The position numbers and the translations under genes are program-made. Below the pieces are notes generated by a model, which searched no databases, had not been told where the DNA came from, and saw nothing but the letters and a program-made list of their open reading frames with translations. DNA of 64,000 nucleotides from Actinomyces oricola (GTDB lineage: Bacteria > Actinomycetota > Actinomycetes > Actinomycetales > Actinomycetaceae): contig NZ_RYFV01000007.1 in the NCBI RefSeq assembly GCF_004104015.1, positions 1 to 64,000 on the forward strand, read 5' to 3'. Of the stretch, positions 1-64,000 are shown one piece after another; within the stretch, counting starts at the first letter, position 1; the number at the start of each line of letters is the position of its first letter.

Positions 1-183
1 TGCGCGGTCACGTCCGCGCCCACGGGCCGATACCCACAAGCCCTACTGGTTGCGGGCGATCTCCCGCGAGACCACCGAGACATCACGACCGATCCGCTCA
101 GCGATCCTGCGCAACGACCAGCCCTGCTCCAGCCCCCGTGCGATCGCAGCCCGATCCGACATCGTCAACATCCGACGCAACAC
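1..183 (-). pseudogene. IS30-family transposase, N-terminal part, frameshifted and cut by window edge
   Basis: Read on the minus strand, this stretch gives an IS30-type N-terminal helix-turn-helix: LTMSDRAAIARGLEQGWSL, then a second helix ending in SREIARN. After SREIARN the frame runs into a TAG stop. One base over, the text continues as SRACGYRPVGADVTA, the usual next segment of IS30 transposases. Removing one C from the AACC around positions 50-53 restores the frame, so the gene is probably broken by a one-base insertion. A purine-rich GGGAGG lies at 186-191; the start is GTG 183, TTG 180 or ATG 171. The rest of the gene is outside the window. Confidence 0.7.
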
Positions 184-226
184 AACCTCCCGCCTCTAAC
201 CAGCACTGTTGCTACGACCCTATGAC
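184..226 (-). repeat. Terminal region of the IS30-type element
   Basis: The minus strand just upstream of the IS30 transposase start reads GGGTCGTAGCAACAGTGCTG. This resembles the outer inverted repeat of IS30-family elements (a GCAACA-type end next to the transposase start). The other end is outside the window, so the repeat cannot be confirmed by pairing. The stop codon of the neighbouring ABC-F gene (212-214) lies inside this sequence. Confidence 0.5.
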
Positions 227-1969
227 ACCACCCGGAAGCGTCATCCGCTTGCCCGTCCACCGGTTGTGGAGCCATCGGTCGTGCGAGGCGATGACGACGG
301 TCCCGGGGTAGTGGGCGAGTGCCTCCTCCACGGCGGTGACGAGGCTGAGGGAGAAGTGGTTCGTCGGTTCGTCGAGCAGCAGGAGCTCGGGCGGGTCTGC
401 CAGAATCACCGCCAGGGCGAGACGGCGCCGTTGGCCGACGCTCAGCTGGTTGACGGGACGGTGCCGGTCGCGGTCGCCGATGAGCCCGAAGGAGTCCAGC
501 GGCACCCGCGATGCCCGATCGATACCGACAAGATCCGTATACGCCTCGATCGCCGTACGGCTGGCGCCCCGATGCTGTGGATCGGGCAGGGTGGTTTCCT
601 GCGCGAACAGCCGAACGCGGTCGCTGGGGGAGCGGGTGACCCGCCCGGTGCTCGGGTCCAGTTCTCCGGCGAGAAGACCGAGCAAGGTCGATTTGCCCGA
701 CCCGTTCGGTCCCGTGACGAGCCATTTCTCGCCTCGACTGATGCTCACCGACGTCGCTCGGAGGCGTCCCTGCACGGTCGCGTTGACAGCGGTGAGGACG
801 GGTTCGGGCGCGCCGACGACCTGCGAGTCGCCGGCGGTGGTGAGGCCCTGGAACTGGAGCTCTCGCGGTGGCTTGCGCACCTGCTGCTCTTCGAGGAGCG
901 CCAGGCGTGCTCGGGCGTCGTTAACGCGGCGAGAGACCACCCGCGCGTTACGGTCGGCGTAGAACCTCTGTGCCATGCGAACTTCGGTGCGCGGCCGCCA
1001 ATCGACGTGCCCGACCGTGTGCTGGGCCTTGACTGCCGCGCCGAGCCGGGAGAGCTCGGCCTGCTCGTCTCGATACTGCTGCTCCCACCTCATCCGTGCC
1101 TTGGCGCGTGCGGCGAGATAGTCGCTGTAGCTGCCGGTGAAGCGGGTGATCCCGATACCGGTGCCCGTGCCGTCATCGCCGTCATCAAGGAGTGGCGCCG
1201 CGACGGTGTGCGGGAGTGGGGACGGGTCAAGATCGACCAGCGACGTGGCTGTCTCATCGAGGAAGGCGCGGTCGTGGCTGGCCAAGAGCACCGGTCCCCG
1301 CCAGGCGGTGAGCACGCTGACAAGATAGGCGATCGCGGAATCGTCAAGGTGGTTCGTCGGCTCATCCATGAGCAGCACATCGGGTGCGCTCAGCAGCAAC
1401 CAGGCGAGGGCGAGCCGAGCGCGCTGCCCGCCCGAGAGCGCGCCCGTCAACCTGTCGCGGTTGAGATCTCCGAGTCCGAGCCCGCTCAGCGTCGCAGATA
1501 TCCGAATATCGACGTCCCACGCCCCGAGACGTTCAGCTCTCTCCAGGGCGCTCGCATAGGCGTCGGCGGCCGCCGGGGCGTCGGGGTTTTTCGCGAGGGC
1601 GGAACCGAGGGCGCTCACCGCCTTAGCAGCCCGACGCGCGGGCCGGAGGGCCGACTCCAAGGATTCGGTGATGGTCGCCGTCGGCGAGAACGGGGGCTCC
1701 TGGTGGAGTAGGCCGACAACGGGTGGATCCGTCTCCGGCGTGTTGATCGTGACCGTGCCCGCCGAGGGCTGCAGGACTCCGGCGATCGCTCTGAGCAGGG
1801 TCGACTTGCCCGACCCGTTCTCGCCGATCAGGCCCACGCGGTCGCCGGCGGAGACAACGAACGAGACGTCCGTGAGCACCCGCCGATCAGGGTAGGAGAA
1901 CGACAGCCCGTCCACACGCAGATGCAAACCCGCAGCAGTGAACGCCGGTGAAGAAAGGATGTGAGGCAT
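212..1969 (-). CDS. ABC-F family ATPase, probable ribosome-protection (antibiotic resistance) type
   Basis: A soluble protein of about 585 residues with two ABC ATPase domains and no membrane segments, as in the ABC-F family, whose members act on the ribosome. Domain 1 has Walker A GENGSGKST (about residues 49-57), signature LSGGQRARLAL and Walker B LLMDEPTNHL. A charged linker follows, then domain 2 with Walker A GPNGSGKST, signature LSVGQRRRLAL and Walker B LLLLDEPTNHF. The second Walker B region resembles Streptomyces self-resistance proteins of the TlrC/CarA/OleB type more than housekeeping EttA, so protection from macrolides, lincosamides or similar drugs is inferred, not shown. ATG 1969 is chosen because the protein then begins just before the first domain; GTG 2011 is an alternative. 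No clear Shine-Dalgarno sequence is visible. The last residues and the stop codon fall in the end of an IS30-type element, so a few native C-terminal residues may be lost. IS remnants lie on both sides. Confidence 0.85.
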   Translation of the reverse strand: MPHILSSPAFTAAGLHLRVDGLSFSYPDRRVLTDVSFVVSAGDRVGLIGENGSGKSTLLRAIAGVLQPSAGTVTINTPETDPPVVGLLHQEPPFSPTATITESLESALRPARRAAKAVSALGSALAKNPDAPAAADAYASALERAERLGAWDVDIRISATLSGLGLGDLNRDRLTGALSGGQRARLALAWLLLSAPDVLLMDEPTNHLDDSAIAYLVSVLTAWRGPVLLASHDRAFLDETATSLVDLDPSPLPHTVAAPLLDDGDDGTGTGIGITRFTGSYSDYLAARAKARMRWEQQYRDEQAELSRLGAAVKAQHTVGHVDWRPRTEVRMAQRFYADRNARVVSRRVNDARARLALLEEQQVRKPPRELQFQGLTTAGDSQVVGAPEPVLTAVNATVQGRLRATSVSISRGEKWLVTGPNGSGKSTLLGLLAGELDPSTGRVTRSPSDRVRLFAQETTLPDPQHRGASRTAIEAYTDLVGIDRASRVPLDSFGLIGDRDRHRPVNQLSVGQRRRLALAVILADPPELLLLDEPTNHFSLSLVTAVEEALAHYPGTVVIASHDRWLHNRWTGKRMTLPGGVIGS

Positions 1970-2056
1970 GAGCAGAATCCCAAAGACGTGACGGACACCT
2001 GCCGGGCACACGGCCTCGAACGCAGGTCAGGGGGAGCGCTCAAATAGTCACGAAAA

Positions 2057-2087
2057 CAGTGTATCAGCAGTGTATCAACAGTGAGTC
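2057..2087 (-). promoter_or_regulatory. Tandem 11-bp repeats in the upstream region of the ABC-F gene
   Basis: CAGTGTATCAG (2057-2067) is followed directly by CAGTGTATCAA (2068-2078) and a partial third copy, CAGTGAGTC (2079-2087). On the minus strand this reads as two near-identical TTGATA/CTGATA-containing units about 90-110 bp before the ABC-F start. They could be tandem operator sites or overlapping -35 hexamers. No matching regulator gene is adjacent. Confidence 0.4.
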
Positions 2088-2227
2088 TTTCTCACTGGGA
2101 GTGGGGGTCGAGGGGCGAAGATGGTTGGAGTGGTGCGGGGAGGTGGGTGTGTCGTAGACGAAGGCACGCGGAGCCGTGCGTCAGAGTTGTTTTCGACCAA
2201 GAAAACCTGTTCGCAAGGAGGCTCCGC

Positions 2228-2400
2228 GTGCTGTCCTATCGTGCCACCCTCGACGTCCCCTCCGCTACCGCGCGCACCGTGGCACGGTGGTTGTCGGCTC
2301 ACCGCCGCGCTCATGACGTGCGCCCCCACCAGCGGGCAGCGACCTGCTGGGTGCAGGCCGTGATGCTGCTGCGCTGGCTCATCGAGGCCACCGCCGTGGC
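2228..2400 (+). pseudogene. IS5-like/DDE transposase, N-terminal fragment
   Basis: GTG 2228, with AAGGAGG at 2215-2221, opens a frame reading VLSYRATLDVPSATARTVAR and then about 40 more residues (RPHQRAATCWVQAVMLLRWL). This resembles the N-terminal helix-turn-helix part of an actinobacterial DDE transposase family near IS5. The similarity stops abruptly after about 58 codons at 2400, exactly where the IS256-type terminal repeat begins. The rest of the gene is not on the far side of that element, so the gene was split and then partly lost. Confidence 0.6.
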
Positions 2401-2436
2401 GGAGCCTGTCAAGGATTTTGTGATAAGTGGTTTGGG

Positions 2437-3781
2437 TCACAGGTGGGGGTTGATTCGTTCTGGGTAGGCCAGTGCCAGTTGTTGGAGGGCCTGTTTCCAG
2501 TTGGTGGTTATCGCCCCTTCGACGAGCCGGCCCGCGGCTCGGCGTTTGCCGGCTGGTAGTCCCTTCTCTTTGGCGCGTTGGCGGGCGCGTTTGTCCTCGA
2601 TGTTGCAGATCGCCAGCCACAACAGCTTCACAGCAGCGGCGTCAGAGGGGAACTGGCCCCGGTTCTTCGAGATCTTGCGCAGCTGGTAGTTCAGCGACTC
2701 GATCGAGTTCGTGGTGTAGATCACTCGGCGCAGCATCGGTGGGAACGCCAGGAACGGTGTAAACCGGTCCCAGGCATCGGTGAAGGTCTTGATCGCCGCC
2801 GGGTAGCGCCGGCCCAGCTCGCTGGCCTCGAAGGCCGCCAGGGCTTCAAGAGCGGCCTCCTCGTTAGCGGCCTGGTACACCGGTTTGAGCGCGGCGCACA
2901 CGGCCTTGCGGTCCTTGTAGGCTCGCGTTGCGCGTAGCGGCCCTGATCAGGTGCACCACACAGGTCTGGACGGTGGCCTGGGGCCAGGTCGCTTGAATCG
3001 CCTCGGGGAACCCGGTCAGGCCGTCGCAACACACGACCAGCACGTCCTGGATACCGCGGTTGGCCAGCTCGGCGCACACCCCGGCCCAGAACTTGGCCCC
3101 CTCATGGGCCAGGTGCCCAGATCCCCAGGACGTGCTTGACGCCCTCCATGTCGACTCCCACGGCGATATGGGCGGCCCTGTTGGACACATGAGCCCCGCC
3201 ACGAATCTTGACCATGATCGCGTCCAGGTAGATCACCGGGTAGAGGGCCTCCAGAGGCCGGGTCTGCCAGGCCAAGACCTCCTCGCTGATCTGATCGGTG
3301 ATCTTGCTAATCGTCTCGTGGCACCGGCTCTGTGCCGATGGTGACAGCCAGATGGTGCTGGATGTCTCGCACCGTCATTCCGCCGGCGTACAAGCTGATG
3401 ATCATCCCGTCCAGCCCGTCCAGACGGCGCTGCACCGTTGGGCACCAGCATCGCGGTACAACGTGCCGGCCCGGTCCCGAGGCACGTCCAGATCCACGTC
3501 CCCGACCTCGGTGCTGGTCGTCTTACGACTCGTGCCACCCACGTGAGTTCGGATACGCCGCCGCGTCCGGGTCGCCCTTCTCGTAGCCCAGATGCTCGCT
3601 CAGCTCGGCCTACCAAGCCCCGCTCCAGGGCCGCTTTGACCACCCCGGTCAACAAGCCGTCCTGCCCGGTCAACGGGGTACCAGCATCGATCTGAGCGAA
3701 GATCCCATCCAACGCTCCCGAAGCCTTCAACGCCTCAGCAACCTCACGGGGCCGCACGGCCCGTTCCTCACTCACAGTCAT
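2437..3781 (-). pseudogene. IS256-family transposase, multiply frameshifted
   Basis: The N-terminus starts at ATG 3781 with MTVSEERAVRPREVAEALKA. The middle holds the family block [20 protein letters not shown] followed by [16 protein letters not shown]. The C-terminus (2437-2901) contains YTTNSIESLNYQLRKISKNR, the typical IS256 end. These blocks are in different frames. Shifts are needed near 3600, near 3110 and near 2915, and probably elsewhere between 3130 and 3550. The total span fits a normal transposase of about 400-450 residues. It cannot make an intact transposase. Confidence 0.85.
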
Positions 3782-3887
3782 ACTCACAGTCTCGTCTCCT
3801 TCAGACTCAGACCACACCCCTTAGTTGGGTCGGGCCGGGGCGCGGTGCCGGGATTGCTCCTGGCCCGTTTCCCCGGACCCGCCCGCC

Positions 3888-3921
3888 GAACCGGACGTGC
3901 GACTCTCACCGCATCCGGCTC
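3888..3921 (-). ncRNA. Group II intron domain V
   Basis: The 34-nt hairpin starts GAGCCGGATGCGGTGAGAGT and ends CGCACGTCCGGTTC. The AGC catalytic triad, the two-base CG bulge and a GAGA (GNRA) tetraloop are visible. The lower stem pairs GAGCCGGA with TCCGGTTC, allowing one G-U pair. This is the catalytic core of a self-splicing intron and fixes the intron's strand. Confidence 0.9.
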
Positions 3922-3949
3922 TCCGTGTGCTGATGCCGATGTTCGGCTG

Positions 3950-5443
3950 TTATGCCGAGGGTTTCGGTGTCCACGGGGTGGGGATGCTCGCACCGCGGTA
4001 GCGGTACCGGGTCACCGGGACGCTGGAGGCGCCGGTGAACACCACCCCGTTGCTGGCAAATCTCCAGCCCCGGTCACAGAACCGGCGCAGTTGCCTGCGG
4101 CCGATGCTGTGCTTGCGTCGCAGCCATCCCGCGATACGTCTCCACGCATGGGAATCGATCGCGTTGAAAGTGCTCTTGGATGCGCCGTGCCGGAAATAGT
4201 TCGCCCACCCGGCCAGCATCCGGTTCAGCCGCGCCAGCAGCTGATCCAGGCCCTGGTTGAGGGTGTATCTGTACGTCGCGGCCGAGACACGATCGGTGAT
4301 CGTTTGGATCGCCTTGCGTGAGGGCACGGTGTAAACGTAGGACTTCGAAGTCCCTCGTTTCCGTCGACGCTGGATCATGAACCCGAGGAACACGAACCCC
4401 TCGTCGATATCGACGATACGGGTCTTCTCTTCCGACAAGCGAAGCCCCAACGGGGCCAGCACGCCTGCCACCTCCGTCTTGAGCGCCTCGGCGTGATGGC
4501 GCTGGCCGTTAACGACGATGACAAAGTCATCGGCGTAGCGGACCAGCTTCCAGTTGCCCTTGCCTAGACGTCTCCGACGCTCCCGCGCATGCGAGGTCCG
4601 CATCTGATCGTGCCACTGGGCATCGAAATGCTCGTCCAGCGCCGACAGCGCGATATTCGCTAGCAGCGGCGAGAGAATCCCGCCCTGCGGAGTGCCTGTC
4701 AAGGTGTCTTCCAGCATGCCGTACTGGGTCATCACCCCGGCATGCAAGAACGCCTTCACCAATGCGAGCAGCCGCTTATCCGAGACCCGAAGCCGGAGCC
4801 GGTCCATCAACGCGACATGATCGATCTCATCGAAACACGCCACGATGTCCGCCTCCAAAACCACCCCGTAACCACGAGTGGTCATGTGTTGAATCTCAGC
4901 GATCGCGTCTTGCGCGCGCCGGTTAGGCCGGAACCCATACGAGCACGGTTTGAAATCCGCCTCGAAAATGGGTTCCAACACCGCTTTCAAAGCCGCCTGC
5001 ACCACCCGGTCGGCCACGGTCGGGATGCCCAACTTGCGCATCTTCCCGTTGGCCTTGGGGATCTCCACCCGCCGCGTTGGCGACGGGCGGAACGTGCGGG
5101 CCCGGAGCTGCCCACCGATACCGGTCAGGAACTCCTCTTCCCCGAACAAGAGCCGGACCTGACCGACCGTCAGACCATCCACTCCTGCCGTCCTGGCCCC
5201 GCGATTCCCAGCCACCCGCGCGAACGCGTCAACCAGGAACGCCGGGTCATAGACCAGGTTACACAGATCACCGAAACAACGCGCAGGATCCTCCCGCGCC
5301 CATCGGTGCAACTTCAGCTGCATCCGCCGTACCCGCTGCGCCGCCACCTGCGGTGACGGCCACAGCGAAGCACCGGTATTCACCGATGCATCTTCGACCA
5401 TAGCAGTCCTCTCCTTGCTCAACACACTGCCGCCCTTCCCCAT
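3950..5443 (-). CDS. ltrA: Group II intron reverse transcriptase/maturase
   Basis: A protein of 497 residues (or 483 from ATG 5401). Visible reverse transcriptase blocks are VLEADIVACFDEIDH (about 195-209), GTPQGGILSPLLANI (250-264) and the catalytic RYADDFVIVV (302-311). A maturase/X-domain segment with GWANYFRHG follows near residue 411. The C-terminus ends about 70 residues later without the CxxC/HNH pattern of an intron endonuclease, so this is an endonuclease-less type. It should bind its own intron RNA to help splicing and copy it during retrohoming. The frame is open throughout, unlike the IS genes around it. Confidence 0.92.
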   Translation of the reverse strand: MGKGGSVLSKERTAMVEDASVNTGASLWPSPQVAAQRVRRMQLKLHRWAREDPARCFGDLCNLVYDPAFLVDAFARVAGNRGARTAGVDGLTVGQVRLLFGEEEFLTGIGGQLRARTFRPSPTRRVEIPKANGKMRKLGIPTVADRVVQAALKAVLEPIFEADFKPCSYGFRPNRRAQDAIAEIQHMTTRGYGVVLEADIVACFDEIDHVALMDRLRLRVSDKRLLALVKAFLHAGVMTQYGMLEDTLTGTPQGGILSPLLANIALSALDEHFDAQWHDQMRTSHARERRRRLGKGNWKLVRYADDFVIVVNGQRHHAEALKTEVAGVLAPLGLRLSEEKTRIVDIDEGFVFLGFMIQRRRKRGTSKSYVYTVPSRKAIQTITDRVSAATYRYTLNQGLDQLLARLNRMLAGWANYFRHGASKSTFNAIDSHAWRRIAGWLRRKHSIGRRQLRRFCDRGWRFASNGVVFTGASSVPVTRYRYRGASIPTPWTPKPSA

Positions 5444-6020
5444 GCGACCGGCTTTCCCGGTCTCGGAGTACTACGACGGCTCCGCCCCGTGCGCGCCCTT
5501 CAGCGGACCACGCGCCTATCCCGACGCCACGAGCCTGGCCGGCCCTCCGGCACCAGGACCGCGACACACACGGTTCCCACGTTCACTGTGTTTCGATCAA
5601 CAGGCATGGCGCCCGGCTTTGCTCCTGCGGCCTCGTCACGGCTACGCCGTGGACATTCACCGTGACCTCCCAGGCCAGACACGCCAGACCCTCCCAGGAG
5701 TTCCCTCGCCCGCCGAAACCAACGAGGTACGCACCGCCCACCAGCCCATATCCACCGGATTCGAGCTGGCCAACTGTCAAGAAGCTTTACAACACCGGTT
5801 CCTTGCGTACACCCTCCCGTCTCGCTCACCGAGCCCGACCCATCCGGCAGTACTGGACCGACTCGACTTCGTCGCGGCTGCTCCCACCCTCCCCGGCGTC
5901 CCCCGGATCAGGCTGCCGCCAGCTTCACCAACCTGCCACGACAGGCCAGCAGCAGAGTCCTCTCACCCCCACTCGAAACAACACCACCTCGTGGCGCACC
6001 ACAAACCAGCTGACACCTCC

Positions 6021-6648
6021 TACCAGTAAGGAACGCGACCAGGCCGTTCGGGACGAGCCGACCTGGGACCCCCGGGAGTACCCGGGGTCGTGGCGGGCCC
6101 TCTGGGCCTACAGCGCCAGGAGGTTCGCACGCGACAACAAGACCCTGACCGCTCAGGAGAACCGGGCGCGGGCGGTGGTCGCCGGCGATAAGCGCCCGAA
6201 GGCCACCAGGTTCGTCACCGTCCGTAAGGGCGACCAGGTCCTGGACGAGAAGGCTCTGGCCCGCGCTAAGCGGCTCGCAGGACTCAAGGGCTACGTGAGC
6301 AATATCCCCGCCAGCATCATGAAGGCCGGTGAGGTGATCGACTCCTACCACGAGCTGTGGCACGTCGAGCAGTCCTTCCGCATGTCCTTCCGCGACCTGC
6401 GGGCACGGCCTATCTTCCACCACACCCACGACGCGATCGAGGCCCACCTAACAGTGGTGATGGCCGCCCTGGCAGTAGCCCGCCACCTACAAAACGCCGC
6501 CGGGATGAGCATCAAACGACTCGTGCGCGAGCTGCGGCCACTCCAGAAAGTCACCATCAGCGTCAACGGACACCAAATCACCGCCCAACCCCAGATCACC
6601 CAGACCGCACAGCAAATCCTCAACAACCTGAACACCGCAGGGCACTAA
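6021..6648 (+). pseudogene. IS1634/IS4-type transposase, C-terminal fragment
   Basis: The open frame from about 6030 to the TAA at 6648 reads through ENRARAVVAGDKRPKATRFV to GEVIDSYHELWHVEQSFRMS and then RPIFHHTHDAIEAHLTVVMA. The YHELWxVEQSFR and HTxDAIEAHL blocks are typical of the C-terminal DDE region of IS1634-family transposases. The N-terminal half is missing; the fragment starts exactly at the left end of the IS256-type element (6020). It has no start codon or ribosome site of its own. Confidence 0.8.
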
Positions 6649-6663
6649 ACCGTCAGGACTCAG

Positions 6664-7060
6664 GCGGGGTCGAGGTGGCGACCTTGGACCCGTTCCACGG
6701 CTACAAGAACGCCACCGATGACCGCCTCGACGACGCCACCGTGGTCCTGAACGCCTTCCACGTAGTCGAGCTCGCCGCCCAAGCCGTTGATGAGGTCCGC
6801 CGCCTCCAGCTAGAGATCCACGGCCACCGCGGCCGGGAACATGATTCGCTCTACGGGATCTGCACGACTCAGGTCAAACAACGGCGGGATGCGTTCCCGG
6901 TCTACTTCGACACCCACCGCTCCACCAACGGCGGCGCCGAGGCAAACATAGGAGAATCAACGGACTCGTCGAGCTCCAGCGACGCATCGCCCAGGGCCTT
7001 GCGCAACCGCGACCACTACCGCCTCCGCATGCTCCTCACCGCCGGAGGACTCACCCACTC
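6664..7060 (+). pseudogene. ISL3-family transposase fragment, frameshifted
   Basis: GGVEVATLDPFHGYKNATDD and ATVVLNAFHVVELAAQAVDE are the ISL3 DDE core blocks (LDPF.GY.NA..., VLDAFHVVKL). After about residue 65 the text loses the family pattern. A C-terminal block is then recovered in another frame near 6966-7060 as GLVELQRRIAQ and RNRDHYRLRMLLTAGGLTH. At least one frameshift and an internal deletion are therefore needed, and the N-terminus is missing. Confidence 0.7.
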
Positions 7061-7071
7061 CGCCTCAGATA

Positions 7072-7099
7072 GGAAGAGCCGGTTATGGTTGGTTCTTCC
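7072..7099 (-). terminator. Hairpin at the end of the response-regulator gene
   Basis: GGAAGAACC and GGCTCTTCC (minus strand) form a nine-pair stem with one G-U pair. The loop contains the TAA stop of the response regulator. There is no clear U-tract, so it is only a candidate terminator. Confidence 0.4.
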
Positions 7100-7775
7100 C
7101 GGTGGTCGTTTGAGAACATCGTGGTTGGACCAGGCCGCCTTCGTAAGCGGCCACGATCAGTTGCGCCCTGTCGCGGGCGTCAAGGTTCTTCAGTAGTGCG
7201 GCGACATGAGATTTCAATGTGGAGTGCGTGATATGCAGGGCGGCCTCGATCTCCGCATTGGACATTCCAGTGGCGATGAGCGTGAGGACCTCGGCCTGGC
7301 GAGGGGTCAGTTTTTCTTTGATGCTTGTCGGGGTGTGAATGGGGGGAGACGGCACTAACGCCAGGGATAGTGCCCCTGAAGGGAGGACCGAGTGTCCCAG
7401 CTGCAAGGAGCGCACCGCATTGATGACCTCTTCCGGTGGCGCATCTTTAGTTATATACCCCACCGCACCGTTGCGTAGGGCTTGGATAACCTTTTGATCT
7501 TCGTTGAAAACCGTGAGCATGCACACCTTCGTCCCTGCGAGGGAGGGGTGCGAGTGGATTCTTCTGGTGGCCTCTACTCCGTCGATCTCGCCCGGCATTC
7601 GGATATCCATGAGTATGACATCGGGTTTGAATTGGAGGGCGTCCTTGATCGCATCCGCTCCGCAACCGGACTCGCCAACCACCTCGATGCCCCCGCTGCT
7701 TTCCAGTATGGTGGTGAGCGAGCGGCGCAGCAGTGTCTGGTCGTCAACGATGAGAACTCTGATTCTTTTTTCCAT
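7083..7775 (-). CDS. NarL/LuxR-family response regulator
   Basis: A 230-residue protein with an N-terminal receiver domain and a C-terminal LuxR-type DNA-binding domain. The acidic pair is D11/D12, the likely phosphorylated residue is D57 in DVILMDIRMPG, and the conserved lysine is K110 in GYITKDAPP. The HTH runs from about 161 to 220 (LTPRQAEVLTLIATGMSNAE). The gene is translationally coupled to the upstream kinase through a one-base overlap at 7775. Its target is unknown: no transporter or efflux gene sits next to it, only IS debris downstream. The base composition appears less GC-rich than the genes from 8743 on, which suggests import together with the IS region. Confidence 0.9.
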   Translation of the reverse strand: MEKRIRVLIVDDQTLLRRSLTTILESSGGIEVVGESGCGADAIKDALQFKPDVILMDIRMPGEIDGVEATRRIHSHPSLAGTKVCMLTVFNEDQKVIQALRNGAVGYITKDAPPEEVINAVRSLQLGHSVLPSGALSLALVPSPPIHTPTSIKEKLTPRQAEVLTLIATGMSNAEIEAALHITHSTLKSHVAALLKNLDARDRAQLIVAAYEGGLVQPRCSQTTTGKNQP

Positions 7776-8587
7776 CAGTCGTCCCGAGGATCAGGGATGG
7801 CTGCATCGACAATATATCCGTTCGACGTTTCGCCTGAACTGATGCTCCCCCCGAGTAGGTTGCACTTCTTTTGCAGCAGGAGCAGTCCAATCCCGGCGCC
7901 GGGCGAGGCGGGCGGCGCGGGCTCGGGGGTCTCGTTATGTATGATGATGCGGACGTTCTCGCCTTCTCTGCTAATTCTCACCTCGGTGGGTGCGCCGCCG
8001 GCGTGCCGCAGGACGTTCATGAGGGACTCGTGTATCACCAACGATGCTGCTTCTTCCGCGTCCCTGCTGTGAAAGGTTGTTGTGTGTTCGACTGTCAGGC
8101 TGACACCGGAGGCGCTGGCCTGCGCATAGATTTGTTCCAATGGCGCGGTAAGTACCGGGACATGGGTGTTGGATTGTAGTAGGGCCAGGAGCCTACGCAT
8201 TTCCCGGGCGGCGGCGCGGCTGTCCGACTCTATCGTTCTGAGCGCGACGCGCGGATCGGATTCGTCCGCGAGCAGGCATGCGCTCGCCTGAACGGCGATA
8301 GAGGCGATCCGATTCGAGATGATGTGATGCAGATGCTCAGTGAGATTGAGCCTGTCCTGATGGACGGCCTCCGCGATCGCCTGATCCCGACTGCGTCGTT
8401 CCATGGCCTTCCTGGTTCTGCTTCTGATCAGCAGTGCCAGTGAGGCGACGGCCAGCGATGCGATCAGTACGTACGGCGTTATGCCATAATGGGCGGATTC
8501 GGGTCCGCAGGCGACAACGACCATGGCGGCGGCGAATACAGCCGCTAACGTCGCCGCGCTGTTGATCCTGGCTCTCGTCCCGGTCAT
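7775..8587 (-). CDS. Two-component sensor histidine kinase, HisKA_3 (NarL-partner) type
   Basis: A 270-residue membrane kinase. Two N-terminal membrane segments (about 10-27 and 36-54) with almost no extracytoplasmic loop are followed by a short cytoplasmic linker. A dimerisation helix carries the probable phospho-accepting histidine H87 in the EHLHHIISNR segment. The usual LHD is LHH here. A HATPase domain follows, with an N-box (IHESLMNVLRHAG) and a G-box (GAGIGLLLLQKKCNLLGG). The tiny sensor region suggests it reads the membrane itself or an intramembrane ligand. It is the partner of the overlapping response regulator. The start is ATG 8587; 155 bp with no evident gene separate it from rfbA. 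Confidence 0.85.
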   Translation of the reverse strand: MTGTRARINSAATLAAVFAAAMVVVACGPESAHYGITPYVLIASLAVASLALLIRSRTRKAMERRSRDQAIAEAVHQDRLNLTEHLHHIISNRIASIAVQASACLLADESDPRVALRTIESDSRAAAREMRRLLALLQSNTHVPVLTAPLEQIYAQASASGVSLTVEHTTTFHSRDAEEAASLVIHESLMNVLRHAGGAPTEVRISREGENVRIIIHNETPEPAPPASPGAGIGLLLLQKKCNLLGGSISSGETSNGYIVDAAIPDPRDD

Positions 8588-8742
8588 TGTGCGTGTGCAC
8601 CTGCTCGATCGGGGCCGAGCGATCGCCCGTCAAACGTGCGGATCAGAATGGCGGTGGCTGTTCCCCCGGCGCGCTCATCGTTCACCATGTCGCCGTCCAT
8701 GCCAGTCAGTGCAGTGAGTGTTTCAGGCCCGGCCGGTGCCGC

Positions 8743-9615
8743 TCAACTCCGCCCGCGTTCAAGCAAATTCAGCAGGTACTGGCCGTAGCCGGACTTCACC
8801 AACGGCTCGGCGCGGGAGCGCAGGCCCTCGTCGTCGATGAAGCCCATGCGCCAGGCCACCTCCTCGGGGCAACCGATGTTGAGGCCCTGGCGGTGCTGGA
8901 CGGTGCGCACAAAACTGGTGGCATCAGCCAGGGAGTCGAAGGTGCCGGTGTCCAGCCAGGCGGTGCCGCGGGGCAGGACCTCCACGGTGAGGCGGCCGGC
9001 CTCCAGGTAGGTGCGGTTGATGTCGGTGATCTCGTACTCACCGCGGGCCGAGGGCTTGAGATTCTTAGCGATCTCCACGACATCGTTGTCGTAGAAGTAC
9101 AGACCGGGAACGGCGTAGTCGCTCTTGGGGCGGGCGGGTTTCTCCTCAATGGAGACCGCCTTGAGGTCGGAGTCGAACTCCACCACGCCGTAGGAGCTGG
9201 GGTCGGCCACCTGATAGGCGTAGACCACCCCGCCCTCCGGGGTGGTGTGGCGGCGCAGCCGGGTTCCCATACCGGGGCCGTAGAAAATATTGTCGCCCAG
9301 GACCAGGGCGGCGCTCTGGTCGCCAATGAACTCGGCCCCCAAGACGAAGGCCTGGGCCAGGCCGTTGGGGACCTCCTGAACCGTGTAGGACAGGCTGACG
9401 CCCAGCTGGGAGCCGTCGCCGAGCAGCCGGTGAAAACTAGCGGCGTCGTGCGGCGTGGTAATGACCAGAACATCCTGGATGCCGGCGAGCATGAGCGTGC
9501 TCAACGGGTAATAAATCATCGGCTTGTCGTACACCGGCACGAGTTGCTTAGAAGTGCCTAAGGTGATCGGGTTCAGACGCGTGCCGGAGCCTCCGGCCAG
9601 GATGATTCCTCGCAT
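8743..9615 (-). CDS. rfbA: Glucose-1-phosphate thymidylyltransferase
   Basis: Makes dTDP-glucose from glucose 1-phosphate and dTTP, the first step to dTDP-rhamnose and related wall sugars. The protein begins [20 protein letters not shown], the nucleotide-binding signature. Other family blocks are [36 protein letters not shown]-like [15 protein letters not shown] and DTGTFDSL. At 290 residues it is the normal length for RmlA. ATG 9615 is chosen because it places the family start at residue 1; six upstream codons are possible. It is divergent from manA with about 118 bp between the starts. The other dTDP-rhamnose genes are not in the window. Confidence 0.93.
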
Positions 9616-9733
9616 GGGCACAGTCTGACGCATCTCGGGCCGTCATGCGGTATGAGTCGCCCCGCGGGGCGCCTGCGCATGCCGGCTGCCACCGGTATGC
9701 GTCCTGCTCCCCGGCACCTGTAGCGTGGCCGGC

Positions 9734-10924
9734 ATGGAACGAATCGAGGGAGCTCGGCAGTGCTACGACTGGGGCTCGACCACTGCGATCCCGGACTTCC
9801 TGGGCCGGCAGGGCGACGGCGGGCCCTGGGCTGAGCTCTGGTTGGGGGCGCACCCCTGTGGAACGGCGCGGTTGGGGGACGGCACTACCCTGACCACCTT
9901 CATAGATTCGGCCCCCGACCTGGTCCTGGGCGAGGACGTGGTGCGGCGCTTCGGCCCGCAACTGCCCTTTCTGCTCAAGGTCATTGCACCGGCCCAGGCC
10001 CTGTCCCTGCAGGTCCACCCCTCCTTGTCGCAGGCCGCGGAAGGCTATGAGGCCGAGGAGGCGGCGGGCATTGCCCTGGAGGATCCCAGGCGCAACTTCC
10101 GGGACACCAACCACAAGCCTGAAATGGTGCTGGCCCTGGAGCCCTTCGAGGCCGTCGCCGGCTTCCGCGCCCCCAGGCGCGCCGCCGAAGTCCTCGCGGG
10201 ACTGGAGTCCCCCCTGGCCCGGCGCATGCGCCGCACCCTGCGCCTGAACCCCACCCGCTTCGGCATCCGCCAGGCCTTCACCGACCTGGTCAGCGCCGAG
10301 ACCCGCCCGGGACCCCACGAGGTGGCGGCGCTGGTTGAGGAGATCGCCGCGCGCCTGAAGGCGGGAGCCTCCCCCTCCCTGCGGGTGGACACCAACGCCG
10401 TGGAGATGGCCCGCACCTTCCCCGCCGACCCCGGAGTTGTCGCCGCCCTCCTGCTCAACCCGGTCACCCTGAACCCGGGCGAGGCGCTCTTCGTGCCCGC
10501 CGGCTGCGTCCACGCCTACATTTCGGGCTTGGGGGTGGAGATCATGGCCTCCTCCGACAATGTCCTGCGGGCCGGCCTGACCCGCAAGCACGTCGATATT
10601 CCCCGGATGCTGGCCTGCGTGGACTATGTGGCCGCCCCGCCCGTGCGACCTGCCCCGGAGTACCTTTCCCGGGCTACGCGCGCCTACTACGCGCCGGTGG
10701 ACGACTTCGAGCTCATGGTCACCACGGTGGTGCCCGAGGACGGGCGCATCCAGGTTCCCGGCCGTGGCCCGCGCATTCTCCTGGGAGTCGAGGGGCGCAC
10801 TCTGGTGACGACGCCGGCGGGCCAACTCTCCTTGGAACGTGGCCAGTCCGTCTTCGTCACCGCCCAGGAGCGCACCCTGGCCGTCGAAGGCGCCGGGAGC
10901 CTGGTCCAGGCCGACGTGCCCTGA
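9734..10924 (+). CDS. manA: Mannose-6-phosphate isomerase, type I
   Basis: Interconverts fructose 6-phosphate and mannose 6-phosphate, feeding GDP-mannose and mannosylated glycans. About 396 residues from ATG 9734 (MERIEGARQCYDWGSTTAIP); GTG 9725 is an alternative. Zinc-site blocks are visible: LSLQVHPS (Q and H), HKPEMVLALEPFEAVAGF (E) and AGCVHAYISGLGVEIMASSD (H). The RAGLTRKHVD block near the active site is also present. It sits in the usual actinobacterial neighbourhood with TIGR03089 and whiB. Two copies of a GC-rich hairpin follow the stop codon. Confidence 0.93.
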   Translation: MERIEGARQCYDWGSTTAIPDFLGRQGDGGPWAELWLGAHPCGTARLGDGTTLTTFIDSAPDLVLGEDVVRRFGPQLPFLLKVIAPAQALSLQVHPSLSQAAEGYEAEEAAGIALEDPRRNFRDTNHKPEMVLALEPFEAVAGFRAPRRAAEVLAGLESPLARRMRRTLRLNPTRFGIRQAFTDLVSAETRPGPHEVAALVEEIAARLKAGASPSLRVDTNAVEMARTFPADPGVVAALLLNPVTLNPGEALFVPAGCVHAYISGLGVEIMASSDNVLRAGLTRKHVDIPRMLACVDYVAAPPVRPAPEYLSRATRAYYAPVDDFELMVTTVVPEDGRIQVPGRGPRILLGVEGRTLVTTPAGQLSLERGQSVFVTAQERTLAVEGAGSLVQADVP

Positions 10925-10928
10925 GCCC

Positions 10929-11009
10929 CGCCGGGCAGGGGCCCGGCGCCTGGCGATCCGCCAAGGCGTCGCTGGCGCCCCCTGAGCCCCGCCGGGCAGG
11001 GGCACGGCG
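10929..11009. terminator. Duplicated GC hairpin between manA and the TIGR03089 gene
   Basis: CGCCGGGC-AGGG-GCCCGGCG (10929-10948) is a perfect eight-pair stem with a four-base loop. A second copy (10990-11009) has one mismatch and sits in the same flanking text, CCTGAGCCCCGCCGGGCAGG. The genes converge here, so the pair could end transcription in both directions. No U-tract is present. Confidence 0.5.
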
Positions 11010-11024
11010 CCTCACCAGGGCGCC

Positions 11025-11744
11025 TCACAAGGGGATAGCGCCCTCTTGGCGGGCGGCGGCCCGGGCGAGGGCGTCGTCGGCCCGGGGGCAGACGATCACG
11101 GCCCCCCGCCCCGCCCGCCAGGCCGCGAGCACGGCGCGCACCATGGGCTCCGCGGTCGTCTCGCGCACAAGGACGGGCCGGGGGCCGCGGGCCACCGGGG
11201 GGAGGCCGGCGACCAGGTCCGCTCGCGTCAGGACGCGTCTGCGCCCCCGCTCGTCAACGGCGACCAGGGCGGGGGCGCCATCGTGGGTGCCGGCGGCGGG
11301 GACGTGGTCGGGGAGGGCCATGAGGTCGGCGACGCCGTCGATGGCGAGTGCCGGCAGTTCACCGGGCCAGTGCAGCGCCAGGGAGGCGCGCGGCACCAGC
11401 ACCTGGGCCTCAGCGTCCTGGTCGAGGTCCGTCTGGTCGAAGGCAACCGAGACGCCCGGCGCCTCACCGGCGTCGTCGGATCCGCTGCGGGGGCCCAGAA
11501 GGACCGGGCGTCCGGCCAGCCAGGCGCCGGCGCACCACACCATGGTGCGCCAGTGGGGCAGGGTCGTCACCTGGACGGTGGAGCCGGGAGACGACTCAGC
11601 GGCAATGAGTCCGGCGGCCTTGGAGTGCCACATGGACAGGACTCGCCCGGTGAACTCGGTTCTTTCGCTGCGCGCGTACCACACCAGCCAGGGGCGATCG
11701 GCGTCGGCGGGCGTGGGGAGGATCGTGATCAAGGTGTCGGCCAC
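11025..11744 (-). CDS. TIGR03089-family protein
   Basis: A 239-residue protein recognised as the actinobacterial TIGR03089 family by overall pattern and by its place beside manA and whiB. It resembles the N-terminal part of AMP-binding (acyl-CoA synthetase-like) enzymes: an HWRTMVWCAGAWLAGRPVLL segment follows an opening domain, but the C-terminal catalytic domain is absent. The function is unknown. It converges on manA and is divergent from whiB, with about 260 bp between the starts. Confidence 0.8.
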   Translation of the reverse strand: MADTLITILPTPADADRPWLVWYARSERTEFTGRVLSMWHSKAAGLIAAESSPGSTVQVTTLPHWRTMVWCAGAWLAGRPVLLGPRSGSDDAGEAPGVSVAFDQTDLDQDAEAQVLVPRASLALHWPGELPALAIDGVADLMALPDHVPAAGTHDGAPALVAVDERGRRRVLTRADLVAGLPPVARGPRPVLVRETTAEPMVRAVLAAWRAGRGAVIVCPRADDALARAAARQEGAIPL

Positions 11745-11937
11745 CCTCCGAATTCAAGCAGCCGGTAGACTCCAAGCTCCTGTGATATCAACGTTATCTT
11801 CCTGTGATCTTAGTGTGTGTCCACAGACACAGGTGGGCCGCTCCAGACCCCCGGGGCGGGGCTGGCGAGGGTCCTGCGGGGCCCGCGAAACGCCCGACAC
11901 GCCAAGGTCACGAGTCGGTGATGATTGGCTCTACGGC

Positions 11938-11967
11938 TTGACGCAGGCCGACCTACAGCCATGTAAT
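11938..11967 (+). promoter_or_regulatory. Candidate sigma-70-type promoter of whiB
   Basis: TTGACG (11938-11943) and TGTAAT (11962-11967) are separated by 18 bp, five matches of six in each hexamer. Transcription would start near 11974, about 33 bp before the whiB start, leaving room for the GGGAGG ribosome site at 11996-12001. The rest of the 11745-12006 gap shows nothing else recognisable. Confidence 0.6.
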
Positions 11968-12006
11968 TTTGCGTAGTCTTTATGTCGACCCGGAAGGGAG
12001 GCGGCC

Positions 12007-12321
12007 ATGTGGAACATCCTCGGCCCAGGTCCGCTAGCGCGGATCGATGAGGCTGACAGTGCCGTGCAGCTCCTTATGGGCAGCGACGATGTCGACGAGG
12101 GCCCCCTTGCTTGGCAGGAGCGCGCTCTGTGCGCCCAGACCGACCCGGAGGCCTTCTTCCCTGAGAAGGGTGGCTCCACCCGTGAAGCCAAGCGCGTATG
12201 TGCCTCGTGCGAGGTCCGCGCCGAGTGCTTGGAGTACGCCCTGGCCAGTGATGAGCGTTTCGGCATCTGGGGCGGCCTGTCAGAGCGCGAGCGCCGCAAG
12301 CTCAAACGCCGTGCGGTATGA
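12007..12321 (+). CDS. whiB: WhiB-family iron-sulfur transcriptional regulator (WhiB2/WhmD-like)
   Basis: A 104-residue Wbl protein. Four cysteines that ligate a [4Fe-4S] cluster are visible: one in ALCAQTDPEAFFPEKGG and three in KRVCASCEVRAECLEY. The GIWGG turn and a basic tail (LSERERRKLKRRAV) follow. Wbl proteins work with the primary sigma factor to control transcription, with the cluster sensing redox state. The position next to manA/TIGR03089 and a large GT2 glycosyltransferase matches the WhiB2/WhmD locus, linked to septation in other actinobacteria. GGGAGG sits five bases before ATG 12007. The stop overlaps the start of the glycosyltransferase gene by four bases, so the two are probably translated together. 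Confidence 0.93.
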   Translation: MWNILGPGPLARIDEADSAVQLLMGSDDVDEGPLAWQERALCAQTDPEAFFPEKGGSTREAKRVCASCEVRAECLEYALASDERFGIWGGLSERERRKLKRRAV

Positions 12322-15300
12322 CTGCTCCGGGCGCCCTGGACCTCGGTGGGCGCGCCCATGGGATTGAGACGCTAGCCGTTCTCGTCTCAGCCGGCGTAAC
12401 CCCCTACCTGCCTAGCACCCTGCGCGCCCTGGCGCGTCAAACACACGCCCCCGAGGTCGTCCTCGTGGTTGATGTCGCTTCGCGCGACAACGGCTTGGGC
12501 GACGGCAGCCCCGTCGAGGAGGCGGTTGAGCTTTCCGGCCTGGACGCTGTCAGCGATGTGCGCATTGTGCGCGTCGCCAACGCCACGAGTTTCGGGGGCG
12601 CCGTCACCCAGGGCATGGAGCGTTACGCAGCGCTCATTACCGCAGGTAACCGTCGGCGCCTGCCCACCGACTCGGGCGCCACCTCAGTGGCCACCGGGGC
12701 CCTGGCCCGGCCCGGCTCGCTGACCGCCGCGCAGCTGACCGGCCCCACCGGCGCCCTGTCGCCGATCACCGCCTCTGAGAAAAGCACCTTGCAGGATGAG
12801 GACGCCACCAGGGAGCACTTCCTGTGGCTCCTCCACGACGACTCGGCCCCAGAACCGACCTGCCTGGAGGAGCTGGTCAGCGCCGCGGCCGAGGGCCGCT
12901 CGGTGGCCCTGGTCGGCCCCAAGCAGGTCGACTGGGACAACCCTGAAATCCTCTTGGAGGTGGGCCTGCGCACCACGGCCTCGGCCCGCCGCGCCAACGA
13001 CATCGTCCCCGGGGAGATCGACCAGGGGCAGCATGACGACCGCAGTGACGTCCTGGCGGTGGGTACCGCGGGCGCCTTCGTCGATCGTGCCGTGTGGGAG
13101 CAGGTGGGGGGCACCTCGCCCTACTTCGCTCCTTTCGGGGACGGCCTGGAGCTGTCCCGGGCGGTGCGCCTGGCCGGGTATCGCGTTGTGGTGGCCCCGA
13201 AGGCCGTTGTGCGCCACCGGCGGGCCTCCTACCTGGGGGTGCGCGTGCGCGGAACGGGCGCGCGCCGGACGAAGGCGCCGCTTCTGCCCGACCCCGACCG
13301 CAGCTACCGGCCACGGCGCATCGCCCAGCTGACCGCTTGGGCGACCTTCTCCACCCGCCCCGTCGGCCTGCTATTGACCTGGTTCGTGCTGCTGGGCCTG
13401 GTCCGTACCGCCTGGAGGCTGTTGTCCAAAGACCCCGCCCTGGCGCGCGACGAGTTCATTGCGGCGCTGCGCGTGGCGAGCAGGCCCGCCCGGATCCGCC
13501 AGGGGCGCCGCCGCCTGGCCGCATTCACCGCCGTGCCCCGCACAGTGGTGGCCGAGCTCTACCTCGATCCCGCTCAGATCCGCGTCGTGCGCCGTGACCG
13601 GGCCCGCCAGGAGCGGGAACGGGTGGCCCGGGCCCAAGCCCCCAGCGAGCTGGAGCTTCGCGAACTACAGGCCCTGGCGCGCCGCCGCCGCTGGGTTCTC
13701 GCGGCCGTCCTCCTGGTGGCCCTGGCCCTGGGCCTGGTGGGCATGTCGTCAGTGATTGTGGCGCGCTCCCTGACCGGGGGGGCCCTGGTTTCGCTGGGGC
13801 AGGAGTGGCGCCAGAACTGGGACGCCGCTTGGGCGACCTGGGCGGCGTCCGGCGACGGCTACCCCGCAACACTGACCCCGTTCCTGGCCGTCTTGGCCCT
13901 ACCCCAGGCCCTGGGAGGCCTTGTGGGCTTGACCGGCGACTCCCTGGTCCACCTGCTCCTCCTCCTGGCCCTGCCATTGGGGGCGGCCGGCGCCTGGGCG
14001 GCTGCGGGAACCATTACGAGACGCACCAGCCTGCGGGCCTGGGCCGCCCTGGTCTGGGCCCTGTCGCCCACGCTCCTGCTGGCTGTGGGCCAAGGGCGCT
14101 TGGCGGCCGTCCTCGTCCACCTCGTGCTTCCCTGGGCGCTGACCGCCCTGGCGCGGGCCGTGGGCGCCGACCGGCGGGACCTGGTCCTGTCCGGGCTGGT
14201 GGGGGCCCACCAGCTCACCGATGAGGAGCGCGCCGAACTGGAGCGCTTCGCCCACGAGCGCATTGAGGACCTGGGAGTACCTGAGGACGAGGAGGGCCTC
14301 CCGGACGAGGACAAGGTCCCCGAGGACCAGGAGGAGTCTGGGGATCAGGGCGGGGCCTCCGGGGATGAGCCCGAGGGCCAGAACGAGGGCCACAAGGAGC
14401 CCTCCCGGGACTCCGGCCAGGAGGCTCAGGACACCAGTGCTACCGGTACGCGGGCTCGCGCGTCAGCCCCCGGGCCGGGCGCGCACGCCGCTGACCCCGG
14501 CCCCGACACTGCGGAGAAGACCGGGGCCGGCGCCGCGGGCGACAGCCGACACGGTAGCGCCGAGCCGTCATCCCCCGCCCCCGCCGCGGAGGGGGCCGGC
14601 GACGCCGAGGGCTTCCCCAAGGAGGGCGTCGAGGCCGACGGGGCCGCTGACGAGGCCAAGGAGAGCGCATCTCCAGAAGAGGACGGCAACCCGGCTGAGG
14701 ACGACGACGAAGACGATCAGGTCCCGGCCGACGACCCCCGGGTGGTCGCCATCCGAACAGGGACCGCCCAGCACTACGGGCCCGGGTCGCCCACCGCCGC
14801 GGCGGTGGCGGGCTTACTGCTGACCGCCATTGTGGCGGCAGCCCCGGCCACCGCGGCCGTCGTGATCCCAGCCCTGCTCGTGCTCATGGTCGCCTCCTGG
14901 CGGTCTGCTCCGCGCCTGCTGCTCACGCTCGCCCCCGTGGTCGCCACGGCCGCCCCCTCCTGGTGGCGCGCCTGGCACATCTGGGCCTCCACAGGTCGGC
15001 TGGCGGCGGCCCAGTACCTGCTCACCGACCCCGGCGCCCCCCTGAGTGCACCGGCCCCCAGCGCCATGGAGATGCTCCTGGGCCTGCCCCAGGACCTGGA
15101 CTCCATTCTCACTGCGCCGCTCCTGGCGTTGGCGGCCAAGGCCGTGCTCGCCCTGGTACCCGTCCTGGCCGTCGCCGGCCTGCTCCTGAGCGGCCGCCAC
15201 GGGGCGCGTGCGCGCATGGGCTTCCTCGGCGCGGCTGGTGCGCTGGCCCTGGCGCTGGCGGCCGCCCGCCTCCCCTCGGGCGTGGGCCCCGCCCCGGGGG

Positions 15301-16388
15301 CCGATAGCGCCGAATTGGCCACCGCCTGGCCCGGAACCGCTGTCTCACTGCTCCTGGTGGGACTTCTCACCTCCGCCCTGGCCGCCGCGGACGCCGCCCG
15401 CAGCGCCCTGGTGCGTCACCCCACCCGCGGGCTCCGCCTGACCCTGACTGTCATGAGCGTCCTGGCCCTGGCCGGGCCCCTGGCGGCCGGGGGAGCGTGG
15501 GCCCTGGCCGCCGCCGGCTCCGACGCCCAGGGGAGGGCCGCCTCCGTCATGGCCCTGCGGGCCGGGGGCCAACAGATCCCGATCATTGCCAGTGAGATCC
15601 AGCGTTCCGGGGCCGCCGGCAGGGTCCTGGTGCTCACCTCCACCGACTCCGGCCTGGAGGTCTCCCTGTGGCGCGGGGAAGGGACCCTGCTGGCGGACAC
15701 CATCCCGGCGGTGACCGCCGCCCAACTCGCCGCGCGCACTGACACCGGTCCCCTGAGCCTGGGCGGACCGGCCTCCGACACCACCCAAAGCGTGCTGCTG
15801 GATCAGGCCGACGCCGAGCTGGCCACCATTGTCGCCAGTGGGGCCGCCGGCCAGGACGAGGCCGTTGCCGACCAGCTGGCCGCCCACGGCATCGCCGTAG
15901 TGCTGCTGGCCGACCGGCCCGGCGACGAGACCACCGCACTGGTCAAGGCGGGCCTGGACGCCACGCCCGGCCTGGAGCAACTGACCCAGACCGCCGCTGG
16001 CATTTCCTGGCGCGTGACCCCCAGCACCGGTGCTGAGCCGGCCCGGGCCGCCCTAGTCGACGACCAGGGGCGGAGCACTACTCTTCCGTGGAGAGGCACC
16101 CGCCTGACGGCCACGGTGCCCGCCGCTCAACCGGCCAGCACCCTGGTCCTGGCTGAGCGGGCCGACCCGGCCTGGCGGGCCACGCTCAACGGGCAGCCGC
16201 TTCAAGCCGCCACCGTGCCCGGTCCCGAGGGAACCTGGAGACAGGCCTTCACCGTCCCGGCCGGCGGAGGGGAGCTTGTGGTCACCCACGAAGGCACCAC
16301 CGCGACCATGGCCCCGGCCATCTGGGTCACCTGGGGCCTGGTGGCCCTGGCCTCCCTGCCCCTGCGACGCCGGAGGATCTCAGCATGA
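12318..16388 (+). CDS. Giant membrane GT2 glycosyltransferase
   Basis: A protein of 1,356 residues. Residues of about 15 to 300 form a GT2 (GT-A) fold: TYLP-type opening VSAGVTPYLPSTLRALARQT, the acidic LLHDDSAPEP near 171-180, and the DGLELSRAVRLAGYRVVVAP segment. A long multi-pass membrane part follows. The C-terminal extracytoplasmic part ends with a last membrane helix and an RRRR tail. Residues of about 635 to 818 are a very acidic, low-complexity insert (repeated E/D, then P/A/G-rich) between membrane helices. The partner DUF5719 gene overlaps by four bases, as in other actinobacteria. It probably builds an envelope glycan from a lipid-linked or nucleotide sugar; donor and acceptor are unknown. 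Confidence 0.85.
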   Translation: MTAPGALDLGGRAHGIETLAVLVSAGVTPYLPSTLRALARQTHAPEVVLVVDVASRDNGLGDGSPVEEAVELSGLDAVSDVRIVRVANATSFGGAVTQGMERYAALITAGNRRRLPTDSGATSVATGALARPGSLTAAQLTGPTGALSPITASEKSTLQDEDATREHFLWLLHDDSAPEPTCLEELVSAAAEGRSVALVGPKQVDWDNPEILLEVGLRTTASARRANDIVPGEIDQGQHDDRSDVLAVGTAGAFVDRAVWEQVGGTSPYFAPFGDGLELSRAVRLAGYRVVVAPKAVVRHRRASYLGVRVRGTGARRTKAPLLPDPDRSYRPRRIAQLTAWATFSTRPVGLLLTWFVLLGLVRTAWRLLSKDPALARDEFIAALRVASRPARIRQGRRRLAAFTAVPRTVVAELYLDPAQIRVVRRDRARQERERVARAQAPSELELRELQALARRRRWVLAAVLLVALALGLVGMSSVIVARSLTGGALVSLGQEWRQNWDAAWATWAASGDGYPATLTPFLAVLALPQALGGLVGLTGDSLVHLLLLLALPLGAAGAWAAAGTITRRTSLRAWAALVWALSPTLLLAVGQGRLAAVLVHLVLPWALTALARAVGADRRDLVLSGLVGAHQLTDEERAELERFAHERIEDLGVPEDEEGLPDEDKVPEDQEESGDQGGASGDEPEGQNEGHKEPSRDSGQEAQDTSATGTRARASAPGPGAHAADPGPDTAEKTGAGAAGDSRHGSAEPSSPAPAAEGAGDAEGFPKEGVEADGAADEAKESASPEEDGNPAEDDDEDDQVPADDPRVVAIRTGTAQHYGPGSPTAAAVAGLLLTAIVAAAPATAAVVIPALLVLMVASWRSAPRLLLTLAPVVATAAPSWWRAWHIWASTGRLAAAQYLLTDPGAPLSAPAPSAMEMLLGLPQDLDSILTAPLLALAAKAVLALVPVLAVAGLLLSGRHGARARMGFLGAAGALALALAAARLPSGVGPAPGADSAELATAWPGTAVSLLLVGLLTSALAAADAARSALVRHPTRGLRLTLTVMSVLALAGPLAAGGAWALAAAGSDAQGRAASVMALRAGGQQIPIIASEIQRSGAAGRVLVLTSTDSGLEVSLWRGEGTLLADTIPAVTAAQLAARTDTGPLSLGGPASDTTQSVLLDQADAELATIVASGAAGQDEAVADQLAAHGIAVVLLADRPGDETTALVKAGLDATPGLEQLTQTAAGISWRVTPSTGAEPARAALVDDQGRSTTLPWRGTRLTATVPAAQPASTLVLAERADPAWRATLNGQPLQAATVPGPEGTWRQAFTVPAGGGELVVTHEGTTATMAPAIWVTWGLVALASLPLRRRRISA

Positions 16389-17953
16389 CCCCCTCCAAGC
16401 CGGTAAGACCCGCATCCGCCAAGGGCCGCAGCAGGCGTGCGCGCCGCCGTCGACGCCGGGCCGTGCGGCACGCCGCGAGCCTGCTCCTATCCGCCGTACT
16501 GCTCGCCGCCGTGGTGAGCCTGGCCTGGTGGGGCACGCTCACCCCTCCAGTGCCTCCAAGCCCAGTGAGCGCCGTCAACGTCCTGGCCACCACCACTGAC
16601 ACTCCTTTCGTCTGCCCGGCGGCCCCGAGGAACACGCTGGGCGCGGTCGCCCTGGGGCAGACCACGAGCACCACCACCATCACCCCCCTGCCCGGCGCCT
16701 CGGCACTGTCCTGGGGCCAGGAGGAGTTGGACACCTCGGCGCCCACGGTGCGCACTGATGGCGAGGGCGGCACCCTGCACCTGGTGGCCGGAGAAGTGGC
16801 CGGGCAAGACTCGCCCGCTGGGGGGGTCGTGGGCGTATCCACCACGCTGACCCCCGACGGGGACCTGCGCGGGCTGACCGCCGCACCCTGCTCCCCCGCC
16901 TCAGCGATCTCTTGGTTCGTCGGCGGGTCGACCGCGCTCGGCTCCTCCGCCGAACTGCGCATGACCAACCCCGGGACCACCACGGTCAAAGCGAGAGTGT
17001 CCCTCTACGGCTCCACCGGTCGCCTCGCCCTGCCCTCCAACGGTGAGTTGACCGTACCCGCCGGTCAGACTGTGGCGCTGCTCCTGGAGACGGCCGGGGC
17101 GGCCGACGACCGGGTGGCCCTCTCAGTGGAGGCCGATGGCGGCACCATTGTGCCCGTCCTGGTCACTGAATCCCTCGACGGCGAAACCCCCGCCGGAACC
17201 GAGGTCCTAACCCGTGGGGCCGCCCCCAGCACCAGCCTGAGTGTGCCCGGCGTAGTCCTGGTTGAACCTGAGAACCAGGGCGAGCGCTCCGATGCGCAGA
17301 CCTCAGCAGTCAGCGCCCAATCACCCGCGGTGCGGGTGGTCAACCCCGGCACTGAGGCGGCCACGGTATCCGTTTCCCTCCTGGGGGCCGCCGGGCAGGA
17401 GGCTCTGCCGGGCGCCGAGCAGGTCGTCATCGACCCTGGTGCGGTGTTCGATATCTCCTTGGGCGGTGTGGCACCGGGGCATTACGCGGTGCGAGTCACC
17501 TCCGACGCCCCGGTGAGCGCCGCGGTCCGCCTGGTGCGCAGCGCCGGGGAGTACCCGGCCCGCTCCGGGGCCTTGGCCCATGACATCGCCTGGGTGCAGG
17601 CCACCACCCCCGGGACCCTGGATTCGGCGACCCTCGCGGTGCCCCGCGAACAGGGGCTCTCCCCGGTGGTCGTGCTCTCCAATTCCTCGGCGCGCGACGC
17701 CGCCCTCACCTTGGGGTCGGCGGACGGGTCCTGGACCCAGGAGATCACGGTGCCGGCGTGGTCCACCCTCACCCCTGAAATACCCCAGGGGGTCACAGCG
17801 CTCACCCTCAGCGGCCAGGACGTGGACGCCGTCAGTGCGGCCGCAGTCGTGACCGTTTCGGTCCAGGGGGATGTTCCAGGCGAACTCATTGCCGTCATCC
17901 CGGCGGTGCCCGATGCCGCGGCCCTCAGCGGGCGCCCCATTCTCTTGCGCTAG
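16385..17953 (+). CDS. DUF5719-family membrane-anchored extracytoplasmic protein
   Basis: A 522-residue protein. A very basic N-terminus (RRARRRRRRAVRH) leads into one membrane segment (about 31-52, ASLLLSAVLLAAVVSLAWWG). The rest is a Gly/Ala/Thr-rich, probably beta-rich domain outside the cell, with repeated immunoglobulin-like stretches such as VRVVNPGTEAATVSVSLLGA. This is the DUF5719 pattern, and its place directly after the GT2 gene (ATGA overlap) is the usual one. The function is unknown; co-translation suggests it assists or anchors the glycosyltransferase product. Confidence 0.8.
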   Translation: MTPSKPVRPASAKGRSRRARRRRRRAVRHAASLLLSAVLLAAVVSLAWWGTLTPPVPPSPVSAVNVLATTTDTPFVCPAAPRNTLGAVALGQTTSTTTITPLPGASALSWGQEELDTSAPTVRTDGEGGTLHLVAGEVAGQDSPAGGVVGVSTTLTPDGDLRGLTAAPCSPASAISWFVGGSTALGSSAELRMTNPGTTTVKARVSLYGSTGRLALPSNGELTVPAGQTVALLLETAGAADDRVALSVEADGGTIVPVLVTESLDGETPAGTEVLTRGAAPSTSLSVPGVVLVEPENQGERSDAQTSAVSAQSPAVRVVNPGTEAATVSVSLLGAAGQEALPGAEQVVIDPGAVFDISLGGVAPGHYAVRVTSDAPVSAAVRLVRSAGEYPARSGALAHDIAWVQATTPGTLDSATLAVPREQGLSPVVVLSNSSARDAALTLGSADGSWTQEITVPAWSTLTPEIPQGVTALTLSGQDVDAVSAAAVVTVSVQGDVPGELIAVIPAVPDAAALSGRPILLR

Positions 17954-17959
17954 CTTTCG

Positions 17960-18040
17960 CACTGGGCGACACCTGCGGCGGCCCGTTCCCAACGCCCCTC
18001 ACGCCATCAAGCACGTCATCAAGGCGCATTGCGCCCAGTG
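17960..18040. terminator. Inverted repeat in the convergent gap after the DUF5719 gene
   Basis: CACTGGGCG (17960-17968) and CGCCCAGTG (18032-18040) are a perfect nine-base inverted repeat. A short GGCGC-ATT-GCGCC hairpin lies next to the right arm. It lies between the stop codons of two converging genes, so a two-way terminator is plausible. Confidence 0.35.
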
Positions 18041-18043
18041 GCC

Positions 18044-18511
18044 TCAGCGAGCCTCCGGGTCGATCTCCTCCGGGCGGCGCCCGAGCATGAGAGCCACCTG
18101 CTCGACCACCACCCGCTGGACCAGCTCAGCCAGCTCGGCGCGGTCGCGCGCCCGGAAGGTCACCGGGCGGCGGTAGATGACAACACGGGCCGGGAGTCCG
18201 GCATGCGGATCGGCGGTAAAACCCCGGCCCAACACCACACCCCGCTCCCAAGGCGCAGGGTCGGAGGGCGGCACCTCCTCCACGGCGAACTGGATGGCGG
18301 TGACCTGGGGGACTCGGGAGGCCAGGGCGTCCGCCGCACGGACCACCATGTCGTCGAAAACCTCCGCCCGGGTCCGCCACCCGGGAAGAACCGGGGGCAT
18401 GAGAGGGCCCCGCAGCCCGTGCCCGTGCCGGTCCCGACGACGCCGCGCCACAGGAGCGCGGACGGTCGGGCGGTGCTGTACGGGACTCACGCCCCCAACC
18501 CTACGGGCCAC
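18044..18511 (-). CDS. Zincin-like metallopeptidase-family protein lacking HExxH
   Basis: A 155-residue protein (from GTG 18511; GTG 18490 also possible). The opening RRRRDRHGHGLRGPLMPP, then RTRAEVFDDMVVRAADAL, match the actinobacterial metallopeptidase family placed beside whiB and DUF3499 genes. In zinc-binding members the C-terminal helix carries HExxH. Here the matching position reads VVVEQVALMLGRRPEEID, keeping the glutamate but neither histidine. Peptidase activity is therefore unlikely, and a structural or binding role is more probable. It is divergent from the DUF3499 gene; the 240-bp gap between them (18512-18751) shows no other gene. Confidence 0.75.
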   Translation of the reverse strand: MARRVGGVSPVQHRPTVRAPVARRRRDRHGHGLRGPLMPPVLPGWRTRAEVFDDMVVRAADALASRVPQVTAIQFAVEEVPPSDPAPWERGVVLGRGFTADPHAGLPARVVIYRRPVTFRARDRAELAELVQRVVVEQVALMLGRRPEEIDPEAR

Positions 18512-18751
18512 CGGCTCCGGGGGCGGCAGGCGCGGCCGCGCCTGCGCTGGTTGCGTCCCCTAAGCCGGTTTCGCCACATATTCGCCCACCTAATGGGCGG
18601 GGCGGGAGCCGGCCGTGGAGGGCGCGGCCGCGGGGGTGACATCCGCGGGGCCTGACCGCCCATGAGGACCGTGAAGGACCGTGAGCGGTGCGGTCGCGCT
18701 CGCCCGGGGTGGCTGGACGCAAAACAGGGGCGGCCGCGGTAGCCTGCGTCA

Positions 18752-19189
18752 GTGAGAAGCGTCCGACGCTGCCGGCGTCCCGGCTGTGAGAACCCCGCTG
18801 TGGCGACCCTGACGAGCGTGTACGCGGACTCCACCATTGTGCTGGGGCCGTTGGCCACCGAACGCGAGCCCGAGGCCTACGACTTGTGTCAGAAGCACGT
18901 GGACTCCTTCACCGCCCCGCGCGGCTGGCAGGTCATCCGCCTGGCCACCGACTTCGCCCCAGCGCCCCCCAGCGAGGATGACCTGCTGGCCCTGGCCGAC
19001 GCCGTGCGCGAGGCCTCCAGGGTGCCCCGGCCCTCCCCGCAGCCCGTCGAGCGCGCCGGCAGGCCAGGGGGCATTGTGCCCGGCCCCCTCACCCGTGACC
19101 CGGTCTCGCCGGCAGCACCTCCCCTGGCCACGGGGGAGATTCTGCGCCGCGGTCACCTGCGCGTCCTGCGTGGGGACAAGGAGGACTGA
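18752..19189 (+). CDS. DUF3499-family protein
   Basis: A 145-residue protein starting with GTG 18752. The N-terminus CRRPGCENPAVATLTSVYAD has the paired-cysteine pattern of a small zinc-binding domain, completed by YDLCQKHVDSF. The C-terminal 50 residues are proline-rich and probably disordered. DUF3499 proteins are conserved in actinobacteria in this gene order; the function is unknown. The Trm112-like gene follows one base after the stop codon. Confidence 0.85.
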   Translation: MRSVRRCRRPGCENPAVATLTSVYADSTIVLGPLATEREPEAYDLCQKHVDSFTAPRGWQVIRLATDFAPAPPSEDDLLALADAVREASRVPRPSPQPVERAGRPGGIVPGPLTRDPVSPAAPPLATGEILRRGHLRVLRGDKED

Positions 19190-19190
19190 G

Positions 19191-19406
19191 ATGACCGGCA
19201 GCGCCCTGCCGGCCTGGCTGCGCGAATCGCTGCGTTGCCCGGTAACCGGAGGGGAACTCGTAGACGACCTGGATGAGCAGGGCCGTCCGCAGCTGGTCTC
19301 GCCCGGTGCGGCCCTGGCCTACCCCGTGCGCAATGGTGTTCCCATCCTGCTCGCCGGCCAGGCCCGTCCCCTGTCAGGCGCCGACTCGGCCGACCCCCGC
19401 CCCTGA
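19191..19406 (+). CDS. Trm112-like (UPF0434) small protein
   Basis: A 71-residue protein beginning at ATG 19191, with GGAGG at 19180-19184. It reads LRCPVTGGELVDDLDEQGRP and ends its fold with AYPVRNGVPILLAGQAR, the Trm112/UPF0434 pattern (CP at the start, YPVR(N/D)GIPvLL at the end). Family members in other organisms activate methyltransferases; that partner is unknown here. The second cysteine pair of zinc-binding Trm112 is absent. Confidence 0.8.
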   Translation: MTGSALPAWLRESLRCPVTGGELVDDLDEQGRPQLVSPGAALAYPVRNGVPILLAGQARPLSGADSADPRP

Positions 19407-19540
19407 GGCGCCCCGGCTGCCGGCGGATCCAGGTAACGGGCGCGCGAGGCCGCCTGCGCCGGCCCGGGTCCTTAAGAGGGGTGCCACCCGGCTCCAGGGG
19501 TCGCGCCGTCCGGGATCCCCTGGGGGTGTGCGGGCTTGGG

Positions 19541-19743
19541 GGTTGCACATTCTTTCTTCCCTCAAGGAGTGGGGAGGCGCGGAATCCTGCGGATCTGCTC
19601 GAGATCTGGGGGTCCGGGAAGGGGATGAATGTGCGAACGGGTACGTCGTTGCACATTCATCCTTGTCGAACCGACCCCCTACGATGAGGGATCGTTGAAA
19701 TACCAACGATCCCTCACAGGCTGGTGCAAGAAGAATGTGCAAC
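19541..19743. repeat. Short MITE-like element made of inverted repeats
   Basis: The outer ends are inverted copies: GTTGCACATTCTTTCTT (19542-19558) against AAGAAGAATGTGCAAC (19728-19743). Inside are GGATGAATGTGC (19623-19634) and its perfect complement GCACATTCATCC (19651-19662). A third pair is the perfect hairpin TGAGGGATCGTTG (19685-19697) and CAACGATCCCTCA (19704-19716). The core GCACATTC thus occurs four times in alternating orientation. It could be a non-autonomous mobile element, an operator array or a structured RNA. Confidence 0.5.
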
Positions 19744-19806
19744 ACCGCCACGCCTGACTCCTGTGGACGCGCTGGTTTCCTTGAGGTTGGCCGGGCCCGA
19801 GCGCGT

Positions 19807-19901
19807 CGGCGGGGGCCTGCAGGCCCAGGACATCAGGGAGATACCGTGAAGAGCTCAGGGGTCGTGCCGGCGGGGGCCTGCAGGCCCAGGACGTCAGGGA
19901 G
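19807..19901. repeat. 34-bp direct repeat, two copies
   Basis: The units at 19807-19840 and 19868-19901 differ at one base. Each starts CGGCGGGGGCCTGCAGGCCC and ends in TCAGGGAG. Each contains the palindrome GGCCTGCAGGCC. The copies are 61 bp apart, start to start. No coding role was seen. Confidence 0.6.
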
Positions 19902-20058
19902 GCACCCCTGCCCTCGGCATTGAGGAAGGGCTTGTTGATGCTGGCAGTGTTCTCCCCGAGCAGCCCCGCCCTCGAGGTGGTCTCCGTCTGGTCCGGGGTG
20001 AGGCGCCCCGGCCGGTGCGCCCATGAGTCGAAGCACGACAGGGTGGAGCGGGCCCCGT

Positions 20059-20928
20059 TCAGGAGCCCGGGGCGCGCACCCCGAAGGGCGGGCGGGCGAA
20101 CTGCGCAGCGGCCCGCTGGTCGGCCTGACGGTCGCGCTGCTCCAGAAGCAGCTCCCGATTCCTGCGCTCGGTCAAGACCGCCGCCAGCAGCCGCTCCGGG
20201 TGCGTGCCCAGGGGCGGGGGCGGGGAAACGCAGGCCAGGGCCTGGCCGGCCAAGTAGCGCCCCAGGCGGTCCCTGGCGTCAGGGCGCAGGGACGAGGCCC
20301 GTTGCAGGAAGGTGCGGCCCACCAGGGCCAGGTTGCCCGGCAGGGCGCGCAGGTCCGCTCCCTGAGCCCACTCGGCCAGCTCCGGGGGCATGAGCAGCGG
20401 TGGGGAGGCGTGGCCGGCAGCCCGGTCCCGCACCACATAGGTGCCCGCCATGAGGTCCCCCAGCCGCTTGCCGCGCCGCGTTATCGCACAGGTCGCCACC
20501 GCGATCATGCCCTGGAAGAACCACACCTCCACCGCGGAGGCCAAAACCCGCACCAGGCAGTGGCGCAATCGCACCGGCCCACCGTCGTCGCGCACCACCC
20601 GGCTGCCGGCCACCAGCCTGCCGGCGCTGCGCCCCCGCGTCAGCACCTCGACGGTCAGGGGGATCAGCACAACCCAGGTGAAAAAGAAAAGAGCCACCAT
20701 GGTGGCGGCCATCGCGCCCGATACTTGGAGGTCGAACCTGTCCACCAGGGCGGCGAAGGTCAGCACCGTGAGCGCGAGGCAGATGCTGTAGAGGGTGTAG
20801 TCAATGAGCCCGGAGATGATTCGGACACCCACGGAGGCCGGGACCACTTCCAGGGCGACCGCCTCCCCAGTCACCATGAGGTCCCGTTCGATCATTCGCT
20901 CGGAGGAGGAATCAATGTGGTTCACCAT
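20059..20928 (-). CDS. RDD-family membrane protein
   Basis: A 289-residue protein. The RDD domain begins at about residue 30 (PASVGVRIISGLIDYTLYS) with the Arg and Asp that name the family, then membrane helices near 36-60 and 70-95. The RGRSAGRLVAGSRVVRDDGG and RRGKRLGDLMAGTYVVRD loops are typical. The last 110 residues are cytoplasmic and Ala/Arg/Leu-rich. ATG 20928 has AGGGAG about seven bases upstream. Its function is unknown; RDD genes regularly accompany SpoIIM, DUF58 and MoxR genes in actinobacteria, as here. It is divergent from the SpoIIM gene with 14 bp between the starts. Confidence 0.88.
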   Translation of the reverse strand: MVNHIDSSSERMIERDLMVTGEAVALEVVPASVGVRIISGLIDYTLYSICLALTVLTFAALVDRFDLQVSGAMAATMVALFFFTWVVLIPLTVEVLTRGRSAGRLVAGSRVVRDDGGPVRLRHCLVRVLASAVEVWFFQGMIAVATCAITRRGKRLGDLMAGTYVVRDRAAGHASPPLLMPPELAEWAQGADLRALPGNLALVGRTFLQRASSLRPDARDRLGRYLAGQALACVSPPPPLGTHPERLLAAVLTERRNRELLLEQRDRQADQRAAAQFARPPFGVRAPGS

Positions 20929-20954
20929 GGCAGACTCCCTGCGTGGATATTGAT
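20902..20954 (+). promoter_or_regulatory. Possible leader peptide overlapping the SpoIIM start
   Basis: GGAGGAGGA (20902-20910) lies five bases before ATG 20916. This opens the frame MWFTMADSLRGY, which stops at TGA 20952-20954, just past the SpoIIM GTG at 20943. The SpoIIM start itself has no ribosome site, so ribosomes ending the short frame may restart on it. The first 13 codons also overlap the RDD start on the other strand. Confidence 0.35.
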
Positions 20955-21938
20955 GCTTTTGCTGCCGCGCACCGCGACCAGTGGGAGCGCCTCGACTCGC
21001 TCGTGGCGCGCCGTCGCCTCTCCGGGGCCGAGGCCGACGAGCTGGTGACCCTTTACCGGGCCAGCGCCCGACACCTTTCGCGCATCCGCACCGGGGCCCC
21101 CGACCCCCAGCTCATTGCCGAGATGTCTACCCGCGTGGCGGCAGCCCGTGGCCGCTTGACGGGCACGCGCGAGGCGCGCCTGAGCGACCTTAAACGCTTC
21201 CTGATCTACTCCGTGCCCGCCGCCCTGTACCGGGTGCGCTGGTGGACGGTGGGGGTCATGGTCGTGGAGATCGCCATAGCGGTGGTTATTGCCGTGTGGA
21301 CGGTGCGCAGCCCAGCGGCCATGTCGGCACTGGGCACCCCGGCCATGCTGGACCAGTATGCCAACGAATCCTTTGAGGCCTACTACTCCGAGTACGCGCC
21401 CTCCGAGTTCGCCGCCTCCGTGTGGACCAATAACGCCCGCATTGCCGCGATCTGCGTGGCCAGCGGCGTGACCGGCTTCGTGCCGCTCTACGTCCTGTAC
21501 GGCAATGCGGTCATGCTGGGGCAGGCCGGCGCCGTCATGGCCGACCACGACCTGCTCTGGGAGTTCTTCGCCCTCATCCTGCCCCACGGGCTGCTGGAGC
21601 TCACCTGCATCTTCGTTGCCGGCGGGGCCGGGCTGCGCCTGTTCTGGACACTGCTGGTACCCGGCCCCCGCTCCCGCGGGGTCGCCCTGGCCACCGAGGG
21701 GCGTGCACTGATGACCGTGGCGGTCGGGCTGACCGGCGCCCTGGCCGTCGCCGGTGTCATTGAAGCCTTCGTGACCCCGGCCCCCATGCCCTGGGCGGTC
21801 AAGATCACCATTGGCGCCCTGGCATTGGCCGCCCTGTGGGTCTACACCCTGGTCCTGGGGCGGCGTGCAGTGCTGGCGGGGCACAGCGGGGACCTGGAGG
21901 AGACCGAGGCCGGCAGCACACTTCCCGAGGCGGGCTGA
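20943..21938 (+). CDS. SpoIIM (stage II sporulation protein M)-family membrane protein
   Basis: A 331-residue multi-pass membrane protein from GTG 20943 (MDIDAFAAAHRDQWERLDSL), the normal family start. A cytoplasmic helical N-terminus of about 85 residues is followed by about six membrane segments, with FVPLYVLYGNAVMLGQAGAV and ALILPHGLLELTCIFVAGGA being the conserved core. Non-sporulating actinobacteria carry this in the DUF58/MoxR cluster, where the role is not established. There is no Shine-Dalgarno sequence directly before the GTG. A 12-codon frame with its own strong ribosome site overlaps the start. Confidence 0.88.
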   Translation: MDIDAFAAAHRDQWERLDSLVARRRLSGAEADELVTLYRASARHLSRIRTGAPDPQLIAEMSTRVAAARGRLTGTREARLSDLKRFLIYSVPAALYRVRWWTVGVMVVEIAIAVVIAVWTVRSPAAMSALGTPAMLDQYANESFEAYYSEYAPSEFAASVWTNNARIAAICVASGVTGFVPLYVLYGNAVMLGQAGAVMADHDLLWEFFALILPHGLLELTCIFVAGGAGLRLFWTLLVPGPRSRGVALATEGRALMTVAVGLTGALAVAGVIEAFVTPAPMPWAVKITIGALALAALWVYTLVLGRRAVLAGHSGDLEETEAGSTLPEAG

Positions 21939-21964
21939 GGGGTCCGCGTCCCGCACCCCGGCCA

Positions 21965-23257
21965 TTAGAGCCTCCCCGCGGCCTTGAGCGCCAGGTAGGT
22001 GTCGGCCAGCGCCGGGGCCAGGGACCCGGGCGGGGCCTGCACAACCTCGGCCCCGGCCCGCAGCAGACGCTGACGCACCGCGTCGAGTTCAACCAGGTCG
22101 TGCTCGGCGGCGGCAGCCGTGTAGGCGCTCTCAGCGTCGGCGCGCGTTTGACGCAGCACCTCCAGCCCCGGGTCGGTGGCGCAGGCCACCACCAGCGTGT
22201 GGTCGGTGGCCAAAGCGCCCAACGCCCTCACCATGGAGGCGTCGGTGCCCGAACCGTCCAGGGCGGTGAGGACCACCACCAGGGCGCGCTGGGACAGGGC
22301 CCGGCGCACCGTCGAGGTCACCAGAGTCCAGTCGATCTCCACCAGGGTGGCCTCCAGGGGGGCGAATTGGTCGGCCAGGGCACTCATGAGGGCCGGCCCG
22401 GCCTCCCCGCGCACCTGCATGCGCAGGGCCGTGTCCACGGCAATGACATCAATCCGGTCGCCGGCCCGTGAAGCCAGTGCGGACAGCAGTAGGGCGGCCT
22501 CCATATGGGCGTCGAGCCGGGGGGCGTCCTCCAGACGGGCGGCGGCCAGCCGACTGGTGTCCAGGACAATGAGGACACGCCGGTCCCGCTCAGGGCGCCA
22601 GGTGCGCACCACCACCTCGCCGCGCCGGGCCGTGGAACGCCAATCAATGGAGCGCACGTCATCGCCCACGACGTACTCACGCAGAGAATCGAACTCGGTC
22701 CCCGCCCCGCGCACCATGACGGTGCTGCGCCCGTCGAGCTCACGCAGGCGCGCTAACCGGCTGGCCAGGTGGCGGCGAGAGGCGAAAGCCGGCAGCACCC
22801 GCAGCCGTGCCGGACAGCGCAAGGAGGCCTGCCGCCCGGCCAACCCGAGCGGTCCGGGTATGCGCACCGTGACCAGATCGGCGTCTCGGTCTCCACGGCG
22901 CGAGGGAGTGAGCGTCGTGCGGCTGCGGCGCCGCTGTCCCGGAGGAAGCTCCATGGTGGAGCGCTCCCGGGTGGCCCCCGCCGACGGCGGCCAGGCGTCA
23001 CGCACTTGTGCGCGCACCTGGCGCGGCCCATCGTTGAATACCGTCAGGGTCGCCGTTGTCGACTCTCCCAGCCGCACCACCCGCGCCACTGAGCGCGTCA
23101 CGCGCAGCCTCCTCGGCGAGGGCGCGGCAATGGCGTCCAGGCAGGCCGCCGTCAGCACCACCGTTGACCAGGCCACAATCGTGGCCGGACGCGGCACCAG
23201 CATGACCAGCACCACACCGGCGACCAACGCCCACACCGTGCGCATGGTCAGGTACAC
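21965..23257 (-). CDS. DUF58-domain protein
   Basis: A 430-residue protein. Two N-terminal membrane segments (about 8-24 and 26-45) anchor it. The extended middle contains the DUF58 signature GTEFDSLREYVVGDDVRSID followed by WRSTARRGEVVVRTWRPE. The C-terminal part is von Willebrand A-like (VLIVLDTSR, a degenerate metal site). DUF58 proteins are paired with MoxR AAA ATPases, and the MoxR gene lies directly upstream (41 bp). The pair is thought to assemble or mature envelope complexes. The start is ATG 23257 or ATG 23245. Confidence 0.9.
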   Translation of the reverse strand: MYLTMRTVWALVAGVVLVMLVPRPATIVAWSTVVLTAACLDAIAAPSPRRLRVTRSVARVVRLGESTTATLTVFNDGPRQVRAQVRDAWPPSAGATRERSTMELPPGQRRRSRTTLTPSRRGDRDADLVTVRIPGPLGLAGRQASLRCPARLRVLPAFASRRHLASRLARLRELDGRSTVMVRGAGTEFDSLREYVVGDDVRSIDWRSTARRGEVVVRTWRPERDRRVLIVLDTSRLAAARLEDAPRLDAHMEAALLLSALASRAGDRIDVIAVDTALRMQVRGEAGPALMSALADQFAPLEATLVEIDWTLVTSTVRRALSQRALVVVLTALDGSGTDASMVRALGALATDHTLVVACATDPGLEVLRQTRADAESAYTAAAAEHDLVELDAVRQRLLRAGAEVVQAPPGSLAPALADTYLALKAAGRL

Positions 23258-23298
23258 GCCGGGCCCTCCCTTCCTGTCCTATGGGGCATGACGCTGTT

Positions 23299-24402
23299 TC
23301 AGCGGGGGACCGGCACCGAACGCAGCACGCCGTTGATCACCGACTCGGTGGTGACCCCCTCCATCTCGGCTTCGGCGCGCAGCTGGATGCGGTGGCGCAG
23401 CGTAGGCAGAGCCAGGGCCTTGACGTCGTCGGGGGTGATGAAGGAGCGGCCGCCCAGCCACGCCCAGGCCCGCGAGGAGGCCAACAGCGCCGTCGCCCCA
23501 CGGGGGGACACCCCCAGGGCCACGGAGGGTGTCGTTCGGGTTGCCCGCACCAGGTCAACGACATAGGCGAGTACTTCGGGGGCGGCCCCCACGGTGCGCA
23601 CCTGGGCGCGGGCAGCCGACAGGTCCTCAGGAGTGGCCACAGCCCGAAGACCCGCACTGGTCAGGTCCCGGGGGTCGAAGCCCCCCGAGTGGCGTGAGAG
23701 CACCTCGATCTCCTCATTGCGCTCAGGCAGCGGCAGCACGAGCTTGAGCAGGAAGCGGTCCAACTGGGCCTCAGGCAGGGGGTAGGTGCCCTCGTACTCC
23801 ACCGGGTTCTGGGTGGCAATGACCATAAAGGGCTCCGGCAGGGGACGAGGAGTTCCGTCCACTGAGACCTGGCGCTCCTCCATGGCCTCCAGGAGCGCGG
23901 CCTGGGTCTTGGGCGGAGTGCGGTTGATCTCGTCAGCCAGAAGGAGGTTGGTGAACACCGGACCGGCCCTGAAGGAGAATTCGGCGCTGCGCGAGTCGTA
24001 AACCAGTGAACCGGTGACGTCACCGGGCATGAGATCAGGGGTGAACTGGATGCGCTTAGTGCCTATATCCAGGGCTTGGGCCAGGGAGCGGACCAGCAGC
24101 GTCTTGGCCACACCGGGCACGCCCTCCAGCAGCACGTGCCCACCGGCCAACATGGCTATGACCAACCCGGTCACGGCGGCGTCTTGACCCACAATCGCCT
24201 TGCCGACCTCAGAGCGCACGGCTACCAGCCGGGAGCGAGGATCGAGGGCGGGTTGGGGGGAGCCGGCCGAGGCCCCCTCGGCGGCTGCTGAGGCTGCCGC
24301 GGGCACCGAGCCATAACCCCCGGGGCCGGTCGTCAGTGTCGTGGTGGCGGCCTCGTGAGAGGCGTCGGATGCGCTGGCCTCAGCGCCGGTGGGGGTGCTC
24401 AT
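23299..24402 (-). CDS. MoxR-family AAA+ ATPase
   Basis: A 367-residue AAA+ ATPase of the MoxR/RavA group. An Ala/Ser-rich tail of about 55 residues precedes the core. Walker A is GVPGVAKT ([20 protein letters not shown]), Walker B is [14 protein letters not shown], sensor 1 is [20 protein letters not shown] and the arginine finger is QLDRFLLKL. The C-terminal lid has [18 protein letters not shown]. MoxR proteins act as chaperones for von Willebrand A proteins such as the DUF58 product of the next gene. The start overlaps the end of the DUF4350 gene by four bases (ATGA). Confidence 0.93.
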
Positions 24403-25604
24403 CGGGGGTGAACCTCGCTCTCAAGTTGGTCGAGCAGGACGGCCAGATCCGCCAGGGACCTGTCATCGGTGGGCGTGGGCCCGTACAGGAGCTGGTAGAT
24501 CATCTCCTGGTCTTGTCCACTGGCCCGGGCAATGGCCTCCACCAGTTGGTGGGGGTCCGCGCCGGAGTGGAGGCCCAGGTAGCGTCCCATACGCATGGCG
24601 GTGGCGGCGCGCAGGGCCTGGGCGGCGCGCTCGCGGTCCGCCGCCTTGCGATACAGGCGCCCACGGCCCTCAGTGGTTTCGGTGGCGCGCACGAGCACCG
24701 GCAGCTTCTCGGGCACGATGCGCCCGAAACGGCGTCCGCGCACCAGCGCTAGAACCATGGTAGTGACCGCCGCCTGGGCCAGGAGCACCGGCAGCCAACG
24801 GGGGGTGCTCACGGTTTGCCAGATGCTCAGCCCGCGTTCCTGGGCGGCGTCGAACCATACCAGCTCCTCATTGTGGCCCAGGGCCCGGATGCTCAGCGCG
24901 GCGTTGCCCGCGGAGGCCAGGTTGGCGTTGGATACAATGGAGCTGTCGGCAATGACGCGTAGTTGCCCGCCGGAGTTCATGGGGACGGTGACATAGGCGT
25001 ACCGGTCCGTGGCCACCGGGAAGCAGCCAACAGCCTCGTGCGCCTGGTCTATCTTGACCGATCCCCGGGAGCCGTCCAGGCTCTCGGCGGCCAGGGCGTC
25101 CCGGTCGTTGCACGCGGGGGCCAAGTCGGTGTCCGCTGGAGCCGAGGTGCCGCTGGAGGTCAGGGATGAGAGCCCGTCAAGGTCCTGGTACAGGGCGCCA
25201 ATGACGACGACATCCCCACCGGCCCGCCGGATAGCGCTGCGCTCGGAATAAGTGAGCGCCCCGGCGTTAATCAGCGCCACGGTGGCCCCCTGGGCGGAGG
25301 CGGCCACGGCCTGGTCGACGGAGGAGACTTCCCGCACCGTCACACCCTCGGCGCGCAGGAGCTCGGCAAGGGCCTGCGCCCCCTCGGGCGCGGGATTGTT
25401 AATGGCCAGGGGAACCTCGGAGGTGGTGGGCTTTGTCCACATAGTGATCAGGGTGACCGCCAAGAGCAGAGCGGAGGCGGCCAGCAGTGGCCTCCAGCGC
25501 CGCAGGCGAACAGACACAGGGGTGCCGACCACCTGATCGGCGGGGGCCTGGGGCGGCTCGGCGAGGGCGGGAGAGGCGCTTGTGGCGGCACTCATAGTAC
25601 TCAT
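24399..25604 (-). CDS. DUF4350-domain membrane protein
   Basis: About 401 residues from ATG 25604, which overlaps the stop of the DUF4129 gene. A membrane helix (about 43-60, RWRPLLAASALLLAVTLITM) is followed by an extracytoplasmic DUF4350 domain of alpha/beta type (AQALAELLRAEGVTVREVSS). A second helix near residue 255 (LPVLLAQAAVTTMVLALVRG) and a cytoplasmic helical tail complete it. The domain resembles a glutamine-amidotransferase-like fold in other families, but no catalytic residue could be assigned. It is part of the DUF4129-DUF4350-MoxR-DUF58 operon. Confidence 0.85.
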   Translation of the reverse strand: MSTMSAATSASPALAEPPQAPADQVVGTPVSVRLRRWRPLLAASALLLAVTLITMWTKPTTSEVPLAINNPAPEGAQALAELLRAEGVTVREVSSVDQAVAASAQGATVALINAGALTYSERSAIRRAGGDVVVIGALYQDLDGLSSLTSSGTSAPADTDLAPACNDRDALAAESLDGSRGSVKIDQAHEAVGCFPVATDRYAYVTVPMNSGGQLRVIADSSIVSNANLASAGNAALSIRALGHNEELVWFDAAQERGLSIWQTVSTPRWLPVLLAQAAVTTMVLALVRGRRFGRIVPEKLPVLVRATETTEGRGRLYRKAADRERAAQALRAATAMRMGRYLGLHSGADPHQLVEAIARASGQDQEMIYQLLYGPTPTDDRSLADLAVLLDQLESEVHPR

Positions 25605-26305
25605 AGTGCGGCCTCCGCAAGCGCGCGGGCCTGCTGCTGGTGCGATGGGCGGAAGTTGTCGATGGCGCGCGCCAGGCTGCGCATCCACTCGTCCTGGGCC
25701 GGGGTGGAGGCCACCTCTCCGTAGCGCACGGCGTCGAAGAGCCCGGCCGCCCGGTGGAGCTCGTCGCTGAAGGGGGCCACCGGCACTGAGGCGACGACGG
25801 CGGCCTCGTGCGCCGTCATCCCCGGATAGTCCTCAATGAGACCGCGCTCGTCCAAGGAGCGGATGATTGCGCGGAAGCGTTCGACAACCGCGGTGGCGAA
25901 GTCCCCCTGGGCGGCGGCAGCGTCAGCGACCCGGGTCAGGGTGGCGGCGTCACGGTCATCCTCGAACAGGGTCGCCTTCCTCATTTTCACCCTGTGGGCC
26001 TGGGTGATGCGCGTGACCAGGGCGATGATGGCGATCAGGAGGGCCCCCAGGAGGAGCACGGAAATAGCGGCGGACAGCCAGGGAGGCGCCTGGGGGATCA
26101 CAGTGGTGGGGTTCAGGTGCTCGGTGATCCACTTCCACACCATCTCCAGCAGGTTCGGGCGCGGGTGGTAGGCGGGCTTGGCGAGTTCGGCCTGCGCGGC
26201 CTCGCGCGCCTCCTGCGCGTCGGGCGTGGCCGGGACCTCAAGGGCCGGACGGGCCGCGACCATGCGCGCCGCGAGGAGGTTGAGGGAGTCCATGTGCTGT
26301 GCCAT
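25601..26305 (-). CDS. DUF4129-domain membrane protein
   Basis: A 234-residue protein with one membrane segment (about 75-96, PWLSAAISVLLLGALLIAII) and a cytoplasmic C-terminal DUF4129 domain. That domain has the pattern ATAVVERFRAIIRSLDERGL and ending GMTAHEAAV...ELHRAAGLFDAVRYGE. DUF4129 is found mainly next to MoxR and in protein-glutamine gamma-glutamyltransferase-like proteins. Its role is unknown. It lies ten bases from the upstream gene and overlaps the downstream gene. Confidence 0.87.
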   Translation of the reverse strand: MAQHMDSLNLLAARMVAARPALEVPATPDAQEAREAAQAELAKPAYHPRPNLLEMVWKWITEHLNPTTVIPQAPPWLSAAISVLLLGALLIAIIALVTRITQAHRVKMRKATLFEDDRDAATLTRVADAAAAQGDFATAVVERFRAIIRSLDERGLIEDYPGMTAHEAAVVASVPVAPFSDELHRAAGLFDAVRYGEVASTPAQDEWMRSLARAIDNFRPSHQQQARALAEAAL

Positions 26306-26314
26306 GCCGTGCCC

Positions 26315-27676
26315 TCACACGCCGGCGGCCTGGCGCAGCTCGACGTCCAGACCCTCGTTGCGCATCCGCAGATCCACATAGATTAAGGCGGTCACCGAAG
26401 CGTTGAAGGGCAGCACCAGGGCGCTGAGGACGGCTGTGATAAAGGTTATGAGCGCCATAAAAAAGGCGTACATCTCCGGGGCGATCACGGCGAAGCCGGA
26501 TCCGACAACACCCGTTGCGCCAGAGATCGCTCCAGAGATTATTGAGGTAATCAGGCCGGCGAGGAACAGGGTTCCCAACACCTTCCAGAAATTACCGCGG
26601 GTCAAGGCCCAAGAGCGCTTTATGCCCTCAATGACGCCAATGTTCTCCAGGACCAGGGCGGCGGGGGCCACAGACAGTCGGACCGCAATGAAGGCAATGG
26701 CCACGCCGGTGGCAATAACGAGGAACAGGAGCAGCATGAGGAACAGAATAAAGAGCCCCGGGCTCACATCCTCACCGCTATCCGATACGGCCGTGGATAT
26801 GATGACGTATCCCATGGCCATGCTGGCGGCGCTGACGATCGCGATGATGGCACCGTTGATCAGGCTCAGGAGCAAGGTTTGGCCGATGAGGGCCAGGACC
26901 CGGTCCTTGGTGCGCTCCCATGCCTCCCCCGGGGTGGGCAAGCGGCCCAGCACGGCCCGCGAGACTGCGACAATGAGCAGCCCGGTCAAGATGGTGCTCG
27001 CCAGGGCGACGAGCAGGGTCCGCAGCAGGTCGCTGCCCGAGGCGGCCAGGACCGCGAAGACCGCATCCATCTCGGAGTAGGAGGAGTCGACGGTGCCGGC
27101 GCTCAGGCTGGCCAGCGGAGCGACTGACAGGTAGGTGAGCACTGCCGAGAGCAGGCCAATGACACTCATGACCACCAGCGAGGGCAGGAACATGGCCCGG
27201 GGGTTAACCCGCAGGGCCTCGAAAGCGCCGCCGAGGATCTCAAAAACGCTCAAAGGCCGCAGGGGGACAATGCCCGGCTTGGGGGTCAGAAGGAGGCCCG
27301 GCGGGATAGCGCCAGGGGCGTAGGGGTTCTGCCCTGCGGGGGCAGGGCCTGCGGGGCCGCCGGCAGTTGGGTAGGAGTACGGGCCTGCGGGGCCGGGGGC
27401 CGGATAGGGGTTCTGCCCGGGAGCGCCGGGGCCGGGGCCGCCGGCAGTCGGGTAGGGGTACGGTCCTGCGGGGCCGCCGGCCGGGTAGGGGTACTGGTCG
27501 GGAGCGCCGGGGCCGGCAGCCAGGTAGGGATACGGTCCTGCGGGGCCGCCGGGACCGGGGGCGGAGTAGGGATTCTGCTCTCCCGGCACCCCGCCAGGAG
27601 GCGCGCCAGGAGGGCTGTACCCGGGGGCAGAGGAAGAGCCGGACGGAGGCAGCCAGCTCGTGTTGTCGCTGCTCAT
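26315..27676 (-). CDS. Multi-pass membrane protein with Pro/Gly/Tyr-rich N-terminus
   Basis: About 453 residues. The first 150 are a low-complexity Pro/Gly/Tyr repeat (variants of GPAGPYPYPTAGGPG) on the cytoplasmic side. About six membrane helices follow, with IEGIKRSWALTRGNFWKVLG as the conserved loop, a pattern shared with the membrane domain of glycerophosphodiester phosphodiesterase-like proteins (DUF7847 type). The N-terminal repeat could be a site for condensation or for binding a WW/SH3-like partner; that is a guess. It is the first gene of the DUF4129-MoxR operon. ATG 27676 is chosen over GTG 27682. Its start is 125 bp from divergent mtrA. Confidence 0.8.
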   Translation of the reverse strand: MSSDNTSWLPPSGSSSAPGYSPPGAPPGGVPGEQNPYSAPGPGGPAGPYPYLAAGPGAPDQYPYPAGGPAGPYPYPTAGGPGPGAPGQNPYPAPGPAGPYSYPTAGGPAGPAPAGQNPYAPGAIPPGLLLTPKPGIVPLRPLSVFEILGGAFEALRVNPRAMFLPSLVVMSVIGLLSAVLTYLSVAPLASLSAGTVDSSYSEMDAVFAVLAASGSDLLRTLLVALASTILTGLLIVAVSRAVLGRLPTPGEAWERTKDRVLALIGQTLLLSLINGAIIAIVSAASMAMGYVIISTAVSDSGEDVSPGLFILFLMLLLFLVIATGVAIAFIAVRLSVAPAALVLENIGVIEGIKRSWALTRGNFWKVLGTLFLAGLITSIISGAISGATGVVGSGFAVIAPEMYAFFMALITFITAVLSALVLPFNASVTALIYVDLRMRNEGLDVELRQAAGV

Positions 27677-27801
27677 GGGCACATGCTGGCACGCGCCGAG
27701 ATGCGGATCATCCGCCCCGAGGAGGAGAACGTTCTCAGGGGGTGTCCCGTCCTACGGCGAGGAGGAAGCGCGAAGACGGTGGGCGTGCCAAGATACGGTC
27801 C

Positions 27802-28485
27802 ATGAGTACGCGCATCCTCGTCGTCGACGACGACACGGCCCTCGCGGAGATGATCGGGATCATGCTGGAGGCTGAGGGCTATCTCACGTCCTTCTGCCCG
27901 GACGGTGCCGCAGCCATGGAGGCCTTCCGCACGGAGAATCCTGACCTGGTGCTCTTGGACCTCATGCTCCCGGGGTTGGACGGCGTCGAGATCTGCCGTC
28001 TCATTCGCGCCGAGTCCGACGTTCCAGTGATTATGCTCACTGCGCGCACTGACACCCAGGACGTGGTGGCGGGGTTGGAGGCCGGGGCTGACGACTACGT
28101 GACCAAGCCCTTTAAATCCAAGGAGCTGCTGGCCCGGGTGCGCACTCGACTGCGGCGCAACCCCGATGGCGGGATCAATGAGCACGTGCGCGCCGGCGAC
28201 CTGGATATTGACGTCGCCGGCCACCAGATCTACCGCGGGCAGCAGCTGATTGCGCTCACACCCCTGGAGTTCGAGCTCCTGGTGACCCTGGCGCGCCAGC
28301 CCTGGAGGGTTTTCAGTCGCGAGGAGCTTCTGGAGAAGGTGTGGGGCTATCAGCACGCCGCCGACACGCGCCTGGTCAATGTCCACGTTCAGCGCTTGCG
28401 CTCCAAGATCGAGATCGATCCTGAGCACCCGGCCATTGTGGTGACTGTCCGCGGAGTGGGCTACCGGGTGTCTAACGACAGATGA
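27802..28485 (+). CDS. mtrA: MtrA, OmpR/PhoB-family response regulator
   Basis: A 227-residue regulator, the usual MtrA length. Receiver domain: ILVVDDDTALAEMIGIMLEA with the acidic pocket, the phosphorylated aspartate in LVLLDLMLPGLDGVEICRLI, and K in DDYVTKPFKSKELLARVR. The winged-helix DNA-binding domain runs from about 130 to 225 (ALTPLEFELLVTLARQPWRVF, ending TVRGVGYRVS). MtrA is an essential actinobacterial regulator that couples DNA replication, division and wall metabolism. ATG 27802 is the only start that leaves the receiver domain intact without extra sequence. It is followed by mtrB after 55 bp. Confidence 0.95.
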   Translation: MSTRILVVDDDTALAEMIGIMLEAEGYLTSFCPDGAAAMEAFRTENPDLVLLDLMLPGLDGVEICRLIRAESDVPVIMLTARTDTQDVVAGLEAGADDYVTKPFKSKELLARVRTRLRRNPDGGINEHVRAGDLDIDVAGHQIYRGQQLIALTPLEFELLVTLARQPWRVFSREELLEKVWGYQHAADTRLVNVHVQRLRSKIEIDPEHPAIVVTVRGVGYRVSNDR

Positions 28486-28540
28486 CCGCCGACCCCCGCC
28501 GCCGCCCTCAAGGCGCGCCGCGAAGAGGCGCGACAGTGCC

Positions 28541-30392
28541 ATGAGCAGTCGTCACTCTGGTCGGCACACCTCAGAAGACAACGGCTCCCCCTCCCCGGCC
28601 CCTGCCGTCGGCCGCAGCCTGTCGACGCGCATGGCGACTCTGGCGACCCTCAACGGAGCGGTGATTATCGTCGTCCTCCTGATCCTGGTCACCGCCCAGA
28701 TCCGCGACGAGGTCTTCGCCGGCCGCCGGGACGTCATTCTGGCTGACGCCGGCCAGCGGGTGCTGGCCGCCCAAGCGGAGTTCGACTCGGCCACCGCCAC
28801 CACCCCCGATGAGGTGGCCGCCGTCGCTCGCGGGCAGGTGCGCCAGATCAAGGAATCCGCCTCGGGCGCGGGGGCGGTGGGCGTGGTGATGGAACGGTCC
28901 AGCACCGAAACCTCTGCCGCAGTGGTCAATGACCTGTCCACGGACCCCAACCTGTCCGCCCTCATCACCCCCGAACTGGTCGCACAGGTCGAAGCCGAGC
29001 AGAAGGGCGGCCTGAAATGGCAGTCCGTGGCCCTGATCGGGGCCGACGGCGAATCCGACCCCGGCATTGTGGTGGGTTCCCCGGTGACCTTGCCCATGGC
29101 CGGCCGCTACGACCTCTATTTGGTCTACTCCCTGGCCCCGGAGCAGAGGGTCATTGATGGCGCCGCGCGAGCCGTGGCCCTGGCCGGTATTGGCTTCGTC
29201 CTCATACTCATCCTGGGGGTGTGGGCGCTGACCTGGCGCGTCCTCATCCCGGTTAAGCGCACCTCCCTGGCCGCCGAGCGCCTGGCCGCCGGCATGCTCT
29301 CAGAGCGCCTCGACGAGCACGGGAACGATGAGTTGGCGGCCCTGGCCCGCTCCTTCAATAAGATGGCCGCCTCCCTGGAGAGCCAGATCGAGCGCTATGT
29401 GCTCTTGTCCAAAGTGCAGAGGCTCTTCGTCTCGGACGTCTCCCATGAGCTGCGCACCCCCCTGACCACCATCCAGGCCGCCGCCGAACAGATCTACGAC
29501 TGCCGCGACGAAATCCCCGACCCACTGGTGCGCCGCTCCTCCGAGCTCCTTTACGACCAGGTCGACCGACTTCAGGCCATGCTCACCGACCTACTGGAGA
29601 TCTCCCGCATTGACTCCGGTCATGTCGAGCTGCGCCCCCGCCACACCGACATGCGCGAGGTCGTGACCTCGGTATTGGAGATTAACGCCTTCCACGTCAC
29701 CGGCTCAGGGGCGCAGATCCGATTGCACCTGCCCGACGAGCCCGTCGTCGCCCAGATCGATGTGCGCCGGGTAGAGAGAATTATTCGCAACCTGGTCATT
29801 AACGCCCTGGAGCACGCCGAGTCCAAACCCATTGACATCACTGTGGCGGGCAATGAGCAGGCCGTGGCGGTGCGGGTACGGGACCATGGAGTGGGCATGA
29901 GCCCGGACGTGGTCTCCAAGGTCTTCGATCGCTTCTTCAGAGCAGATGCCTCCCGAAAACGGACCCTGGGCGGCACCGGGCTCGGCCTGTCGATCTCCCT
30001 GGAGGACGCTCACCTGCACGGGGGCACCTTGACCGCATGGGGGTGGCCCTCGGAAGGCGCCTCATTCCTGCTGACCCTGCCGCGTGAGCTGGGCCCCGAG
30101 GGCACCGCGGGCCACCTGAATGGCCCAGGGCCCCTCGAGCTCGTACCCGAGGACGCCCCAAGCGTGGCGCGCACCCCCCCCGCGCTCCACCGCCCGGACC
30201 GAGGGCGCCTCCAGGGCGGTACTCGGTCCAGCCCCGGTCTCGCGGCGCTCGCGGGTGCGGGACCACGACTCTTCCTCGCCCGCCACTGCCCCGGAGGAGA
30301 CCGCCACCCCCGGACACATCACCGTCCTGGGTCCGGGTCAGGCCCCCTCGGCAATGACCCCGGACAGCACCACCGGCCGGTGGCGACGATGA
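28541..30392 (+). CDS. mtrB: MtrB sensor histidine kinase, frameshifted near its 3' end
   Basis: Membrane kinase partner of MtrA. One N-terminal membrane helix (about 33-55), an extracytoplasmic sensor domain, a second helix near 210-230, HAMP, phospho-accepting His in FVSDVSHELRTPLTTIQAAA (near residue 303) and a full HATPase (NALEHAESKPIDITVAGN, GTGLGLSISLEDAHLHGG) are intact. After ELVPEDAPSVARTPP the frame meets a C8 tract (30174-30181). In the current sequence it runs on without a stop, in frame, into lpqB (28541-32089, 1,182 residues). With seven Cs the reading shifts to a high-GC3 frame ending at TGA 30390-30392, overlapping the lpqB start by four bases as expected. The extra C is therefore probably an error, a mutation or a phase switch. 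Confidence 0.85.
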
Positions 30393-32089
30393 GCTCCCCA
30401 GCGTCTGGGACGCCCCGCCCCCGGGGCGCCGAGTGGTCCCGCCGCCACCTTCTGGGGCTGCTCGCCGCCGGGGTCGGGACCCTGGGCGCCTGCTCGGCGC
30501 TGCCCACCTCGGGCGAGGTGTTCACCGGGGGAGTGATCTCGGATGACGACGCTCAGCTGGTCCAGACTGCCGAGGGCCCTATCCGGGGCGCCGGCCCCGA
30601 GGTAATCGTTCAAGGCTTCCTGCGCGCCTGTGCCGCCGGGTTCTCCGACGGCTTCGCCACTGCGCGCTCCTTCCTCTTCCCCACCCTCTCGGAAACCTGG
30701 AACCCCACTGAGGCAGTGCGCGTCTACGCCGGCTCGACCGCCCCCACGGTGAAGCAGGGCCCCAACGGGGCGGTGAACGTGGCCGCCGAACTCCTGGGAG
30801 TCCTGGACTCCACCCGGGTCTTCACCGCCCAGCCGGACCCGAACTACTCCGAGAGCTTGTCCCTGGCCACCACCTCGCAGGGCCAGTGGCGCATTGTCGC
30901 CCTGCCCATGGGGGTGCTCTTGTCCTCGTCGAGTCTGGCGGCCAGCTTCGCGGACTGCTCCCTGTTCTTCTTGTCCTCGGACTGCACCCGCCTGGTCCCT
31001 GAGCTGCGCTGGTTCCCCCGCCGCAGACTCTTGGTGTCCCTGGTCGAGGCGCTTCTCAAAGGGCCCTCGCCCTGGCTGGCAGCCGGGGTGATCTCCGCAG
31101 TGCCGGAGGGGACCGCCCTAGTGGGCGATGGGGTGAAGGTCGACGGTTCGACCGCGACGGTTCTCCTATCCGCCCAGGCGGCTTCGGCGAGCCCCCGAGT
31201 CCAGGCCCTGTTGGTGGACCAGATTAAGGGGACGCTACTGCAAGTCGGTGGCGTCGCCGAGGTGGTGGTCACCGCCGACTCCGCGCCCATGGAGTCCTCT
31301 GCTGGGCTTATTGCCTCAACAGCTCCTTCCGCAGGAAGCCTGGTGGGCATTGCCGGCGGTGAAGTGGTCCAGGGCGTGGAGGAGCCGCGCAGCGTCCTGG
31401 TCAACGCCGACGTCTTGGAGGGCCTGGAGCCGCGCCATCCTGCGCTGGGGCCGGACAGGACCGTTTATCTGGTCTCGGGTGAACGGCTCATGCGGATCTC
31501 CGCGGATGCCTCCGAGGTTGCCGAGGCCGCCGTCTTGGGGCCGGGGGCGGTTCTGCCCCCGGTGGTCGACAGACACGGTTGGGTCTGGACGGGGGCCGCC
31601 GGGGCCCTGAGCGTCCTGAACGCCCAGGGCGCGCGTGCAGAACTGGATGCCGCCTGGCTCTCCGGCGCCGAGGTGCTGGATCTTGATCTGTCTTGCGAGT
31701 CTGAGCGCCTGGCGGTGCGCTACACCAAGGAGGGCCGGACCCATGTGGGGGTTGCCGCCGTGCGGCGCAATGAGCGCGGCCAGCCCGTGGGACTGGGTGA
31801 GCCGCTGGCGCTGGACGTGGCCGCGGGTTGGGGCCTGACCTGGCAGGACCCGGTTGCCCTGGTGGCCCTGGAGGAGGGGACCGACGGCGTCTCCATGGTG
31901 CGCCGGACCCTGGTGGGGGGAACCTCCTCAATAACGGCGGGGGTTGCCGGCGCCGGGAGGGTGGTTGCCGACCGGGTCGGGGGCGACATCCTCCTGTCTG
32001 ACGGCGCCGGGCAGGTGTGGCAGCGCGCCGGCGCGACCTGGCGATCCCTGGGCGCTGACGTCTCCGACCTGGCCTACTCCCTGTCCTAG
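30389..32089 (+). CDS. lpqB: LpqB, lipoprotein of the MtrAB system
   Basis: A 566-residue lipoprotein. The signal WSRRHLLGLLAAGVGTLGAC has two arginines before a hydrophobic stretch (Tat-like) and the lipobox LGAC, so C36 is the likely lipidated residue. A GerMN-like domain (FAAGLRW-type WFPRRRLLVSLVEALLKGPS) is followed by a beta-propeller-like C-terminal half. LpqB binds and modulates MtrB at the outer face of the membrane in other actinobacteria. ATG 30389 overlaps the mtrB stop in the high-GC3 frame, which supports separate translation. In the sequence as given it is also in frame with mtrB. Confidence 0.9.
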   Translation: MSSPASGTPRPRGAEWSRRHLLGLLAAGVGTLGACSALPTSGEVFTGGVISDDDAQLVQTAEGPIRGAGPEVIVQGFLRACAAGFSDGFATARSFLFPTLSETWNPTEAVRVYAGSTAPTVKQGPNGAVNVAAELLGVLDSTRVFTAQPDPNYSESLSLATTSQGQWRIVALPMGVLLSSSSLAASFADCSLFFLSSDCTRLVPELRWFPRRRLLVSLVEALLKGPSPWLAAGVISAVPEGTALVGDGVKVDGSTATVLLSAQAASASPRVQALLVDQIKGTLLQVGGVAEVVVTADSAPMESSAGLIASTAPSAGSLVGIAGGEVVQGVEEPRSVLVNADVLEGLEPRHPALGPDRTVYLVSGERLMRISADASEVAEAAVLGPGAVLPPVVDRHGWVWTGAAGALSVLNAQGARAELDAAWLSGAEVLDLDLSCESERLAVRYTKEGRTHVGVAAVRRNERGQPVGLGEPLALDVAAGWGLTWQDPVALVALEEGTDGVSMVRRTLVGGTSSITAGVAGAGRVVADRVGGDILLSDGAGQVWQRAGATWRSLGADVSDLAYSLS

Positions 32090-32172
32090 AAGTCCCAGGG
32101 CCCGAGCCCGTCATGTGAGGACCCGCTCACGGCGCGACAGGGCACCCCACCAGTTGGCGGCAGGGCGCCCTC

Positions 32173-32187
32173 GCCCCTGGCAGGGGC
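32173..32187. terminator. Hairpin after lpqB
   Basis: GCCCCT-GGC-AGGGGC is a perfect six-pair stem in the gap between the converging lpqB and hpf genes. There is no U-tract. Confidence 0.4.
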
Positions 32188-32206
32188 GCCGCTCAGGGAG
32201 GCGGAC

Positions 32207-32848
32207 TCACAGCACCTGGGCGTCCAACCGGATGACGCCGTAGGTCCAGCCGTGGCGATGGTAGACAGCGCAGGGCTGCTTGCTCGCCTTTTCAATGAAG
32301 AGATAGAAGGGGTGCCCCACCAGCTCCATCTGGTAGAGGGCCTCGTCCACTGTCATGGGGACCGCCTCATACAGTTTCTGGCGCACGATCACCGGGGAGT
32401 CGCCGAGCTGGGCCTCCACGGCCACGCCATGCTTGGTGGGGGCCGAGGGGGAGTCCTCGATGGGGGCGTCATCGGTCTCGGGGATGACGACCTCCTCCGG
32501 GGCGGGCGCCTCCGCGCTCGGTGCGGCCACGACGGCGTAGCGCCGGTGGTTCTTCTTGCGGTCACGGGCGCGGCGCAGACGCTCGGTCAGCTTGCCCATG
32601 GCGATGTCGAAGGCGGCGAAGCGATCGGAGGAGGTGGCCTCAGCCCGGATAATCGGGCCTTTGGAGATCACAGTGATCTCAGCCCGCTCGGCGGTGTCCG
32701 CTTGACGGGGGTTGCGCTCGTGGGTGACCTCGACCTCGACGCGCTGGACGCGGGGGTCGAATTGCTCGACCTTGGTGGCCTTCTCCTCAATGTAGTTGCG
32801 CAGGCGCGAACTGATCTCTGCGTTGCGGCCGACGACAGTGATGTCCAT
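32207..32848 (-). CDS. hpf: Ribosome hibernation promoting factor, long form
   Basis: About 213 residues from ATG 32848. The N-terminal domain (about 1-100, MDITVVGRNAEISSRLRNYI) is the ribosome-binding HPF/YfiA fold that occupies the tRNA and mRNA channel of idle ribosomes. The C-terminal domain (about 150-213, KLYEAVPMTVDEALYQMELV then GHPFYLFIEKASKQPCAVYH) is the dimerisation domain that builds 100S ribosomes. The linker is rich in Ala, Pro and Glu. ATG 32848 puts the family start at residue 1; AGAAAGAGAG on the minus strand upstream serves as ribosome site. It is divergent from nothing and follows comF on the same strand. Confidence 0.93.
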   Translation of the reverse strand: MDITVVGRNAEISSRLRNYIEEKATKVEQFDPRVQRVEVEVTHERNPRQADTAERAEITVISKGPIIRAEATSSDRFAAFDIAMGKLTERLRRARDRKKNHRRYAVVAAPSAEAPAPEEVVIPETDDAPIEDSPSAPTKHGVAVEAQLGDSPVIVRQKLYEAVPMTVDEALYQMELVGHPFYLFIEKASKQPCAVYHRHGWTYGVIRLDAQVL

Positions 32849-33017
32849 GGTGGACTCTCTTTCTGGGGGTGATGATCCTGTGAGGGGATCGGTCTGGATG
32901 TCACCCACCGCACGTCGCGGTGGGCCCTGATATGGGGGTCACCACCTCCTGCGGTATGCCAGGGGAGTGCGGCGGCATCTCCGACACCACAACTCCGTGT
33001 GTCCGGTACCACATAAT

Positions 33018-33965
33018 CTACCTTACGGAGGGCCGGGAAGTGGCGTGAGCGCAGGCCTGATCGCCGGTGGCTAAACCCCTGGGGAGTAGGCCCCTCCTGG
33101 TGTGCGGCCCCGTCGTGGTGCAGGCGAGAACCAGGGCTCCCAGGACTCGGGCGCCGGCCTGCTCCAGGGCTCGCCGGCAGGCGCCCAGGGTCGCCCCTGT
33201 GGTCACGACGTCGTCAACCAGCAGCACCTCCCGCCCCGCCACCGGGGCCAGGACCCGGGGCGGGTCCGCCCGGTTGACGCGCCGCTGTCGGGCCGATCGC
33301 CCCCTTTGGTGGGCGCTGCCAGAGCCGCGCCCCCGCGATCGCCGCAGCAGGTCGGCGCTGAGCACCTGGGGGGAGGCGGTGTCGGGGGGCTTTGCCCCGC
33401 CGCCCCGGGCCCCTGGGGCGGCCGCGTCGATAAGCGCCTCCCCCCAGCCGTGGGCGACGCCCCGCGCGACGTCGTCGGCCAGTGCGGCGGCCACCAGGCG
33501 GCCGGCGGCGCGGCGCGCCAGGCCCGAGGGGGCCGGCACCACCAGCAGCCCACTCCCATCGGTGAGGACTGTCGGGTTCGTGCGCTGCGCCCACCAGCGC
33601 CCGCAGCGCCGTCCGACCCGGGCCATCACCCGGTCAAGATCCTGGCGCCTGCCCTGCTTCCAGGCCAGGATCATTTCGCGCACCGGCCCCGTGTAGGGGG
33701 CTGCGGCCACCACCGTCAAGTCGCCGGCGGCCTCGGCGTGCTGGACCTCCAGGGGCTCAGCGGTCAAGAGGGCCAGGCAGTCGGAGCACAATACCGTCTC
33801 CCAGCGCCCGCAGCCCGCGCAGGTCAGGGGCAGCCCCAGGCGCGCGCCCTGAGTGAGTGCCGTGAGCAGTCGCGCCCCCGGCCCCGGGCGGGGTTCAGTG
33901 GGGCCGGGCGGTGAGGCCGGCGTGGATAGCCGCGCCAACCCGGGATAGGGCTCAAAGGTGGTCAT
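33018..33965 (-). CDS. comF: ComF-family phosphoribosyltransferase-like protein
   Basis: About 315 residues from ATG 33965. The N-terminal zinc-finger-like part has CAGCGRWETVLCSDC, then AAPYTGPVREMILAWKQGRR. The C-terminal half is a type I phosphoribosyltransferase fold with the PRPP loop EVLLVDDVVTTGATLGACRR. In competent bacteria ComF takes part in DNA uptake; in actinobacteria its role is less clear. It is longer than E. coli ComF (about 230) because of an Arg/Pro/Ala-rich insert before the PRPP loop. The upstream start GTG/ATG 34022 lacks support. Transcription could run on into hpf. Confidence 0.88.
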   Translation of the reverse strand: MTTFEPYPGLARLSTPASPPGPTEPRPGPGARLLTALTQGARLGLPLTCAGCGRWETVLCSDCLALLTAEPLEVQHAEAAGDLTVVAAAPYTGPVREMILAWKQGRRQDLDRVMARVGRRCGRWWAQRTNPTVLTDGSGLLVVPAPSGLARRAAGRLVAAALADDVARGVAHGWGEALIDAAAPGARGGGAKPPDTASPQVLSADLLRRSRGRGSGSAHQRGRSARQRRVNRADPPRVLAPVAGREVLLVDDVVTTGATLGACRRALEQAGARVLGALVLACTTTGPHTRRGLLPRGLATGDQACAHATSRPSVR

Positions 33966-34233
33966 GGACACACAGTGGCACAAGGCGTCGTCGAGGAGGC
34001 CGCCGGGCCCCAGGATTCCCACAGGCCGGGTCCGCCACAGGGCGCGGGCCGGGCCTGTGGAGCCGGGGCGCCCGTGCGGGCTCCGGGAGGGGGAATCGCG
34101 TCGGACTTGCGCGGTCCACTAGCATGAGCACCATCTGTGCCCGATCCGCACGGGGGCGGGCGCGTGGCGGGGCGCCGCGGGGCGCCCCAGGATACTGTGG
34201 ATACTGTGCTTGACGTCCAAGGGAGAAGCAAAG

Positions 34234-37116
<2,883 letters not shown>

Positions 37117-37132
37117 GACGGCCTCGGGGCTT

Positions 37133-37174
37133 GCCCGGCGTCGCCGCGCGTGAGGCGGCCCGGCGACGCCGGGC
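37133..37174 (+). terminator. Perfect 14-bp hairpin after secA
   Basis: GCCCGGCGTCGCCG (37133-37146) and its exact complement CGGCGACGCCGGGC (37161-37174) flank a 14-base loop. It starts 17 bp after the secA stop. No U-tract follows, but the stem is very stable. Confidence 0.6.
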
Positions 37175-37237
37175 GGGCTCCCGCACCGGTTTCTTGTCGC
37201 GACGGGGCCCCGGGGCCATGCCGCTGGCCGGTACTCG

Positions 37238-37300
37238 GCTGTCACAGCTGTCACAACTGCCACAGCGCCGAAGATCACGAAGATCACGACGATCACGAAG
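37238..37300. repeat. Two adjacent runs of 9-bp tandem repeats
   Basis: GCTGTCACA GCTGTCACA ACTGCCACA (37238-37264) is followed, after five bases, by GAAGATCAC GAAGATCAC GACGATCAC and GAAG (37270-37300). It lies between the secA hairpin and the 3' end of the Rv3235-like gene. Confidence 0.6.
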
Positions 37301-37306
37301 TCCGCT

Positions 37307-37873
37307 TCAGGCGATTTCCAGGTTGGCCAGCACCCACCTGCCGTGATGCGGTTCCAGCCGGGCGGCAGCGGCGCGGACGCGCTCTCCGTCGTCGAGCAGG
37401 ACCGTGGCCTCCTGGGCGCCGCTGGCCGTGGATTGAAGGTGGACCGAACGCGCCCGCGGACGCGCGCCCGCCTGCTCGCCGAGCAGTCGCGATGCCAGGC
37501 CGGCTCGGCGAGCCAGGGCGTCGAAGAGGTCCGGAGTGGTCCATCGCATGAGGTGCTGGACTGGGCGCAGTCCGCACAGTACCTCGGCGGCCGCCGCGAC
37601 GAGGGAGGCCGCCGCCCGGGAGGGGGCGGGGACGCAGGCCGCGGGTGAGCCGCCGGCCCCGCGGCCGGCCGGGGTTGCCAGGCGCGGCTGGAAGCGCAGC
37701 CGGTCCCAATCCGTGGTCCTGGCCGTGGCTGTCAAGACCGGCCGGGCCACCGGGGTGCCGGCCCGTGGACTTCGACGCACCGACCGGGTGGTCCGGGGCG
37801 CGGAGGGCGCCGGCCGACGCCGACGGGGCTCTGGCTGGGCCGCGGGCGGGGGAGAGGTGAGGGTAGCGGTCAT
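37307..37873 (-). CDS. Rv3235-family (DUF6459) protein
   Basis: About 188 residues from ATG 37873, with GGAGA seven bases upstream. The first 75 are Pro/Arg/Thr-rich. The C-terminal domain begins near residue 75 (SRAAASLVAAAAEVLCGLRP) and ends with DGERVRAAAARLEPHHGRWV and LANLEIA. This matches the Rv3235 family, found next to secA and LysM genes in actinobacteria. The function is unknown. Codon use is highly GC-biased like its neighbours. Confidence 0.7.
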   Translation of the reverse strand: MTATLTSPPPAAQPEPRRRRPAPSAPRTTRSVRRSPRAGTPVARPVLTATARTTDWDRLRFQPRLATPAGRGAGGSPAACVPAPSRAAASLVAAAAEVLCGLRPVQHLMRWTTPDLFDALARRAGLASRLLGEQAGARPRARSVHLQSTASGAQEATVLLDDGERVRAAAARLEPHHGRWVLANLEIA

Positions 37874-37918
37874 AACGGGTCTCCTGTCAGAGCGGGAATC
37901 GTGCCGATGCGCAGGCAC

Positions 37919-38632
37919 TCAGAAGGCGGTTTCGGCTGGGGGCGGAGTGGTCAAGGCGACGGGAAGGTCCAGGACCTGGCCCGGACGGATGAGGTCGGGG
38001 TCGGCGCCGACCTCGTGGGAGTTGGCGGCGTAGAGCGAGGGCCAGGCCTCGGTGACCTCGGCCGCGGAGGCGCCGGCGCCAAGAAGGTCGGCGGTGATCG
38101 ACCACAGGGACTCTCCGGGCGCCACCACGTGGGCGCCCGCATCGGCGGGGGTCGGGCCGGCCGGCTCCTCCCACTCGGGGTCTGCGGTGTAGGTCGTGGC
38201 GGGGTCGGCGGTGTCGGTGGGTGCCGGCGAGGCACTGCGCCACCCCAGATCGTCGCCGGATACTGCGGGGGAGGCCAGGGCGGGGGCTGAGACCAGGGTG
38301 ACGGCGATGCCTCCGGCCACCAGGCGCCGCACGGCGGGGGCGCCCCAGCGGGCCAGGACGAGGGCCGCTCCTCGGCGCAGGCTCATTGAGCGCACCGAGG
38401 GGCCGGATTCGGCCACAAGGGCTGTGAGGGCGGACAGGGCGTGCCAGCCGGCACCGAGGGTCCCGGCGCCGGCTGCCAGGAGGACCACGGTTGCTGAGAC
38501 CTGTGCGGGCCCCCACCACGCCGGGGGAGCGGAGCACATGGTGGTCAGGGCCCGGGCGCTGGCGCACCCAAGACCCAGGCTCAATGCGCTTGCAACCATG
38601 AAAAGGGTGATGAGACGGTTTCGCATAGACAT
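37919..38632 (-). CDS. LysM-domain membrane protein
   Basis: About 237 residues from ATG 38632 (38626 also possible). Two or three hydrophobic segments (about 7-25, 45-70 and 105-120) come first. A Pro/Thr-rich linker follows, then a C-terminal LysM domain (HVVAPGESLWSITADLLGAG to DPDLIRPGQVLDLP), which binds peptidoglycan. This arrangement puts the LysM in the wall space. The gene shares a divergent promoter region with the gene at 38761. Confidence 0.85.
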   Translation of the reverse strand: MSMRNRLITLFMVASALSLGLGCASARALTTMCSAPPAWWGPAQVSATVVLLAAGAGTLGAGWHALSALTALVAESGPSVRSMSLRRGAALVLARWGAPAVRRLVAGGIAVTLVSAPALASPAVSGDDLGWRSASPAPTDTADPATTYTADPEWEEPAGPTPADAGAHVVAPGESLWSITADLLGAGASAAEVTEAWPSLYAANSHEVGADPDLIRPGQVLDLPVALTTPPPAETAF

Positions 38633-38760
38633 AGGGCATCCCGTACGTATCGTTATGTTTGAGTACGTTAGATACTCCAACGATATTGCTAGTGTGTCAA
38701 GAGTCTCATCTGGGTCGCTGGTCCCGGGTGGGACGGCGTGGTTCGTGGTGGGGTGGCTCC
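38633..38760. promoter_or_regulatory. Divergent promoter region with a dyad
   Basis: For the plus-strand gene, TTGAGT (38659-38664) and GATATT (38682-38687) are 17 bp apart. For the minus strand, TTGGAG and CATAAC are also 17 bp apart. TATCGTT (38648-38654) and AACGATA (38679-38685) form a perfect seven-base inverted repeat that spans the -35 and -10 elements, and GAGTA/TACTC lies inside it. The tract is AT-rich against very GC-rich surroundings. Confidence 0.5.
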
Positions 38761-39285
38761 ATGGACTGGGAGGCGGTTCTCGCTGATCTTGAGAGCACAT
38801 TCGAGGCGGAGCGCCGTGCCGAGCTCGCTGCGCACAGTGCGGAACTGGCCGAAGCGGAGGCCGCCTCGATCGCGCTCTCCGATCGACTCCGCGGGGCCGT
38901 GGGCTCACGGGTGCGTTTGACCACCCGCGGCGGCCACGGCGTTCACGGCCTCCTTGTGCGGTGCGAGCAGGCCTTCGCGCTGGTTCGCGAGGATGAGGGC
39001 GCCCAAGTACTGGTGCCAATGGGGGCGGTTGCCAGCGTGCAGGGCCTGCCGGGGCCTGCGCCCGCCTTGGCCGGGCGACGACGTGTCACCCTGGGGTCCG
39101 CGCTGCGCGAGTTGGCGCGCCAGGGCGCGCGCCTGCGGCTGGTGCTCACCGGCGGGGAGATGATGGGGCGCCCGGTGCGGGTCGGGGCCGACTATGTTGA
39201 CGTCGTCGTCGAAGGCGGCGGAGGCGGTCGACCGCGGAGGGTGACGGTGGCGCTGGCTGCTGTTGAGGTAGTTAGATCTCGTTGA
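38761..39285 (+). CDS. Conserved actinobacterial protein of unknown function
   Basis: About 174 residues from ATG 38761. The N-terminal 45 residues are a strongly charged, probably coiled helix (DLESTFEAERRAELAAHSAE). The rest is predicted beta-rich with a small barrel-like repeat (VRLTTRGGHGVHGLLVRCEQ and, later, LVLTGGEMMGRPVRVGADYV). No catalytic motif is visible. The beta part could resemble an Sm-like or SH3-like fold; this is an inference from the pattern only. Genes of this kind sit next to BldC-like genes in related genomes. It converges on the BldC-like gene. Confidence 0.7.
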   Translation: MDWEAVLADLESTFEAERRAELAAHSAELAEAEAASIALSDRLRGAVGSRVRLTTRGGHGVHGLLVRCEQAFALVREDEGAQVLVPMGAVASVQGLPGPAPALAGRRRVTLGSALRELARQGARLRLVLTGGEMMGRPVRVGADYVDVVVEGGGGGRPRRVTVALAAVEVVRSR

Positions 39286-39291
39286 GCACCC

Positions 39292-39519
39292 TCAGTGCCG
39301 CGCTGTCTCCCCGAAGCGCCCGGCCGCCACCATGGCCCGGGTGGAGGCGAGTTGGCGCTCAATGTACTCGTCCAGTGCGGTGTCCTCAATGCGCCACAGG
39401 TGGCGTGCGCCCACCTGGATAGCGGGCAGGTCCCCGGAGTGGATGAGGGAGCGGACTGCCTGGGCGGAGAGTTGAAGTTGGTCGGCCACCTCTGCAATGG
39501 TCAGGAAGCGTCGGGTCAT
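39292..39519 (-). CDS. BldC-like MerR-type helix-turn-helix DNA-binding protein
   Basis: A 75-residue protein. It opens MTRRFLTIAEVADQLQLSAQ and continues AVRSLIHSGDLPAIQVGARH, a MerR/excisionase winged-helix pattern. BldC is a small actinobacterial regulator that binds cooperatively to repeated AT-rich sites. This protein is similar in length and layout but its identity as BldC is not proved. The next plus-strand gene (SAF) starts 113 bp away on the other strand. Confidence 0.8.
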   Translation of the reverse strand: MTRRFLTIAEVADQLQLSAQAVRSLIHSGDLPAIQVGARHLWRIEDTALDEYIERQLASTRAMVAAGRFGETARH

Positions 39520-39632
39520 GGCACGATGGTCTCACGCGCATACCCGAATGCGCTATCTCTGAACGACCTTTTGGACGCTCAAATCTCATCAATGAACATC
39601 GACAAGGATCATGAGCAACCGAGGAGGGTCCC

Positions 39633-40322
39633 GTGGCCCCACAGCGGCGAGTCCCGCTTGCACACCCCGATGAGTCCCAACCGCACGCTAACGACCCTCA
39701 GGGGAAGGCTATGCGCTGGAGACGCCCCACCTGGCGAGATCCACGTCTCGCCGCCGGCCTCGCCCTTGTGGGGGCCGCCGTCGCTCTGGGAGCCTGGGGC
39801 ATGGACAAAGCCGCCAACACTGAGGAGCTCTATGCGCTCACCCGCGATGTCGCCCCCGGCGAGGACCTCACTGCCGACGGCGTGCTAACCGTGGTCTCTT
39901 CTCGACCTGGTACGGGGCAATACATTAAAGCTGGAGATCTGCCCACTGACGCGATCGCCACACGCTCCTTGAGCGCCGGCGAACTGCTTCCGGCCGGGGC
40001 TGTCGGGGAGGAGTCCGCACAGGATCTGCGTTCAGTAGTGCTTGAGATCTCCTCGGGGCTGCCGGCGACTGCGGGGGCCGGGGACAAGGTCGACCTGTGG
40101 GCCCTGCCCTCCGCCGAGGCCGGCGCGGACAAGTCTCAGGCGGCGCAGCAGGTCGCCGAGGGCCTCATTATCTCCGCGGTGGGGACGCCGAGCTCTTCCC
40201 TTGTGGGCTCCGGGACGACAAGCGTTGAGGTGCTTGTCCACGCCGGTTCGCTCAGTCAGGTGCTCACGGCTGTGGGCTCAGGCGGCCCTCTGGTGCTGGT
40301 GCCCACGGGTGAGGGCGTATGA
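39633..40322 (+). CDS. SAF-domain membrane protein (CpaB/FlgA-like)
   Basis: About 229 residues from GTG 39633, which has a strong ribosome site (GAGGAGGG, 39621-39628); ATG 39711 with AGGGGAAGG upstream is an alternative. One membrane helix (about 41-56, [20 protein letters not shown]) precedes a SAF domain ([20 protein letters not shown], ending GELLPAGAV) and a beta-rich tail. SAF domains occur in CpaB pilus-assembly and FlgA proteins. Its stop overlaps the start of the ParA-like gene by four bases, so the two are expressed together. Confidence 0.85.
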
Positions 40323-43024
40323 GCGCTGTGCCCAGCCCTGACCGGGGCGTGCTGCTGGCCCTGAGTGGGGACGACGCCGAAATCCTGCGGGCGTTGAGTG
40401 TCCCGGGCAGTGGTATGAGCGTGGTGCGTCGCTGCGCGGACCTCCCCGAGCTTCTTTCGGCGGGCATGGCCGGTCTGGCCTCTTTGGTCGTCCTGGACAC
40501 TGACTTCGATGAGACTGATCGCACGGTGCTGGAACGGTTGGGGAGCGCCGGACTGGCCGGTCTGCTGCTTGTGCCCGACGGGCAGGAGGCGCGCTGGGCG
40601 ACCCTGGGCTGGAGCGTGTTGAGTCGGGAGGCGGAGCCCGCCGAAGTGCGCCGCACTCTCCAGGGCATGATGCGCGACAGCGGCCAGGGTCGGGGCCGCG
40701 ACGGTGGCCAGAGCCGGATGTCGCGACTCGAGCGGAGAAGGAGGTCGCGCCGCGCATTGCGCCTGGCAGACGACACGGACGCCGCTGGTGCGACCCCGGG
40801 CTCTGACATTGACGATGCCCCGGGCCCGGGGGCCACCGTCCACACGATTTCGCCCGTCAACCAGGGGCGGAGGGCGTCGGGCGCGTTACGGAGCCTGCCG
40901 GCTCCCAGCTCCCCCGAGCCCCCGGCCTCCCCTGAACCCCCGGCCTCCCCTGAACCCCCGGGGAGCGCCGAGGTACTCGAGGCGCCCAATGGTCCCGCGG
41001 CTCCCGGGTCGCCGACCAACGAGCAACCGGGCGCCGGGCCGCAGCCGCAAGGCAGGCTGGTTGTGGTCTGGGGGCCCCACGGCGCACCGGGACGCACTAC
41101 AGTGGCCGCCTCCTTGGCTCATGGGCTGGCTCGTGTGGGCCCGTCCATACTGGTGGACGCCGACGTTGAGGCGCCCAGCCTGGTCCAGGTGCTGGGGTTG
41201 CCGGAGGACTCCTCGGGGCTGGCGACCGCCGCGCGCCTGGCTACTCACGGGCGGCTGGACGCTGAGGCCTTCCAGAAACTGCTTCTGCCGGTGGAACTGG
41301 GGCCAAGGCTCTTATCCGGCCTGGGACGGGCCGGACGTTGGCGTGAACTGCCTCCGGTCTCCATGCGGGAGGTGTGGCAGTGGTGCCGTCGCTGCGCCGA
41401 GTGGACGGTTGTGGACATTGCCGGCGGCGCGATTGACGACGCCGTCGACGACTTCACGCTTGAGCCGGGGCGTGGTGCTGTGGCCGCCGATCTCATTCGC
41501 AGTGCCGACGTCGTGGTGGTGGTTGGTACGGGCGACCCCGTGGGGATACGCCGCCTTCTCCAGCTTCTCAGCGACCTGGATGAGGGCATGGAGCCCCAGG
41601 GACGGGTTGAGGTCGTGGTCAATCGGGTCCGCGCCTCAGCAGCGGGCCCTGCTCCGCAGCAGGCCGTGCGCGAGGCTATGCGCCGTTTCGGTGGACTGGA
41701 CCAGGTAATAGTTCTTCCCGAGGACGGCGCTCTGGCGGACCGTTGCCTCATGGAGGGGCGTGCGGTGCTCCGGGACTCGGCCGCCAGCGCCCTGCCGGCT
41801 GGTCTGGCCGCTCTGGTGGACCGCGTTGATCCCGCCGCCAGCTGCACCGCGGCGACGAGCCGGGCCCGACGACGCCACCTACTCAGGGAGTTCGGTTCCA
41901 AGACTCGGCTGTCACGACTGATTGAGAGCCTGCGGGAGATGACGAGGCGCCAGGAGGGGTGGGAGCCCACCGCCTACGGGTCCGTCGCAGGCGCCGGCCA
42001 TCCTCAGGGTGCGCCTGGGCCGCGGGGTGTGCCGGTGTCTCCGGCGGTGGCCGGGCCGCAGGGTACACCTGGTCCCCAGGGTGCGCCGGGTGCCCCGGTG
42101 TCTCCGGCGGTGGCCGGCCCCCAGGGTGTGCCTGGTCCGCAGGGTGTGCCTGGGCCGCGGGGTGTGCCGGTGTCTCCGGCGGTGGCCGGGCCGCAGGGTG
42201 CGCCTGGTCCCCAGGGTGCGCCGGGTGCCCCGGTGTCTCCGGCGGTGGCCGGCCCCCAGGGTGTGCCTGGTCCCCAGGGTGCGCCGGGTGCCCCGGTGTC
42301 TCCGGCGGTGGCCGGGCCGCAGGGTGCGCCTGGGCCCCAGGGCGCCCCGGTGTCTCCGGCTGCTGGTCCGCCCAATACGCCGGTCTCGCCAGTGGTGCAG
42401 GCTGCTCCAGCAGCCTCAACCGCAGTGGCTTCCCCGAGCGTTCCGGGTCCCGCTGGCGCATCCACCACCCAGATAGTTGCCATCCCGCCTCGGTCCCCGG
42501 GAGCAGCAGCGTCTCCGAGCGCGCCCGGCCCCGGCGGCGTGTCCACCACCCAGATTGCTGTGATCCCGCCCCTGTCGCCGGGAGCGGCGGCCTCCCCGGG
42601 CGCCCCCGGCTCTGGCGGCGCCCCCACCGCGCAAATGGCAGCAATCCCACTGAACGCGCCACGAGCATCGGAGAAGCCAGAATCGGCCGATGCGCCCACC
42701 TCCCAGATGGCGGCCATCGCCCCAATCGCCCCAGGTTCCGCGCCCGCCCCGACTGCTCCGGCCGTTCCGGTCACCCCGGAGAGCCGACGCTCCGCCCGCC
42801 CCCCAGTGCCCCGCCGTCGTTCAATAGCTCTGCGGGAAGTCTCCAGGTCCTCCACCAGGACCCCGGAGCAGGCCGCCACGCCGCCCGCCCGCATTGAGCG
42901 GGGCACCGGCCGCAGGGTCAAGCAGGTGTCCCCCGCACCCCCGCCGCCCCCGGCCGACCAGGGGCAGGTTGGTGAGAGCCGGCGGAGTGCGTCTCGGCGC
43001 GCCAAAGGACGCCACAGTCTTTGA
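40319..43024 (+). CDS. ParA/CpaE-like P-loop protein with collagen-like C-terminus
   Basis: A 901-residue protein. Residues 1-130 resemble the receiver-like N-terminus of CpaE/Ssd proteins. The ATPase-like domain begins at about 244 with [20 protein letters not shown], then [18 protein letters not shown] and VVDIAGG. The P-loop lysine (GKT) is arginine here. After residue 520 the protein becomes low-complexity: six collagen-like units (560-690, variants of [21 protein letters not shown]), then four copies of an S/PTxQxxxI motif ([36 protein letters not shown]), then a basic C-terminus. It is co-translated with the SAF protein. It may position a pilus-like or division complex, but no pilin or secretion ATPase gene is in the window. 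Confidence 0.8.
41999..42372 (+). repeat. 63-bp coding tandem repeat (collagen-like)
   Basis: About six units of 54-72 bp, mostly 63 bp, encode Gly-x-y triplets plus a PVSPAVAG spacer. Units differ by whole triplets, so expansion and contraction keep the frame. A non-coding CRISPR reading is ruled out because the frame is open and the unit has no variable spacers. Confidence 0.85.
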
Positions 43025-43040
43025 CGGGCAGACTGTGCCC

Positions 43041-43511
43041 ATGCGCATCTACCTGCCCGCTACAGCCGCTGACCTGCGCGCCGACACGATCTCCCCACGC
43101 CTCGCCCACGCCCCGACCCCTGCCCTGGCCCGGGCGCTGCCCGAGGAGGACCAGGAGGGTCTGGAGGTCTCAGCGAGCCTGTGCGCCGCTGACGCCTCCC
43201 TGGTGCTGCTGGCCGAGCCGGGGGCGGCCGGACTGGCCGACCGCCGCATTGTTGTCGCCGCGGATGTCGAACCAGAGGCTGCGCACGAACTCGCCCCCGG
43301 TGGGGACGTGCTGCCAGGGACAGTGAAGGTCACTACGGAGGTGCCCTGGGACCAGGTGGCCGCCGTGCTCGTCGACGAGGCGGCTGTCGAGCCCGATGTG
43401 CACGCCGCCCGCCTGGGCGACGAGGAGGCCTTCGAGAGGACCGCGCAGGCGGACCTGCTGTGGTTCGATGTCACAGAGAAGCAGGCCTTGGCCGCCGAGC
43501 TCGGCGTGTGA
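43041..43511 (+). CDS. DUF6912-family protein
   Basis: About 156 residues from ATG 43041. It begins [20 protein letters not shown] and continues [20 protein letters not shown], then [17 protein letters not shown] and ends with [16 protein letters not shown]. This is the actinobacterial DUF6912 pattern. The product is acidic and probably cytoplasmic. Its function is unknown. It lies 16 bp after the ParA-like gene and may be the last gene of that operon. Confidence 0.8.
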
Positions 43512-43604
43512 GCGCTCGCTCAGACAACGGGCAGGACCGCCACCTGGATGGAATCGGCACCTGGCGGGACGGCGCTGATTCAGCGCCCCGAACGGTCGCA
43601 TGCA

Positions 43605-46600
43605 TTAGGCCCGTATCCGCAGGGTGGAGCCGACCCCATTGCGCTTGACCTCAATGCGGTCGGGTATCTGACGACGCAACTCCCCTACGTGGGAAACGAT
43701 GCCGACCGTACGGCCCTCCACCTGGAGCCGCCCCAACTCGGCAAGAACCTCCTGGAGAGTCTCGGGATCCAGGCTGCCGAAACCCTCGTCAATGAACAGC
43801 GTCTCCATGGAGACCCCGCCGGACTCGGCGGTCACCACGTCAGCCAGGGCGAGGGCCAGGGACAAGGAGACGTAGAAGGTCTCACCACCGGAGAGTGTGC
43901 GGGGGTCGCGTACCCCCGAGCCGCAGAGGTGGTCGATCACGCCCAGTCCCAGCCCCCGGTCGCGACGCCCCGCCGAGCCGGATTCGTCCGTGACCCGCAC
44001 CAGCTCGTAGCGGCCCGCGGACATCTGGGACAGGCGCGCATTGGCAAAGACAAGCACCTCATTGAAGCGCTCAACCAGCACCCATGTGGCCAGTGGGGTG
44101 GAAAGAGCATTGCGGCCCGTGGCCAGGGCGACGACCCGCGCCAGCACCGCCGAATCCTCAATGGCCCCTTCCAGGTCCAAGACCGCTGACCTGACGCCGG
44201 CCCCGGCTTCGGTGAGCCGGGCGTGGGCGGCACGGGCCTGTGCACGGGCTTCCAGCGCCGTGGTGTGCCGCTCCTGCGCCTGGGCCAGGCGCAGGCGGGC
44301 TCCCTCCACATCAGCGATCTCCCGCCCACTCAGAGAGGCAATGGAATCGTCCTCTTCCAGCCCGTGCCGAACCCGTTCGGCCCGGGCACGGACTTGGGCG
44401 ACCGCGGCTTCCACCTCCCTGGTCTGTGAGGGCGTGAGCGCAGCCTCCTCCACCTGAGCCCGGGTGGTGAAGTCGGCGTCCGCCAGCGCCTGGGTCAGGG
44501 CGTGGCGGTTGCGCAGGGCCGTCTCCAGGGCCTGCACAACCTGATCCAGGAGCGCCGCACTGGTTCCGGACCCCGCGGCCTGGTCCTTCAGGTACGTGCT
44601 GTGGGCACGGACCGTGTGGTGGTCGCCGTGAGCGGCCCGGCAGCGGTCGCGGTCCGCGGCCAGCGCCGCCTCGGCCTGCGCGTACTCGGCCCGCTTCTGG
44701 GCCAGGGCGGTGCGCCTACCCTCCTGGGCGCTGCGCAGCGCCTCGGTCTGCGAGGCAAAACCGGCGAGTCTATTACTCAACTCCTCCAGTGGTGCGGCCG
44801 CCCCCTCCAGCTCGGTGAGCCGGCGGGAGACAACCTCAAGGGCCTCCTCCAGCTCGGGCGCCCCCCTGCTGTCGGCGGCTGCATGGGCGCGGGCCAACTC
44901 ACCGAGGAGGCCATCGTGATGGTGCGCTGCACGGGCCAGGGCCGCGTCCGCCCGCGCCTGCGCCTCCTCAGCGGCCTCCACCTGGGCGCGACTAACCGAC
45001 TCAGGAGCCGGATCCGCTGGGGCGGGGTGGTTGGGGGAGCCGCACACCGGGCAGGGCTCGTCCTCAACCAGCTCCGCAGCCAGCGACCCCGCCGTGGCGG
45101 CGATCCACGCCTGGCGCCGCCGGGCGACAAGGGCCGTAGCCCGTTTGGCCGCAGTGGTTGCTTGGGCGAGTGCGTCGTGCGCCTGCTCAATGGGGGAGGC
45201 CAGGGCGGCCGCCTGGAGCGCCGCCTCCAGGCGCCGTTTGGCCGCCGAGTGCTCGATCCGCAGCTCAGGCAGCTCCAGCTTGGCGGCCCGAGCAGCAGCC
45301 AAGGCCTTCTCCAGCTCACGGTGGCTCCGGGGGCGTTCCTGAAGGACGACGGCCGCCTGAGCGACCTGCTCCTCCAGAGCGGCCAGGTCCTCGCGCTGCG
45401 AGTCCAGGTCCCGGGCGCGTTCGGCTAGCCCCGCCTCCACCTCGACCAAAGCGCCCAGCGCCCCGGCCCGGGTGCGCAGTTCCCGCTCCCGGGCGAGGAG
45501 CTCTTCGGCGGCTCGACGGGCCGCGTCAAGCGCTTCGCCCTCCGCCTCGGCCGCACCGGTAGCAGTGCCCCCGCCTGCGGTCGGCGGGGCGGTCTGCCCC
45601 TGAGCGGTGCCCTCCGGGCCCTCCGCGCGGCCTCCTGGGCCCATTAGGACGCCGCTGACCCCGGGGCCCGGGACCGCCCCAGAGGAGGGCGCCACCTGCT
45701 CGCCGGAGCACGCCACCTGGGCGAGGGCACCGGCCAGGTCCTCCAGGGCGGCCAGGGTCTCCAGGATTCCATCGTGCCCGGTGTCGGTGAGGGGCGCGAT
45801 TCTGCCCAGCCCCGTGCGGGCCCGGGCGCAGGCATCCCGGGCCTCTTGTGCAGAACGGTCGTATAGGGCCAGGGCGGGTAGCACGCCGGCGGCACGGCGG
45901 GCGGCGGCAAGGCGCTGCTCCTGGGCCTCGTCATGGGCCTTGGAGTCCTGTAGGGCGTCGCGCTCCGCTTCCAGGAGGCGGCGGCGCTCCAGACGGCCGT
46001 GCAGGGAGGTCTGCGCCTCCAGGTCCTGTTCAGCCAGGACTCGCTGCCCGACAGCCTCCTCCAGGGCCGTCTCCAGCGGGGTCAGGCGCGCCTGGGAGTC
46101 GGCGAGCAGACCGTGGACCAGGTCGTCAATAGCGCCCGCATCAGGGGTGACAGCCTCGGTCAGCGTCATGAGGCGCTCATCGGGGGAGGGGGGATCCTCC
46201 TGGCCCGCCGCGGGACCGGGGGCATGCTCAGGGGCGGGCGTCTGCCCGGGAGCGCCCAGGAGGGAACTGAAAAGCTGGGTGCGCGCTCGCAGGGCCTGAC
46301 GAGCCTGTTCGGTGGCCTTGTCAATGGCGCGCCCGCGCCCGCGCAGTTCCTCCTCCATGGCGTCGAAGACGCCAGTGCCGAAGACATCGCGCAGCAGCCG
46401 GTGGCGCTCCTCTGAGGAGGAGCGAAGGAACTGGGCGAACCGGCCCTGGGGCAGGACTACGGTCTGGGTCAGCTGTTCGCGACTGAGACCAATAGCGCGG
46501 CGGATCTCCGCATCCGCCTCCCCCACGCGGGTGACGGGCTCCTCCAGGGCGGTCCCTTCGACGTCGGCCAGCCGCCACAGCTTGACCGAGGCGTTCTGCC

Positions 46601-46934
46601 GGGTGGTGCCGCTTCCGCGCCGTTTGGGCCGTTGGTACTCGGGGGAGCGCAGCACTCGGTAGATCCCCGCCGAGGTGGAGAACACCAGCTCGACCTCGCT
46701 GTGAACGTGACCCTCCACCAGAGTGGAGCGTATGCGCTGCTTGGAGGATCCGTCCTTGTCCGCGACCTGCCCGTACAGGGCGAAGACAATGGCGTCAATA
46801 ATGGTGGTCTTGCCCGAGCCGGTGGGGCCGGTGAGCAAGAAGCGCCCCGAGGAGGAGAAGCGATCGAAGTCAATGGTCTCGGTGCCCGCGTAGGGGCCGA
46901 TCGCCGTCATGGTCAGGCGGTGCAGGCGCATCAC
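43605..46934 (-). CDS. sbcC: SbcC, SMC-like nuclease subunit
   Basis: A 1,109-residue Rad50/SbcC ATPase that with SbcD cuts DNA hairpins and blocked ends. N-terminal Walker A is RFLLTGPTGSGKTTIIDAIV. Long coiled coils flank the zinc hook EDEPCPVCGSPNHP near residue 625. The C-terminus has the signature LSGGETFYVSLSLALALADV and Walker B METLFIDEGFGSLDPETLQE. The length is typical. It starts three bases after the sbcD stop, so the two form an operon. Confidence 0.95.
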   Translation of the reverse strand: MMRLHRLTMTAIGPYAGTETIDFDRFSSSGRFLLTGPTGSGKTTIIDAIVFALYGQVADKDGSSKQRIRSTLVEGHVHSEVELVFSTSAGIYRVLRSPEYQRPKRRGSGTTRQNASVKLWRLADVEGTALEEPVTRVGEADAEIRRAIGLSREQLTQTVVLPQGRFAQFLRSSSEERHRLLRDVFGTGVFDAMEEELRGRGRAIDKATEQARQALRARTQLFSSLLGAPGQTPAPEHAPGPAAGQEDPPSPDERLMTLTEAVTPDAGAIDDLVHGLLADSQARLTPLETALEEAVGQRVLAEQDLEAQTSLHGRLERRRLLEAERDALQDSKAHDEAQEQRLAAARRAAGVLPALALYDRSAQEARDACARARTGLGRIAPLTDTGHDGILETLAALEDLAGALAQVACSGEQVAPSSGAVPGPGVSGVLMGPGGRAEGPEGTAQGQTAPPTAGGGTATGAAEAEGEALDAARRAAEELLARERELRTRAGALGALVEVEAGLAERARDLDSQREDLAALEEQVAQAAVVLQERPRSHRELEKALAAARAAKLELPELRIEHSAAKRRLEAALQAAALASPIEQAHDALAQATTAAKRATALVARRRQAWIAATAGSLAAELVEDEPCPVCGSPNHPAPADPAPESVSRAQVEAAEEAQARADAALARAAHHHDGLLGELARAHAAADSRGAPELEEALEVVSRRLTELEGAAAPLEELSNRLAGFASQTEALRSAQEGRRTALAQKRAEYAQAEAALAADRDRCRAAHGDHHTVRAHSTYLKDQAAGSGTSAALLDQVVQALETALRNRHALTQALADADFTTRAQVEEAALTPSQTREVEAAVAQVRARAERVRHGLEEDDSIASLSGREIADVEGARLRLAQAQERHTTALEARAQARAAHARLTEAGAGVRSAVLDLEGAIEDSAVLARVVALATGRNALSTPLATWVLVERFNEVLVFANARLSQMSAGRYELVRVTDESGSAGRRDRGLGLGVIDHLCGSGVRDPRTLSGGETFYVSLSLALALADVVTAESGGVSMETLFIDEGFGSLDPETLQEVLAELGRLQVEGRTVGIVSHVGELRRQIPDRIEVKRNGVGSTLRIRA

Positions 46935-46937
46935 CGC

Positions 46938-48230
46938 TCACCCCTGCGCGGCGGCGTGCTTGACCGCATCGTGGGCCGCCTCCATGATCGAGTGCTCGAC
47001 CGGGTCCGGGTCGCGTCCCAGCATTTGCGCCAGGAAGCGGTCGGCGACCTTGACGGGGTCCGAGGAGCGGGTGACGGTCATGGCCTCGCGCCGCTGCCGT
47101 TGAGGGGGGCGGTGGGAGAAGGCGAGCAGGTTGGTGAAGCGCTCTTTGAGCCGGGCCATGGCGTCGGGGGGCATGGGGCCGGTCAGTTCAATGCGCACCC
47201 AGTGGCCGGTTTGCCCTGAGGTTCGTGGACCGAGAAGTTCCTCCAAGGTGCCGGTCAGGGTGGTCGCCTCATAGGGGCACGGCGCCGCCACGCGCTCCAA
47301 GGAGGTCACTCCGCCCGGGCCGAGCTCGAGTACGACAGTGGACTTCGGCGTCGTCGCCTCGGGGAAGGAGAAGGGCAGAGGACTGCCGGAGTACACCAAC
47401 CGCGGTCCTGCTGCCCGTGTCCGGATCTCCTGGGGGCGGTGAAGGTGCCCCAGGGCCACGTAATCCACCGTCCCGCACCGGGGTGCCAGGGGCGGGGCGC
47501 CCAAGGCGGTGTAGACCTCGGAGGGGACGGAGTCGACGCCGCCCACACGGATGTCCCTCTCGGACTCGGCGCTGGCCTGACCGCCGACAACGAAGGCATG
47601 GGACATGACCAGGGCCGGCACCCGCCTGTCATCCCTCGCCCGCCGGGAGGCGAGGTCCTTGGCAACCAGCCGCAGTGCCCCGGCCACCACCGCCTGGTGG
47701 GAGCGGGCCAGGAGCCAGGGACGGGGAGCGCCCTGGGCCTCCTCGTCGTCCGGTGACGTCGTCGTCGCCGGGGCGCTCTCCCCGAGGCGCTCATCCAGAA
47801 GCGGCGGCAGTGACTCCCTGGCGGCGTCAGGATCCAGGTAGGGCAGGGCGTAGATGTACAGGCCCGCCCCACCCCCGCGGTCCGGGATAATGACAGGGCG
47901 GTCCACCTCCGGTGTGCGAGCCCGGATGGTGATGCCCTCGCGCAGCAGGCCCGCCCCGAACCCGAGGCGTTGAGCGGAGTCATGATTGCCGGGGGTCAGC
48001 ACCACGCGCGTGCGCTCGCTCAGGCGGCGCAGCGTGTCATCCAGCAGGCGCACTGAATCGATGGGTGGGATCGCCCTGTCATACACGTCTCCGGCAACCA
48101 CCACAGCGTCAATGCGCTCCGCCTGGGCCAACTCAACGAGGTGGTCGGCGAAGACGGCGTGCGCCTCATCAAGCACCCGCCCATGGAAGGTGCGCCCCAG
48201 GTGCCAATCGGAGGTGTGGAGAATCCGCAT
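46938..48230 (-). CDS. sbcD: SbcD, metallophosphoesterase nuclease subunit
   Basis: A 430-residue Mre11-type exonuclease/endonuclease. The metal-binding phosphoesterase motifs are visible: MRILHTSDWHLGRTFHGR, IDAVVVAGDVYDR, VVLTPGNHDSAQRL and DYVALGHLHRPQ. A capping domain follows. It is slightly longer than E. coli SbcD (400). The 181-bp gap upstream of the start (48231-48411) shows no gene. Confidence 0.95.
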   Translation of the reverse strand: MRILHTSDWHLGRTFHGRVLDEAHAVFADHLVELAQAERIDAVVVAGDVYDRAIPPIDSVRLLDDTLRRLSERTRVVLTPGNHDSAQRLGFGAGLLREGITIRARTPEVDRPVIIPDRGGGAGLYIYALPYLDPDAARESLPPLLDERLGESAPATTTSPDDEEAQGAPRPWLLARSHQAVVAGALRLVAKDLASRRARDDRRVPALVMSHAFVVGGQASAESERDIRVGGVDSVPSEVYTALGAPPLAPRCGTVDYVALGHLHRPQEIRTRAAGPRLVYSGSPLPFSFPEATTPKSTVVLELGPGGVTSLERVAAPCPYEATTLTGTLEELLGPRTSGQTGHWVRIELTGPMPPDAMARLKERFTNLLAFSHRPPQRQRREAMTVTRSSDPVKVADRFLAQMLGRDPDPVEHSIMEAAHDAVKHAAAQG

Positions 48231-48411
48231 GAATGCACCTTCTCACACGGGTCGGACACGAATCCGCCGGCGTGCCGGCCCGAACCGGTGCCAGGCCCGG
48301 CCCGCTCAATCACCGGGCGGACAGGGGCCGCCGGTGCCCGACGCGGACCCGGCGCTGGTGGCGCCACCCGTGCCGGGCCCGCCCCGGTCTGCTCAGCCGC
48401 TACAGGTCCGT

Positions 48412-49278
48412 TCAGGCTGCAATAACGTTGGAGGCCACCAAGCAGATAATGAGGGCGCCCAGTGCCACGCGGTAGATGAGGAAGCCGGTGAACCGGTTGG
48501 AGGAGACGAATCTCAGTAACCAGGCGATGGTCGCGTAGGCCACCAGGCCCGAAACGACGGTGGCGATTATGGTCGCCGGCCAGCCAATGCTGGCGTCGGC
48601 AATGTGGTCCGCCGCCGTAATCGCCTCCAGGATCCCGGCGGCCACCAGCGCCGGGATGCCCATGAAGAAGGACAGGCGCGTGGCCGTGACCCGGTCAAAA
48701 CCCAGGAACAATCCCGCCGAGATGGTCGCCCCGGAGCGGGAGATGCCGGGCAGGACCGGGGAGAGGGCCTGGAAGAGGCCAATGATGAGGGCGTCCTTAA
48801 TGGAGACCCCGCGCATGCCCTTGCCGGCCGAGGCGTGCTGGGCGCCGGCCACGCCTTCGCTGCGCTGGTCGGCCAGCCACATGACCCCCGACCAAATGAT
48901 CAGAGCCCCGGCGATGACCCACAGGGAGCGGGCGGTGACCTCAATGAAGTCCTTGAGCGCCAGGCCAATGATCGCCACCGGCAGGCTGCCCAGGATAATG
49001 CCCCAGCCCAGGGTGTAGTCGGGGTCGGTGCGCGCCTCCCCGTGGACCAGGCCGCGGCACCAGGCGGTCACAATGCGCACAATGTCGCCCCAGAAGTAGA
49101 CGACCGCAGCCAGAATCGCGCCTATCTGGATGACGGCGGTGAAGGCGGTCATCCCCACATTGTTAATGTCGTAGCCCAGCAGCTTCTCCACAATGTTGAG
49201 GTGCCCCGTGGAGGACACCGGGAGGAACTCGGTAATGCCCTCGACAATGCCGAGGATGACGGCGTGCAGCCAGCTCAA
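48412..49278 (-). CDS. uppP: Undecaprenyl-diphosphatase UppP (BacA)
   Basis: A 288-residue multi-pass membrane enzyme that removes a phosphate from undecaprenyl pyrophosphate, recycling the lipid carrier of wall synthesis; overproduction gives bacitracin resistance. The catalytic blocks are LGIVEGITEFLPVSSTGHLN near the N-terminus and SPVLPGISRSGATISAGLFL near residue 175. About eight membrane helices are visible. The length is normal. Confidence 0.95.
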   Translation of the reverse strand: MSWLHAVILGIVEGITEFLPVSSTGHLNIVEKLLGYDINNVGMTAFTAVIQIGAILAAVVYFWGDIVRIVTAWCRGLVHGEARTDPDYTLGWGIILGSLPVAIIGLALKDFIEVTARSLWVIAGALIIWSGVMWLADQRSEGVAGAQHASAGKGMRGVSIKDALIIGLFQALSPVLPGISRSGATISAGLFLGFDRVTATRLSFFMGIPALVAAGILEAITAADHIADASIGWPATIIATVVSGLVAYATIAWLLRFVSSNRFTGFLIYRVALGALIICLVASNVIAA

Positions 49279-49368
49279 TGGAACCCCCAGGTCTGAGGCG
49301 TGACGGACGGGTGCGAGGCTACCCGGCCTGTGCGCGCCGCTAGCCCGCCAGGGCCTGTGGAACCGGAC

Positions 49369-50181
49369 TCAGTCGGTCTCCTCGCCCAGGCGGCGCAGGG
49401 CCTCGGCGTGCAGCAGGGTGTTCGAGGCGACCGCGGAGGATCCCCAGGGGCCCGGCTGCCCGGCCAGTGAAGTGAACCTGCCCCCGGCCTCAGTGACAAT
49501 GGGGACCAGCGCCGCCATGTCGTAGAGCTCCAGTTCCGGCTCGGCGGCCAGGTCCACGGCCCCCTCGGCCAGCAGGGTGTAGGACCAGAAGTCGCCGTAG
49601 GCGCGGGTGCGCCAGCAGTCCTGCATTAGCCCCAGCATCCCGCGCAGCCGCTTGGTGGCGGCCCAGCCGGACAAGGAGGAGTAGGACAAGGAGGCCTCCT
49701 CCAACTCGGAGACCAAGGACACCTGGAGGCGGCGCGCGGAGAACAAGGAACGACCAGTCCAGGCGCCCCCCTCCTGGACCGCCCACCACCGGCGCCCCAG
49801 GGCCGGGGCCGAAACCACGCCCATGACCACCTGACCGTCCTCGACCAGGGCGATGAGCGTGGCCCACACCGGCACCCCGCGCACGAAGTTCTTGGTGCCG
49901 TCAATCGGATCGACCACCCACTGGCGCGGGGCATGACCCGTGGCGCCGAACTCCTCGCCCAGGACCGAGTCGCGGGTACGGGCGCGCGCCAGGTGCTGGC
50001 GAATGACCCGCTCAGCCTCCTTGTCGGCCTCAGTGACCGGGGTCAGGTCCGGCTTGGACTCCACCGTGAAGTCCTGGGCCTCGAAGCGGGGGACCGTAAG
50101 GTGATCGACCTGGTCCGCAATAGTGTGGGCCAGATGGAGGTCATCGCGCCAACGGCGCTCAGGCGAGGTGGGGGCGTTCAT
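49369..50181 (-). CDS. hisN: Inositol-monophosphatase-family phosphatase, HisN (histidinol-phosphatase) type
   Basis: About 270 residues from ATG 50181. The magnesium-binding motifs of the family are visible: LGEEFGATG (acidic), WVVDPIDGTKNFVRGVPVWA and, near the end, LYDMAALVPIVTEAGGRFTS. Members are close in sequence to HisN, the histidinol-phosphate phosphatase of actinobacteria, and also to inositol phosphatases, so the substrate is not certain. A GTG/ATG upstream at 50238 would add a basic, unconserved extension. The 50182-50454 gap holds a short tandem repeat but no gene. Confidence 0.85.
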   Translation of the reverse strand: MNAPTSPERRWRDDLHLAHTIADQVDHLTVPRFEAQDFTVESKPDLTPVTEADKEAERVIRQHLARARTRDSVLGEEFGATGHAPRQWVVDPIDGTKNFVRGVPVWATLIALVEDGQVVMGVVSAPALGRRWWAVQEGGAWTGRSLFSARRLQVSLVSELEEASLSYSSLSGWAATKRLRGMLGLMQDCWRTRAYGDFWSYTLLAEGAVDLAAEPELELYDMAALVPIVTEAGGRFTSLAGQPGPWGSSAVASNTLLHAEALRRLGEETD

Positions 50182-50328
50182 AGGACCACGGTAGCCGCGG
50201 GGCGAGCGCCAGCGGCGGCGGCCCGCTGGGCGGAGCACTGATCCGATTACGACCGGCCGCTCACACGGGGCGCGCCGGCGATCGGGCCGGCAATACGGCC
50301 CTGGGACGGCACCGGTAGCCGAATGCCC

Positions 50329-50374
50329 GCGGTGGCCGGCTGCCTGCGGTGGTCGGCTGCCCGCGGTGGTCGGC
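50329..50374. repeat. 17-bp tandem repeat, 2.7 copies
   Basis: GCGGTGGCCGGCTGCCT, GCGGTGGTCGGCTGCCC and a partial GCGGTGGTCGGC lie head to tail between hisN and the TetR gene. Confidence 0.6.
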
Positions 50375-50454
50375 CCGGGCAGCCGGCGCGAGGGGACCGC
50401 GCGTCTCTGGCGGCTGGTCCGCCAGTGGGCGCCGCCCGGGCGCTTCGCGGGAGG

Positions 50455-51132
50455 TCAGCCCGGCAGCCCCATGAGCCCGTGCACGAACTCTTTGGCCTGG
50501 GCGGTGGTCATGGGCTCACCCAGGATCGCGGTGCGGTAAACCAGCCCCCCAATGGCGGCGTCGGCCAGGACCTGAGGGGCGAGGTCGTTGCGCACGATCC
50601 CCTCCCGCTGCGCCCGGGCGGCCAGGGCGATGGCGCGCTGACGCACCGGGTCAATGATCCGGCTCCGGTACGTGGCGCGCAGTCCGTCATCGTCCTGGCG
50701 ATGGATGTCCATGGTGATGGACACCAGTCCCGCATTCCCTTTGGACAGGGGCGCGAAGGCCGCCTCAATGAGCCGGTCCAGGTCGAGTAGGAGATCCCCG
50801 GTGGCCGGTGGGGGCAGGCGCTCGCCCAGGGCCCGCTCAATGGCGGCGACCACCAGGTGGGTCCGGGTGGGCCAGCGGCGGTAGATGGTCGTCTTGGCCG
50901 TGCCGGCGGTGCGGGCGACCTCCTCAATGCGCAGCCCCGTGTAGCCGTGCGCGCCGAGCAGGGCAATGGTGGCGTCGAGCACGGCCTGATCAATGGAGGC
51001 GTCGCGGGGGCGGCCGCGCCCGGGGCGCTCGCGGTCGTTCAACGGTGCCGGCCCGCCGTGCGCCGGCCCCGACGGCCCGGGGGTCTCACAGCGCGGCGTA
51101 CTCCTCGTCACTGACCGGCTCGCACCACTCAT
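50455..51132 (-). CDS. TetR-family transcriptional regulator
   Basis: Up to 225 residues. The N-terminal helix-turn-helix is IDQAVLDATIALLGAHGYTG then LRIEEVARTAGTAKTTIYRR and WPTRTHLVVAAIERAL. The C-terminal ligand/dimer domain is typical (TetR_C-like, DDDGLRATYRSRIIDPVRQR). The start is unclear: the codons before residue 31 overlap the upstream cupin gene, and TTG 51042, just before NDRERPGRGRPRD, would give the normal N-terminus. It probably controls the cupin and DUF2255 genes next to it. Confidence 0.88.
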   Translation of the reverse strand: MSGASRSVTRSTPRCETPGPSGPAHGGPAPLNDRERPGRGRPRDASIDQAVLDATIALLGAHGYTGLRIEEVARTAGTAKTTIYRRWPTRTHLVVAAIERALGERLPPPATGDLLLDLDRLIEAAFAPLSKGNAGLVSITMDIHRQDDDGLRATYRSRIIDPVRQRAIALAARAQREGIVRNDLAPQVLADAAIGGLVYRTAILGEPMTTAQAKEFVHGLMGLPG

Positions 51133-51517
51133 TGGAGGTGTCCTGGCCGGGCACGGCGATGGCCACGTGGCTGAACCAGGAGTCCGCCTTGGCGCCGTGC
51201 CAGTGTTTGACGTTGGCTGGGGTGACGACGACGCTGCCCGGTTCCAGACTCACCGGCGCCTGGCCCTCGACCTGGTACCAGCCCGAGCCGGCAATGCACA
51301 GCAGGATCTGGCCGCCACCGCTGCTGGCGCGGTGAATGTGCCAGTTGTTGCGGCAACCCGGCTCGAAGGTCACGTTGGTGACTCCCACAGCGGCCTGGCC
51401 GGACAACGGGTTGAGGAAGGAGCGCCCGGAGAAGTACTGGGCGTAGGCGTCGTTCGGCGCGCCCTGGCCGAAGAGGTTAGCGGAGTCGAAGGCGTTGTGG
51501 TCTGTGGTCGCGGTCAT
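51086..51517 (-). CDS. Cupin-domain protein
   Basis: A 143-residue single-cupin protein. The first cupin motif is GCRNNWHIHRASSGGGQILL (His-x-His metal ligands) and the second is VVVTPANVKHWHGAKADSWF with the third His. Close relatives are often annotated as carboxymuconolactone-linked or quinone-related cupins, but the substrate is unknown. The gene overlaps the TetR frame by up to 47 bp, depending on the start of the TetR gene. GGACG lies about six bases before ATG 51517, a weak ribosome site. Confidence 0.85.
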   Translation of the reverse strand: MTATTDHNAFDSANLFGQGAPNDAYAQYFSGRSFLNPLSGQAAVGVTNVTFEPGCRNNWHIHRASSGGGQILLCIAGSGWYQVEGQAPVSLEPGSVVVTPANVKHWHGAKADSWFSHVAIAVPGQDTSNEWCEPVSDEEYAAL

Positions 51518-51664
51518 GGTGCGTCCTTTCTGGATGAGGCCCGGGGTGCTCCCCGGTCCCCTTCTCGCAGGCTACGCCGCCGCCCGCCGCTATCCCAGGT
51601 TTTCCGTCTGCCGGTGGTCGCCGGCAGGTTCACGACCCCCTGAGGCGGCCGGCGGCGGTCGGGG

Positions 51665-52048
51665 TCAGGAGGCCGTGGTCGCGGGCGTGATCTCGACGGC
51701 GGCCTCGCGCTGGTCGGCGCCCAGCATTGGCGGTAGGTAGGGGCTGCCCGCGTACTTGCGCTCATAGGCCGCGGAGATGGCGTCGGCCAGGGAGGGGTCG
51801 GCCTTCTCAAAACGGACGTCGAACGTCTGTCCCGCGGCGTCGATCCTGCCGGCCTTCTGAGTAATCGCCGAGCGGTACCACCGGCCCCGGGTGCCATTCC
51901 AGGCCCGTACGAACAGGCGCCCGTCGACGACGACGGACCAGATCCAGGTTGGTATGCCCAGGGTGCGGCCGTCGGCGCGGTAGGGGTAGATGTGCAGATC
52001 GTCGCTGCGTGAAATGGCCTCGATGGTCTTGGTGTCCCAGGTGGTCAT
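51665..52048 (-). CDS. DUF2255-family protein
   Basis: A 127-residue protein: ISRSDDLHIYPYRADGRTLG, then IPTWIWSVVVDGRLFVRAWN and GTRGRWYRSAITQKAGRI. This is the DUF2255 pattern, related to the pyridoxamine-oxidase-like/nitroreductase split-barrel fold that binds flavin in other proteins. No flavin-binding residues could be identified here. It lies upstream of the cupin gene on the same strand, with 147 bp between, and could be co-regulated by the TetR protein. Confidence 0.8.
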   Translation of the reverse strand: MTTWDTKTIEAISRSDDLHIYPYRADGRTLGIPTWIWSVVVDGRLFVRAWNGTRGRWYRSAITQKAGRIDAAGQTFDVRFEKADPSLADAISAAYERKYAGSPYLPPMLGADQREAAVEITPATTAS

Positions 52049-52494
52049 GGCGGGGGATCCTCTCGTGATCTCAGTGAAGTGCGTCGGCCGGGTGCGGCGG
52101 TCCGTCGGGGTGAAGGGTCATAGCCGCTCCTGCGGTCAGTGCGGGCACGGCGGCCGGAGGCGCCCCGATCGGGCGGACTCGTGCCGCACCCCGGCAGTCG
52201 GTTCAGACGGCCCAAGCCTGCCCCTGTCCTCGGCCCAACGGCCAGCGCCGTGGGAGGCCCTGGGAGTACCACCCAGTACCCGCCCGGGCGGTCGTGCCGG
52301 GCGGTCGTGCCCCGGCGCTCAATGCCGTTCGCCCAGCAGGCCGCCGAGTCGGTGATGCCGTCAGAGACGGGCCGTAGTACCTGTCCGGGATAACGGAACG
52401 AAAATCGGGATGACCGAAATGTGGGATGGCGTAACCGCGAGAATCTACTCGTCGACGCCGATCCACTGCCGATGAAGGCCGGCACCTCAGCAGA
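52049..52494. other. 445-bp gap without a clear gene
   Basis: No frame has protein-like composition or a recognisable family. It holds the start region of the DUF2255 gene (minus) and ends at the palindrome in front of the toxin-like gene (plus). Nothing else recognisable was seen. Confidence 0.5.
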
Positions 52495-52522
52495 TTTCGT
52501 ACTACACTAACGTAGTACGAAA
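52495..52522. promoter_or_regulatory. Perfect palindrome directly before the toxin-like gene
   Basis: TTTCGTACTAC (52495-52505) and GTAGTACGAAA (52512-52522) are exact complements around a six-base spacer. The right arm ends one base before ATG 52524. Ribbon-helix-helix antitoxins bind such sites to repress their own operon; this one would also cover the translation start. Confidence 0.6.
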
Positions 52523-52523
52523 C

Positions 52524-52799
52524 ATGGGCACGGGAGTGGGCGTGCGGGTAGGAGTGCATCCGAGGGCCGCCGATCGGCACCCTGAGGTCACTGCCGCGGA
52601 TGTCGTTGGGGCTTTCGAGGGCACGTTGCGATCCCGCGCGCGTGACACCCATCCGGTGCAGTGGGTGGGTGTGGGGGCGGACGCCAATGGGCGGCTGCTG
52701 GAGTACATCGCCGTCGAGGTCGAGCCCGATGGCTGGCTGGTCTTCCACGCCATGCCGGCAACGAAGAAGGTTCTCACCGAAGTAGGACTGAGGAGGTAG
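52524..52799 (+). CDS. Putative toxin of a type II toxin-antitoxin pair
   Basis: A 91-residue basic protein. It begins with a helical part (DRHPEVTAADVVGAFEGTLR), followed by a beta-rich half (QWVGVGADANGRLLEYIAVE, VEPDGWLVFHAMPATKKVLT). The layout (small, ending A-T-K-K) is similar to BrnT-type toxins, but it is not a firm match. GTG 52536 or 52551 are alternative starts; the palindrome leaves no room for a ribosome site before ATG 52524, so leaderless translation is possible. The antitoxin-like gene starts four bases after its stop. Confidence 0.5.
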   Translation: MGTGVGVRVGVHPRAADRHPEVTAADVVGAFEGTLRSRARDTHPVQWVGVGADANGRLLEYIAVEVEPDGWLVFHAMPATKKVLTEVGLRR

Positions 52800-52803
52800 A
52801 CAG

Positions 52804-53067
52804 ATGGGCGAGTACAGTGACGTCAACGGGGCTCCGTTCACCGACGAGGACATTGAGCAGTGGGCCGCCGAGGCGGAATCCGAGACGGGCTACGCTGGCA
52901 AGCACCTGGGTTCCTCGGTGCCCGGACGTCCCATCAGTGTGGGTGCACAGGCCCGCCCCTTCACTCTTCGACTCGATGCCGTGCGCCGGGCGAAGCTGGA
53001 TGAGGTCGCGCAGGAGCGCCACATCACGCCCTCGCAGTTGATGCGCGAACTCATCGACTCCCTGTGA
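52804..53067 (+). CDS. Putative antitoxin with C-terminal ribbon-helix-helix domain
   Basis: An 87-residue protein. The N-terminal half is acidic (DEDIEQWAAEAESETGYAGK) and probably wraps the toxin. The C-terminal half is a ribbon-helix-helix pattern: PFTLRLDAVRRAKLDEVAQE, then RHITPSQLMRELIDSL. GAGGAGG, inside the end of the toxin-like gene (52789-52795), serves as ribosome site, with ATG 52804 eight bases on. Toxin-first order and an RHH antitoxin resemble BrnT/BrnA operons. Confidence 0.6.
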   Translation: MGEYSDVNGAPFTDEDIEQWAAEAESETGYAGKHLGSSVPGRPISVGAQARPFTLRLDAVRRAKLDEVAQERHITPSQLMRELIDSL

Positions 53068-53139
53068 TGCATGGTGATGCATGCAGTGACGTGTGAGAAC
53101 CGAACGCCAGGGCCGTGCGCCCGCAGTGGTGCGCGGCAA

Positions 53140-54063
53140 TCAAAGGCACGCGGCCGTGGGCAGGGAGGGGAAGTCGCCGGTGGCGGCGAAGTCCTGCTCG
53201 TGGGCCCAGCAGGCCAGGGCGGCGATCCGCTCCTCAGCATCGGTACCGGGCTGCGGGCCGTAGACGGTAATACTCAGTCCGGTCACGCCGGGGAGGTTGA
53301 AGACGTCATAGGTCATGGGCAGATCCCCGACCACTGGATGGTGGTAGGTCTTGGTGCCGGACCGGTGCTCGTGAACATCGTGACGTTCCCAGGCCATGCG
53401 GAAACGGTCCGAGGCCTCCAGCAGTCCGGTGATCACCGCGGCCAGGTCAGTGTTGGCAGGGTGCTGGGCGGCCTGCATGCGCAGCATGGCGGCGATGAGA
53501 ACCTGCGCCTCACCCCAGTGCGTGCCGTAGAACTCCTGGGCCGATTCCCCGATGAAGGCGAACCGCGCCATATTGGGGTGCTCCTGGTCGGGGTACTCGC
53601 GGTACACGGCGTCGAAGAGGGCACGGCCCAGAAGATTGGCGCCCGCAATATCCTGAGCCGCGGTGATCGCCAGAGCAGGGGCCTTCACGTGCGCCAGGAC
53701 CGCTTTGGTGGAGGGGGGCAGCTCAGGGGAGGTGGTGGATCCCTCCCCGCCGTGGGCCAGCGCCAGGAGGTAGGCGCGCTCAACGTCGTCTAGGCGCAGG
53801 GCGTCCGCGATCCCGGACAGGACGGAGTCGGAGGCGCCCTGGAGGCGGCCGCGCTCCAGACGCGTGTAGTAGTCCAGGCTCACGCCCGCCAGGGCGGCAA
53901 CCTCCTCACGGCGAAGGCCGGGCACACGGCGACCCTTGCCGCCGGGGCGCAGCCCGACCTCCTTCGGGGAGAGCCGGGCACGACGAGAGGTGAGGAACTC
54001 GTTGACCGCAGACTGCATTGACTGCGACGGCGGCATGGACCGCTTGGCGTTCTTGCTCGTCAT
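53140..54063 (-). CDS. XRE-family regulator with MmyB-like ligand-binding domain
   Basis: About 307 residues from ATG 54063. The N-terminal part has a helix-turn-helix (REEVAALAGVSLDYYTRLER then GRLQGASDSVLSGIADALRL) preceded by GRRVPGLRR, typical of XRE regulators. The C-terminal half is the MmyB-like/MLTR domain (ANLLGRALFDAVYREYPDQE, ending MTYDVFNLPGVTGLSITVYG). Such regulators often control an adjacent divergent oxidoreductase or short-chain dehydrogenase. Here a divergent alpha/beta hydrolase starts 290 bp away and redox genes follow, so it is probably their regulator. Confidence 0.9.
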   Translation of the reverse strand: MTSKNAKRSMPPSQSMQSAVNEFLTSRRARLSPKEVGLRPGGKGRRVPGLRREEVAALAGVSLDYYTRLERGRLQGASDSVLSGIADALRLDDVERAYLLALAHGGEGSTTSPELPPSTKAVLAHVKAPALAITAAQDIAGANLLGRALFDAVYREYPDQEHPNMARFAFIGESAQEFYGTHWGEAQVLIAAMLRMQAAQHPANTDLAAVITGLLEASDRFRMAWERHDVHEHRSGTKTYHHPVVGDLPMTYDVFNLPGVTGLSITVYGPQPGTDAEERIAALACWAHEQDFAATGDFPSLPTAACL

Positions 54064-54352
54064 GCCGGGAAGGCTAACGCACCCCCGACCCCGGATCCGC
54101 CCGCGTCGCCCTGGGAGGTACTGCCAGGGCCTGCCGAAGACACGCCGTATGCGCCGGCGGGCGCGTGCCGCCATGACATGGTTGACCGCGCAGCAGTCGG
54201 CGGATCCGCCCGTCCGGGCGGGGCCCGCCGGGAGCCTTCGCAGCCGGCCGCGCCGGCCCGGATTCGGGGGCAGTACCGACCTCCGGCCGCGGTAGGCCCG
54301 CCCCCAGCTGCCACCGTCGATGATCAGCGCCCCGCAATGAACGGAGACCCCC

Positions 54353-55288
54353 ATGGCCCAGGACGGCAACTACACCTTCACTCTCGCCGACGGCGTTGAT
54401 CGCGAGCATGTGGCCTACCCGAACCGCTACGGGATTACGATCCAAGCCGATCTCTACACCCCCTCGAACCTAGACCGCTCCAGCCGGCACCAGGCGCTCC
54501 TGGTCGGCTCCCCCTACGGGGCGGTCAAGGAACAGGCAGCCGGCATCTACGCCAACGAACTCGCCCGCCGCGGCCATATAGCCCTCGCCTTCGATCCCTC
54601 CTACAACGGCTACTCCGGCGGCAGCCCCCGCCACGTGTCCTCCACGGACATTTTCGTTGAGGACTTCCACGCCGGACTCGACTACCTGGACACCCGCCCC
54701 TTCACCGATCGGCAGCGCCTGGGCGTGGTCGGCATATGCGCATCGGGCGCCTTCGCCCTGACCGCCGCCCAGGTCGACCCACGGATGAGAGCGCTGGTCA
54801 ATGTCTCCATGATCGATATCTCCGCCAATTACCTCCCGTTGTACACCGATGCCCAGGCGCGCCGCGCCGCCCTGGCCGACCTGGCCGAGCAGCGCTACCT
54901 CGATTTTGACTCCCCATCCCCCGCAATGGCCGCCATGGGCTCACCAATGACCCTGAGCGACGACAACCCCATGAGCGAGTTCGGGGCCTTCTACTGGCGG
55001 GAAGTGGGGCACCACCACAACTCCACCACACAGTTCACCGCCACCTCGGACCTGTCTTTCCTCAACTTCCCCGAGCTAGCGCACCCGGAGTGGATTGAGA
55101 CTCCTGTTTTGACGGTGGTCGGCGAGCGGGCGGCCACCCGGGCCCTGTCCGAGAGCATTCACGAGCGCCTCACCACGGACAAGGAGCTGCTGGTGGCCCC
55201 CGGCGCCGGCCATGTGGACCTCTACCACCGCACCGATCTCATCCCCTTCGAGAGCATTGACGTTTTTCTCGCCAAGCACCTGGGCTGA
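54353..55288 (+). CDS. Alpha/beta hydrolase
   Basis: A 311-residue hydrolase. The nucleophile elbow is VGICASGAFALTAA (S in GxCxSG), and the last histidine is in APGAGHVDLYHRTDLI. The acid residue is probably the Asp/Glu before the last strand, in VLTVVGERAATRALSES. The ALLVGSPYGAVKEQAAG oxyanion region and the DFHAGLDYLDTRPF helix are typical of the DLH/dienelactone-like subgroup. The substrate is unknown. GGAG lies 10-13 bases before ATG 54353. It is divergent from the XRE gene. Confidence 0.88.
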   Translation: MAQDGNYTFTLADGVDREHVAYPNRYGITIQADLYTPSNLDRSSRHQALLVGSPYGAVKEQAAGIYANELARRGHIALAFDPSYNGYSGGSPRHVSSTDIFVEDFHAGLDYLDTRPFTDRQRLGVVGICASGAFALTAAQVDPRMRALVNVSMIDISANYLPLYTDAQARRAALADLAEQRYLDFDSPSPAMAAMGSPMTLSDDNPMSEFGAFYWREVGHHHNSTTQFTATSDLSFLNFPELAHPEWIETPVLTVVGERAATRALSESIHERLTTDKELLVAPGAGHVDLYHRTDLIPFESIDVFLAKHLG

Positions 55289-55445
55289 GAACCATCGGCG
55301 GGCCGACGGCGCTCACGGCCTCCCGGCGCGGGGCGAGCCGCGCCGTCGGCCCGTATTCCAGAACATTCCAGGACCGGGTGGCCCTGACAGGGCACCCGTA
55401 CCGGCGTGACTGCGCCATGCCCGGACCCATAGCGTCCAATAAGTG

Positions 55446-55468
55446 CGGGACTGACTTCCTCAGTCCCG
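55446..55468 (+). promoter_or_regulatory. Nine-base perfect dyad upstream of the flavodoxin-like reductase gene
   Basis: CGGGACTGA (55446-55454) and TCAGTCCCG (55460-55468) are exact complements around a five-base loop. It lies 22 bp before GTG 55491 and just upstream of the ribosome site AGGAGAG (55480-55486). It could be an operator or an mRNA hairpin. Confidence 0.5.
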
Positions 55469-55490
55469 AATTCCCACACAGGAGAGAACC

Positions 55491-56030
55491 GTGAAGACAC
55501 TCGTCAATGTCATCCACCCGCACTTCGAGGCCTCGCGCGTCAACCGCGCCCTGGCCGCTGCGGCGCAAGAAGTCGAGCACGTCACCGTGCGCCACCTCTA
55601 CGCCCTCTACCCCGACGGCGTCATTGACATTGAGGCCGAGCATGTCGCCTTGGAGGCCGCCGACCGGATCGTCCTGCAGTTCCCCATGTACTGGTACTCC
55701 TGCCCGCCGCTGCTCAAGCAGTGGCAGGATGAGGTTCTCACCCACGGCTGGGCGTACGGTTCGACGGGTAAGGCATTGAAGGGCAAGGAACTACTCATCG
55801 CCGTGTCCTCCGGTTCCAGCGAGTACGGCCGGGATGGCGCCTTCACCTACACGGTGACCGAACTCCTGCGCCCATTTCAGGCGATGGCCAACCTGTGCTC
55901 GCTGACCTACACGGAGCCCTTCGCCACCACTGGCGCCAGGACGATCTCGGAGGAGGACCTTGCTGCGCGCGCCCAGGAGTACGCCGCCGCCCTGACCGCC
56001 CCGCGCCCAACCCTGGAACTCCTGGGCTGA
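55491..56030 (+). CDS. NAD(P)H-dependent oxidoreductase, flavodoxin-2/KefF type
   Basis: About 179 residues from GTG 55491, with AGGAGAG five bases upstream. It begins MKTLVNVIHPHFEASRVNRA, the flavodoxin-like FMN-binding fold (NQO1/KefF family), and has RIVLQFPMYWYSCPPLLKQW, then DEVLTHGWAYGSTGKALKGK and ELLIAVSSGSSEYGRDG. Members reduce quinones or azo compounds with NAD(P)H. It follows the alpha/beta hydrolase gene after 202 bp. Confidence 0.9.
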   Translation: MKTLVNVIHPHFEASRVNRALAAAAQEVEHVTVRHLYALYPDGVIDIEAEHVALEAADRIVLQFPMYWYSCPPLLKQWQDEVLTHGWAYGSTGKALKGKELLIAVSSGSSEYGRDGAFTYTVTELLRPFQAMANLCSLTYTEPFATTGARTISEEDLAARAQEYAAALTAPRPTLELLG

Positions 56031-56084
56031 GCGCGCCCGGACGAGGGGCCGCCACCCGGACGCTCAGAGAGGCGCTGCCTGGAA

Positions 56085-56930
56085 CTACCTGAAAGGGTAG
56101 TCGGCCGGGTCGTAATCCTGCTCGGGGTGGGCCGGCCAGCCGCCGCAGCGCCCCGTGTCCAGGGCCGCCACCCGCTCCAGCTCCTCAGCGCTGAGAACCA
56201 GGTCGGCCGCCGCCAGGTTCTCCACCATGCGCTCGCGATGCACGGTCTTGGGGATCGTTATGACACCGGTGGCGACCTGGAAGGCCAGGGCCACCTGGGC
56301 GGCGCTGGCCCCGTGACGCCGGCCGATCCCGGTGAGCACCGGATGGCGCACCACTGAGTCGCCGCCCCGGCCCAGCGGACCCCACGCCTCCAGGCGGGTG
56401 GGGCTGTGCGCCAGGGCGCGGCGCAGGCGGCGCTGCTGGTAGAGGACGTGCTGCTCCACCTGGTCCACGGCCGGGGCCAGGTCGGCGCAGCCCATGATCT
56501 CGGCGAGCTCGGCGCCATAGAAATTGGACAGCCCTATGGCGCGCAGCCGCCCGGCCGAGACCGCCTCCTCAAGAGCCCTCCACGTACCCGTGTCCCGGCC
56601 CTGGGGCCAGTGGATGAGCATGAGGTCAATGGCCCCAATGTCCAGGGCCGTCAAAGACTCGTCAATAGCGCGCAGGCCCGCGCGATAGCCCGAGGAGCGG
56701 AGCTTGGTGGTGACGAACAGATCCTCACGATCCAGGCCCTGGGCGACGACCGCGCGCACGGCCCTGCCCACGCCCTCCTCATTGCCGTAGTACTGCGCAG
56801 TGTCAATGGAGCGATAGCCCACCTCAATGGCCTGGCGCACCACCCTTTCAGTGTCTGACGAGGGAGTCTGATAGACGCCCAGACCCAGAACAGGCATCTC
56901 GACGCCGCCGACGAGAGTGATCTGCTGCAT
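56085..56930 (-). CDS. Aldo/keto reductase
   Basis: A 281-residue AKR with the expected catalytic tetrad pattern: D in YRSIDTAQYYGNEEGVGRAV, Y in that block, K in LFVTTKLRSSGYRAGLRAID, H in LMLIHWPQGRDTG. The NADPH-binding end VITIPKTVHRERMVENLAAA is clear. It probably reduces small aldehydes or ketones. AGGAGC lies before ATG 56930. It is the downstream gene of a pair with the alcohol dehydrogenase (same strand, 102 bp between). Confidence 0.93.
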   Translation of the reverse strand: MQQITLVGGVEMPVLGLGVYQTPSSDTERVVRQAIEVGYRSIDTAQYYGNEEGVGRAVRAVVAQGLDREDLFVTTKLRSSGYRAGLRAIDESLTALDIGAIDLMLIHWPQGRDTGTWRALEEAVSAGRLRAIGLSNFYGAELAEIMGCADLAPAVDQVEQHVLYQQRRLRRALAHSPTRLEAWGPLGRGGDSVVRHPVLTGIGRRHGASAAQVALAFQVATGVITIPKTVHRERMVENLAAADLVLSAEELERVAALDTGRCGGWPAHPEQDYDPADYPFR

Positions 56931-57032
56931 GGAGTGCTCCTGTCCGGTCGAGAGGGTTGAGAGATGGGGAGGCGGCCCAGAATGCCGCCTCCCCCCGTTC
57001 TTGTCGGTTCTTGTGGATTCTTGTGGCGCCGC

Positions 57033-58097
57033 TCAGGCGTCGGGGTGCAGCAGCACCTTAATCGTGCGCCGCTCGTCCATCGCCCGGTAGCCCTTGGCGG
57101 CCTCCTCCAGGGGAATGCGCATGGTGAAGACCTTCCCGGGGTTGATCTCGCCGGCCAGGATACGGTCAATGAGGTCGGGCAGGAAGCGGCGCACCGGCGC
57201 GGGCCCGCCCAGGAGGTTGATCTCGGCGAAGAACAGGGACTGGCCCTCCAGGGTCACGCCGTGGGAGACCCCCACATAGCCCACGTGCCCGCCGGGGCGG
57301 CAGCTGGCAATGGCCTGATCCATGGAGAGCTGATTGCCCACGGCCTCCACCACGCCGTGGGCGCCGTAGCCGCCGGTGAGCTCCTTGACCTTGGCGGCGC
57401 CCTCGTCACCGCGCTCGGGGATAACGACGTCGGCGCCGAACTCCCGGGCCAGGGCCGCCCGGTCGGCGTAGCGGGAGAAGGCGATGACCCTCTCGGCCCC
57501 CAGCGCTTTGGCGGCCAGGACCGCGCACAGCCCGACGGCGCCGTCGCCGACCACGGCAATGGTCCTGCCCGGGGCGGCGCCGGCGGCCACGGCCCCGAAC
57601 CAGCCGGTGCCCAGCACGTCGGAGGCGGCCAGAAGGGAGGCGATGACCTCGGGGTCCTCCGGCTTGCCGCCGGGCACCACGACGAGCGTGCCGTCGGCCT
57701 GGGGCACGCGGGTGTACTGGGCCTGGGTATCGGCCATGAAGCCGCCGTTGGCGCAGCGCGACTGGTAGCCCGCCTCACAGATCTCGCAGGTGTTGTCCGA
57801 AATGCAGAAGGAACCGACGACGAAGTCTCCGGGCTCAACGCTGGTGACCGCCTCGCCGACCTCGACGACAGTGCCCACATACTCGTGGCCCATGGGGCGG
57901 CCTCCGGCGGGGAAGTCGGCGTCAATGCCCCGGTAGGGCCACAAGTCGGAGCCGCAGATGCAGGCGGCCTCCAGACGGAGAACGGCATCGGTGGGGTCTA
58001 CGACGCGGGGGACCTGGCGGTCTTCGACGCGCACATCCCCGGGTCCGTGCATGACGACGCCGCGCATGGTGGCGGGCGGGGTGAGGGTGGTGCTCAC
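57033..58097 (-). CDS. Zinc-dependent alcohol dehydrogenase-family protein
   Basis: About 354 residues from GTG 58097 (GAGGAAG upstream); ATG 58067 is an alternative. Catalytic zinc ligands are visible in ACICGSDLWPYRG (C, D), PMGHEYVGTVVEVG (H, E) and the GDFVVGSFCISDNTCEICEA structural site. The Rossmann fold carries GRTIAVVGDGAVGLCAVLAA. The protein resembles formaldehyde/S-(hydroxymethyl) alcohol dehydrogenase-like MDR enzymes; the substrate is unknown. It belongs to the redox gene group from 54353. Confidence 0.93.
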   Translation of the reverse strand: MSTTLTPPATMRGVVMHGPGDVRVEDRQVPRVVDPTDAVLRLEAACICGSDLWPYRGIDADFPAGGRPMGHEYVGTVVEVGEAVTSVEPGDFVVGSFCISDNTCEICEAGYQSRCANGGFMADTQAQYTRVPQADGTLVVVPGGKPEDPEVIASLLAASDVLGTGWFGAVAAGAAPGRTIAVVGDGAVGLCAVLAAKALGAERVIAFSRYADRAALAREFGADVVIPERGDEGAAKVKELTGGYGAHGVVEAVGNQLSMDQAIASCRPGGHVGYVGVSHGVTLEGQSLFFAEINLLGGPAPVRRFLPDLIDRILAGEINPGKVFTMRIPLEEAAKGYRAMDERRTIKVLLHPDA

Positions 58098-58280
58098 GGG
58101 TCTTCCTCTCATCACAATCCGTTGATATGTGGAGCCTACGCGCGCTCCGCGGGGGGCTTCCAGGTACTGGCAGGGCCCCCTGGCGCGTGTTCTCGGCGCG
58201 CTGATTCATCCAGGTTCACTCAGATTCACCGGGATTCACCGGGAGGCGTCCCGCCTCGCCGCGGTGCCGCCCCGACGGGC

Positions 58281-60761
58281 CTACTCCTGGACTCGCAGGG
58301 CCGTGACCAGAGGAACCCGCCTAATGTGGAGCACGTGGAGCGCGGCCACCAGCAGGTAGACGCCCAGGGCAATAGCCACTTCCTCCACCAGCATTCTTGC
58401 GGGGACCTCGAGGACGAAGTTCACCTCATAATGCATGAACGCCCACTCCAGGACCCACCGCAGCGTGTGGATAATGAGCGCCTGAGAGGCCAGCAGTGAG
58501 GCGACCACGGTGAGGGTAATGGTGCGCAGGTACAGGGCGTTAATCTCCCGGTCGCGGTAGCCCAGGATCTTGAGCTGGGAGATGGTGCGTGCCCCGCGCT
58601 CAATCGTGGTTTTGGTCAGCAGGTAGATCATAATGAAGAAGACCAGGATGGATACCGCGGCCAAGGACCGGGCGACCGGGGCGAAGGACGCGACCGCCTG
58701 CGCCGCCACGGAATCCATATCGCTGCGTGAGATGGCTCTGATCACTGAGCCCTCCGGCAGGGACAGGGGGGCCGGGGAGAAGTAGCCGTTGAAGTCCTGG
58801 GGGTCCCGTTCTAGAAGGGCGTTGAGCCCCGAGCGGGACATGTAGGCGCGCGTGTCGGTGTCCTCGCCCCTGACCCCCGCCACCGTCAGAGAGTAGGACT
58901 CGGAGCTGTAGGGGTCGGTGAACACGATCGTCTCGCCCGGGCTGATCCCGGTCTTGGTGGCCAATCCTGCTCCAAGCACCACCTGGTCCTGGGGGACGTC
59001 CAGGTCCGGGAGGTAGCGGCCGGCCGGATCCACGCCGAGCACCTGCACGTCCATGGGGCCGAACTCCCATTTGCGTTCGGTCTGAAGGAAGGTCGTCGCA
59101 ATGGGCTCGGCTTGTTCGGCGACGGCCGGCGCAGTGTCGGTGTCCGCGAGCACCACAGGGGTGGACAGGACGTAGACGTGCTCGGCGGGCAGCGCCCGGC
59201 CCAGTGACGCTGAGAAGTTCTCCACCACGGGTAGGAGCGCCAGCCCGGCCAGGAGCAGAAAACTGGACAGGGTAATGCCCAGGAACAAGGTGATGAAGGA
59301 GGGCAGGCCCCGCAGCAGCAGGCGCAGGCGGAAACGCGTGGTGAAGGGCAGGCCCGCCGGCAGGCGGGAGCCGTGATCGGTGCGGTGCCGCAGACGCGCC
59401 AGAATCCCGGCTTGTGGCTTTTCGCGGCGCAGGAACTCCAGGGGCGTGCGGCGCATGGCCCAGGCCAGGCCAATGAGGGTGAGGCCTTCCAGGAGCCCCA
59501 GCGGCAGGAGCGTGGTCAGGAGGAAGGCCCGCAGCGAGAAATGACTCTCGAAGGGCGGCAGGGAGTAGGTGTTGTAGTACAGATTGCGCATGGGCGCGCT
59601 CAGGAGGGTGTAGCCCAGGGCATTGCCGGCGGCGGCGGAGAGCACCCCCACCACGGTGGGCAGGGTCAGGTAGTGGCGCAGCAGCTCGCTGCGGCGCCAG
59701 CCCGACGCCAAGAGCGTTCCAATGACCGCGCTTTCGGCCTCAATGGTGGCCGAGGTGATCACCACGAAGACGAAGGACATAATGACGATGATGACCACCA
59801 TTAAGGTCTCAACGAAAACCGAGTCGTGCTTGAAGTCGTCGGTGGCGTAGGTGATCCCCTGGTTCTCCTCGGCATCAATGAGCGAGGTCACGGTGGCTCC
59901 GGAGGTGATCAGGCGCAGTGCCGTCTCCTTCTCGACGGCCTCGCGCTCGGCGCGGGTCAGGACGCCGTCGCCATTAGTCAGGCCCGCCCCGTCCAGGCCA
60001 GTGCCCGGAGCGCTGTCGCCCGCCAGGTCGGCGCCCAGGCGCAGGGAGTAGGTGTTGGTGTTCTCCACCCCCGCCACGCCCGTCAGTCGGTCCCATCCCG
60101 GGGGTGAGAGCACGCCCACGGTGAAGGTCAGGGCGTTGACGGTCGGGTCCTGGTTGGTTTTGAACAGCGCCGTGTAGTCGGGCAGGGTAATAATGCCGAC
60201 GAGCGTGTAACTCACTCCCGCCAACTCGACCTGGTCGGAGAGTTCCAGGCCGCGGCGGTGGCAGAAGGTGGCGTCCAGGGCCACCTCCTGCTGCCCGGTG
60301 GGCATGCGCCCGGCATGGAGGGCGGCGAGGTTGAGGTCCTGGCGGGGCAGGTGGAGCCGGGCCGTTATCTCCTTTGTCTCCTCTGTCTCCTCGGCGGCTC
60401 CCCGGCCCGCCGCCGCGGCCCCGGTGGTCGCGGGGGCGTCCGAGGAGTCCCCGGGAGCCGCGGGCAGGGTCAGCGGCACGTCCCGGGAGGTGTTCTCGAC
60501 GACCTGCCAGCCCAGGTCCTCCATGGAATCGACCTGGTCCGCCGACAGGGGCGCGGTCAACGTCAGGCGGGCGTCCTCCACCGCGTAAGCGTCATCGCGG
60601 GCGTCCATAATCCGGTCCAGGGACATGGTGGTCGACAGGTATCCGGCACCGACCCCGGTGGTGGCCACCAGCATAATGGCGATGCCCAGGTACTTGCCCG
60701 CGCCGGCCCTCAGCTGGCGGGCCAGGCGGTGGGTCAGGGGGGAGGCCACGGCGCTCACCAC
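58281..60761 (-). CDS. ABC transporter permease, FtsX/MacB type
   Basis: An 826-residue permease with two FtsX-like units. One N-terminal membrane helix (about 25-43) is followed by a large extracytoplasmic domain, a block of three helices (about 305-430) with FVVITSATIEAESAVIGTLL, a second membrane group after about 480, another extracytoplasmic domain, and a final group ending LLTKTTIERGARTISQLKIL. This matches the heterologous permeases of peptide or lipoprotein systems (MacB/BceB-like, 'SalY'). GTG 60761 overlaps the ATPase gene's end by seven bases, so they form one transporter. Confidence 0.9.
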   Translation of the reverse strand: MVSAVASPLTHRLARQLRAGAGKYLGIAIMLVATTGVGAGYLSTTMSLDRIMDARDDAYAVEDARLTLTAPLSADQVDSMEDLGWQVVENTSRDVPLTLPAAPGDSSDAPATTGAAAAGRGAAEETEETKEITARLHLPRQDLNLAALHAGRMPTGQQEVALDATFCHRRGLELSDQVELAGVSYTLVGIITLPDYTALFKTNQDPTVNALTFTVGVLSPPGWDRLTGVAGVENTNTYSLRLGADLAGDSAPGTGLDGAGLTNGDGVLTRAEREAVEKETALRLITSGATVTSLIDAEENQGITYATDDFKHDSVFVETLMVVIIVIMSFVFVVITSATIEAESAVIGTLLASGWRRSELLRHYLTLPTVVGVLSAAAGNALGYTLLSAPMRNLYYNTYSLPPFESHFSLRAFLLTTLLPLGLLEGLTLIGLAWAMRRTPLEFLRREKPQAGILARLRHRTDHGSRLPAGLPFTTRFRLRLLLRGLPSFITLFLGITLSSFLLLAGLALLPVVENFSASLGRALPAEHVYVLSTPVVLADTDTAPAVAEQAEPIATTFLQTERKWEFGPMDVQVLGVDPAGRYLPDLDVPQDQVVLGAGLATKTGISPGETIVFTDPYSSESYSLTVAGVRGEDTDTRAYMSRSGLNALLERDPQDFNGYFSPAPLSLPEGSVIRAISRSDMDSVAAQAVASFAPVARSLAAVSILVFFIMIYLLTKTTIERGARTISQLKILGYRDREINALYLRTITLTVVASLLASQALIIHTLRWVLEWAFMHYEVNFVLEVPARMLVEEVAIALGVYLLVAALHVLHIRRVPLVTALRVQE

Positions 60762-61471
60762 TCCAGGTCGGCGGCCGCGACCGTGTGGTCGTTGACGCTG
60801 CGCTCCACAATGCGTCCGTCGCGCAGGCGTATGGCCTGATGGGCCATGGCTCCAATGGCTTCATTGTGGGTGACGATCACGGTGGTGCAGCCGTAGGTGC
60901 GGTTGACGTGCTCCAGCACGCCCAGGACCTCCCGGGAGGTTTCGTAGTCCAGGGCACCGGTGGGCTCATCGCACAGGAGCAGACTGGGTCTTTTGACCAG
61001 TGCCCTCCCAATGGCGCAGCGCTGCTGCTGGCCGCCGGAGACCTGGCGGGGGAACTTCTGCCGGTGCTCCCACAGCCCCAGGGCGCGCAGAAGGTCATTG
61101 ACGTCGAGGGGGTCGGGGGTCAGGTGGGCGCAGACCTCAATGTTCTCGCGCACGGTGAGGTCAGGCAGGAGGTTGTAGAACTGGAAGACGAAACCGAGCT
61201 GGCGGCGCCGGTAGTCCACCAGGCGGGCCTCCGGAAGAGCGGTGACCTCGGTGGTTCTCACAGTGATGGTGCCCGAGTCGGCCGCCTCCAGGCCTCCCAG
61301 GAGATTGAGGAAGGTGGACTTCCCCGAGCCCGAGGGGCCCAGGAGCGCGCAGATCTCCCCCAGTTCCAGCTCCAGGTTGACCTTGTTGACAACAGTGACG
61401 CGGGCCGAGCCCTGACCATAGCTCTTGGTCAGGTCTTTGATGGAAACATGGGGGGTGCCGGAGGACCGCAT
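60755..61471 (-). CDS. ABC transporter ATP-binding protein, MacB/LolD type
   Basis: About 238 residues from ATG 61471 (GGAAGAAG five bases upstream); GTG 61486 is the alternative. Walker A is [20 protein letters not shown], the signature is [20 protein letters not shown] and Walker B is [13 protein letters not shown], with H-loop [12 protein letters not shown]. The [21 protein letters not shown]-loop region is typical of the LolD/MacB group. It pairs with the downstream FtsX-like permease. An iron-box-like sequence lies 35 bases upstream of the ATG (61506-61524). Confidence 0.95.
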
Positions 61472-61505
61472 ACGGACTTCTTCCACGGTGGTAAGGAGGG
61501 GGCGG

Positions 61506-61524
61506 TTATGTTAGGTGAGCCTAA
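61506..61524 (-). promoter_or_regulatory. DtxR/IdeR-type iron box before the MacB-type ABC genes
   Basis: TTATGTTAGGTGAGCCTAA agrees with the DtxR/IdeR consensus (TTAGGTTAGSCTAACCTAA) at about 15 of 19 positions, including the TTAG and CCTAA ends. It lies between the ABC start and the end of the upstream TetR gene, overlapping its last codons. Iron-loaded DtxR-type repressors would shut this promoter when iron is plentiful. Confidence 0.6.
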
Positions 61525-62258
61525 TCTGTGCTGGCGTCTCCCGCCAGGAGCTGCCGCTGGGCGTTGATTCCGGCGACAATGATGTTGATCTTGCTGTCCA
61601 GCCAGTCCGGTACCGACTGGACTGGCCACGCCGGAGGCGTCCCGGGCGCCGCGGGGTTGAAGCCGCTGTGGCCCGGAGAGCCCCCGGCGGGGACCGGGTC
61701 CAGGGCGGCCCCCGCCCAGGGGCAGGGCCCGGGGGTCGAGGGTGCGGCGGCGGGGTCGATCCCCTTCCGCCCCTTCCGCGAGGAGGCGCCCTTGAGGGCC
61801 TCGGCCATGGTGTGGGAGCCCAGCACCGTGTCGCCGACGAAGTCCAGGGCCAGAAGCGCCGCGGCGCGGTCGAGCCCACCGGACTCCAAGCTCCTGAGGG
61901 CGGCGCGGACCGCCGGAGTGAAGGACTGGTGCGCCCAGGGGACGGTCAGGAGGGTCTGGGCCAGGCCCGGATTGTCCTCCAGGAGGGCCCACAGTCTATC
62001 CGCGCAGGTGCGCAGGACCTGCGGCCAGGCCCCGGTGAGGTCACCGAGGTCGATCTGGGCGGCCAGACGGTCCAGGCAGGCGCGCAGCAGATCGTCGCGC
62101 GAGGAGATGGTCCGATACAGGGCGGGCGTCCCTACGCCCAGGTCCCGGGCAACACGCGCCAGCGTGAACGTGCCCACGCCAATGCGCAGCGCGGCGTCCA
62201 CCGCATCGTCCCGGGTGAACCCGGGCTTGGGCCCGGAGGGGCGGAAGGCGCGTCTCAT
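61521..62258 (-). CDS. TetR-family transcriptional regulator
   Basis: A 245-residue regulator. The HTH is in FTRDDAVDAALRIGVGTFTL then ARVARDLGVGTPALYRTISS and RDDLLRACLDRLAAQI. The C-terminal part is TetR_C-like, with a Pro/Gly/Ala-rich tail of about 60 residues near position 160-220. Genes on either side (ABC systems) are its likely targets. Its 3' end overlaps the iron-box-like sequence. The start at ATG 62258 is 98 bases from the next gene, on the other strand. Confidence 0.85.
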   Translation of the reverse strand: MRRAFRPSGPKPGFTRDDAVDAALRIGVGTFTLARVARDLGVGTPALYRTISSRDDLLRACLDRLAAQIDLGDLTGAWPQVLRTCADRLWALLEDNPGLAQTLLTVPWAHQSFTPAVRAALRSLESGGLDRAAALLALDFVGDTVLGSHTMAEALKGASSRKGRKGIDPAAAPSTPGPCPWAGAALDPVPAGGSPGHSGFNPAAPGTPPAWPVQSVPDWLDSKINIIVAGINAQRQLLAGDASTD

Positions 62259-62298
62259 GGACCCACGGTAGCGGCTAGGCAGACCACAACCTCTGTAG

Positions 62299-62317
62299 TA
62301 AGGTCAGCCTCACTCAA
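62299..62317 (+). promoter_or_regulatory. Possible DtxR/IdeR-type iron box before the siderophore-type ABC gene
   Basis: TAAGGTCAGCCTCACTCAA agrees with the consensus at about 14 of 19 positions, fewer than the box at 61506-61524. It lies 39 bp before ATG 62356 in the divergent gap next to the TetR gene. Together with the first box it suggests shared iron control. Confidence 0.45.
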
Positions 62318-62355
62318 TACTGAATGATGTTCATAGTTGCTGACGAGGTGTGTGT

Positions 62356-64000
62356 ATGGCTGTGCTTGAAGCGAACGCCCCTGATTCGCGCGCTGCCGGG
62401 GGACCGGCCGCCCCGAAGGATCCCGGCACCCAGAACGCCGACCACGAGCACGAGGAGAACAAGCGCAAGGCCGCCCAGGGGCAAGCCGCCATTAAGCGCC
62501 TCGGGGCCCCCGTGCACCGAAGGATGCTCATTGCCCAGGGGCTGGTCCTGATCTCCGGCGTCTTGTCCATCGCCCCCTATGTGGCCCTGGTCCAGCTCGG
62601 CGACCTCCTCCTGGAGGCTCACCGCGCCCACGCGGCGCCCGAGGCCGGGCGGGTCTGGCACATTGTCATGATGCTGGTCGGCGCCTATTCCACCCGACTC
62701 ATGCTGCACTTCGTGGCCCTGCTCATCACGCACGTGGCCGACCTCGTCCTGCGCGACAAACTGCGCCGCGACATTGTCGCCCGGCTCGCCGGAGCCCCCC
62801 TGTCCTGGTTCACCGCCTCAACCTCGGGGCTGGTGCGCAAGGCCGTCCAAGATGACACCACCGCCGTTCACACCGTCATCGCCCATGGGCCCGTCGACCG
62901 GCTCAACGCCGTGGTCACCCCTGTGGCCCTGCTCGCCTACGCCTTCTGGGTCGATTGGCGCCTGGGCCTGCTGTCGGTGTCCACCATTGTGCTGTACATG
63001 GCGACCTACACGCTGAATCTGCGCGGCATGAACGCGAAAACCGTGGAGATGGACCGCAAGCTCGGCACCGTCTCCTCGACAATGGTCGAGTTCGTCTCCG
63101 GCATCTCAGTGGTCAAGGCCTTCGGCCGCACAGGCCGCGCCCACGCCGCCTACCTCGCGGCCGCCGACGATTTCTCCCGCTTCTACTGGAACTGGGCGCG
63201 GCCCCTGATCACCATAAGCTCCCTGGCCCTCGTCTGGGTGTCCGTTCCCGTGCTCCTCCTGGTCAACCTCGGCGGCGGGTACCTGCTCATCAGCGCCGGA
63301 GTGGTCACCCTGCCCCAGGTCCTGGCCACCACCCTCATCGCCCTGGTCCTGCCGAACACGGTCATGACCGTGGCCCTGGTGGCCTGGGCCTACCAGATGG
63401 CCGGGGCCGCGGCCCTGCGCCTGTGCAAGATCGTGGACACCCCCGTCCTGCCCGCCGCGATTCACCCGCGCTCGCCCCAGGGGGCCCGGGTCGAGATCGA
63501 CTCCGTCAGCTACTCCTATGGCGACATCCTGGCCGTCGACGACGTGACTCTCACCCTGGAGCCCGGCACCGTCACCGCCCTACTCGGCCCCTCGGGCTCA
63601 GGTAAATCCACCCTGGCCTCCCTCATCGCCCGCTTCGCCGACCCGGATCGCGGAAGCGTGCGCATAGGCGGAGTGGACCTGCGCAAAATGGACCAGGGCA
63701 CCCTGTACGGGACCATCTCCTTCGTGCTCCAAGACCCCCAGCTTCTGAGCGCCACAGTCCGCGAGAACATTGCCCTGGGGCGCCCCAACGCAACCCTGGA
63801 GGAGATCAGGGCCGCCGCCCGCATCGCCCGCATTGACGACGCCGTCATGGCGCTTCCCCAGGGCTACGACACCGTCATTGGTGCGGGAGCCTCCCTGTCC
63901 GGTGGGGAGTCCCAACGCGTGGCCATTGCCCGCGCAGTGCTGCTGGATACCCCCGTGCTCCTCATGGACGAGGCGACCGCCATGGCGGACCCCGAGTCCG
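62356..64000 (+). CDS. ABC transporter, fused membrane and ATPase domains (siderophore/IrtA-YbtP type), cut by window end
   Basis: About 548 residues are in the window from ATG 62356 (GAGG eight bases upstream). The first 45 residues are Ala/Asn/Lys-rich. Six membrane helices follow (about 55-330), with RRDIVARLAGAPLSWFTAST as a coupling helix. The ATPase part has Walker [22 protein letters not shown]-loop ISFVLQDPQLLSATVRENIA, signature GASLSGGESQRVAIARAVLL and Walker B TPVLLMDEATAMADPES at the window edge. The single-chain layout and the iron box suggest a siderophore exporter or importer like IrtA or YbtP. A partner ABC gene would be expected downstream. Confidence 0.9.
   Translation, partial: MAVLEANAPDSRAAGGPAAPKDPGTQNADHEHEENKRKAAQGQAAIKRLGAPVHRRMLIAQGLVLISGVLSIAPYVALVQLGDLLLEAHRAHAAPEAGRVWHIVMMLVGAYSTRLMLHFVALLITHVADLVLRDKLRRDIVARLAGAPLSWFTASTSGLVRKAVQDDTTAVHTVIAHGPVDRLNAVVTPVALLAYAFWVDWRLGLLSVSTIVLYMATYTLNLRGMNAKTVEMDRKLGTVSSTMVEFVSGISVVKAFGRTGRAHAAYLAAADDFSRFYWNWARPLITISSLALVWVSVPVLLLVNLGGGYLLISAGVVTLPQVLATTLIALVLPNTVMTVALVAWAYQMAGAAALRLCKIVDTPVLPAAIHPRSPQGARVEIDSVSYSYGDILAVDDVTLTLEPGTVTALLGPSGSGKSTLASLIARFADPDRGSVRIGGVDLRKMDQGTLYGTISFVLQDPQLLSATVRENIALGRPNATLEEIRAAARIARIDDAVMALPQGYDTVIGAGASLSGGESQRVAIARAVLLDTPVLLMDEATAMADPES

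What the first reader, a model, noticed from the sequence alone, without database searches (positions are those of the whole stretch)
28541..32089. A C8 tract joins MtrB and LpqB into one long reading frame
At 30174-30181 a run of eight Cs lies near the end of mtrB. The frame before it continues without a stop into lpqB, giving 1,182 residues, although lpqB should have its own lipobox start at 30389. One base over, the region 30182-30392 has high GC3 and ends with TGA overlapping the lpqB ATG, the normal operon layout. Seven Cs give a normal MtrB; eight give a fusion. This could be a sequencing error, a real mutation, or a slippage switch that links a sensor to its lipoprotein modulator.
Basis: partly seen in the sequence, partly recalled or inferred. 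Interest (0 to 1): 0.75.

Follow-up and report, generated by a model that had tools for sequence, protein, structure and literature searches.

The report
Slippage-prone C tract breaks mtrB tail
A run of eight Cs in an Actinomyces-type genome shifts the reading frame of a sensor gene so that it runs by accident into the next gene; this looks like ordinary homopolymer slippage, or a read error, rather than a purposeful gene fusion.

Summary
C8 lies at 30174-30181, and the frame from 28541 runs open into lpqB (1182 aa). The displaced frame 30180-30392 is the true MtrB tail: a profile of 44 congeners' tails hits it with 40.3 bits, while the fused frame scores below the best shuffles. None of 45 congener loci has the fusion: mtrB has its own stop in each, and lpqB lies beyond it in another frame in the 42 where lpqB was found. 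The open path into lpqB is unremarkable for this GC-rich genus: lpqB's frame is open at least that far upstream in 13 of 37 congeners.
The tract is not alone. Three more genes of this genome move by +1 at a C7 or C8 run (an Ig-like giant, an EccC-type ATPase, a hydrolase-type gene). Single-contig congener genomes show frame breaks at G8 runs. MutS gave no match in 49 genomes. Most likely this is a one-base length change in a slippage-prone tract, with the fusion as by-product. An assembly error cannot be excluded without reads. A purposeful MtrB-LpqB switch has a published precedent in kind (PMC2823697) but no support here.

The parts
27814..28485 (+). mtrA, response regulator (start inferred from where the family match begins)
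   Evidence: NCBIfam NF040689 MtrA 368 bits, cut-off 300, matching from residue 150 of the ORF 27367-28485
28541..30181 (+). mtrB up to and including the C tract: two hydrophobic segments, HAMP, HisKA, HATPase_c
   Evidence: NF040691 MtrB 545.6 bits, cut-off 450, residues 25-519; Pfam HAMP 230-280, HisKA 293-360, HATPase_c 407-516; hydrophobic peaks 32-50 and 212-230
30174..30181 (+). C8 tract at which the coding frame moves by +1
30180..30392 (+). displaced frame: conserved MtrB C-terminal tail, ending in TGA that overlaps the lpqB ATG
   Evidence: 40.3 bits (E 5.8e-12) against a profile of 44 congener tails, best of 200 shuffles 8.0 bits; GC3 0.84
30182..30388 (+). same bases in the fused frame: 69 residues that resemble no MtrB tail
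   Evidence: not among the hits printed, so below 4.9 bits and below the best shuffles; linker length
30389..32089 (+). lpqB, lipoprotein with twin-arginine-like signal (read by eye) and lipobox Cys at residue 651 of the fused ORF
   Evidence: NF010139 LpqB 214 bits (below cut-off 802), NF010141 LpqB 108.5 bits (below cut-off 602); Pfam Germane 48.4 bits, cut-off 23; hydrophobic peak 637-655

Best explanation
This is an ordinary mtrA-mtrB-lpqB operon in which one slippage-prone cytosine tract in the mtrB tail has a length that puts the rest of mtrB out of frame. Polymerase slippage in a long C run, in a genus without MutS, is the likely cause (inferred). Consequences (inferred): the kinase core is still made, the conserved 70-residue end of MtrB is lost, and ribosomes miss the stop that overlaps the lpqB start and read on into lpqB. 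The product would be MtrB core + 69 off-frame residues + LpqB with its signal peptide as an internal third hydrophobic segment. Shown: the frame break at the tract, its absence in congeners, similar breaks at other long tracts, no MutS match. Not shown: that the extra length is in the living strain rather than only in the assembly, and that tract length varies in the population.
For: The displaced frame is the conserved tail. mtrB has its own stop in 45 of 45 congener loci (one, L092, has a masked stretch in its tail); lpqB lies beyond it in another frame in the 42 where lpqB was found, and the longest C run there is 4-6. Three further genes of this genome move by +1 at sense C7/C8 runs: G000:C8:29545 (Ig-like repeats on both sides), G000:C27:4069 (EccC-type) and G000:C77:32908; single ORFs of relatives span the last two. 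Breaks concentrate in long runs: 4 of 48 coding runs of 7 or more (mtrB added by hand because its right flank missed my score cut-off in each setting) against 3 of 690 runs of 5-6, Fisher p = 5e-4. In eight single-contig congeners five G8 runs sit at apparent frame breaks, one of them splitting a CMD domain (profile 1-40 / 37-83). MutS (TIGR01070) matched in 0 of 49 genomes and in 11 of 14 control genomes. In print: NucS, the actinobacterial substitute, does not correct indels (PMC8228993, passages), and a 7-bp poly-G tract in glpK is phase-variable in M. tuberculosis (PMC11898584, passages). Poly-G/poly-C junk at contig ends suggests two-colour short reads, for which C8 length errors in a consensus are uncommon (both points recalled).
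Against: No reads and no second isolate could be examined. The same assembly contains clear C/G-run artefacts, so its long C runs are not above doubt. All four breaks go in the same direction and lie on sense C rather than sense G (4 of 20 against 0 of 28, p = 0.025, post hoc); slippage does not predict this. Congeners do not show it: their breaks are on sense G, with +1 and +2, and their two testable sense-C8 sites are in frame. Two long tracts of this genome are in frame as well (C8 in L120, C9 in L121).
Confidence: 0.57

Rival explanations
1. Assembly or sequencing error: the tract length is wrong in this draft, and mtrB and lpqB are normal.
For: Draft of 78 contigs with C/G-run junk at contig ends and inside C56. 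Breaks rise steeply with run length, as homopolymer errors do. A normally conserved sensor and an EccC-type gene are both broken in the same direction. None of 45 congener loci shares the break.
Against: Runs of 5-6 are almost free of breaks (3 of 690), which flow-based sequencing would not lead one to expect (recalled). Breaks at G8 also appear in single-contig congener genomes. Sequencing error should ignore the coding strand, yet all four breaks lie on sense C (p = 0.025, post hoc).
Confidence: 0.3
2. Contingency switch: tract length alternates in the population so that MtrB and LpqB are made apart or as one chain, tuning a three-component system.
For: Tract position suits C-terminal switching of the kind proposed for Helicobacter canadensis, where a tract change could merge two CDSs (PMC2823697, section 6). 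Topology permits it: the LpqB signal would be a third hydrophobic segment with LpqB outside (peak 637-655; inferred; a fourth peak of like height lies at 785-803 inside LpqB). LpqB is reported to bind the extracellular domain of MtrB in M. tuberculosis (PMC3353115, passage).
Against: No C or G run of 7 or more in the mtrB tails of the 37 congeners counted. The fused frame resembles no congener tail. Its openness is met in 13 of 37 congeners. Tracts in the precedent are G10 or longer.
Confidence: 0.07
3. Ribosomes or RNA polymerase correct the frame: +1 slippage on CCC-C yields some MtrB with its normal tail, so the break is tolerated.
For: All four breaks are +1 and lie on sense C runs that contain a CCC-C step; CCC is a +1 shift codon in some contexts (PMC5009743, passages); sense G runs of 7 show no break (0 of 28).
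Against: The three tRNA-Pro genes seen look normal, 77 nt each (30 of the 49 tRNA matches had loci, so further ones may exist). In-frame long tracts occur as well (L120, L121). The CCC sites in the passages seen are CCC_UGA and one ACA_CCC, not C runs. Numbers are small and post hoc. trmD was not examined.
Confidence: 0.06

Closest known systems
Homopolymer phase variation in actinobacteria (M. tuberculosis glpK and the tract upstream of espR, PMC11898584; frameshift scars, PMC8339072)
   Same: Short G/C tract (7 bp in glpK), frame-shifting length change, a genus with no MutS match
   Different: Length variation and reversibility are documented there; here only one assembly was seen, and the tract is near the 3' end of the gene
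C-terminal phase variation in Helicobacter canadensis (PMC2823697, HCAN_0660/0661)
   Same: Tract near the 3' end; a frame change would replace the C-terminus and could merge the protein with the next CDS
   Different: Tracts there are G10 or longer with length variation in reads; the pair there is two hypothetical proteins, here a sensor and its lipoprotein
MtrAB-LpqB system of actinobacteria
   Same: Gene order mtrA-mtrB-lpqB, family matches, stop/start overlap
   Different: MtrB tail out of frame at C8

Membership tests
MtrB sensor kinase | curated MtrB model over its cut-off; HAMP, HisKA, HATPase_c | tested here: met
   NF040691 545.6 bits against 450; Pfam domains
MtrB sensor kinase | own stop codon at or beside the lpqB start, as in congeners | tested here: not met
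   in frame from 28541 there is no stop before the one ending at 32089; congeners have a stop in 45 of 45, 38 of 44 with an ATG/GTG overlapping or abutting it
LpqB lipoprotein | lipobox signal and LpqB/Germane match | tested here: met
   Germane over cut-off; NF010139 and NF010141 match but below their cut-offs; lipobox Cys read by eye
MtrAB-LpqB operon | mtrA directly upstream | tested here: met
   NF040689 368 bits against 300
Homopolymer contingency (phase-variable) locus | long tract at which the frame changes | tested here: met
Homopolymer contingency (phase-variable) locus | tract length varies between cells or isolates | not testable with these tools
   no reads and no second isolate of the species were at hand
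Homopolymer contingency (phase-variable) locus | tract kept in relatives | tested here: not met
   longest C run 4-6 in 42 congener loci and 3-6 in 11 loci and other families; no C7/G7 in the tails of 37 congeners
Programmed +1 frameshift gene | shift site conserved in homologues | tested here: not met
   from the kinase domain to its stop mtrB is one frame in 45 of 45 congener loci (one with a masked stretch)

The most novel reading that the evidence does not exclude
A tract-length switch in the mtrB tail decides whether this bacterium makes the MtrB sensor and its lipoprotein LpqB as two proteins or as one membrane-threaded chain, as one of a set of C/G-tract contingency genes (EccC-type ATPase, Ig-like giant and others) that Actinomyces uses in place of longer repeats.
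Probability: 0.07. Interest if true: 0.8.

Novelty: new member of a known kind. Interest (0 to 1): 0.33.

Why it matters
As a fusion gene it could be reported as a new sensor architecture; it should not be. As a slippage site it adds to a pattern: in this genus, with no MutS match in 49 genomes, long C/G runs in genes often sit at frame breaks, so part of its pseudogenes and fusions may be reversible states or read errors. A search for Actinomyces with phase variation and homopolymeric found one paper, not on this subject by its title and abstract; a wider search listed 8 of 51 papers, and none of these 8 contains the word Actinomyces.

Tried and rejected
Conserved MtrB-LpqB fusion: rejected, none in 45 congener loci nor in 11 other loci (L002-L009, L061-L063).

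General frameshift-prone assembly: ORFs of 150 aa or more from 80 kb of each of three relatives, laid on the window, gave nine signals (near 9600, 9660, 23160, 23220, 28440, 30180, 32040, 43500 and 49320). Only 30180 (mtrB) was taken as a break. The other eight coincide with ends of neighbouring ORFs or involve opposite-strand frames; I judged them shadows without further test, and I did not measure how much of the window the relatives cover.

Unusual tRNA-Pro as frame suppressor: the three tRNA-Pro genes seen are 77 nt each, no extra loop base by eye; not every tRNA match had a locus.

tRNA-Leu with C8 (L015) as a yardstick for tract errors: not usable, since the tract is T stem plus acceptor stem.

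Sense-C bias: present in this genome (p = 0.025, post hoc), absent in congeners.

Promoter or terminator in 29900-30700: none found by consensus scan. DNA alignment carried one relative (G033) in the wrong orientation and was used only by eye for the other two. Plasmid collection: no match. No structure was predicted.

Full report
What is there. The window is part of a 2.93-Mb, 78-contig draft genome. The nearest named record found is Actinomyces haliotis, at 62% amino-acid identity in the best segment; its contig has the same length as one in a same-genus genome, so the genus is taken to be Actinomyces (inferred). The ORF 28541-32089 is open for 1182 residues and holds C8 at 30174-30181. Its first part is MtrB (NF040691, 545.6 bits, cut-off 450, residues 25-519) and its last part LpqB (Germane over cut-off; LpqB models match below their cut-offs). 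mtrA lies directly upstream (NF040689).

Which frame is the real one. From base 30180 the frame displaced by one base reads 70 residues and ends in TGA overlapping the lpqB ATG. A profile built from 44 of 45 congener MtrB tails (one is masked) scores it at 40.3 bits, E 5.8e-12; the best of 200 shuffles of the same peptide scores 8.0, and the fused frame is not among the hits printed, the lowest of which has 4.9 bits. MtrB ORFs of three relatives match up to 30181 in one frame and from 30201 or 30219 in the next. GC3 agrees (0.84 against 0.75). So the conserved MtrB tail is encoded here, but out of frame with the kinase.

How other genomes do it. Of 49 same-genus genomes (the window's own included), 46 gave a DNA match at the limit used. 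In the 45 others mtrB has its own stop. In the 42 where my lpqB query matched, lpqB lies beyond that stop in a different frame; in three (L111, L113, L117) the query did not find lpqB. In 38 of 44 an ATG or GTG overlaps or abuts the stop. The longest C run in the region is 4-6 in the 42. Eleven further loci (Georgenia, Cellulomonas, Actinotalea and others, one of them the A. haliotis genome again) are not fused either. In 37 loci with the exact overlap, lpqB's own frame is open at least 72 codons upstream in 13, and over the whole tail in 12. The open path from the tract into lpqB is therefore a common by-product, presumably of high GC.

Is the tract special in this genome. Exact C7 runs number 84; places with 8 or more are few, and some of them are junk at contig ends or in a low-complexity stretch. 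I scored coding frame on both sides of runs in the fetched stretches, using a codon model trained on 30 window ORFs. With the 150-nt setting, 3 of 47 testable runs of 7 or more changed frame with the left frame still open more than 60 nt beyond (L017, L183, L206), against 3 of 690 runs of 5-6 (those three were not examined further). mtrB itself fell below the score cut-off on its right flank and was added by hand, giving 4 of 48 (p = 5e-4). The runs of 5-6 come only from the stretches I fetched, not from the whole genome. Homologues confirm two of the breaks: single ORFs of relatives (L241-L243; L245-L248) span the C7 of an EccC-type ATPase and of a hydrolase-type gene (its Pfam matches are weak). 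The third lies in an Ig-like repeat giant with Big_9 domains on both sides. All four move by +1 and lie on sense C. Two other long tracts are in frame (L120, L121).

Is it peculiar to this assembly. In eight single-contig congeners I fetched 79 of 80 exact C8/G8 places. Only 7 or 6 of them, by setting, are testable coding sites (two sense C8, the rest sense G8). In each setting 4 sense-G8 sites show a frame change, five distinct sites in all; the two sense-C8 sites do not. Read by eye the five look like breaks inside one protein. Pfam supports this for a CMD protein split inside its domain (1-40 / 37-83) and for TPR repeats on both sides; one right-hand piece is an N6_N4_Mtase DNA methylase with no match on the left, one site has no Pfam match, and one was not searched. 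So long C/G runs in genes of this genus often sit at frame breaks, in single-contig genomes too. MutS (TIGR01070) matched in 0 of 49 genomes. The literature seen says that NucS does not correct indels (PMC8228993, passages) and that a 7-bp poly-G tract in glpK is phase-variable in M. tuberculosis (PMC11898584, passages); indels there cluster in low-complexity sequence (PMC8339072, abstract and one section). Frameshift frequency rises with run length in M. smegmatis reporters (PMC10159617, passages).

Most likely mechanism. Slippage during replication changed the length of a C tract in the mtrB tail (inferred). The kinase core should still be made, the conserved tail is lost, and ribosomes pass the overlapping stop and read lpqB as part of the same chain, with the LpqB signal as an internal hydrophobic segment (637-655; a further peak of like height lies at 785-803). 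Whether signal peptidase II would cut there is unknown. That the sequence is right at all is not proven: the assembly contains C/G artefacts, and no reads were available.

What it is not shown to be. A switch that makes two proteins apart or as one has a proposed precedent in Helicobacter canadensis, whose authors call it perhaps unprecedented (PMC2823697, section 6). Here the tract is absent in congeners, the fused frame resembles no congener tail, and length variation could not be tested. Corrective +1 slippage on CCC-C is possible (PMC5009743, passages) but rests on a post hoc strand bias.

Noticed in passing
L183 (G000:C27:4069-4077, minus strand): EccC-type type VII secretion ATPase with a +1 frame break at a C7 run; ESX-linked homopolymers are phase-variable in M. 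tuberculosis (PMC11898584, passages), so this is a parallel worth checking.
   Followed up: partly
L208 5546-5553 (G000:C8:29545-29552): Giant Ig-like/cadherin-like repeat protein with a +1 frame break at a C8 run; Big_9 repeats on both sides.
   Followed up: partly
L206 (G000:C77:32908-32916, minus strand): Hydrolase-type gene with a +1 frame break at a C7 run; single ORFs of four relatives span it.
   Followed up: partly
L262, L273, L305, L318, L322: In single-contig congener genomes G8 runs sit at apparent frame breaks in a CMD protein, a DNA methylase, an unknown protein, a YD-repeat protein (by eye) and a TPR protein: candidate contingency genes of the genus.
   Followed up: partly
G000:C22 end (L331 19915-20000), C23 end (L119), C56 about 820-945 (L330): Long poly-G/poly-C stretches that look like short-read artefacts built into contigs.
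   Followed up: partly
L015 1495-1579, minus strand: tRNA-Leu(CAG) has C8 across the T stem and acceptor stem and an apparent A-C mismatch in the acceptor stem (read by eye).
   Followed up: no
window 30180-30392 and congener tails: MtrB of this genus has a tail of about 94-149 residues with recurring motifs (GPAPxxRR, a VTV..PGQ stretch, TPE/TPD; by eye), against 38-71 residues in the ten non-Actinomyces loci compared; function unknown.
   Followed up: no
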